From contig JAUWOP010000010.1 in the NCBI GenBank assembly GCA_030612045.1, forward strand, positions 1-33,360: a stretch of DNA of 33,360 bases. Direction: 5' to 3'. Under the pieces are notes generated by a model, which did not search any database, had not been told where the DNA came from, and saw nothing but the letters and a program-made list of their open reading frames with translations. Position numbers and translations under genes: made by a program. This document shows positions 1 to 33,360 of the stretch, piece by piece. Position 1 is the stretch's first letter. Each line of letters starts with the position of its first letter. This DNA comes from Chloroflexota bacterium (GTDB lineage Bacteria > Chloroflexota > Dehalococcoidia > UBA2247 > JAUWOP01).

Positions 1-184
1 TCTTGATAACCCTGTCGTATCCCAACTCGTGAAATAACCTCCCGTACACATCGTGGATGCCGCTCACCACCCTTTGCTCTTCCTCTAAATTCTTGATGTT
101 AACCTTGTAATCCTCTTCTGTTATCTCCTGGTGTTCAGCTTCAAGGTTCTTCCAGGCTAATTCTTCAGGAGAGATGAGGAACAT
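1..184 (-). pseudogene. Partial ORF, possibly a remnant of an IS1634-like transposase
   Basis: The minus strand is open from an ATG at 182-184 to the window edge (61 codons, no stop), and open without a start codon back to a stop at 233-235. The translation contains EEQRVVSGIHDVYGRLFHEL, which resembles the segment before the catalytic core of IS1634-type transposases, where a phrase such as GIHxVYGxLxxEL is common; this is recalled, not searched. The usual N-terminal part of such a transposase is missing upstream, so I suspect a truncated copy. It could equally be an unrelated gene that continues beyond the window. Heptamer repeats lie just upstream at 208-228. Confidence 0.35.
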
Positions 185-207
185 CCAAACATGATAACCA
201 GGTAGAT

Positions 208-228
208 AGGCTGAAGGCTGAAGACTGT
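208..228. repeat. Short heptamer tandem repeat
   Basis: Two exact copies of AGGCTGA (208-221) are followed by the related AGACTGT (222-228). This is one of several heptamer runs in the window (see 2177-2211 and 27561-27581). It lies in the 153-bp gap between the partial ORF and the alaS stop, where I see no other feature. Confidence 0.5.
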
Positions 229-337
229 TAGATTACTACATTGAGGTTTTAGCGATTTCCATACCTGAAGCTTACCCCAAATCTCCTCTTTTGTAGGAAG
301 TTGGGAGAGAAGGTAATTTCAGGGAAAGGGGTGTCGC

Positions 338-3067
338 TCAGTCTGACATTTTGCTGAGAAGGTTTTTTACTATGGCAATGGACTCACTAAGTTTGTTCTT
401 ATCCTTACCACTACCCTGCCCCAATTCAGCCTTACCTCCCCCCCCACCTCCACTCCGCTTTGCTATTTGCCTTACTACCGTACCAGCATGAAGTCCTTTG
501 GCCGTGAGGTCAGGTGTGACCATTACCATGAAGTAGGGTTTATCATCATAGATGGTGCCCAGAGCGATGACGCCGCTGGCTAGTTTTTCCTTCAGGTAGT
601 CTCCCATCACTCTGAGGGTATCAGGATTGGTTGAGGGCACGCTCACTGCTATAAGTCTTATTCCATTGATAGTTTCTGCATGAGATAATAAGCTTTCTGC
701 TCTTCTCCTTGCCAATTCCTGCTCCAGGGTAGCAACCTGTTTGTTTTCTTTATCCAGCTCGCTGGTAAGTGCAGCTACTTTTGCCTGGACTTCCAGAGGA
801 ATAACCTTTAAGATATGAGCGCTTGCTTCTAAGGTGGAGAGATGCTGTTCCAGAAAGATCTCAGCGCCGTAGCCGGTTACTGCTTCAATGCGTCGTGCTC
901 CTGAGCCGATGCTGCTTTCGCTGGTTATATGGAAAAAACCTATCTCTCCGGTTGATGCCACATGGGTACCGCCACACAATTCAAGGCTATAAGGTGGGTT
1001 GCCTATTTCTACCAGGCGGACCATTTTACCGTATTTCTCTCCAAAGAGAGCGATAGCACCCCTCAAGATAGCCTCATTGTAAGGAACAGCCTCACTCCGC
1101 ACCGGGAGATTTTCTCGTATCCTCTCATTGACCAGATGCTGTATCTGCATCAGTTGTTCTCTTGGGATAGCTGTGAGACGAGTGAAATCAAACCTTAGTC
1201 GCTCCGGGGTAACCAGAGAGCCTGCCTGGTGCACATCTTCTCCTAATACTGCTCGTAGTGCCGATTGAAGAAGGTGAGTAGCGGTATGATTACGGGCGAT
1301 GTCGTGATGGTTGTTCTCATCCACTATAGCCTCTATGACATCACCTTGTGAAATAGCCCCATCAGTCACCTTGCCTTGATGGACAATGAGTTCGGGTAGT
1401 GGCCTGATGGTATTCTTAATAATGACCCTTCCCTGTGGTCCACAAATTTCCCCTTTGTCACCCACCTGACCACCCATCTCACCATAGAAAGGTGTTTCCT
1501 GTATTATTATCTCCACTGTTTCTCCCTGGGATACAGTATCTGCTGCCTTGCCATCTCTCAGCAGTCCCACTACTGTAGAGCACTGCTTCAGAGTATCGTA
1601 TCCGACAAATTCAGTGGTGGATACCCCCAGTTGTTGGTAAACTTTAATCTCAGATTTAGCTCCTGTATTAAAGCGATGGCTTGCTCTGGCTCGCTCCCTC
1701 TGATGCTCCATCTCAACTTCAAACTCTTCACAGTCAACAGAGATGTTGTGCTCTGAAGCTATCTCTGAGGTTAACTCCAGGGGGAAGCCGTAGGTATCAT
1801 AGAGCATGAAGGCTTCCTTACCTGACAACCTCTTTCCGTCACCTACTTTCTCTATTAATCTGTCCAGCAGGTTGATTCCTGTATCCAGGGTTTGCTCAAA
1901 CCTCTCCTCTTCTGCTTCTATCATCTGGAGAATATCTTGTTTACGGCGTAGCTCAGGGTAGATATCTCCCATGTGCTCAATTACCGTGTGAGCTATCTGG
2001 GGAAGAAAGGGAATCTCCATGCCCAGTCTTCTGCCAAAGAGGGCAGCACGCCGCAACATACGCCGCAACACATAGCCTCTACCTTCATTGCCCGGTATTA
2101 CTCCGTCAGCAATCAGGAAAGTGATAGCTCGACTGTGTTCAGCTATGACCCTGATAGCACGCTCTGAGGCTTCATCAGTCCTAAGTCCTAAGTCCTGAGT
2201 CCTGAGTCCCTCTCCACCCCTCGTGACTCTTGGCTCCTGACTCCCTGACTTTTTTACTCCCCTGCCGGGCACACATGCCTTGTCTACCAGAGTAGCCACC
2301 CTGGCTGTGATGGGGGTAAACAGGTCACACTCGTAAACTGAGGTCTTACCCTGCACTACGGCAACTGTGCGTTCCAGCCCCATGCCAGTATCGATATTAG
2401 GCCTGGGGAGAGGAGTGCGGTGACCATCTTTGTCCTGATTATATTGTGTAAAGACCAGGTTCCATATTTCTACAAACCGACCGCATTCACAGTTGGGACC
2501 ACACTCAGGTCTCCCACAGCCGAACTCTTCGCCAAAGTCATAGTGTAGTTCACTGCATGGACCACAGGGGCCAGAGTCACCTGCGGGTCCCCAGAAGTTA
2601 TCCTTCTCTCCATAGCGCTTGATTCTTGCTAGAGGTACTCCCACCCCTTGCCAGAGCTGAAAGGCTTCCTCATCATCCAGGAAGATTGTTGCCCACAATC
2701 GCTCAGGAGGCAACTTAAGCCTCTGGGTGGTAAATTCCCATGCCCACTCGATAGCTTCCTTTTTGAAATAGTCACCTACGCTGAAGTTGCCCAGCATCTC
2801 AAAGAAGGTGAGGTGCTGGGTGTCCCCTACGGAATCAATATCAGTGGTGCGGAAGCACTTCTGACAGGAGGTGAGGCGAGGACTGGGAGGGACTGCCAGT
2901 CCCATAAAGTAGGGCTTGATTTGCACCATACCTGCTGTGGTAAGGAGGAGGGTGGGGTCATTCTCTGGTATCAGGGAAGAACTAGGGATAACCTTATGTC
3001 CCTTCTCCTCAAAAAAACGAAGGAACATTGCTCTAATTTCATTGCTGCTCAGGGGAACTTCTTTCAT
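338..3067 (-). CDS. alaS: Alanine--tRNA ligase
   Basis: Class II synthetase that charges tRNA-Ala in the cytoplasm. The protein has 909 residues, slightly longer than the usual 870-880. The N-terminal aminoacylation domain is clear (SSNEIRAMFLRFFEEKGH at the start, GNEGRGYVLRRMLRRA in the middle). The editing domain carries the zinc-binding NHTATH near residue 590 and CGGTH near residue 698, and a glycine-rich DHHA1 tail follows (SGGGGGGKAELGQG). The ATG at 3065-3067 is the natural start. A loop between the VYECDLF motif and RAIRVIAEHSRA, about residues 263-302, is enlarged by sequence encoded by heptamer repeats (see 2177-2211), which explains the extra length. It lies 59 bp downstream of the MscS gene on the same strand and may share its transcript. 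Confidence 0.98.
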   Translation of the reverse strand: MKEVPLSSNEIRAMFLRFFEEKGHKVIPSSSLIPENDPTLLLTTAGMVQIKPYFMGLAVPPSPRLTSCQKCFRTTDIDSVGDTQHLTFFEMLGNFSVGDYFKKEAIEWAWEFTTQRLKLPPERLWATIFLDDEEAFQLWQGVGVPLARIKRYGEKDNFWGPAGDSGPCGPCSELHYDFGEEFGCGRPECGPNCECGRFVEIWNLVFTQYNQDKDGHRTPLPRPNIDTGMGLERTVAVVQGKTSVYECDLFTPITARVATLVDKACVPGRGVKKSGSQEPRVTRGGEGLRTQDLGLRTDEASERAIRVIAEHSRAITFLIADGVIPGNEGRGYVLRRMLRRAALFGRRLGMEIPFLPQIAHTVIEHMGDIYPELRRKQDILQMIEAEEERFEQTLDTGINLLDRLIEKVGDGKRLSGKEAFMLYDTYGFPLELTSEIASEHNISVDCEEFEVEMEHQRERARASHRFNTGAKSEIKVYQQLGVSTTEFVGYDTLKQCSTVVGLLRDGKAADTVSQGETVEIIIQETPFYGEMGGQVGDKGEICGPQGRVIIKNTIRPLPELIVHQGKVTDGAISQGDVIEAIVDENNHHDIARNHTATHLLQSALRAVLGEDVHQAGSLVTPERLRFDFTRLTAIPREQLMQIQHLVNERIRENLPVRSEAVPYNEAILRGAIALFGEKYGKMVRLVEIGNPPYSLELCGGTHVASTGEIGFFHITSESSIGSGARRIEAVTGYGAEIFLEQHLSTLEASAHILKVIPLEVQAKVAALTSELDKENKQVATLEQELARRRAESLLSHAETINGIRLIAVSVPSTNPDTLRVMGDYLKEKLASGVIALGTIYDDKPYFMVMVTPDLTAKGLHAGTVVRQIAKRSGGGGGGKAELGQGSGKDKNKLSESIAIVKNLLSKMSD
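2177..2211 (-). repeat. In-frame heptamer repeat inside alaS
   Basis: Five consecutive heptamers on the plus strand read AGTCCTA, AGTCCTA, AGTCCTG, AGTCCTG, AGTCCCT. Degenerate relatives (GACTCTT, GGCTCCT, GACTCCC) continue to about 2250. On the minus strand they are translated as part of alaS (GLRTQDLGLRTD, residues about 286-298). The reading frame is kept although the unit is 7 bp, because five units plus flanking bases restore the phase. The repeat resembles the STRR heptamers known from cyanobacteria. Confidence 0.85.
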
Positions 3068-3126
3068 TACTTATCTTCGGGCAGAGACAAGAGGGGGAAG
3101 GGAGGGGTCTCTGTCTCTATCTATAT

Positions 3127-4083
3127 CTATTGCCCCTCTCCGCCACTATCACCTATGACCTCTATGTGAGGTTGTTCAGCTACCTCTGGAGTAGTTACCA
3201 CCCTCACTTTAGGAGGCTCCATCTCTACTGGTTGTCCCGATGGTGTATTACCATAGTAAAGCTTGATATGGGGCCAGGGGATTTCTATTCCTTCTGCGTC
3301 GAATGTTTTCTTGAGCCTTTTTCTAAGCTCTCCCATTACCTCCCATTGACGCATCGCATGAGTATCCCCCAGGATGCGAATGTTTATACCTGAATCCCCG
3401 AATTCATCTATGCGAAGAGCTTGAGGGGGTGTTATGATGAGAGGCTTCCAGTAGGATTCCTTAGACATCTCGTTACCTACCCGGTTTATCACCTGGAATA
3501 CATAGTCCATGTCTTCGCCATATCCTACGGAGATGGACATATTCACTCGGGACCAATCCTTGGTGAAGTTGGTAGCTATCCTGACCTCACTGTTGGGAAC
3601 GCTGTGCACTGAGCCGTCAAAGGCTCGGAGCACTGTTCTCCTGAGGTTTATCTCCTCTACCAGACCCTCCACACCACCAATTTTTACCCAGTCCCCAATG
3701 GTAAACTGATTTTCTATCAGGATAAAGAAGCCTGCCAGTAAGTCCTTAATCAGGCTCTGAGTTCCCAGGGCTACAGCGATACCTATAACGCCCAGTCCAG
3801 CCAGAGCAGCTCCCATGTTTACCCCCACCTCGGAGAGGATGGTGAATACTCCGATAATGGTGATTACTCCCAAACTGATGCCAGTCAGTGCCCGTGAGAG
3901 GGTTTCTACCCGCTCTTGTATTTCACTCTCTGCCACACCCTTCATTCTTACTGGTACTGTCCTGCTTAATAGTCGAGGGATGGTATGGCGTAGAATGAAA
4001 TAGACCACAGCACATATACCAGCAACCAGCAGAATCTTCCAGCCATGTTGCAACAGCCAGTCCAGTGGCACTTCCCAGCTCAT
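3127..4083 (-). CDS. mscS: Small-conductance mechanosensitive channel, MscS family
   Basis: Membrane channel that opens under tension and releases solutes on osmotic downshock. A short N-terminal part with a membrane helix (WKILLVAGICAVVYFIL) is followed by further helices, including the pore helix rich in Gly and Ala (GAALAGLGVIGIAVALGTQSL), then the beta domain (FTIGDWVKIGGVEGLVEEI) and the C-terminal vestibule with PNSEV. Length is about 318 residues, normal for a short MscS. I place the start at the ATG at 4081-4083 because AAGGGAGAA precedes it at good spacing; an upstream in-frame start at 4143 would add about 20 residues without a matching ribosome binding site. The last 30 residues are Pro/Val/Glu-rich and probably a cytoplasmic tail. 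It is followed 59 bp later by alaS. Confidence 0.95.
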   Translation of the reverse strand: MSWEVPLDWLLQHGWKILLVAGICAVVYFILRHTIPRLLSRTVPVRMKGVAESEIQERVETLSRALTGISLGVITIIGVFTILSEVGVNMGAALAGLGVIGIAVALGTQSLIKDLLAGFFILIENQFTIGDWVKIGGVEGLVEEINLRRTVLRAFDGSVHSVPNSEVRIATNFTKDWSRVNMSISVGYGEDMDYVFQVINRVGNEMSKESYWKPLIITPPQALRIDEFGDSGINIRILGDTHAMRQWEVMGELRKRLKKTFDAEGIEIPWPHIKLYYGNTPSGQPVEMEPPKVRVVTTPEVAEQPHIEVIGDSGGEGQ

Positions 4084-4220
4084 CTCTAACTTCTCCCTTT
4101 GAAAGTATATTAGAAAAGCCAGGGTAGGGCAAGCACTTGACATCTAGCCCATTTCTACCCTATTATTCACTCGTGTGCCTAGCCAGGCATAAATAATACC
4201 TAAAAAGGGAGGACATAATA

Positions 4221-4370
4221 ATGCCACAGATACAGGCTTACTGCATGAAGTGCAGAAAGAAAGTAGACATTAAGAGCCCAAAGGAAATTACTCTAAAAAA
4301 TAAGCGGCCTGCCACAACCGGTACATGCCCTGTATGCGGAACAAAGGTATTCAGAATCGGGAAGTCCTAG
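4221..4370 (+). CDS. Small zinc-ribbon protein, DUF5679 type
   Basis: A 49-residue protein. Two CxxC pairs (C8/C11 in YCMKCRKK and C36/C39 in CPVCG) should bind one zinc ion. The phrase KSPKEITLKNKRPATTGTCP and the end VFRIGKS match my memory of the DUF5679 family, common in Chloroflexota and of unknown function. A strong ribosome binding site (AGGGAGGA, 4207-4214) lies 6 bp before the ATG. It is a single gene between the divergent mscS and the MITE at 4443. Confidence 0.85.
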   Translation: MPQIQAYCMKCRKKVDIKSPKEITLKNKRPATTGTCPVCGTKVFRIGKS

Positions 4371-4442
4371 ACTACCGCTTGCAGTCAGCAGATAAAGTTC
4401 AATATTAAATACCTCATCAGGTTGAGTCAGGTATAGTAAAGA

Positions 4443-4653
4443 GTAATCGTTCACCTACTCTTTATATGTCACCCTGAGTCCATTCGGCTTCGCTCAGGGT
4501 AAACTCCGTGAAGGGTCTCCGAGATTCTTCGGTTGCGGAGTTTACCCTGAGCCGCATGTTGAGATTCCGAGCGAAGCGAGGAATGACATGGCGAAGGGCT
4601 CCTCAGGCACCGTCCTGAACAGAGTGAAGGAATGACATTGGGTGAACGGTTAC
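4443..4653. mobile_element. MITE-like element, 211 bp, IS66-like ends, 8-bp target duplication
   Basis: The left end 4443-4455 (GTAATCGTTCACC) and right end 4641-4653 (GGTGAACGGTTAC) are inverted repeats with 12 of 13 matches. The octamer AGTAAAGA is present directly outside both ends (4435-4442 and 4654-4661), an exact 8-bp direct repeat as left by transposition. There is no coding capacity inside; the interior is palindromic (4471-4500 and 4492-4552). Ends beginning GTAA and an 8-bp duplication are typical of the IS66 family, so a related IS probably moved it in trans. Related ends occur near 22010-22022 and 22469-22481. It fills most of the 315-bp gap between the DUF5679 gene and the next gene. 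Confidence 0.85.
4492..4552. repeat. Perfect 17-bp inverted repeat inside the MITE
   Basis: GCTCAGGGTAAACTCCG (4492-4508) is the exact reverse complement of 4536-4552, with a 27-bp loop. A second, overlapping hairpin pairs ACCCTGAG (4471-4478) with CTCAGGGT (4493-4500). A transcript could form alternative structures. Confidence 0.9.
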
Positions 4654-4685
4654 AGTAAAGAATACAGACTAGAGGAGAAGAATAG

Positions 4686-4949
4686 ATGAACATGCTTGGT
4701 TCAGCTAAGGTTGAATTCTATGCTGGGATTATTACTGTACTTCTGGTTGCTTTCCTTATACCGTTGGGAATTACCGTCAATGAGGGTGGTTCTTGGTACC
4801 CGTTTCTGGGTTACCTTTACATCCCCATTGGGCTAATCTTGATTGTGCATGCCTTGTATCGGGGTATCTTTGGTGACATCTTCGCTAACCTGAGCAAGAT
4901 ATGCCAGGAAAACATCCAGAGGGAAATGGAGGCAGGAGAAGAGAAATAG
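4686..4949 (+). CDS. Small membrane protein of unknown function, next to the HdrD-like gene
   Basis: An 87-residue protein with two hydrophobic stretches (about residues 12-30, FYAGIITVLLVAFLIPLGI, and 38-62, FLGYLYIPIGLILIVHALYRGIF) and a charged, partly helical C-terminus. No family recognised. The ATG at 4686 is preceded by GAGGAGAAG (4672-4680). It lies 107 bp upstream of the large membrane Fe-S oxidoreductase on the same strand, so it may be an accessory or anchor subunit, but a promoter candidate lies between them. Its own promoter region is largely occupied by the MITE. Confidence 0.7.
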   Translation: MNMLGSAKVEFYAGIITVLLVAFLIPLGITVNEGGSWYPFLGYLYIPIGLILIVHALYRGIFGDIFANLSKICQENIQREMEAGEEK

Positions 4950-5000
4950 GCGGAATAGAAGGTGGAGATGCTTGAGACGAGCGGTAAGTTTCAGGTAAGG

Positions 5001-5030
5001 TTGTTCTACACCCTGGGATTATGCTAATAT
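5001..5030 (+). promoter_or_regulatory. Possible sigma70-type promoter of the HdrD-like gene
   Basis: TTGTTC (5001-5006) and TAATAT (5025-5030) are separated by 18 bp, 26 bp before the ATG at 5057. The -10 box is good and the -35 partial. A ribosome binding site GAGGGGGG (5044-5051) follows. Confidence 0.4.
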
Positions 5031-5056
5031 AAACCAACTTTCTGAGGGGGGCGAAT

Positions 5057-7183
5057 ATGTTCCGAGAAATAGGCTGGGAAATCACTGGCTGGTGGGGGCT
5101 CTATATTCTGGCAATCATTGCCATAGGCTTTATGGCTCATGCTTTCTACCAACGCTATCGCCTATGGCAGCTAGGGAAGCCTGATGACAGGCTTGGCAAC
5201 CTGTGGGATAGAATAAAGTGGTTTATTACCGGTGGTATAGTAGATGCTATCCTGCATCGGCGTCTCCTTCGTATAGGGGGTGGCTCGGGAGCTAGTCGCC
5301 TGCGCCCTAAGGAAGCCTTCCCCGGACTCATACACATCCTTATTCTAGGTGGCGCTCTCCTCCTTCTTATCGGTGCTGGAATGGACTTCATCGCTCACTA
5401 CTGGGTCTTCTTTATGCATGGAGGGGTCTATCAGGGCTTCTGTCTCGTTGATGACCTCGGTGGAGTGCTTATCATTATCGGGGTAATTCTGGCATTCATC
5501 CGCAGATATGCTATGAAACCTGCCAGGCTGGACACCGGTCCAGAGGATGCGGTGAGCCTCGGTCTCATACTGGGTATCGTTATCACCGGCTTTATACTCA
5601 CCGGTCTTCGTATAGCTACTATGAGCCACTTGTCTGTTGATGAACTAGAAGCAGAATTTGGGGGATGGACACCCGGATATGAGGCTTGGTGGAGCTTCCT
5701 GGGATATACTTTCTATAACCTCTTCAAGGGGATTCCTGAGTCAACAGTAACTATGTTGTATCAGGGCTTCTGGTGGTTCCATGTGGTGGTGGTTTCAGGA
5801 ACAGTAATATATCTTTCGCTCTCTTTCAATAAACTAAGTCATATTCTGGTAGCTCCCATAAATGCCTTCTTCAGGTCATTCCGACCTCGAGGCGCTTTAG
5901 TTCCCATGGATATAGAAGGAGCTATGGAGAGGGAGGAAACCCTGGGGGTAAATAAGATAGAGGGCTTCACCTGGAAACAGCTTTTAGACCTCGATGCATG
6001 TACCCGCTGTGGACGATGTGAGGATAACTGTCCCGCCCACCTCAGCGGGAAAAATCTCTCACCCAAGAATGTAATCCAGAACCTCAAAACCCACCTTGCT
6101 GAGAGGGGTAGTGCCCTGCTGGCAAAGGGAGGTGTAGCTGTAGCAGAAGGGGGAGCAGACCCTGAGGAAGAGATTCCATCAATTATTGGCACTATAATTT
6201 CAGAGGAAGATATATGGAGCTGCACTACCTGTCGTGCCTGTCAGGAGGCATGTCCTGTATATGTAGAGCATATTGATAAGATGATTGATATGCGGCGAAA
6301 CCTGGTCCTGGAGGAAAGCCGCATGCCTGAGACCGCTGAAGGTCTCTTGAGGTGTATTGAGGAGAGAGGGCATTCTTGCCGAGGTACTATGCACACCCGT
6401 ACTGAGTGGACTGAGGGGCTAGATATTAAGATAGTGGGAGAGGATAAGGATATCAATATACTCTACTGGACAGGCTGTGCTGCTGCTCTGGAAGATAGGA
6501 ATATGAAGGTAGCTATCGCCTTAGCCAAGATATTGAATGCTGCTGGCGTTAACTACGGCATTCTGGGAACTGAAGAGTCTTGTTGTGGTGATCCTGCCCG
6601 CCGTCTAGGTAATGAATACCTCTTCCAAATGCAAGCTCAGAAGAATATTGAGATACTCAAGTCCTATGGGATAAAGAAGATTGTAACTGCTTGTCCCCAC
6701 TGCTTTAATACCCTTAAGAATGAGTATCCACAATTCGGAGGTAATTTCGAGGTTATCCATCATACCGAGTTTATTGCCCAACTGCTAAAAGAGGGTAGGC
6801 TAAGGCTGGATATTGCTACAGATGGTAGCAGGTTAGTCACCTATCATGACTCATGTTACTTGGGGAGATACAACCAAATCTACCGTGAACCCCGACAGAT
6901 ATTGAGTAGCATGCCCCAGAACAAGCTGGTAGAAATGGCTCGCTCTTGGGACCGCGGTTTCTGCTGTGGTGGTGGTGGAGGATGTTTCTGGATGGAGGAA
7001 CGTGAAGGGAGGCGGCTGAACGAAATGCGCACCGAAGATGTAATTAGTGTTAATGCCAGTATTGTTGCTACCGCCTGTCCTTACTGCCTGCAGATGTTCG
7101 AGGATGCTATTAAAGCTAAGGAGGTAGAAGAGAGTGTAAAGGCAAAGGATATTGCTGAGTTGCTCGCCGAAAGCCTCCCCTAA
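5057..7183 (+). CDS. Membrane-bound HdrD-like Fe-S oxidoreductase (candidate EtfD-type quinone reductase)
   Basis: A 708-residue fusion. An N-terminal NarI-like membrane part has about five helices (residues 14-31, 88-115, 133-149, 165-185, 240-258) with His residues that could bind heme b (93, 114, 242). Two [4Fe-4S] motifs follow (C315/318/321/325 and C389/392/395/399), then two CCG domains (C474, C509-C510, C546/C549; C600, C636-C637, C674/C677) that in HdrB/HdrD hold the non-cubane cluster. This architecture is known from membrane oxidoreductases placed between electron-transferring flavoprotein and menaquinone (EtfD/EMO) and related DUF224 proteins. I infer such a role, but no etfAB is in the window. 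GAGGGGGG sits 5-6 bp before the ATG. All cluster cysteines look intact. Confidence 0.9.
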   Translation: MFREIGWEITGWWGLYILAIIAIGFMAHAFYQRYRLWQLGKPDDRLGNLWDRIKWFITGGIVDAILHRRLLRIGGGSGASRLRPKEAFPGLIHILILGGALLLLIGAGMDFIAHYWVFFMHGGVYQGFCLVDDLGGVLIIIGVILAFIRRYAMKPARLDTGPEDAVSLGLILGIVITGFILTGLRIATMSHLSVDELEAEFGGWTPGYEAWWSFLGYTFYNLFKGIPESTVTMLYQGFWWFHVVVVSGTVIYLSLSFNKLSHILVAPINAFFRSFRPRGALVPMDIEGAMEREETLGVNKIEGFTWKQLLDLDACTRCGRCEDNCPAHLSGKNLSPKNVIQNLKTHLAERGSALLAKGGVAVAEGGADPEEEIPSIIGTIISEEDIWSCTTCRACQEACPVYVEHIDKMIDMRRNLVLEESRMPETAEGLLRCIEERGHSCRGTMHTRTEWTEGLDIKIVGEDKDINILYWTGCAAALEDRNMKVAIALAKILNAAGVNYGILGTEESCCGDPARRLGNEYLFQMQAQKNIEILKSYGIKKIVTACPHCFNTLKNEYPQFGGNFEVIHHTEFIAQLLKEGRLRLDIATDGSRLVTYHDSCYLGRYNQIYREPRQILSSMPQNKLVEMARSWDRGFCCGGGGGCFWMEEREGRRLNEMRTEDVISVNASIVATACPYCLQMFEDAIKAKEVEESVKAKDIAELLAESLP

Positions 7184-7340
7184 TAGATGGGTGAGTTAAA
7201 TGGCTGTGACGGCACAGCTTATATCTTGATGCCCTTTTCCAGTCCAGAGATGGGATGTTGTGTAAACTATACCAAAGTAGTATTCTACTATCGGAGTATG
7301 CCTAGAGGAACAAAAGTCAAGCAACAAGATGAGCCACACA

Positions 7341-7361
7341 ATTAAATAACAAATAATGAAT
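7341..7361. repeat. Degenerate A/T-rich heptamers upstream of the MaoC gene
   Basis: ATTAAAT, AACAAAT and AATGAAT follow each other immediately before the ribosome binding site of the MaoC-like gene. This is a weak member of the heptamer group. The rest of the 191-bp gap 7184-7374 shows nothing I can name. Confidence 0.25.
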
Positions 7362-7374
7362 AAAGGGGTGAGTT

Positions 7375-7836
7375 ATTTCAAGATATTTTGAGGATTACCA
7401 GGTAGGGGAAAGGTATATTTCACAGGGAAGAACAATCACTGAAGCAGAGATTGCTCTGGTTGCAGGTATTGGAAGATATAGCGAACCCTTCATAGTAGAT
7501 GAAGAATATGCCAAAACCACCATATTCAAGGGTCGGATAGCTCCAGGGAGATTTGCTGTTTTTATGATGGGGAGCTTATCGGGACTGAGTGGGTGGTTAG
7601 ATGGGGAGAGCCTCATTGCACTGATGGGACTCAACAACATAAAATTCAAATCCCCACTCAGGGCAGGGGATACTATCAGAGTAGAAACTGAGATTATTGA
7701 ATTGAGAGAGACCTCCAAAGCAGACAGGGGATTACTCATTAATCGAGAGGTATGCAAGAATCAGAGAGATGAAACAGTAGCAGAAGTAGAAGGCACCTAC
7801 CTGATAAAACGTAGCCTTCTCTTGGCTAAGCGTTAG
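7375..7836 (+). CDS. MaoC-like hydratase/dehydratase, apparent ATT start
   Basis: Hot-dog fold protein that probably hydrates an enoyl-CoA or related thioester. The translation from 7375 gives (I/M)SRYFEDYQVGERYISQG, the standard start of short MaoC proteins, then GRYSEPFIVDEEYA, a segment corresponding to the usual NPIHxD..A region, GRIAPGRF and the C-terminal hot-dog half FKSPLRAGDTIRVETEI. Length 153 is normal. No ATG, GTG or TTG exists in this frame between the stop at 7369-7371 and residue 64 (ATG at 7564), which would remove half the fold. ATT at 7375 lies 6 bp after AAGGGG (7363-7368), so I propose ATT initiation; a sequencing error in ATG is the alternative. The usual catalytic Asp/His of MaoC (D and H in NPxHxD) is replaced here (SEPFIVD keeps only the Asp), so activity is uncertain. 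Confidence 0.8.
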   Translation: MSRYFEDYQVGERYISQGRTITEAEIALVAGIGRYSEPFIVDEEYAKTTIFKGRIAPGRFAVFMMGSLSGLSGWLDGESLIALMGLNNIKFKSPLRAGDTIRVETEIIELRETSKADRGLLINREVCKNQRDETVAEVEGTYLIKRSLLLAKR

Positions 7837-7859
7837 CCTGCCGAGAGACGAATGGAGAA

Positions 7860-9284
7860 TTAACCACCAACCCTCTTGCTATTGATTAGCATGGGCATCC
7901 CAGGCTTTGTCATCTCCCCAGGTTTTACAATCTCATCAAACTCTTCACTGCTCACAAACCCTAGTTTAATCGCAGCTTCTTTTAAGGAAGTTCCCTCCTC
8001 GTAAGCTTTATGGGTAATCTGTGCCGTTTTATCATAGCCTATATATGGGCTTAATGCTGTGGCTAACATCAGCGAATTGTGGAGTAGTGCATCTATCCTA
8101 TCCCTGTTTGCCTTAATTCCTATAGCAAGGTTATTCGTGAAACTTGTAGCAGTATCCGCCAAAAGTCTGATTGACTGGAGTAGGTTAAATATCATGACAG
8201 GTTTAAATACATTTAACTCAAAATTGCCTTGTGACCCAGCAAAGCTGATGGTTACATCATTCCCCACAACCTGAGTTACAGCCATGGTCATGGCTTCACA
8301 CTGAGTAGGATTAATTTTGCCTGGCATGATAGAACTACCAGGCTCATTAGCAGGAATGACTAACTCACCAAGTCCGCACCTGGGGCCGCAAGCAAGCCAC
8401 CTAATATCATTCGCAATTTTCATAAAACTGACAGCAATAGTTTTCATCGCTCCACTAGCCTCAACTATAGTATCATGGGCTGCCAATCCTTCGAAAAGAT
8501 TATCAGCACTTATAAAAGGAAGTCCTGTAATCTCAGCAATTGTTCTAGTGCACAACTTGCCAAAATCAGGGTGTGTATTCAAACCTGTGCCTACGGCAGT
8601 TCCACCAATAACAAGTCTGTAGAGGTTCCCTAAACAACCATTAGCTCTTTCTATACCTAATTCCAATTGTTTGGAATATCCTGAGAACTCTTGACCCAAT
8701 GTTAATGGTGTAGCATCCTGAAGATGGGTCCTGCCTATCTTCACAATATCTCCAAACTCCTCAACCTTACTGTCCATAACTGCCTTGAAGTGCTCCATGG
8801 CAGGAATCAGCTCATGATGAATAGACTCAGCAGCAGCAATATGCATAGCTGTAGGGAATACATCATTGGATGATTGCCCCATATTCACATGGTCATTAGG
8901 ATGAATAGGGTCTTTACTGCCAGGTTTACCGCCAGCCATTTCTATTGCCCTGTTAGAGATGACCTCATTGGCATTCATGTTAGTTTGTGTCCCACTCCCC
9001 GTTTGCCAGATAACAAGAGGAAAATGGTCATCTAATTCTCCCCGAGCCACCTCCTCTGCTGCCTCTACAATCAGGTCACCCCTCCTCCCATCAAGAATCC
9101 CCAGTTCTACATTTACCAGAGCGCATGCTTTTTTCACAATGCCAAGCGCTCGTATGAATTCCCTGGGAAATCTCTCATCACCTATCCTAAAATTCTCAAG
9201 TGAACGCTGAGTCTGTGCACCCCAATATCTATCCGATGGTACTTCGATACTACCCATCGAATCTGTCTCAACTCTTGCTAACAT
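7860..9284 (-). CDS. fumC: Class II fumarate hydratase
   Basis: Oxygen-stable, iron-free fumarase interconverting malate and fumarate in the cytoplasm. It starts [28 protein letters not shown] and has all family marks: [14 protein letters not shown], the [19 protein letters not shown] region, and the signature loop [15 protein letters not shown] at about residues 314-328. Length is 474, normal. I choose the ATG at 9282-9284 over the upstream one at 9314 because GAGGAGA lies just before it. It is the last gene of the pycB-mdh-fumC series, 92 bp after mdh. Together these make fumarate from pyruvate, or run the reverse. Confidence 0.97.
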
Positions 9285-9376
9285 GACAGTCTCCTCATGA
9301 GAAAAAACATCCACCGCAGATAAAAGTAGTTTCTTCGGGCTCTAAGTTTCAGACGAAACAGAACCTCCTGATGGCA

Positions 9377-10312
9377 CTATACCTCTTCCAATTTCATGGT
9401 TTTAACTTGTTTCCTCACACTCTCTGCAGACCTCACCAGAGCCTCATGCTCTTCAGTGGTCAGCTCAACCTCCATTATCTGTTCTACGCCATTGCGTCCC
9501 AACTTGACAGGCACACCCAACGCCACCCCACTAATCCCATACTCACCTTCCAGATAAGCAGCACAAGGAAGAATCATCTTCTTATCCATTAGAATCGCCT
9601 CTGCCATCTGAACTGCTGCAGCAGAGGGAGCATAGTGTGCGCTACCTGTCTTGAGTAAACCAACAATTTCTTCACCCCCTCTGATAGTACGCTGCTCCAA
9701 CCTATCAATCGTTTCCTTGGGCAAGAGATTAGTAAGAGGGATACCACCAACAGTACATGCCCGTCGTAGGGGTACCATAGTGTCACCATGACCTCCTAAA
9801 ACGAGAGCGGAGATATCCCTTATCGAGACATGGAGCTCTTCGGATATGAAGTTTTTGAATCTCATTGTATCAAGAATCCCCGATTGCCCCAGGACACGGT
9901 TTCGCGGGAATTTACTAACATAAAGTGCCAACTGAGTCATGGCATCCAGGGGATTAGTAACCAGGATTATGATACAATCCGGAGAGTTCTTCACCACCTC
10001 TTTAGTAACCAACTCGATGATATTCTTGTTAGTAAGCAGCAAGTCCTCACGACTCATTCCTGGTTTCCGAGGGACCCCTGAGGTGATAACCACAATACTT
10101 GAACCAGCAGTATCTGCGTAATCATTACTTCCCTTGATACAAACATCAGACCTAAGGATTGGCCTACACTGGAGCAAATCCAGGGCTCTACCCTGAGGTA
10201 GTCCCTCAACTATATCCACCAGCACTATATCAGCGAACCCCTTCCCCAACAGCCACATAGCACAAGATGAGCCTACATTCCCTGCACCTACAATACTAAC
10301 CTTCTCACGCAT
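9377..10312 (-). CDS. mdh: Malate dehydrogenase (LDH-like type)
   Basis: NAD-dependent oxidoreductase interconverting oxaloacetate and malate. The Rossmann motif GAGNVG is at residues 9-14 and the acidic residue D33 (VLVDI) favours NAD over NADP. The substrate loop has R82 and R88 (SGVPRKPGMSRED); an Arg at 82, where lactate dehydrogenases have Gln, marks it as a malate enzyme. Catalytic D148, R151 and H175 (LGGHGDTMVPL) are present. Length is 311 residues. It lies 120 bp downstream of pycB and 92 bp upstream of fumC, all on one strand. Confidence 0.96.
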   Translation of the reverse strand: MREKVSIVGAGNVGSSCAMWLLGKGFADIVLVDIVEGLPQGRALDLLQCRPILRSDVCIKGSNDYADTAGSSIVVITSGVPRKPGMSREDLLLTNKNIIELVTKEVVKNSPDCIIILVTNPLDAMTQLALYVSKFPRNRVLGQSGILDTMRFKNFISEELHVSIRDISALVLGGHGDTMVPLRRACTVGGIPLTNLLPKETIDRLEQRTIRGGEEIVGLLKTGSAHYAPSAAAVQMAEAILMDKKMILPCAAYLEGEYGISGVALGVPVKLGRNGVEQIMEVELTTEEHEALVRSAESVRKQVKTMKLEEV

Positions 10313-10432
10313 TACCTTCCCTTTCTTTTGGCAGAACAGCTCATACTCTCAGGTTAAAAAGGGGATAAAGGAGACACTAACTTCTCCACCCTGTTTATCG
10401 CAGTCAGGAAACTACTCCTGTATTTCTCCTGC

Positions 10433-12391
10433 TCAAATCTCTCTGATTATTAACAATATGTCACCTGTCTGAACCTTGTCACCAGATTTATAATTCAGCA
10501 CTGCTACATTCCCTGGAATAGGAGAGGGGAGGAGGTTCTCCATCTTCATTGACTCAATAACTACTACAATATCATCCGCATTGACCTCATCACCTACCCC
10601 AACCTCATAACGGATAAGAATCCCTGGCATAGGTGCTACCATAACAGTCTCTCTTTCACCAGATTTCACCTTCGTCATAGGTGCTGTCGAAGGAGACACT
10701 GCCTTAGTCTTCTCCACCACTGCCGCTCCAGCCTGTGAAAGCATTACCTCAGCCACAAGTTGTTCGGCTGACGCATGGTTAATACCAGATTTAATCTCGC
10801 TTGTAGCACCATCTACTTCCTCCACCTCCAGTTTAAAGCATCCTCCCCCTACATAGACATTAAAGGCTCGAAGACCCCTGTATTTTGGTAAAACCCTTAA
10901 CTCTGTTTTGTCTACCAAGTCACCAGACTTAGCATTGGCAATCATTTCATTCTCCTGCTTCACATCCTCCGAGCTCTTGGGCTTCTCCGTAGTAGTGGGT
11001 AGAGGTGCTAGACCATACTTGCTCTTCAGGAAAGCCATACCGGTAGTAGGATAGAGGGCATAAGTGAGAACATCACACATATCCCTGGCAATATCCTTAG
11101 TAACCTCTTTTGCTCTCTCTAATTCTGGTTCAAGAATATCCGCCGCCCGACAGGTAATAGGCTCCTCACCTCGATGGTAGCCCTTCAGTGCTATCTTCTG
11201 AACCTCAGGGTCAATGTGTGCCGGTGGCTTACCATATAGTCCATATATGTAATCTTTGACCTGAGCAGAAATCATCTTATATCTGCCAAAGAGGACATTC
11301 TGCACTGCCTGAATGCCCACAATCTGACTAGTAGGAGTAACCAGAGGGGGATAGCCCAATTCCTTACGGGTTCGAGGAATTTCCCTGTAAACCTCTCCAA
11401 TTCTGTCAAGGGCATTAGCCTCACGAAGTTGAGCTACCAGATTGGTTGTCATTCCCCCGGGAATCTGATGCAGTAATACTCCAGCATCAATAACTGCCAT
11501 CCTTGTAGTATCCAGGAAGTCACGATACTTAGGAGCTATTATTTCCAGATTCTCACTCAGTTCAGCCAGTTGTGCCAAATCCAAACCAGTATCTCGAGAG
11601 CTCCCCTGTAGGGCAACCACAAAGGGCTCAATAGCTGGCTGGGAAGAACGGAGAGCAAAGGGTGAGAGGCAGGTATCAACAATATCAACGCTAGCCTCAA
11701 TAGCCTTCAGATAAGCCATTGAAGCCATCCCACTGGTATAATGAGTATGGAGGTTTATCGGGATTTTTATCGCTTGTTTGAGAGCAGTGACCAAATCATA
11801 TACGTCACCAGGAGCGATGAGACCTGCCATATCTTTGATACACAAGCTGTCAGCACCCATATCCTCTAGGATACGAGCCTTCTTAACATAATAATCAATA
11901 TTATAAACAGGGCCTCCTAACCTCCGCTCCGTAAGAGAATAGCATAGACTAAGTTGAGCATGCTTACCACACCTCTTAATAGCTTTCAGGGGTACCTCAA
12001 AATTGCGTTCATCATTAAGTGCATCGAACACGCGGAATATATCCATCCCACACTCAGCAGTGTGGTAGATAAATGCCTCTACTACATCATCAGCATAGTT
12101 GCGATAGCCTACCAGATTCTGACCTCGTAGCAACATCTGTATGGGAGTATGAGTCAGTAATTTTTTCAGCCGACGCAGTCTATCCCATGGGTCCTCATTT
12201 AGGTAGCGTGTAGAAACATCAAAGGTAGCCCCCCCCCATACCTCCATAGCATGGAATCCTACCTCATCCATTTTTGTAGCCAGGATTTCCATATCCTCAG
12301 TTCGCATCCGGGTAGCTAGGGATGATTGATGCCCATCACGAAAAGTAGTATCTACAATCTTGACAGGATTCCCCGCAGGTTTATTACTCAT
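10433..12391 (-). CDS. pycB: Pyruvate carboxylase subunit B / oxaloacetate decarboxylase alpha subunit
   Basis: Biotin-dependent carboxyltransferase. The HMGL-like TIM barrel has the metal and substrate motifs VDTTFRDGHQSSLATRMR near the N-terminus and HTHYTSGMA near residue 220; the conserved C-terminal carboxylase domain follows and a biotinyl domain ends the protein (ESMKMEN with biotin on Lys 616). Length is 652 residues. I choose ATG at 12389-12391 because GAAGGTG lies just before it; a GTG two codons upstream is the alternative. There is no decarboxylase beta subunit (membrane OadB) and no biotin carboxylase in the window. With mdh and fumC behind it, I favour a role in making oxaloacetate from pyruvate (PycB), with PycA encoded elsewhere. 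Confidence 0.93.
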   Translation of the reverse strand: MSNKPAGNPVKIVDTTFRDGHQSSLATRMRTEDMEILATKMDEVGFHAMEVWGGATFDVSTRYLNEDPWDRLRRLKKLLTHTPIQMLLRGQNLVGYRNYADDVVEAFIYHTAECGMDIFRVFDALNDERNFEVPLKAIKRCGKHAQLSLCYSLTERRLGGPVYNIDYYVKKARILEDMGADSLCIKDMAGLIAPGDVYDLVTALKQAIKIPINLHTHYTSGMASMAYLKAIEASVDIVDTCLSPFALRSSQPAIEPFVVALQGSSRDTGLDLAQLAELSENLEIIAPKYRDFLDTTRMAVIDAGVLLHQIPGGMTTNLVAQLREANALDRIGEVYREIPRTRKELGYPPLVTPTSQIVGIQAVQNVLFGRYKMISAQVKDYIYGLYGKPPAHIDPEVQKIALKGYHRGEEPITCRAADILEPELERAKEVTKDIARDMCDVLTYALYPTTGMAFLKSKYGLAPLPTTTEKPKSSEDVKQENEMIANAKSGDLVDKTELRVLPKYRGLRAFNVYVGGGCFKLEVEEVDGATSEIKSGINHASAEQLVAEVMLSQAGAAVVEKTKAVSPSTAPMTKVKSGERETVMVAPMPGILIRYEVGVGDEVNADDIVVVIESMKMENLLPSPIPGNVAVLNYKSGDKVQTGDILLIIREI

Positions 12392-12728
12392 ATCCACACC
12401 TTCTTCTCAGACTCTTCATCGAGTCCTAGCACCCAGACTCCCCTGGTTTCCAAAATACCATTACTATGTCAGGCTAGCATATATCTTTCAGTAAAGCAAT
12501 ATTCCCACTCACTCCAGTACCTGCATCAAATTAGTTAATAGAATAGAGGTAGAACATGAGAAATAGGAGCACCATACTGGAGCAATATGGTGGATAGAAG
12601 AACACCATTGGGGTATAAGGCAACACTATAGGACGAGGTAGACAGAGGTACATTCAGCACAAGTTTGGATATAACACTCTAGTCTTGCTTTGCAGGCTTT
12701 TGTTCATCTGGACATGTTAAACTTTCCC
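12392..12728. other. 337-bp intergenic region between purF and pycB
   Basis: No convincing ORF or RNA gene is seen. A hairpin-like inverted repeat CACCATA/TATGGTG with a 9-bp loop lies at 12570-12592. The region should hold the pycB promoter (minus strand), but I see no clear -35/-10 pair. Confidence 0.4.
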
Positions 12729-14120
12729 TTAGCCGGTAACAATCTCCAGAGCCAGTTTATCCATCTCCAGCTGGACTGGAATAGGATATTCCCCTGTAAA
12801 GCAGGCAAGGCAGAAATACTCTCTGGGTAGATTTATTGCCTTAAGCAATCCATCCAGGCTAGTGTAGCCCAATGACTCCACTCCTAGAAAGTCTCTGATT
12901 TCAGGTACTGATTTGCGAGCAGCAATAAGCTCCCACCGAGTTGCCATATCTACTCCAAAGAAGCAAGGATAACGAATAGGAGGGGCGCAGATACGCAGGT
13001 GAATCTCACGTGCTCCTGCGTGTCGTAATAGGCTTATTATACGGGGTGTAGTAGTACACCGCACAATGCTATCATCAACTACTACCAACCGTTTCCCCTC
13101 CAGTACCTGGGGAAGAGGATTGAACTTAAGCTTGACTCCCAGGTCCCTGATTCGCTGGTCAGGCTCAATGAAGGTACGTCCTACATAGCGGTTCTTAATT
13201 AATCCTTCGCGGAGAGGTATCCCAGCCTCCCGAGCATAACCCATCGCAGCAGCTGTGGCTGAATCAGGTACTCCTATCACCATATCCGCATCCACAGGGT
13301 ACTCTTGCGCCAGCCTCGCACCCATAGCCTCCCGTGCCTGATATAGTAGACGCCCGTTGATGATACTATCAGGGCGGGCAAAGTAGATATACTCAAATAT
13401 GCACAATGCCTTCTTGTGGGACTTCGCATAGCTAAAGCTACTGACCCCGTCTGCATTTATAGCCACTATCTCTCCTGGCTCAATCTCACGGATAAACTCT
13501 GCTCCAATGTGAGCCAGAGCACAAGTCTCTGAGGTAATTACCCACCCCCCATTCAATCTGCCCAGGCAGAGGGGGCGAATCCCCATAGTGTCCCGTACCC
13601 CTATCAGGGTATCTAAAGTAAGAATAACTAAAGAGAAGGCACCTTGCAGGCGATTACAGGCATACTTTGTCTTGTCTATCCATGTCTTCCCCGGCGAGGC
13701 AACAATAAGCTTGGCAATTACTTCAGAATCAGTGGAGGTGGCGAAACGATATCCCTGTATCTCAAGCTCATGACGCAGAGGAGTAACATTGGTAATATTA
13801 CCATTATGCCCTAGAGCAACCTCTCCCCCTTCCCCCTCCGCCTTCATCGGTTGGGCATTAGCCGGTTGACTGGAGCCCATAGTAGAGTAGCGATTGTGTC
13901 CGATAGCGATGTCCCCTGGCAAACGACTCAGAATATCCTCATCGAAGACCTGGGAGACCAATCCCATCCCAGCATGAAGCCTGATTTTCCTCCCATCAGC
14001 GGTAGCTATACCACTACTTTCCTGCCCCCGATGCTGCAGGGCAAACAAAGCAAAGAAGGTAAGCCGAGCTACATCCTCTCCAGGGTTATATACCCCACAG
14101 ACACCACAGGATTCTCGCAA
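12729..14120 (-). CDS. purF: Amidophosphoribosyltransferase
   Basis: First committed enzyme of purine synthesis: PRPP + glutamine to phosphoribosylamine. The Ntn glutaminase domain begins ESCGVCGVYNPG, where the first Cys becomes the N-terminal nucleophile after cleavage of a short propeptide. The PRTase domain has VVVDDSIVRCTTTPRI. Four Cys (240, 386, 437, 440 in this numbering) match the [4Fe-4S] ligands of the Bacillus-type enzyme. I choose the TTG at 14118-14120, 8 bp after GGAGGAG; the GTG at 14177 would add 19 residues and lacks a ribosome binding site. The PRPP loop has Cys 355 where the family has Gly (DDSIVRG), an unusual change. It lies between the GRE pair and pycB on the same strand. 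Confidence 0.95.
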   Translation of the reverse strand: MRESCGVCGVYNPGEDVARLTFFALFALQHRGQESSGIATADGRKIRLHAGMGLVSQVFDEDILSRLPGDIAIGHNRYSTMGSSQPANAQPMKAEGEGGEVALGHNGNITNVTPLRHELEIQGYRFATSTDSEVIAKLIVASPGKTWIDKTKYACNRLQGAFSLVILTLDTLIGVRDTMGIRPLCLGRLNGGWVITSETCALAHIGAEFIREIEPGEIVAINADGVSSFSYAKSHKKALCIFEYIYFARPDSIINGRLLYQAREAMGARLAQEYPVDADMVIGVPDSATAAAMGYAREAGIPLREGLIKNRYVGRTFIEPDQRIRDLGVKLKFNPLPQVLEGKRLVVVDDSIVRCTTTPRIISLLRHAGAREIHLRICAPPIRYPCFFGVDMATRWELIAARKSVPEIRDFLGVESLGYTSLDGLLKAINLPREYFCLACFTGEYPIPVQLEMDKLALEIVTG

Positions 14121-14328
14121 AAAACTCTCTCCTCCCACACTGTCCCCTTCATTATAACGCCTTGCAAAACCAGACACAATAGCCTGTACTCGTTCTACAG
14201 TATCTACATCATGGGGTTTCTGTCCTGCCTGTACTACGAGACAGGGCTTTATAATTCAGATATATGGAGGAATAAGGAGGTGCAGCTTTGCTATTTTGGG
14301 GCTTAGATTCCCACTGAAAAGGAGATGC

Positions 14329-14454
14329 ATGGCAGCTTCAAGGAGGAAGACAGCCAAAATTGGCACCAGATTAAAGATGAAGCATCAACTCTTATCAGGA
14401 GGGGAAAAGCGTACAAAAGGTGAAGCTACTTCTCCCTCTCCCCGTATGTCCTGA
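14329..14454 (+). CDS. Possible small basic protein of 41 residues
   Basis: An ATG at 14329 follows AAAAGGAGATGC, a strong ribosome binding site at short spacing. The product begins MAASRRKTAKIGTRLKMKHQ, is very basic, and resembles no family I know. Its last 29 bases overlap the 3' end of the minus-strand Fe-S protein gene. A second overlapping ORF (ATG at 14325, 32 codons) exists in another frame, so one or both may be chance. The rest of the roughly 300-bp gap between purF and the Fe-S gene holds nothing else that I recognise. Confidence 0.3.
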   Translation: MAASRRKTAKIGTRLKMKHQLLSGGEKRTKGEATSPSPRMS

Positions 14455-14659
14455 GATGAGGGTCATATGGTGCTTCATAAGCATCAGTCAGCACCTCAGT
14501 GAGTGCTTCGAATTTATTACACCTGCTGGCGGCAGTGTCAAACCTTACCGTCTTATAGGTGTCTTTTTCCTTTCCCTGGGTTACCATACAGTAACCTTCT
14601 ACTGGACCTATATGAGTATAGAATACATAGTGCTTGCAGTTGCCACAAGTTCTATCCAT
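14426..14659 (-). CDS. Small Fe-S protein, candidate small subunit of the glycyl radical enzyme (BssB/AssB-like)
   Basis: A 77-residue protein. CxxC at the start (MDRTCGNCKHYVF), then EGYCMV and ASRCNKFE, gives four Cys in a C-x2-C-x(16)-C-x(~20)-C pattern like HiPIP-type [4Fe-4S] binding. Small subunits of X-succinate synthases (BssB, AssB and similar) and of arylacetate decarboxylases have this size and Cys arrangement. It follows the glycyl radical enzyme gene by 68 bp on the same strand, supporting a complex. ATG at 14657-14659 is chosen; AGGAGGAGG lies 11 bp upstream, inside a longer reading frame that begins TTG at 14689. The family assignment is inference from Cys spacing and context. 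Confidence 0.65.
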   Translation of the reverse strand: MDRTCGNCKHYVFYTHIGPVEGYCMVTQGKEKDTYKTVRFDTAASRCNKFEALTEVLTDAYEAPYDPHLRTYGEREK

Positions 14660-14727
14660 AAGGGAGTTCGCCTCCTCCTGAAATACCAACTAAATCAGCC
14701 CCTCCTCTTTTTATCCTGAATTCCTCC

Positions 14728-17208
14728 TCAGACTTCCTGCACCGTCCTGGCGATAATAGAATCCTGAACCAGGCGATTCAGCTCCACAAAGTGGGAACTC
14801 CAGCCTGCCACCCTGACGATAAGTTCAGTATACTTTTCAGGCTCCTTCTGAGCTGCCCTGAGGGTCTCATTATCCACCACATTGAACTGTACATGGTCAA
14901 TGCCAAAGTCATACCAGGTTTTCATATACTGCATCCAGAGTTGGAATCCCTTTTCTTCTCCAAGCTGGGTAGGAGAAAACCTCTGGTTAAGCAGGATACC
15001 TTTGCAAGAGGGAGCATCAAGCTTGCCCACTGAACGCAGCACCGCTGTCGGTCCCCTCTTATCCATACCAAATACAGGAGAGCATCCTCCATCGGTATGA
15101 TACTCCCCCTTTCTCTTACCATATGGTAGTGCTCCCATCCTGGGTGCGAAAGCCTGTGTGCTATTAGTGTTGGGTAGTGGCAGGAATTTCCCTCCACTAA
15201 GTTCAACATTTCGCTTGAATTCCTTCACCACCACCTTGTATGTATCTGCGTAGACCCTATCAACCTCATCGTTGTCATTGCCCCACTTAGGAAGATCGAT
15301 AAAATCATGTTGCATCTGCTCATACCCCACCCAATCCGCCTTAAGTGCATCTATCAATTGCTGCATGGTGTATTTCTTATCATCAAATACCAGCTTCTTT
15401 ATGGGGTACATTGATTCACACAGATCACCCATAGTATTCACAGTGAACCAGCAGTTGGGTAATTCTCTTGGCTCCACTGCATCGTAGCCCCCCTCTACAC
15501 AGCGCTGGAACATACAAGATAACAACGGTTGCTGGTAATACTTCGTCTCCAGAAAACGGCAGATATTCTTGGTGCGACATGCCAGGTCTACTATATATCT
15601 TATGTGGAGCCTCACTGCCTCCTGAAACTCCTCCCATGTGGTAAACCTGGAGGCATCTCCTGTATGAGGACCCATCTGAAGCCCTGTAATTGTAGAGTCA
15701 CACCCATCATAAAGAGCATACTCTACCACCTTGCTGATGAAAATCAGGGGTGAGGCGTATCGGACTGCTTGTCCTCGGTCAGTATTGACACCCGGCGACA
15801 TACACACCACATTTGCCCAACTTCGCGCCTCTTCCAGGGAAGCCCCGAAATTACCCATCAATTGCTTTATGTTGACCTCATCATTCTTGAAGGAGGGTCT
15901 CCCGTTGCCCTGTTTCAGACACTCGAAGGCAGCCCGCAATGCTGAGATAGATGCCTTGGGATGGTAGCGAAAGCTTACCGAAGGCTCGGACGTCCTTATT
16001 ACCGCAGTAGCATCACAGATTATCTCGGTCAGCTCGTTACAGGCATCACTCCCATCTTCCTTCACACCCCCGATAGTAACTACCCAGGGTCCACTGATTC
16101 CCTGCCTCCCTTCTCGCCAGAAGCGAGGTACCTGATAAGTATTCTCCCACACTCGAATCTCCCACTCCTCCAGCAGCTCCTGAACCTGCTGACGAGTGAG
16201 TATCTTATCTGCCTTCACATCTCTTTCATAATATGGCCACCAAAGTTGGTCAGGGCGGAAGGACCACCCCACATGAGGACGCTCATGATTCTTGCACAAC
16301 AGGGTAATCAGGTGATGACACTGCACTGCCTCACGAAAGTTTTGTACTGGCTTTGCAGGTACCTGAGCGCACACTTCTGAAATTTGCATCAGCTCAGACC
16401 TGTGTTGTGGGTCAGGTTCGAAATTCTCAGCCACTATCCGTGCCAAGCGGCTGTAACGCTTTGCCCAACGAATAGCTGCCCGCGCTACTATCAGCATTGC
16501 TCGCCACTGGTCAATCTTGGGTATCAAATCCACCTTGGTAGGGTCAGCAGCTCCACTGTGTAATGAATTCTCTGCTTCTGAAAGGTTATCCTCAGTCTGC
16601 CTGATTATCCCTTCAAGTCCCAATCGGTATACATTTTCGTAGGGAATAAGAGCGCTGCTTTGTACATCAATATGCCCTTGCCCCATCACACCTAATCCCA
16701 TTTTAATTACCTTTTGCTCCTCATCGGTAAGGTAACGGTCGACAATTGCTTGAAAGCACTTGTCCTTCCAATAGCTCAGTGCCTCTCGTACCCATTCCTT
16801 ATCCTCAGCAGGAATATAGCCTTGCTTATCGTAAAGGAGGTCCTCACACACTAGATATGAGGACTCTGGTTGCATGATGATAGTACTAGGTCTGGAACCA
16901 GCATACCCTACTACCTGAGACTGGTCGATAATGAACACAGGAATGTAATCCAAAAAGACAGCCAGGGCTTTAGCTCTGCGGATAACCCAGGGTTCTCCCT
17001 CAGTTTCCCGGAACACCCTAGTCCACCACATCACCTTCTGCACGCACATTGTAATGCCCTGGTGATAGTCAGCACCCACCGTGCCCTTTGACCATGCAGC
17101 TCTCCTCAGGTAGTCATTTCTGGAGCTCCTTTTCTTCGTAGCCTCATCCCACCATGCTTCCAATATCTCCTTTCCTTTTGGCGGTTTACCATCTATATCA
17201 ATAACCAT
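14728..17208 (-). CDS. Glycyl radical enzyme, X-succinate synthase/PflD-like group
   Basis: An 826-residue enzyme of the pyruvate formate-lyase superfamily. The radical motif VRVAGWSSHF near the C-terminus has the glycine at about residue 802. The catalytic Cys, about residue 469, lies in ANVVCMSPGV, unlike the CC of PFL or the GCVE of diol and choline eliminases; it fits fumarate-adding enzymes and A. fulgidus PflD-type proteins. Other superfamily marks are GGVKEDGSDACNELTE and GNGRPSFKNDEV. It would act in the cytoplasm without oxygen and needs a radical SAM activase, which is not in the window. I start it at ATG 17206-17208, not the TTG at 17286, because a perfect promoter lies inside the longer frame. 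The substrate is unknown: hydrocarbon-fumarate addition, arylacetate decarboxylation or other. Confidence 0.82.
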   Translation of the reverse strand: MVIDIDGKPPKGKEILEAWWDEATKKRSSRNDYLRRAAWSKGTVGADYHQGITMCVQKVMWWTRVFRETEGEPWVIRRAKALAVFLDYIPVFIIDQSQVVGYAGSRPSTIIMQPESSYLVCEDLLYDKQGYIPAEDKEWVREALSYWKDKCFQAIVDRYLTDEEQKVIKMGLGVMGQGHIDVQSSALIPYENVYRLGLEGIIRQTEDNLSEAENSLHSGAADPTKVDLIPKIDQWRAMLIVARAAIRWAKRYSRLARIVAENFEPDPQHRSELMQISEVCAQVPAKPVQNFREAVQCHHLITLLCKNHERPHVGWSFRPDQLWWPYYERDVKADKILTRQQVQELLEEWEIRVWENTYQVPRFWREGRQGISGPWVVTIGGVKEDGSDACNELTEIICDATAVIRTSEPSVSFRYHPKASISALRAAFECLKQGNGRPSFKNDEVNIKQLMGNFGASLEEARSWANVVCMSPGVNTDRGQAVRYASPLIFISKVVEYALYDGCDSTITGLQMGPHTGDASRFTTWEEFQEAVRLHIRYIVDLACRTKNICRFLETKYYQQPLLSCMFQRCVEGGYDAVEPRELPNCWFTVNTMGDLCESMYPIKKLVFDDKKYTMQQLIDALKADWVGYEQMQHDFIDLPKWGNDNDEVDRVYADTYKVVVKEFKRNVELSGGKFLPLPNTNSTQAFAPRMGALPYGKRKGEYHTDGGCSPVFGMDKRGPTAVLRSVGKLDAPSCKGILLNQRFSPTQLGEEKGFQLWMQYMKTWYDFGIDHVQFNVVDNETLRAAQKEPEKYTELIVRVAGWSSHFVELNRLVQDSIIARTVQEV

Positions 17209-17229
17209 CCCTTGCTCAATACCCCCTTT

Positions 17230-17249
17230 AATGTAACATTGTCGAGCTA
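17230..17249 (-). repeat. 20-bp exact repeat in the 5' leader of the glycyl radical enzyme
   Basis: On the minus strand TAGCTCGACAATGTTACATT begins about 9 bp after the -10 box, near the expected start of transcription. The identical 20-mer occurs at 22190-22209, in repeat-rich DNA. Confidence 0.85.
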
Positions 17250-17257
17250 GGAAAGGT

Positions 17258-17286
17258 ATTATACTGACACGCATGTTCCTTGTCAA
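17258..17286 (-). promoter_or_regulatory. Perfect consensus sigma70 promoter of the glycyl radical enzyme
   Basis: On the minus strand TTGACA (17286-17281), 17 bp, then TATAAT (17263-17258): both boxes are exact consensus and the spacing optimal. Transcription should begin near 17251 and give a leader of about 43 nt before the ATG at 17208. The TTGACA overlaps the alternative TTG start at 17286, which argues that this TTG is not used. Confidence 0.8.
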
Positions 17287-17398
17287 ACTATATACTTTGT
17301 AGTGCTATGTATATAGATAACCCTGGAACACAGGATATGGGAGATGTGATAAGCTATATTAATTGAAATATTGTTACAGTATAGGGAGGTATCGATTA

Positions 17399-18637
17399 AT
17401 GTCTGAACCAAGAATAGTAATCACAGGCATGGGAGCTATTACCCCTCTTGGTTTGAATGTAGAGGATTCCTGGGAAGGGCTGATAAGTGGAAGATCAGGG
17501 GTAGGCTACATTTCCCACTTTGATGCCAGCAAATATCTCGTAAAGGTAGCTGCTGAGGTCAGGGGCTTTAATCCTTACACCTTCATGGAACCCAAGCTGG
17601 TAGACCGTACTGCCCTCAGCGCTCAATTTGCCATCGCGGCTGCCAAGATGGCAATAGAGTCAGCACAGCTTAATATGTCTCAGGAACAGGCTGAGAGAGT
17701 GGGGGTTATCACTGCCACTACAATGCCTATTGATATTATCACTTCAGAGGTGGAGATTCTTAACCGCCGTGGTCCAACACGCATTGACCCTCTGTTCATT
17801 GCCAAGGCAGGACCTCACATGGCAGCAGTTCATATAGGATTACTACTGAAAGCGCGGGGGCCTAATTATGAGGTGAATGGTGCCTGTGCTGGAGGTAATG
17901 TCGCTCTGGGGTCCGCCATAAATCACATACGGCTAGGGCATGCTGATGTGATGATTGCAGGAGGAAGTGATTTTCTGGTCTTGCCCCTTCCTATTGCTAG
18001 TATGGGTATTATGGGAGCCCTGAGCAGAGAAACTGACCCCTCTAAAGCTAGCCGTCCCTTTGACCTCTACCGTAATGGCTTCGTCTATGGTGAGGGAGCA
18101 GGAATGGTGGTGCTGGAGACCATGGAACATGCTAAAAGACGAAATGCTCCAATGCTGGCAGAGGTCGCCGGTGTGGGCTGGTCGTTTGATGCCTATAGTG
18201 AGACAGCCCCTGACGCTGATGTCCAAGCAATAGCTATAAGCAATGCCCTGAAGGATGCTGAGGTGAACCCTGAAGAGGTAGAGTATGTCAGTGCCCATGG
18301 CACCAGCACTAAACGCAATGATGCTGCCGAGACCAAGGCTATCAAAGCGGTCCTGAAGGATAGAGCCTATAGGGTCATGGTGAGCTCTATTAAATCTATG
18401 GTAGGACACATGGTCTCTGCTGCCGGAGCTGTGGAGGCTATCGCATCAGTGCTCACTATAAATAGAGGTATCGTCCCACCCACCATAAATTATGAGACCC
18501 CCGACCCTGAGTGTGGCCTGGATTATGTGCCCAACGAGGCTCGCTATTCCAGAGTTAATGTCTGTCTCTCTAATGGCTTTGGAATGGGAGGGCAGAATTG
18601 CTGCTTGGTCTTTCGACGCCTTGATAAGGCGGAATAG
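17399..18637 (+). CDS. fabF: Beta-ketoacyl-ACP synthase II
   Basis: Condensing enzyme of fatty acid elongation. It starts MSEPRIVITGMGAITPLG. The active-site triad Cys-His-His is present: Cys in VNGACAGGNVALG, His in VSAHGTSTKRND and His in SSIKSMVGHMVSAAGAVE. The C-terminus has GFGMGGQNCCLVF. Length is 412. ATG 17399 lies 8 bp after GGGAGG (17384-17389); the TTG at 17363 is less likely because it would include the ribosome binding site. The usual ACATG after the active Cys reads ACAGG here. It is divergent from the glycyl radical enzyme and followed by the repeat into which the transposable element inserted; no other fatty acid genes are adjacent. Confidence 0.95.
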   Translation: MSEPRIVITGMGAITPLGLNVEDSWEGLISGRSGVGYISHFDASKYLVKVAAEVRGFNPYTFMEPKLVDRTALSAQFAIAAAKMAIESAQLNMSQEQAERVGVITATTMPIDIITSEVEILNRRGPTRIDPLFIAKAGPHMAAVHIGLLLKARGPNYEVNGACAGGNVALGSAINHIRLGHADVMIAGGSDFLVLPLPIASMGIMGALSRETDPSKASRPFDLYRNGFVYGEGAGMVVLETMEHAKRRNAPMLAEVAGVGWSFDAYSETAPDADVQAIAISNALKDAEVNPEEVEYVSAHGTSTKRNDAAETKAIKAVLKDRAYRVMVSSIKSMVGHMVSAAGAVEAIASVLTINRGIVPPTINYETPDPECGLDYVPNEARYSRVNVCLSNGFGMGGQNCCLVFRRLDKAE

Positions 18638-18741
18638 TTGCCCAACCTACCCTGGCAATGTTAAATTGGGTTGCGGGCGATGAAGCTCCACCCGTCATTG
18701 CGAGCCGAAGGCGAAGACGCAAGCTAATCCCGCCCTCCATC

Positions 18742-18768
18742 AAATCCCCCTGAGGCCCCCTTTCTAAA
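18742..18768. repeat. Left half of the host palindrome split by the element, including TTTCTAAA
   Basis: AATCCCCCTGAGGCCCCC followed by TTTCTAAA at 18761-18768. Joined to 21890-21908 (GGGGGATTTAGGGGGATT) it forms an interrupted palindrome with arms of about 18 bp. The sequence 18690-18740 just before it carries GTCATTGCGAGCC, a dispersed repeat also seen near 22484-22496. Confidence 0.85.
18761..18768. repeat. Left 8-bp target site duplication
   Basis: TTTCTAAA directly before the left inverted repeat; the exact copy follows the right end at 21882-21889. Eight base pairs is the duplication length typical of the IS1595 family. Confidence 0.9.
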
Positions 18769-18793
18769 GGGAATTATATACTTGACTAGCCAT
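18769..18793 (+). repeat. Left terminal inverted repeat of the IS1595-type element
   Basis: It starts GGGAATTATATAC and ends GACTAGCCAT. It pairs with 21857-21881 at 23 of 25 positions and contains the -35 hexamer TTGACT of the element's promoter. Confidence 0.92.
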
Positions 18794-18810
18794 GTAATTT
18801 GTGCTATAGT
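18782..18810 (+). promoter_or_regulatory. Promoter of the transposase-RM-vsr operon
   Basis: TTGACT (18782-18787), 17 bp, TATAGT (18805-18810). The -35 lies in the inverted repeat, so it travels with the element. The transposase ATG is 24 bp after the -10 box and has GAGAGGG before it. Confidence 0.75.
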
Positions 18811-18833
18811 ATAGCTAGATTGAGAGGGTAGCT

Positions 18834-19766
18834 ATGAACAGCACAAAAGTAATCGAAAAGCCAGAAACCATGAGTCTCTACGAGTTCATGCAACGGTTCC
18901 CCAATGAAGAGTCCGCTGTCGAATTCTTTGAAAGCCGCCGCTGGAACGGTAAACCTTATTGTCCTCATTGCGGCTCTATTGAGGTTACGAGCATCCCAAC
19001 TGGTAAACCAATGCCTTACAGGTGCAAAATTTGCCGAAAACATTTCAGCGTCCGCACTGTAACCGTGCTTGCTGAAAGCAAGTTACCTCTCCATAAGTGG
19101 CTTATGGCTATCTATATGTTCCACACGGCTAGGAAGGGCATATCCAGCGTTCAGTTATCAAAGGAATTAGGAATCACTCAGAAAACGGCTTGGTTCCTCA
19201 ATCATCGCATACGCGAAGCCATGATGTATTGCTGCGGGTTATTTAGCGGAGAAGTGGAAGTCGATGAGTCCTACATCGGCGGTAAAGAGAAAAATCGCCA
19301 TGCTTCAAAGCGGAAGGCAATTGAACGTGGAACTGCTGGCAAACAAGCCATATTCGGATTGCATCAGCGAGACGGTAGGACTCGTGCGTTCCCCATTGAC
19401 GGAACCGATAGGGTGAAACTCCAATCGGCAATCGTGGAGAACATCAAGTGCGGAGCCACAGTATACACTGATTCTCATAGCGGCTACGATGGTCTTAAAA
19501 GCTATAATCATTCTAGAGTAGCGCATAGCGTCGGCGAGCATGTTCGGGATAAGGTACATACTAACGGTGTCGAATCTTTCTGGTCACTACTCAAACGCGG
19601 GTATATTGGTATTTATAACTACATGAGCACCGCGCATCTTCACCGCTACGTGAGTGAGTTTTCATGCCGCCACACCTCCAGACATTCCGATATGATAATT
19701 TGCATTCAGGGAACCATAGACGGTATGATTGGGCGACGGTTATCTTATAAGGAGTTAATGTCATGA
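18834..19766 (+). CDS. IS1595-family (ISXO2-like) transposase
   Basis: A 310-residue DDE-type transposase. An N-terminal zinc ribbon (C43/C46 in YCPHCGS and C64/C67 in RCKICRKHF) precedes a helical part (KWLMAIYMFHTARKGISSVQL) that ends in an HTH-like ELGITQKTAWFLNHRIR. The catalytic core has VDESYIGG (D144), VYTDSHSGY (D213) and HTNGVESFWSLLKRG (N244/E247 with K254), the IS1595 pattern. The order and the 8-bp duplication agree with this family. Its TGA overlaps the ATG of the methyltransferase (ATGA at 19763-19766), so translation is probably coupled. Confidence 0.95.
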   Translation: MNSTKVIEKPETMSLYEFMQRFPNEESAVEFFESRRWNGKPYCPHCGSIEVTSIPTGKPMPYRCKICRKHFSVRTVTVLAESKLPLHKWLMAIYMFHTARKGISSVQLSKELGITQKTAWFLNHRIREAMMYCCGLFSGEVEVDESYIGGKEKNRHASKRKAIERGTAGKQAIFGLHQRDGRTRAFPIDGTDRVKLQSAIVENIKCGATVYTDSHSGYDGLKSYNHSRVAHSVGEHVRDKVHTNGVESFWSLLKRGYIGIYNYMSTAHLHRYVSEFSCRHTSRHSDMIICIQGTIDGMIGRRLSYKELMS

Positions 19767-20797
19767 CGTTGTACGGTAAATTCGACGCAATGATAGATGC
19801 TGTATTATCTCCTCCACCCAAGCGAGGGGAAAGTGACCGCCTTACCTGTATCGATTTGTTTTGCGGGATCGGTGGGTTCCATATCGCCGCTAGTAATCTA
19901 GGGCTTGACGTGATATTCGCGTCTGATATTGACGACGACGCTTGCGCCGCCTATAATCATAATTTCGGCATATATCCAATGGGTGACATAGTATCTATTC
20001 AGGCTAGCGACATACCCAATCACGATATTCTTCTTGCTGGTTTCCCTTGTCAGCCATTCTCAATAATCGGCAGTAAGCGTGGTACTGCCGACTCTCGCGG
20101 AACGTTATTTTTGGAAATCATTCGTATAGCTAGAGTCAAGAGGCCGCTCGGAATTATTATTGAGAATGTCAAGCAGCTTGCTACCACACAGCATGGAGCG
20201 GTTCTCCGACGGATTCTTGATGATTTAGAGAGCATCGGTTATACGGTTGATTGGCGCATCCTGAATGCTTTAGATTTCGGATTGCCGCAAAAACGAGAGC
20301 GCGTTATAATCGTGGCTACGCTTTCAAAATTCGATAAATTTCCTTGGCCCACTGAGAAAATACCCATGATTCCGCTTGCGGACATATTAGAAAAAAATCC
20401 AGACCAAAGGCATTTCGTCTCGGAGAGGATTCGGGCTAAGCGCCGCGCAACCCATACTGCGAAGGTTTCTCCATCGATTTGGCATGAGAATAAGGCGGGG
20501 CATCTATCCAGTTATCCGTGGTCATGCGCTCTAAGGGCTGGGGCATCATATAATTACCTACTTGTTGACGGTGAGCGGCGACTGACTCCTCGTGAGATGC
20601 TAAGGCTACAAGGTTTTCCTGACAGCTTTGAGATAGTCTCTAATGACTCGCAAGCTCGGAAGCAGACTGGGAATGCTGTACCTGTTCCGCTTGTGGAAGC
20701 TGCTATAAAGGGGGTGATTAATGTCATCGGACGATACGAGATTGCGGGGCGGAGCCAGGCGGCGCAACGAGCCTTATCCGCTCGGGCAGTTTTCTGA
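19763..20797 (+). CDS. DNA (cytosine-5-)-methyltransferase
   Basis: Modification enzyme of the mobile cassette; transfers methyl from SAM to cytosine C5. Length is 344 residues. Motif I is DLFCGIGG (31-38), motif IV FPCQPFS with the catalytic C96, motif VI ENV (134-136), motif VIII QKRER (176-180) and motifs IX/X PREMLRLQGFP and KQTGNAVPVP. The stretch between VIII and IX, where specificity is set, is short (about 100 residues), as in single-specificity enzymes. A good ribosome binding site AAGGAG (19750-19755) lies 8 bp before the ATG inside the transposase end. Target sequence cannot be told from this. Confidence 0.95.
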   Translation: MTLYGKFDAMIDAVLSPPPKRGESDRLTCIDLFCGIGGFHIAASNLGLDVIFASDIDDDACAAYNHNFGIYPMGDIVSIQASDIPNHDILLAGFPCQPFSIIGSKRGTADSRGTLFLEIIRIARVKRPLGIIIENVKQLATTQHGAVLRRILDDLESIGYTVDWRILNALDFGLPQKRERVIIVATLSKFDKFPWPTEKIPMIPLADILEKNPDQRHFVSERIRAKRRATHTAKVSPSIWHENKAGHLSSYPWSCALRAGASYNYLLVDGERRLTPREMLRLQGFPDSFEIVSNDSQARKQTGNAVPVPLVEAAIKGVINVIGRYEIAGRSQAAQRALSARAVF

Positions 20798-21467
20798 TAA
20801 TCTTCTATACGACATCGCAAAACAGATAGTTCACAGGCTCGCTATCGGTCACAGCGATATCACCGGCGATGACTTTGGGACGATATTTGCTACTGCCATA
20901 CACGGAATTCACCGGGGACGCCCCCTCGGTGTTGCTGATGTGGAACTTAACGGGTGTGCGTGGTCTATCAAGACCGTAAAAGCGGAACGTCCGTTTGAGA
21001 TTCCTATTGTTCGGCTCATATCGGGACGAAACTCACCGGATTACTCTCTGGGTATATCAGACCCTCGCGCTAATCCTGAAAACACTGGGCGTGCCGTACT
21101 CTCAGTGTGGAATGCCCGTGTCAATGAGGCTATGAACCAATATGACGATTTGCGCATAGTTGTCATGGTGCGGAATATGGAAACTCGCGAGTTTCTAATA
21201 TTTGAGGAGGAATCCCAGCGGTTTACCCTTACCGCGTATAGTTGGTCATTTAATAATCGCGGCAACTTGGAGGGTCACAATCGGACAAACGGGGTACATG
21301 AGTTTACATGGCAACCGCACGGTAGCCAGTTTACGATATTACGCCATGTTCCCGCGTCGGCTAGGCGGTTCAAAATCAATCCAAACGTACCAATGGTGCA
21401 ACCTGATACCATTCTGGCAGCGATAAGGTTTAGAGTTGAATGGATTACGGTTTATGGACAAGATTGA
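20721..21467 (+). CDS. Putative type II restriction endonuclease of the mobile cassette
   Basis: A 248-residue protein between methyltransferase and vsr, the place of the cognate nuclease. I do not recognise its family by motif. A possible PD-(D/E)xK-like core is VADVELNGCAWSIKTV (D73, E75, K84), and a second acidic group is GDDFGTIF (50-57). The start at 20721 is supported by AAGGGGGTGATTA just before it, though this places 77 bp inside the methyltransferase end in another frame. The product is not membrane-bound and has many polar residues. The nuclease assignment rests on position plus the weak motif; a different DNA-acting protein is possible. Confidence 0.6.
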   Translation: MSSDDTRLRGGARRRNEPYPLGQFSDNLLYDIAKQIVHRLAIGHSDITGDDFGTIFATAIHGIHRGRPLGVADVELNGCAWSIKTVKAERPFEIPIVRLISGRNSPDYSLGISDPRANPENTGRAVLSVWNARVNEAMNQYDDLRIVVMVRNMETREFLIFEEESQRFTLTAYSWSFNNRGNLEGHNRTNGVHEFTWQPHGSQFTILRHVPASARRFKINPNVPMVQPDTILAAIRFRVEWITVYGQD

Positions 21468-21864
21468 CAAAGCTACACGTAGCCGTGTCATGGCGAGCGT
21501 CCGCTCAAAAAACACCAAACCGGAAATGCTCGTTCGTTCGACAGCGCATAAACTAGGATACTGCTATCGACTTCATCGAAAGAATCTCCCCGGAAAGCCT
21601 GACATGGTATTTCCGTCGCGCCGAATCGCCTTATTCGTTCACGGATGCTTCTGGCACGGGCATGATTGTTCGCATGGCCGACGACTCCCAGTAACAAATG
21701 CCGATTACTGGAGGGAGAAAATCAGGCGTAATATGGAGCGTGACGCTAGGGTTCAAGCGGAACTGATAGACCTTGGGTGGAAACCAGTAATAGTATGGGA
21801 GTGTCAGATTAAGGACACCGAATTTCCCCAAAGCCTTGCAAAGGCAATAAACGGATATGGCTAG
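21454..21864 (+). CDS. vsr: Very short patch repair endonuclease Vsr
   Basis: Nicks next to T:G mismatches formed by deamination of 5-methylcytosine, thus repairing damage caused by the methyltransferase. A 136-residue protein from ATG 21454 (MDKIDKATRSRVMASVRSKN). The family marks are KNTKPEMLVR, GYCYRLHRKNLPGKPDMVFP with catalytic Asp, and FVHGCFWHGHDCSHG with zinc and catalytic His/Cys, then WREKIRRNMERD and GWKPVIVWEC. The alternative TTG at 21436 adds six residues. It overlaps the preceding gene by 14 bp; its stop TAG lies in the right inverted repeat. Confidence 0.95.
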   Translation: MDKIDKATRSRVMASVRSKNTKPEMLVRSTAHKLGYCYRLHRKNLPGKPDMVFPSRRIALFVHGCFWHGHDCSHGRRLPVTNADYWREKIRRNMERDARVQAELIDLGWKPVIVWECQIKDTEFPQSLAKAINGYG

Positions 21865-21881
21865 TCAAGTATATAGTCCCC
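21857..21881 (-). repeat. Right terminal inverted repeat of the IS1595-type element
   Basis: ATGGCTAGTCAAGTATATAG plus TCCCC; reverse complement of the left end with 2 mismatches. It includes the vsr stop codon (21862-21864). Confidence 0.92.
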
Positions 21882-21889
21882 TTTCTAAA
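21882..21889. repeat. Right 8-bp target site duplication
   Basis: TTTCTAAA, identical to 18761-18768. GGGGGATTTAGGGGGATT follows (21890-21907), the right arm of the host palindrome. Confidence 0.9.
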
Positions 21890-21931
21890 GGGGGATTTAG
21901 GGGGATTCTTCCTTGCTATGCTCCTCCTAAA

Positions 21932-22006
21932 GAACTCAGAGTTTCCTTCTGATATAACCCGCCCAGTGCAGCAGCGGGTCGGGGGAATGCTCGTAATGGC
22001 AATGAG
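21932..22006. repeat. Copy 1 of a dispersed repeat with a GC-rich hairpin
   Basis: It includes TCTGATATAACCCGCCCAGT, a hairpin-like ACCCGC...GCGGGT (21957-21979) and GGAATGCTCG. A second, slightly diverged copy is at 22118-22186. Right after it, 22011-22022 (GGTGAACGCTTAC) resembles the right end of the MITE at 4641-4653. Confidence 0.75.
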
Positions 22007-22038
22007 AAGGGGTGAACGCTTACGATTAGCTATTGTAG

Positions 22039-22059
22039 TGCCGAGGTTTATCCTCGGCA
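22039..22059. repeat. Perfect 8-bp stem hairpin
   Basis: TGCCGAGG (22039-22046), a 5-nt loop, CCTCGGCA (22052-22059). No T-run follows on the plus strand; more likely a dispersed palindrome than a terminator. The gap 21890-22373 (about 480 bp) is made of such repeats; I see no gene in it. Confidence 0.7.
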
Positions 22060-22117
22060 GGGGTGGGGGACAAGTCCTCACGCTACTATGCCTGTTGGGG
22101 ATGAAAACACCTACTAA

Positions 22118-22186
22118 GAAACTCAAAGCTTCTTTCTGATATAACCCGCCCAGTACAGCGGCGGGTCGGAATGCTCGCAATGACAT
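22118..22186. repeat. Copy 2 of the dispersed repeat
   Basis: CTGATATAACCCGCCCAGTA, then hairpin ACCCGCC...GGCGGGT and GGAATGCTCGCAATGACAT, parallel to copy 1 at 21932-22006. The 20-mer shared with the glycyl radical enzyme leader follows directly (22190-22209). Confidence 0.75.
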
Positions 22187-22189
22187 AGA

Positions 22190-22209
22190 AATGTAACATT
22201 GTCGAGCTA
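22190..22209. repeat. Second copy of the 20-bp repeat
   Basis: AATGTAACATTGTCGAGCTA, identical to 17230-17249. It is next to repeat copy 2 and has no promoter-like boxes at the matching distance, unlike the other copy. Confidence 0.85.
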
Positions 22210-22373
22210 CCAGGTGGTGAAATACTCTCTCTCCTCTTATGCCTTTTTAGTGCAGTTTATTGACTGCTATTGTTGTAGCTGGAAGGAGACACCTTAGCTA
22301 CGATTCTTAAAGACCAGAGTACCTCTCAAGCATTGCTTGGCTCCATGGAACCTGTACGGGATGCGATAAAAAG

Positions 22374-22459
22374 CGGAGAGGGCGGGATTCGAACCCGCGG
22401 TCGTCAGAGACGACACACGCTCTCCAGGCGTGCCTATTAAACCACTCTAGCACCTCTCC
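22374..22459 (-). tRNA. tRNA-Ser (GGA)
   Basis: Acceptor stem GGAGAGG/CCTCTCC, T arm GCGGG-TTCGAAT-CCCGC, anticodon stem CACGC/GCGTG with loop CTGGAGA giving anticodon GGA (codons UCC/UCU), and a long variable arm (GTCGTCTCTGACGAC) as in serine tRNAs. CCA is not encoded. A run of T (CGCTTTTT on the minus strand) follows the 3' end and may stop transcription. Length is 86 nt. Confidence 0.95.
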
Positions 22460-22466
22460 ACATTTC

Positions 22467-22512
22467 GCAACCGTTCACCCGGTGTCATTGCGAGCAAAGC
22501 GAAGCAATCCCC
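22467..22512. repeat. MITE-end fragment with GTCATTGCGAGC repeat
   Basis: GCAACCGTTCACCCGGTGTC closely follows the MITE end at 4641-4653 in reverse (GTAACCGTTCACCCAATGTC). Then ATTGCGAGCAAAGCGAAGCA. No matching second end is seen, so it is probably a truncated copy lying between the two serine tRNAs. Confidence 0.6.
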
Positions 22513-22578
22513 CTTTTTCAAATTTATTGCTTATCCTGCCACCTCAAGATATTTTTGATGCTCTGGGTTGCTTAGTAA

Positions 22579-22671
22579 TCAGATTGTTATCAGTTCCTTT
22601 TTGTTACATGACTCGGTTTCTGAGAACGGCATAATAACAAAGCATTTCTTTTTAACCCTATCTTTATCCAT
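22579..22671 (-). pseudogene. Truncated 30-codon ORF with a CFVIMPFSET start motif
   Basis: ATG at 22669-22671 follows AGAGGTGA. The product MDKDRVKKKCFVIMPFSETE ends after 30 codons. CFVIMPF near the N-terminus is the beginning I associate with a group of roughly 150-400 residue proteins with a TIR-like or nucleotide-binding fold in defence settings; this is memory, not a search. Only the beginning is left here, so I read it as a gene remnant between the two tRNAs. It may also be chance. Confidence 0.35.
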
Positions 22672-22684
22672 AGCATCACCTCTG

Positions 22685-22772
22685 CGGAGAGGGTGGGATT
22701 CGAACCCACGCTCCAAATAAATCGGAGACCGCTTTTCGAGAGCGGCACCATCAGCCTCTCGGTCACCTCTCC
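22685..22772 (-). tRNA. tRNA-Ser (CGA)
   Basis: Acceptor GGAGAGG/CCTCTCC, anticodon stem CCGCT/AGCGG with loop CTCGAAA giving anticodon CGA (codon UCG), a long variable arm (TCTCCGATTTATTTGGAG, hairpin) and T arm GTGGG-TTCGAAT-CCCAC. CCA is not encoded. Length is 88 nt. It is upstream of tRNA-Ser(GGA) on the same strand, 225 bp apart. Confidence 0.95.
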
Positions 22773-22987
22773 CAGATATGAATTCTACCTCAGAATATCT
22801 CCTCAAGGCAATTTTTCCGCCATTTATTCGGTGGCTTTAACGCAGGGGACCCTAGTGATATGCTTTGCAAATCCTCCTCAAATTGGCGTGCTGCTGCTTC
22901 TTGCAAGCTGGGCACAACATGGGGGATAGATATCCAGTGTTGCAGATACTGAGTTGTGTCTGAAGCGCTCCTGGACAATGCTGTTCT

Positions 22988-24820
22988 TCAGACAACATTA
23001 GGGAAAGAACCAGCTAGAAGTTTCTGGCATTGTTGCTCCAACCCACAGGCATTGCAGACTCCGTTTGAGCAATCTGGAGTTTCCCGCTCCTCCATGGCAT
23101 TGCAATATTCTCTTTTCAGAAATTCCAGGCTTACACCAGTATCAATATGAGACCACGGCAGTATCTCATTCAGAGGACGCTGGCGATGGGCATAGAATGT
23201 GGGGTCAATACCAGCTTGTTCGAATGCTTCTAGCCAGCCTGCATAGTTAAAACACTCAGTCCAACTATCGAAGCCACAACCTCTTTGCCAGGCATAATAT
23301 ATTACCTTACCCAACCGTCTATCTCCTCGTGATAAAACAGTCTCCAGGAAGCTCATTTCGGTCCTTTGCCACGATGAGCGAACACCTATGCGACGCAGCC
23401 GTTGCTTTAACCATTCCTGTTTCTCCCTGAGCTGTTCCTCTTTCTCCTGAGCCACCCATTGGAAAGGGGTATGGGCTTTAGGTACAAAAGCTGATAGGTT
23501 TACCCTGATTCGGGGTGGAGGCTTTCTTCTCTGCTGATAAATCTTCTCGATGAGGGTGGGGATGCTCTCTATATCTTCCTGGGTCTCAGTGGGCAGGCCA
23601 ATCATAAAGTATAGCTTGAAGCCTGACCAACCCTTACTCAGTACAGTGGATATGGTTGTCAGTAATGTATCCTCAGGGATGTTTTTATTTATAACTCTCT
23701 TCATTCGTTCAGTTCCAACCTCGGGGGCGAAGGTGAGCGCAGGTTTTTTACCTGAAGTGCTAAGGGAGTTCATCAACTCTATAGAGAAATTATCAATCCG
23801 AAGACTAGGAAGAGAGATTGAACGGGGATAGATATCACGCTCCTTATTCAGGGTATCTATCATATGCTCAATCCCCGGGTAGCCGCTGGCATTAAGAGAA
23901 AGAAGGGAAATCTTACTATAGCCACAGTTTTGCAGGAGTTGTTCGGCTGCTTCTACTACTACCTCCGGGGAACGCTGACGTTGGGGACGGTAGATAACGC
24001 CCGCCTGGCAAAAGCGGCATCCCCGGATACATCCCCGCTGTATCTCTACCACACCACGGTCATGGATAGTCTCCACATAAGGCACTACTGGTTTTACAGG
24101 TGGTAGTGGTAATTCAGTTATAATTCGCCGTGTAACTTTGGGTTTTGCCTCAGGTACCAGGGGGGAAATACCACTCACTGTTCCATCGAGGTGGTAATCA
24201 ACATGATATAAGCAAGGAACATACACACCAGGTATGGTGGCAAGTTGGCGTAGCAAGTCCTCCTTTTGCCTGGATTCCTTTTTCCAGTAGCGAAGCAGGC
24301 TGACAAGCTCTAGTAATACATCCTCACCATCTCCAAGGACGAATGCATCAATAAAGTCTGCCATTGGCTCTGGATTGAGGGCACAACTCCCTCCTGCTAT
24401 TACCAATGGATAGGTCTCACTTCTCTCACTGGAGAAAAGAGGTATTCCTGCCAGGTCAAGCATGCTTAGCACATTAGTATAGGTCAGCTCATAACCAAGG
24501 GAAAACCCAAAGATGTCAAATTCCCTGAGAGTGTGTTTTGATTCTAAGCTAATAAGAGGTATACCTGCCTGGCGCATTCCGGCTTGCATGTCCACCCATG
24601 GGGTAAAGACACGCTCAGCGAGTATCTTTTCCTCCTTATTGAGTAATTCATAAAGTGTAGGTAAGGCAAGATTGGACATTCCCACCTCATATACATCAGG
24701 GTAGGAGAGGACTATTCTCACCTCGGCAGTGTTCCAATCTTTTACTACACTGTTCCATTCTCCACCAGTGTAGCGAGCAGGTTTAACAACCTTACGAAGC
24801 AGGCTATCAGGATATCCCAT
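22988..24820 (-). CDS. B12-binding-type radical SAM protein, TIGR03960 family
   Basis: A 610-residue protein. An N-terminal part shaped like the B12-binding domain (VRIVLSYPDVYEVGMSNLAL) is followed by the radical SAM motif C264-x3-C268-x2-C271 (RGCIRGCRFCQAG), then GFKLYFMIGLPTETQEDI typical for the barrel. The C-terminus has a second Cys cluster (DCSNGVCNACGLEQQC). This is the layout of the TIGR03960 family, often next to a DUF2344 partner and ribonuclease G, not found here. Function is unknown; it is not a glycyl-radical activase by sequence. The start ATG at 24818-24820 fits the family N-terminus (GYPDSLLRKVVKPARYTGGE). Confidence 0.9.
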   Translation of the reverse strand: MGYPDSLLRKVVKPARYTGGEWNSVVKDWNTAEVRIVLSYPDVYEVGMSNLALPTLYELLNKEEKILAERVFTPWVDMQAGMRQAGIPLISLESKHTLREFDIFGFSLGYELTYTNVLSMLDLAGIPLFSSERSETYPLVIAGGSCALNPEPMADFIDAFVLGDGEDVLLELVSLLRYWKKESRQKEDLLRQLATIPGVYVPCLYHVDYHLDGTVSGISPLVPEAKPKVTRRIITELPLPPVKPVVPYVETIHDRGVVEIQRGCIRGCRFCQAGVIYRPQRQRSPEVVVEAAEQLLQNCGYSKISLLSLNASGYPGIEHMIDTLNKERDIYPRSISLPSLRIDNFSIELMNSLSTSGKKPALTFAPEVGTERMKRVINKNIPEDTLLTTISTVLSKGWSGFKLYFMIGLPTETQEDIESIPTLIEKIYQQRRKPPPRIRVNLSAFVPKAHTPFQWVAQEKEEQLREKQEWLKQRLRRIGVRSSWQRTEMSFLETVLSRGDRRLGKVIYYAWQRGCGFDSWTECFNYAGWLEAFEQAGIDPTFYAHRQRPLNEILPWSHIDTGVSLEFLKREYCNAMEERETPDCSNGVCNACGLEQQCQKLLAGSFPNVV

Positions 24821-25046
24821 TATTACCTCGGCTAATATTCAAGAAGGCATTCAACTCTAAAATCATTATAGCTTGGGTAACTACTGCAGGACAAGGGGTT
24901 GCACTATAAGTGTTTATGGAAGCGTGATGTTTGATGCAAGGCACCCTGCAGGTATTTTTAGTACACTTACTTGCGAGGAAGAAGGATTTATGCGAGAATT
25001 CCTACAGGATGCTGTTTTGTTGTGAGCATCCACCATAGAAAATGTA

Positions 25047-25907
25047 ATGATTGAACTAGGCTATCACTGTCATGAGTTAGCTCATCTTGAGCAGGCTATT
25101 ATCTCCAATGGACTACGGCGGGGGGAATTCTGGAATTTTCCTTCAGAGGAAGTATCAGCTCTCAGACAAAAGATACAACAATATGAGCTCACCTTCAGCT
25201 TCCACACACCATTTATTATGTCGCCGTGGTATCCTGCTCCATCTACCACCTCATATCTCTGCGATCCGGAATGTGAAATGAAGCATCTTTATCTGAAAAT
25301 GGTAGACGAGACATTGGAACAAGCGAGAGAGTGGGGTGCTGAGTATGTAGTGGTTCACTTCCCCTTTCCACTTTCACATGAAGCTAGAGGAATAAGTTGC
25401 CAGAGTGAGGTAAAGATTGCCTGGGAGACTGTCTCCCACTTAGCACAACTCAGCCAGAAGTATAATATTCCTATTCACATGGAGGGCTTTGGTCCAAGCC
25501 CTTTTCTAAATACCAAGTTTCTCAGAGAGGTTACTGATACCTTCCCTTGCCTGCGTCATTGCTTTGATGTTGGCCATATGTATATTGCAGCACAGCAAGA
25601 TGGTTTTGACTTTTATCAGTTTGCCCAAGAGCTTGCTCCAGTGGTTGGGTCGCTCCACTTGTGGAACGCTCGTTCCGCTGAAGACCTTCGGAAATATCGT
25701 CATCTGCCAGTCCACCCTGTTCAAAAGCCTGAGGAAGGTTGGATAGATATTCCCCGTTTATTCCAGTTAATGTTACCCCGCACCCCCTCTTGCTGTATAA
25801 TCTTTGAAAGCAGTATCGATTACCATGAGGTTCCTGAGATTTTGGAGAATTGTGACTTTCATCAGGGGGTAGAATGGATCAAAGAGCTGATAGCAACATT
25901 ATCCTGA
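25047..25907 (+). CDS. Xylose-isomerase-like TIM-barrel protein (sugar phosphate isomerase/epimerase family)
   Basis: A 286-residue TIM barrel. Metal-binding type residues are seen at strand ends: YVVVHFPFP (about 108-116), IHMEGFG (about 151-157, Glu), HCFDVGHMYIA (about 170-180, Asp and His), SLHLWNAR (His) and IIFESS (Glu). These fit the AP endonuclease 2 superfamily. Substrate is unknown. It overlaps aroKB by 34 bp, and the two are thus probably co-transcribed. The ATG at 25047 has no strong ribosome binding site in front. The 226-bp region 24821-25046 is the divergent promoter area, without a clear box. Confidence 0.8.
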   Translation: MIELGYHCHELAHLEQAIISNGLRRGEFWNFPSEEVSALRQKIQQYELTFSFHTPFIMSPWYPAPSTTSYLCDPECEMKHLYLKMVDETLEQAREWGAEYVVVHFPFPLSHEARGISCQSEVKIAWETVSHLAQLSQKYNIPIHMEGFGPSPFLNTKFLREVTDTFPCLRHCFDVGHMYIAAQQDGFDFYQFAQELAPVVGSLHLWNARSAEDLRKYRHLPVHPVQKPEEGWIDIPRLFQLMLPRTPSCCIIFESSIDYHEVPEILENCDFHQGVEWIKELIATLS

Positions 25908-27529
25908 TTGGCTTTTCTACCACAGGTAAATCGGAGGTAGGACAGGAGGTAGCACGCCGACTCGGCTGGAGATTTGTGGATACAGATGAGGAAATAGTTA
26001 GGAGTGCAGCTAAGAGTATCCCTGAGATTTTTGAGCAGGATGGTGAAGAGAGTTTCCGAATTTTGGAGCGGGAATCTCTGATTTATGCATGTAAGCACCC
26101 AAATACCGTGATAGCTGCAGGCGGAGGAGCTACCCTCAGACCGGAGAACCAATGCCTGATGAGAGAGAAGGGCATGGTAGTATGCCTGGAGGCTAAAGCA
26201 GAAACTATCCTGAAGCGACTGCAACAGGATATTGAACTCCATGGTCCGCTACGGCCTCTACTTAATGTTGCTGAACCACTGGAGCGCATCAGGTTGTTAA
26301 ATGAATCCCGTCAGCCCTATTATGCTGTCGCTGACTGGACCATCCATACCGATAACCTGACTCCCCCCGAGGTCTCTCAAGAGGTAATTCGAGGGTGGTA
26401 CTACTGGCGGCGGAATCGCTCTGCTGATGAACCTGCTACCCCTATGGTTTTCACAACCAGTCGAAATTATCCTATCCTTATTGAGTGGGGTCTGCTCGAC
26501 AGAGCAGGAGAGGAGATATCCCGTGCTGGGGTTACAGGCAATCTCTACCTCGTCAGTGATGATATTGTCTTTCCACTTCATGGTGCCAGGCTGGAAGCAA
26601 GTTTGCGGCGCTCAGGATTCAATGTATTCTCTTTTGTAGTTCCTTCGGGGGAACCCACTAAGACCCTCAGTAATGCCATCAGCATCTATGAGTGGCTGGT
26701 AAAAAATCACGCTGAAAGGGAAGACACTATTGTGGCTTTGGGTGGAGGAATGGTGGGAGACCTTGCTGGATTTGTGGCATCTACCTTCTTGCGAGGGTTA
26801 TCTCTGGTGCAGATTCCCACTACCCTGGTAGCAATGGCAGATGCCTCAATAGGGGGGAAGACAGCGGTCAATCTTCCCCAGGCGAAGAATCTCATAGGTT
26901 CTTTTTATCAACCCCACCTGGTGATAGCTGATGTGTCTACCCTGGTTACCCTTCCTCTTCGAGAGCAAGTATCAGGATGGGCAGAGACTATTAAGCATAG
27001 CCTGATTCTTAATGCCGACCTATTTGAGTTCTTGGAGAGAAATACCACAGCACTTCTCAACCTGGATACTGAACTCACTGTTCTTGCTCTGAAGCGCAGT
27101 GCGGATATTAAAGCTCAGATAGTAAGCGAAGATGAGAGGGAGCAGCAGGGAAGACGCACCCTGCTCAATTATGGACATACTATCGCTCATGGGTTAGAGG
27201 CGGCGATGGGCTACGAGTACTTCCTCCATGGTGAAGCAGTAGCTATTGGCATGACTGGCGCGGCAAGATTGAGCCATGAGTTAGGAATCCTATCTGCCAG
27301 AGAAGTACAACGCCAGGAGGAATTACTAAAGAGGTTTGGCTTACCCATAAGCTGTTCTGGCGTGAATCTGGCAGATATTTTGCGAGCAATGAGACTGGAC
27401 AAAAAGTCTCGTGGAGGAGTGGTGCATTGGGTATTACTGCAGCGGATTGGTCATGCTGTGATTCGAGGGGATATACCACAGGAAACTATTCTGGAAATAT
27501 TGACACCTCTGGCTTTACCCTTAGAGTGA
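25874..27529 (+). CDS. aroKB: Shikimate kinase / 3-dehydroquinate synthase fusion
   Basis: One 551-residue protein with two chorismate-pathway enzymes. Residues 1-175 are shikimate kinase: P-loop GFSTTGKS (13-20), FVDTDEEI (34-41), FRILERE, AAGGGATLR (81-89) and GPLRPLL (124-130). Residues about 195-551 are 3-dehydroquinate synthase: VALGGGMVGDLAGFVASTFLRG, PTTLVAMADASIGGKTAVNL, the metal sites NYGHTIAHG and HGEAVAIGM. Steps 2 and 5 of the pathway are thus joined; AroK-AroB fusions are known in other phyla such as Thermotogae. GGGGG lies just before the ATG, inside the upstream gene. Confidence 0.95.
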   Translation: MDQRADSNIILIGFSTTGKSEVGQEVARRLGWRFVDTDEEIVRSAAKSIPEIFEQDGEESFRILERESLIYACKHPNTVIAAGGGATLRPENQCLMREKGMVVCLEAKAETILKRLQQDIELHGPLRPLLNVAEPLERIRLLNESRQPYYAVADWTIHTDNLTPPEVSQEVIRGWYYWRRNRSADEPATPMVFTTSRNYPILIEWGLLDRAGEEISRAGVTGNLYLVSDDIVFPLHGARLEASLRRSGFNVFSFVVPSGEPTKTLSNAISIYEWLVKNHAEREDTIVALGGGMVGDLAGFVASTFLRGLSLVQIPTTLVAMADASIGGKTAVNLPQAKNLIGSFYQPHLVIADVSTLVTLPLREQVSGWAETIKHSLILNADLFEFLERNTTALLNLDTELTVLALKRSADIKAQIVSEDEREQQGRRTLLNYGHTIAHGLEAAMGYEYFLHGEAVAIGMTGAARLSHELGILSAREVQRQEELLKRFGLPISCSGVNLADILRAMRLDKKSRGGVVHWVLLQRIGHAVIRGDIPQETILEILTPLALPLE

Positions 27530-27560
27530 AGGGTTGAGAAGCCAAGAAGTCAATAGCCAG

Positions 27561-27581
27561 GACTAAAGATTAAAGACTTCT
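27561..27581. repeat. Degenerate heptamer run
   Basis: GACTAAA, GATTAAA, GACTTCT in the 58-bp gap between aroKB and the ClC gene. It is similar in unit size to the run in alaS. A weaker run (AATAATA, AATGACT, AATAATG) is at 30339-30359 before hslV. Confidence 0.4.
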
Positions 27582-27587
27582 GGATTA

Positions 27588-29351
27588 GTGACTACAATCG
27601 ACATAAAACAGAGACTTCTTAAACTTCTGCGCTCACCAGAACATTTCAGTGGTGTAGTCCTTGCTATCATTGTAGGGATACTTTCTGGATTGGGGGCAGT
27701 TGCCTTCTGGAAGATGACTGGTGAGAAGGTAGATGGTGGATTTCATGCACTCTTCTTTAACCTTCTTGGTGGTGCACTTGACCAGTGGTCTCCCTACTAT
27801 ATTATCCTGCTGCCTGCTATTGGGGGACTCATTATTGGTTTGATACTTCACTTCTTGGCTCGTGGGGCTAGTGGTGAAGGTGTTCCAGAGGTAATGGAGG
27901 TTCTGACTACCAGAGGGAAACAATTGCGAGCCCGTAGTGCTGTAGTTAGGGCGGTGACCTCGGCAATGTGCCTTGGTAGCGGGGGTTCTGCTGGCCCTGA
28001 GGGTCCTATTGTTCACATTGGCTCAGCCATCGGTTCAGCTGTGGGACGAGTAATCAAACTGCCGGAGGATTGGACAAGGACACTAATTCTCTGTGGGGCA
28101 GCGGGGGGAATCTCGGCTACTTTCAATGCACCTATAGGGGGCATCTTCTTTGCTCTCGAAATAGTTTCTCATCGGGTTATTGCACGCAGCTTCGCCTTTG
28201 TGGTTATCAGCTCGGTCTCCGCAAGCATAGTTTCACGCTATTTCCTGGGAGATTGCCCTTCTTTCATCTTGCCGCACTATACTCTGGTTAGCTATTGGGA
28301 GATACTGCTTTATGCTCTGCTTGGGGCTGCGCTCGGTTTTGCCTCCTTCCTCTTTATTCGGGTTTTCTACAAATGCACTGACATCTTCCAAGCCTGGAAA
28401 TTCCCTTCATTCTTGAAGCCTGCCTGTGGTGGCATACTGGTAGGGTGTATGGGAATGTACAATATTAATGTCCTTGGTGTAGGCTATGGTGGTGTCAACA
28501 TGGCACTGGCAGGGCAAATTGGGTTCACCGCTATTCTGGCATTGGCAGGCCTCAAGATAATAGCCACCTCCATAACATTAGGTAGTGGTAGTCCTGGAGG
28601 ATTAGTCGCTCCCTCCTTAGTCATCGGAGCAATGCTCGGTGGGGTTTTTGGAGAAGCAGTTAATCCTCTGTTTCCTGGTATTGCCATCTCTCCCAATGCC
28701 TATGTTATGGTTGGTATGGCAGCCTTTTTTGCTGCTACCCTGCGTGGACCCCTCACAGCAATTTTTCTACTCCTGGAGATGACAGCTTTTACAGATTATG
28801 CTCTTGCTCTCCCTCTGATGGTTGCGGTGATCGTTAGTTTCTTAGTAGCTCGTACCTTTGGCAGAGATTCAATCTACACTATGAACCTGACACGCCGTGG
28901 CATAGATATTCACAGAAGGAGAGAAACTGATATAATGAAGGGCACTACTGTGGAGGAGATTATGACCAGGGACTTTCCTACTATAGCGCCTACGATGAGT
29001 GTCACACAATTAGTGGATACCCTGCATCGTAGTGGACACCATGGTTTCCCCGTAATAGATGATAAGGGTGAGCTTTTTGGTATAGTTACGCTGGAGGATG
29101 TAGAGAATATTATGCAGAGGAGAAGCCCTGACCCCGCAACTTTGACTGTTAAGGATATTGCCACCCATTCCCCAATAATTGCCTACCCTGACCAAACTGT
29201 TTATCAGGTAGTGATGCAGTTAGGAGGACGTGACGTGGGACGTATTCCGGTGGTAGACCGAAGTAACCCTAAGAAGTTACTTGGTGTGCTGCGGCGACGT
29301 GACATTGTGCGGCACTACGCTAGAACAATAACGCAAGATACTGAGAGCTAG
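27588..29351 (+). CDS. ClC-type chloride channel or antiporter with CBS domains
   Basis: A 587-residue membrane protein. About 10-12 hydrophobic helices run from residue 20 to 435. The selectivity motif GSGGSAGPEGPI (130-141) has the gating Glu 138, and the second ion-binding region GSGSPGGLVAPSLVIGAMLG is clear. Two CBS domains occupy the C-terminus (EEIMTRDFPTIAPTMSV, VKDIATHSPIIAYPDQTV) and should sense adenine nucleotides. GTG start at 27588. It may act as Cl-/H+ exchanger or channel; the motif does not settle which. The next gene begins 11 bp after its stop. Confidence 0.93.
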   Translation: MTTIDIKQRLLKLLRSPEHFSGVVLAIIVGILSGLGAVAFWKMTGEKVDGGFHALFFNLLGGALDQWSPYYIILLPAIGGLIIGLILHFLARGASGEGVPEVMEVLTTRGKQLRARSAVVRAVTSAMCLGSGGSAGPEGPIVHIGSAIGSAVGRVIKLPEDWTRTLILCGAAGGISATFNAPIGGIFFALEIVSHRVIARSFAFVVISSVSASIVSRYFLGDCPSFILPHYTLVSYWEILLYALLGAALGFASFLFIRVFYKCTDIFQAWKFPSFLKPACGGILVGCMGMYNINVLGVGYGGVNMALAGQIGFTAILALAGLKIIATSITLGSGSPGGLVAPSLVIGAMLGGVFGEAVNPLFPGIAISPNAYVMVGMAAFFAATLRGPLTAIFLLLEMTAFTDYALALPLMVAVIVSFLVARTFGRDSIYTMNLTRRGIDIHRRRETDIMKGTTVEEIMTRDFPTIAPTMSVTQLVDTLHRSGHHGFPVIDDKGELFGIVTLEDVENIMQRRSPDPATLTVKDIATHSPIIAYPDQTVYQVVMQLGGRDVGRIPVVDRSNPKKLLGVLRRRDIVRHYARTITQDTES

Positions 29352-29361
29352 GAGAATAGAG

Positions 29362-30252
29362 ATGAAACAATCTCAGGAAGCCCTCACAAACAGAGGCTTA
29401 TATCATACCGCTGCAAACTACATTGAGGTATTGAAACCTAAAGAGAGTCTCTTGCTTACTTTCATCGGTGTCTGTGCGAGCGTAGCTGCAATATTGATAT
29501 TAGGAGTTCAGTTAGACATAAAACTCTTATATGTAGCGATAATCATTGCTATGGGAAGTGGCGGCGTCAATGGCTTAACCAACTACCTTGACAGGGGAGT
29601 TGATGCCAAGATGAAGCGGACCGCCCACCGTTCTCTGCCATCAAAGCGTATTGAGCCTGCTGAGAAATCGTTACCTCTCATCATTGGGTTGACCGTGGTT
29701 TCCCTGGGGCTTGCCTACTGGCTGCATCCTCTCTGTTTTGCCTTTGGTGTTCTGGGAACAGTAACCGCTGTGGTGCAGCGCAAGACAGTATTGTGTCCCT
29801 TCCTAGGAGCTATCTCCGGCTGTGCTCCAGTACTTATCGGTTGGCTTGCTTTTGACCCCAAATTTAGTTTGCCGATTCTTGTCCTCTGTATCCTCATTCT
29901 TATCTGGGTGCCACTTCATGTCTGGAGTGTGATGATTGCCAACCGAGAAGATTACCTGGGGGGAGGGGTCTGCTACTTCCCATTAACATGGAAGGATAGA
30001 CAGGCAGTGAAGGTACTCTTGGGACTGTCAGTGCTCCTTTATGCCGTATCCCTGCTGCTCTGGTTCGTCAGTGATTTAGGCTTGCTATATTTCATAATAG
30101 CAAATATCCTGGGAGTGATTGTGCTTGTCAGTAGTATCCGGCTGGTGCTCTCTCAGGCATCTCAGGATGCCTGGAGACTGTATAAACTCTCGGCATTTCC
30201 TTACCTGGGGATTATCTTTCTCGTGATGTGTCTTAGCCTGTGGTTGGCATAG
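29362..30252 (+). CDS. ctaB: UbiA-family prenyltransferase, protoheme IX farnesyltransferase-like
   Basis: A 296-residue membrane protein with about eight helices. The first prenyl-diphosphate motif reads TNYLDRGVDAKMKRTAHRSL, where heme O synthases have N(N/C)YxDRDxD; the DxxxD pair (D77, D81) is kept, the neighbouring N and D are T and G. The second loop WVPLHVWSVMIANREDYL resembles WTPPHFWALA...RRDDY of heme O synthase. The assignment is family-level; it may act on another acceptor. GGAG precedes the ATG. It is very close to the ClC gene (11 bp), so probably one transcript. Confidence 0.75.
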   Translation: MKQSQEALTNRGLYHTAANYIEVLKPKESLLLTFIGVCASVAAILILGVQLDIKLLYVAIIIAMGSGGVNGLTNYLDRGVDAKMKRTAHRSLPSKRIEPAEKSLPLIIGLTVVSLGLAYWLHPLCFAFGVLGTVTAVVQRKTVLCPFLGAISGCAPVLIGWLAFDPKFSLPILVLCILILIWVPLHVWSVMIANREDYLGGGVCYFPLTWKDRQAVKVLLGLSVLLYAVSLLLWFVSDLGLLYFIIANILGVIVLVSSIRLVLSQASQDAWRLYKLSAFPYLGIIFLVMCLSLWLA

Positions 30253-30372
30253 GCTTATAACAAAGGGCTACAGTTGTGTAGCTCATATTAAGACTTGTGG
30301 AACAGTTAACAAGAGATGGAATGAAAACTGCAGGGCTAAATAATAAATGACTAATAATGAAGGTAATTTGAG

Positions 30373-30927
30373 ATGATAGGAACAACAATTCTGGTAGTGA
30401 GGCGAGGGAGCCAGGTAGCTATCGCTGGGGATGGGCAAGTTACTGTGGGGGAGATGGTAATGAAGCATACTGCCAATAAACTACGCACGCTCTACCACGG
30501 GCAGGTAATCGCTGGATTTGCTGGAGCAATTGCAGATGCTCTCACCTTGTTTGAGCGGTTTGAGAATCAATTAGAGGGACACAGTGGTCAGTTGCGCAGA
30601 GCCGCAGTGGAGCTAGCCAAGGAATGGCGTACTGATAGATTGCTACGCCGTCTGGAGGCTTCGCTTATTGTAGCTGATAAGGAAGAAATGCTGTTGCTCT
30701 CAGGTGAGGGAGAGGTGATAGAACCTGATGAAGATGTGATGAGTATAGGTTCTGGTGGTGGATATGCCCAAGCAGCAGCAAGGGCACTTCTCAGATACAC
30801 CGACCTCACTGCTATAGAGATTACTCGCGCCAGTATGGAGATAGCCGCCGATATCTGCATTTACACTAATCACAATATCTCAATGCTTAGCCTGGGGGGA
30901 GATAGTGCATCACCTTGCCCTGAATGA
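30373..30927 (+). CDS. hslV: ATP-dependent protease subunit HslV
   Basis: Proteasome-like peptidase of the HslUV complex. The conserved start TTILVVRR follows a 3-residue leader MIG, so Thr 4 should be the nucleophile after processing. [70 protein letters not shown] and DICIYTNHN match the family well. Length is 184, normal. No hslU follows; the next gene is the NrpR-like regulator. The ATPase must be elsewhere or absent. A hairpin TGCATCA/TGATGCA spans the stop (30906-30931), without a T-run. Confidence 0.95.
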
Positions 30928-30965
30928 TGCAACAAATGGTGGGCAACCACCCATGAATGTTTGCT

Positions 30966-31017
30966 TTGGTCTTTAGTGCCAGAGGAGTATAATGGTATTG
31001 TAATATCTTGAGATACC
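30966..31017 (+). promoter_or_regulatory. Promoter and possible operator of the NrpR-like gene
   Basis: TATAAT is at 30988-30993; a weak -35 TTGGTC (30966-30971) has 16-bp spacing. An inverted repeat GGTAT (30994-30998) / ATACC (31013-31017) lies right after the -10 box around the expected start site, where a repressor could act. The known NrpR operator (GGAA-N6-TTCC) is not seen. Confidence 0.4.
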
Positions 31018-31031
31018 ACGAGGGGGTTGGT

Positions 31032-32033
31032 ATGGTTCAAAGTGCCAATTCTGAAACAGAAAAGAAGATTATCTCCATCCTAAAGGTTTTGAGTGAATCT
31101 TCTGACTCACTTGGGTCGATTACCATCGCTCGGGAACTTGAGCATCATGGTGTTTTCCTGAGCGAGAGAGCAGTCAGATATCACCTGAGAATAATGGATG
31201 AGCGAGGCTATACTCGACCCATGGGACGAGATGGTAGGATGATTACTCCACAGGGGTTTGAGGAATTACAAATGGCACTGGCACCAGAACAAGTTGGCTT
31301 TATGCTTGAGAGGCTTGAGCTATTGGCATTTTGCACCACACTTGACCCCAAGAAACATACAGGTGAGGTTCCTATAAATACTTCACTTTTTGACAAGAAT
31401 AAATTTAAGAGAGCCCTAGCTGCGATGAGGGGAGTATTCAAGTCTGGAATATGTGTCACCGACCTTGTAGCAGTAGCGTCAGAAGGGGAGAAACTTGGGG
31501 ATACAGTTATCCCAAGTGGAAAAGTGGGCTTTGCCACAGTTGCGAGTGTAGTCGTAAATGGCGTATCACTAAAGCATGGTGTCCCTATGGAATCCAAGTT
31601 TGGGGGAGTACTCGAAGTCAGGGATTCGAAGCCAAGGCGTTTTGTAGCTATAATCAATTATGGGGGGACCTCTCTTGACCCCTCTCAGCAATACATCCGT
31701 GCTAAGATGACAAGTGTCAACAAGGTTGCACAGACTGGTAACGGCAAGATTTTGGCTAATTTCCGTGAAGTGCCGGCAGCTGCGAGGTCAACTATTGAAG
31801 AGGTTACTGCATCTCTCAAAGAAGTCGGAATTAGTGGAGTTTATGCCCTGGGTAATATTAGCGAACCCCTTTGTCAGATTCCGGTAGGCTTGAACCGTGT
31901 GGGCGTTATTCTAGTAGGTGGACTAAACCCTGTGGCTGCTGTGGTAGAAGCAGGTATCGAGGTTGAAAACATAGCTGAAAGTGGAATGATTGATTTCCAG
32001 CGCCTAACCAGTTTTTGGGAGATTACAGGGTAA
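31032..32033 (+). CDS. nrpR: NrpR-like transcriptional regulator (DUF128)
   Basis: A 333-residue protein. The N-terminal winged helix is at residues 8-70 (KKIISILKVLSESSDSLGSI through VRYHLRIMDERGYTRP, then DGRMITPQGFEEL). The rest is one NrpR/DUF128 regulatory domain (SGICVTDLVAVASEGEKLGD, GVPMESKFGGVLEV, GVILVGGLNPVAAVVEAGIE). In methanogens NrpR represses nitrogen assimilation genes and is released by 2-oxoglutarate. This single-domain form is known in some Dehalococcoidia. ATG 31032 is supported by GAGGGGG 6 bp upstream. No nitrogen gene is next to it, so its targets are open. Confidence 0.9.
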   Translation: MVQSANSETEKKIISILKVLSESSDSLGSITIARELEHHGVFLSERAVRYHLRIMDERGYTRPMGRDGRMITPQGFEELQMALAPEQVGFMLERLELLAFCTTLDPKKHTGEVPINTSLFDKNKFKRALAAMRGVFKSGICVTDLVAVASEGEKLGDTVIPSGKVGFATVASVVVNGVSLKHGVPMESKFGGVLEVRDSKPRRFVAIINYGGTSLDPSQQYIRAKMTSVNKVAQTGNGKILANFREVPAAARSTIEEVTASLKEVGISGVYALGNISEPLCQIPVGLNRVGVILVGGLNPVAAVVEAGIEVENIAESGMIDFQRLTSFWEITG

Positions 32034-32073
32034 ATACCTGGGCAAACATGCACTGAAGTGTAGTAGGAAATTT

Positions 32074-32772
32074 ATGGCTGCCAGAATAGAATTCCTAGAG
32101 GAGATTCCTTATTTCTCTGAACTGAGCCCCGCTGACCAAGAGGACTTTAGACAGTATACCTTCGAAAAGTGCTTCAGCAGAAATGAGCTAATCATTATAG
32201 AAGGTGAACCCAGCGAAACACTCTACTTTCTAGCCTCAGGAGCGGTAAAAACCTTTAAGGTCTCTCCCGAGGGGAAAGAGCAGATACTGCGTATTCTGCG
32301 CCCCGGTGACGCTCTTAATGATGTAGCTGTCCTTGATGGTGGACCAAACTATGCTTCTGCCCAAGCAATGGGTCCAGTGATTGTCTGTGGAATACTCTCT
32401 AGCGATTTAGGAATCTTGTTAGCTGGGCGCCCCACTATAGCCCTCAAAATAATTCGTATCCTGGCAGAAAGGGTGCGGCAATTCGTCTCCCTGGTAGAAG
32501 ACCTCTCCTTCAGAGATGTGAGCAGCAGAGTAGCTAAACTACTCCTGCAATATGCTGATACTGAAGCTGATTCCCAGAAAAAGATGGCATCTCTTACACC
32601 ACGGCTTACTCAATATGAGATGGCAGCTATGATAGGCACGGCGCGAGAAGTAGTAGGGCGTTCCCTTAGATTCCTGGAGGCTGAGGGTATTATCAGGATA
32701 GAGCGCCATCGCATTATAATTGTGGATTATGAGGCTCTAAAGAGGAGGAGTGATGAGAGACTTCTTAGATAA
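32074..32772 (+). CDS. Crp/Fnr-family transcriptional regulator
   Basis: A 232-residue protein with an N-terminal cyclic-nucleotide-type sensor domain (residues 10-125; LASGAVKTFKVSPEGKEQIL) and C-terminal HTH (LTQYEMAAMIGTAREVVGRS with recognition helix). No N-terminal Cys cluster like FNR, so not an Fe-S sensor by sequence. The effector is unknown. TAGGAAATTT precedes the ATG. It is 40 bp after the NrpR-like gene and 78 bp before the ferredoxin, all on one strand. Confidence 0.93.
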   Translation: MAARIEFLEEIPYFSELSPADQEDFRQYTFEKCFSRNELIIIEGEPSETLYFLASGAVKTFKVSPEGKEQILRILRPGDALNDVAVLDGGPNYASAQAMGPVIVCGILSSDLGILLAGRPTIALKIIRILAERVRQFVSLVEDLSFRDVSSRVAKLLLQYADTEADSQKKMASLTPRLTQYEMAAMIGTAREVVGRSLRFLEAEGIIRIERHRIIIVDYEALKRRSDERLLR

Positions 32773-32850
32773 GATAAGAGACTTTGGTTACAGACTAACA
32801 AGACACCAAGGTTTAAACTTAGCTAATATACTCACTGGAGATTCTCACTA

Positions 32851-33090
32851 ATGGCAAGAATGCCCATCATATGCCATGAGCAGTGTACCGGGTGTGGAGT
32901 TTGTATCGCAGTATGTGCTCCTCATATATTAGTATTGAGAAACAATATTGTTTCCTTCATTGAAGAACCTCAGGAATGTAACTACTGTGCCCAATGTGAG
33001 GCTGTCTGTTCCACGGGGGCTATCTTATGCCCATACGAAATAGTTACTGCATCTACTGCTAAATATACTGAGCATGCCCCCAATTTGTGA
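32851..33090 (+). CDS. 2[4Fe-4S] ferredoxin
   Basis: A 79-residue protein with C12/15/18/22 (CTGCGVCIAVC) and C43/46/49/53 (CNYCAQCEAVC), enough for two clusters. Both lack the usual Pro after the fourth Cys (CAP, CST); extra Cys 8 and Cys 60 (LCPY) are present. GGAG lies about 12 bp before the ATG, rather far. Its partner is unknown; it follows the Crp/Fnr regulator. Confidence 0.88.
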   Translation: MARMPIICHEQCTGCGVCIAVCAPHILVLRNNIVSFIEEPQECNYCAQCEAVCSTGAILCPYEIVTASTAKYTEHAPNL

Positions 33091-33227
33091 ATTCAAGGAA
33101 ATCTAACAATTTTCAAGCACAGTCTATTCTAATCGAATAATGAGCCTGAAGGATAGTGGCAGCAGTAATAATCCTTCCTTTCTTTGTGGAGAGTTGTGGA
33201 TATGGGGATAGAAGAAAGAAAGCAGCT

Positions 33228-33360
33228 TCAGGCAACCCGCTTATCAAATCTTGAGATCTGTTGAAAGAGATTGGAACGAGCCTTCACCATCCTTTCTGCA
33301 AATTCATTATCACCCATTTGACTGGCGACTGCTTCCAGACTTTCAAAAGTAATGCCGGGA
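33228..33360 (-). CDS. 3' end of an unidentified gene (runs off the window)
   Basis: The minus strand is open for 43 codons before a stop at 33228-33230. It ends NEFAERMVKARSNLFQQISR followed by FDKRVA, with helix-like composition. No family recognised. The convergent gap 33091-33227 shows no strong terminator; a loose CTTTCTT/AAGAAAG pair lies at about 33179-33217. Confidence 0.5.
   Translation of the reverse strand, partial: PGITFESLEAVASQMGDNEFAERMVKARSNLFQQISRFDKRVA

Follow-up and report, generated by a model that had tools for sequence, protein, structure and literature searches.

A putative restriction-modification pair and a Vsr gene carried between the ends of an IS1595-type element in a Chloroflexota genome

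Insertion sequences (IS) that bear passenger genes and restriction-modification (RM) systems that move are both known. Among the former, the transporter IS (tIS) are defined by passenger genes uninvolved in transposition (a definition quoted in PMC11891212). The closest described systems are tISCpe8 and MTnSag1, which, like the element examined here, combine an IS1595-type DDE transposase, 25-bp ends and 8-bp duplications with passengers held in one end pair; they differ in being described as mobilizable elements, tISCpe8 carries lincomycin resistance, and the excerpt of PMC5704250 that presents them mentions no RM cargo. A tIS from a different family, IS1380, likewise carries a methyltransferase that is dispensable for transposition, without mention of an endonuclease partner (PMC11891212). 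A large survey found site-specific methyltransferase genes to be frequent neighbours of IS1, and the paper that defined IS1595, cited in PMC5704250, presents it in its title as a relative of IS1.

Among the mobile RM systems, PaeR7I comes nearest, since its RM genes and IS travel together and restriction favours the cells in which the joint move succeeded; this RM-dependent joint migration with IS copies was shown in the laboratory (PMC3031569). Further IS-linked or composite cases (Rochepeau 1997, PluTI, Furuta 2010) are cited in PMC3031569. In PaeR7I and the composite RM transposons, however, separate IS copies stand on either side of the RM genes, or a plasmid is joined at the IS, whereas our element has transposase and RM genes as one operon within a single end pair. 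Defence genes are also cargo of Tn7-like transposons, but these use another transposition system and have a large and variable cargo, in contrast to a 3-kb single operon (PMC8649781).

It has long been asked whether RM systems act as selfish elements that provide for their own movement, and a unit of about 3 kb that joins mobility and RM is small enough to be tested whole in the laboratory; nature supplies copies with and without Vsr, and four lineages of transposase that bear this RM. The open-access literature, ISfinder and key reviews aside, yielded no description of an IS1595 element that contains a complete RM system, so its novelty is provisional.

Ends, target site and operon of the element

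The window, that is, the whole stretch of 33,360 nucleotides of a Chloroflexota contig that was analysed, contains at positions 18769-21881 an IS1595-type element of 3113 bp (about 3.1 kb), with the following features.

18743..18768, no strand: left half of the interrupted target, a palindromic interspersed repeat (30 places related to the left flank; 36 core copies; uninterrupted relatives)
18761..18768, no strand: left-hand copy of the duplicated 8-bp target, TTTCTAAA, identical to 21882-21889
18769..18793, + strand: left terminal inverted repeat, GGGAATTATATACTTGACTAGCCAT, 25 bp, 23 of 25 matching the right end
18782..18787, + strand: predicted -35 box TTGACT, within the left end, 17-nt spacer to the -10 box
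18805..18810, + strand: -10 box TATAGT of the predicted promoter
18834..19766, + strand: intact IS1595-family transposase, 310 aa (PF12762, 3.3e-36; NF033547, 7.9e-54)
19763..20797, + strand: C5 cytosine methyltransferase, 344 aa (PF00145, 1.5e-82), PCQ and ENV motifs present
20721..21467, + strand: putative type II restriction endonuclease, 248 aa, 77-nt overlap with the methyltransferase gene (from family linkage, alignments and a model)
21454..21864, + strand: Vsr mismatch endonuclease, 136 aa (TIGR00632, 5.4e-48), 14-nt overlap with the preceding gene
21857..21881, - strand: right terminal inverted repeat, near-complement of the left end (23 of 25)
21882..21889, no strand: right copy of the target duplication, TTTCTAAA, identical to 18761-18768
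21882..21907, no strand: right half of the interrupted palindromic repeat (36 core copies; uninterrupted relatives)

The 25-bp ends with 23 matching positions and the exact 8-bp duplication had already been read in the initial annotation, and direct sequence comparison bears them out. No inverted repeat in the region is longer than this end pair, which owes part of its 51-nt length to the palindromic target, and the form of the left end is also found in L015, L017, L136 and L247. The transposase has a DDE domain whose acidic triad (D144, D213 and E247) is invariant among seven relatives, so that domain, terminal repeats and duplication all conform to the IS1595 family; the passengers, uninvolved in transposition and enclosed in one end pair, make the element a tIS. 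The two flanking IS copies of a composite transposon are lacking: a piecewise search of its fragmented assembly gave no second copy of the element and a single IS1595 transposase. The element may still be mobile at present.

Once its two flanks are joined, the insertion site falls in the middle of a palindromic repeat, whose core has 36 copies in the element's own genome versus none for the reversed control pattern. This abundant interspersed repeat lies around CCCCTTTTCTAAAGGGGGATTTAGGGGGATT and occupies 36 places in the source genome (G000). An empty site matching the joined palindrome had been predicted for relatives of the host; no orthologous empty site was found there, no close relative being available (the best match outside the own genome has 69% identity), and what stands is that other copies of the repeat in the own genome, used in place of the orthologous locus, are uninterrupted across the junction in L127 and L109 (125 bases at 86%), a further copy (L102) resembling both flanks with 36 additional bases at the junction. 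Among 56 duplications gathered by hand from the collected end-bounded elements, TTTNNAAA recurs as the 8-bp target in 7, against 0.2 expected from base composition, and a palindromic target fits such a target preference.

The four genes between the ends all lie on the + strand and all overlap, the methyltransferase start overlapping the transposase stop (ATGA). Such a coupled start recurs in related elements with different cargoes: in 24 out of 38, the first passenger begins with an overlap of exactly 4 or 8 nt with the end of the transposase gene; this count covers first passengers of at least 200 aa, includes some near-copies among the 24, comes from a script that took the start nearest to a 4-nt overlap and is thereby biased toward the result, and was made without a shuffled control. 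The promoter placing recurs as well, since a -35 box inside the left end with a 17-nt spacer is the best promoter-like site in 40 of 78 related elements, across different cargoes; the p values of single elements, obtained from shuffles, range from below 0.005 to about 0.6, so the strength of the prediction lies in the repeated placing. With its -35 box lying in the conserved end, this promoter would probably be repressed by a transposase bound to that end.

These overlaps agree with the earlier reading of transposase, methyltransferase, putative nuclease and Vsr as one operon within one end pair, and from the sequence we have high confidence that the genes form one coupled operon and move as a unit. 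The left-end promoter would start a single transcript from which the transposase would be read first, the methyltransferase, endonuclease and Vsr following through their overlapping starts and stops; as the methyltransferase precedes the nuclease, the protective enzyme would be made before the one that cuts. It seems likely to us, taking the whole locus together, that this is a cargo-bearing IS1595-family transposon which moves as one 3.1-kb piece and bears a type II RM pair and Vsr in one operon, and the RM-dependent migration of PaeR7I with IS copies counts in favour of this explanation.

The encoded pair and the Vsr protein

The C5-methyltransferase that had been proposed is confirmed by its PF00145 match, and its best solved match is M.HhaI; with its M.HhaI-like core it fits the DNA methyltransferase of a type II RM system. 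The idea of deriving a recognition site from this match was rejected, as the alignment is poor in the target-recognition part. A shared recognition site is expected for the methyltransferase and the 248-aa protein.

The 248-aa protein belongs to no family in Pfam, NCBIfam or PADLOC and has no solved relative by sequence. Phosphoglycerate mutase matches given by NCBIfam for one or two members of its family were set aside as weak and unexplained. Invariant in this family are D73, K84, R98, E162 and the stretch FTWQ..G.QFT, with S82 nearly so, the acid of the classic D/ExK motif being replaced by Ser (S82-x-K84). The AlphaFold model is a confident one (pLDDT 92.1, pTM 0.86), but its best solved match, 3ndh, a DNA-bound restriction endonuclease, is weak (E 0.078, TM 0.31-0.36), with EcoRV chains among the next matches; we take the protein for a putative divergent PD-(D/E)XK nuclease.

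Its relatives were read in the best 80 of 290 matches from one profile scan of genome contigs and in 14 viral loci; matches to the nuclease numbered none in plasmids and one in phage records. In nearly all loci read, the same kind of C5 methyltransferase adjoins the 248-aa relative (L003, with a different methyltransferase-like gene, is the exception), and Vsr lies nearby in about 24. In one close IS-borne pair (L019 and L020), transposase, methyltransferase and nuclease are each 85% identical and dN/dS is 0.066, alike for transposase and nuclease, at a high dS (about 1.5), which points to strong purifying selection on the nuclease. The 248-aa protein is very probably the endonuclease partner and would cut DNA, and it is very likely, from gene linkage and conservation, that it functions with the methyltransferase as a type II RM pair. 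The restriction enzyme of the initial annotation is supported by the family-wide linkage to the methyltransferase and by the purifying selection, the fold search agreeing weakly.

A different role was weighed, in which the methyltransferase serves the element itself, for example by adjusting its transposition or by marking its DNA so that host restriction spares it, and in which the 248-aa protein would be no nuclease. In L265, L268 and L252, all related elements, the methyltransferase is accompanied by no recognised nuclease, and the IS1380-family report of a methyltransferase passenger (PMC11891212) goes in the same direction; the 248-aa family, however, keeps company with the methyltransferase in many phyla where no IS is involved, and purifying selection on it is strong in the one IS-borne pair, so we regard this role as unlikely.

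The Vsr protein, most likely starting at the ATG at 21454, matches the E. coli Vsr structure 1cw0 (2.5e-29) and keeps the PD and HGCFWH motifs; its proposed identity is therefore secure. It would repair the T:G mismatches left by deaminated 5-methylcytosine, and a benefit to the element is plausible, weakened by the absence of Vsr from the other elements with this RM pair, among which the window copy alone has it. An IS1595 element in L160 (4923-8431) carries a different C5 methyltransferase, a 288-aa protein and a Vsr 57% identical to that of the window. Free-standing operons in L011, L013, L014 and L016 have a C5 methyltransferase, an endonuclease and Vsr in the same order, their methyltransferases and nucleases being about 57-64% identical to those of the window, but no transposase and no such ends were found there.

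Recurrence of the pair and its exchange between transposase lineages

The RM pair lies between IS1595 ends with a duplication matching at 8 of 8 positions in L015 (Caldilineaceae, CATTTTTT), L017 (Proteobacteria, TTTTTTTT), L019 (Verrucomicrobia, ATAATTTG) and L098, a viral contig with an additional KilA-N gene (GGATAGGA). The duplication matches at 7 of 8 positions in L005, another viral contig; in L149 both ends are present but no duplication is clear, and the contig of L020 stops at the right repeat. L008, truncated by its contig end, and L006, which is decayed, keep the right end, only part of the transposase frame is left in L060, and L027 fills its 3,016-bp contig.

Transposase and RM pair are, as read from these sequences, a unit that recurs in phages and in several phyla of bacteria, rather than the product of one accident, and the claim that they are packaged and mobile as one unit finds support in the same genes, the same kind of ends and separate duplications in unrelated genomes, and also in the uninterrupted copies of the target repeat elsewhere in the own genome. 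Of the four-gene set that was to be looked for between the same ends, the methyltransferase-nuclease pair recurs with the transposase and Vsr does not. It could be supposed that an IS1595 element came by chance to lie beside an RM operon and that the second end arose or was misread, RM operons of the same family being common without a transposase; such a one-off is extremely improbable, given that the ends match and the duplication is exact in this copy and that four other genomes or contigs show the arrangement with exact duplications of their own. RM genes without transposase or ends in relatives had been named beforehand as an observation that would speak against the element, and they do occur (for example in L009-L014, L016 and L018); this indicates that the RM cassette also lives free, and the element reading stands.

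Two of these copies call for a remark. In L017 (1879-4755), the methyltransferase frame seems split into 87-aa and 233-aa parts, by decay or sequencing error. The decayed relative in L060 (3895-5750), with RM genes 76-80% identical and the transposase fragment, sits on an Armatimonadota contig whose binning is uncertain, since this contig and L008 belong to one E14 assembly series.

In close pairs the three genes diverge in step: like those of L019 and L020, the copies of the window and L015 have similar identities for the transposase (60%), the methyltransferase (62%) and the nuclease (60%). The transposases of L005 and L019 are only 49% identical while their cargo is 62-64% identical, which suggests that cargo has been exchanged among lineages of transposases. 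On the transposase tree this RM falls on four lineages, so it was captured or exchanged repeatedly, and in the nuclease tree the IS-borne copies are not grouped and free-standing operons stand between them; both trees are unrooted and come from short searches, and the direction of movement is not readable from them. A single capture by one IS lineage was rejected, since a tree that keeps nine clustered IS-borne nucleases together fails (AU p 5e-5, on a short-search tree and with the group of nine chosen after the tree was seen) and the transposase tree calls for four lineages.

Other cargo and the upkeep of the pair

Other RM genes were met in elements of a viral-contig sample chosen by transposase likeness to the RM-bearing ones. 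An N4/N6 methyltransferase and an MvaI/BcnI-type nuclease lie between IS1595 ends with an 8/8 duplication in L183 (492-3011), and L181 (4929-7459) has an RM system in the same setting, also with an 8/8 duplication and with a second protein related to that of L183; both are on a different transposase lineage. Further cargo includes type I-like methyltransferase and specificity subunits (L136, L147), a C5 methyltransferase with HNH (L168) and a methyltransferase-HNH fusion (L175).

A second sample was drawn from 400 genomes of the phylum, searched with the window transposase, and its 60 best places gave 33 elements with acceptable ends. L273 and L303 were left out, their end pairs being put down to chance. 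Nine of these 33 end-bounded Chloroflexota elements carry a DNA methyltransferase, six of them with PF01555, whereas about 0.14 PF01555 matches would be expected in their 59 kb of passenger DNA, given 205 matches in about 86 Mb (rounded sizes) of 28 of the sampled genomes; split matches inflate this background slightly and open reading frames were incompletely scanned, and both errors work against the enrichment. The flanks gave no methyltransferase in 88 kb, with queries that had themselves been found inside elements, and we therefore rely on the PF01555 density. This enrichment suggests that RM genes may often be missed as IS cargo, since annotation stops at the transposase. We would give an even chance to a broader proposal from these sequences, that IS1595 elements are a general and repeatedly used vehicle for RM, addiction and defence genes, with a fixed loading place made of the left-end promoter and a cargo start overlapping the transposase stop, and that RM systems are loaded there and exchanged between lineages.

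As for the element in the window, its RM pair is likely kept both by making the element costly to lose and by defending the cell or the carrier phage. The initial annotation proposed that each move brings post-segregational killing; on addiction as the reason for the element's success, our opinion is evenly balanced. The cargo might instead be mainly a defence module that spreads by protecting its host or carrier phage from phages and plasmids, with no part for addiction: copies in viral contigs adjoin phage genes (L005, L006), related elements hold several kinds of RM, and defence cargo also travels in Tn7-like transposons (PMC8649781). This is a tentative alternative, which we hold to be possible rather than probable; some related elements have cargo other than RM, and defence and addiction are inseparable by sequence, so that both may hold.

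This non-RM cargo includes KilA-N, a P63C-type protein with a 141-aa protein in L139 (4896-7478) and L140 (4939-7536), that of L139 matching PemK/MazF toxins, and, as the larger cargo of the IS1595 element in L202, a viral contig, a PAPS-reductase domain. The larger cargo of three other viral contigs (L211, L172 and L153) looks similar to that of L202, by eye only.
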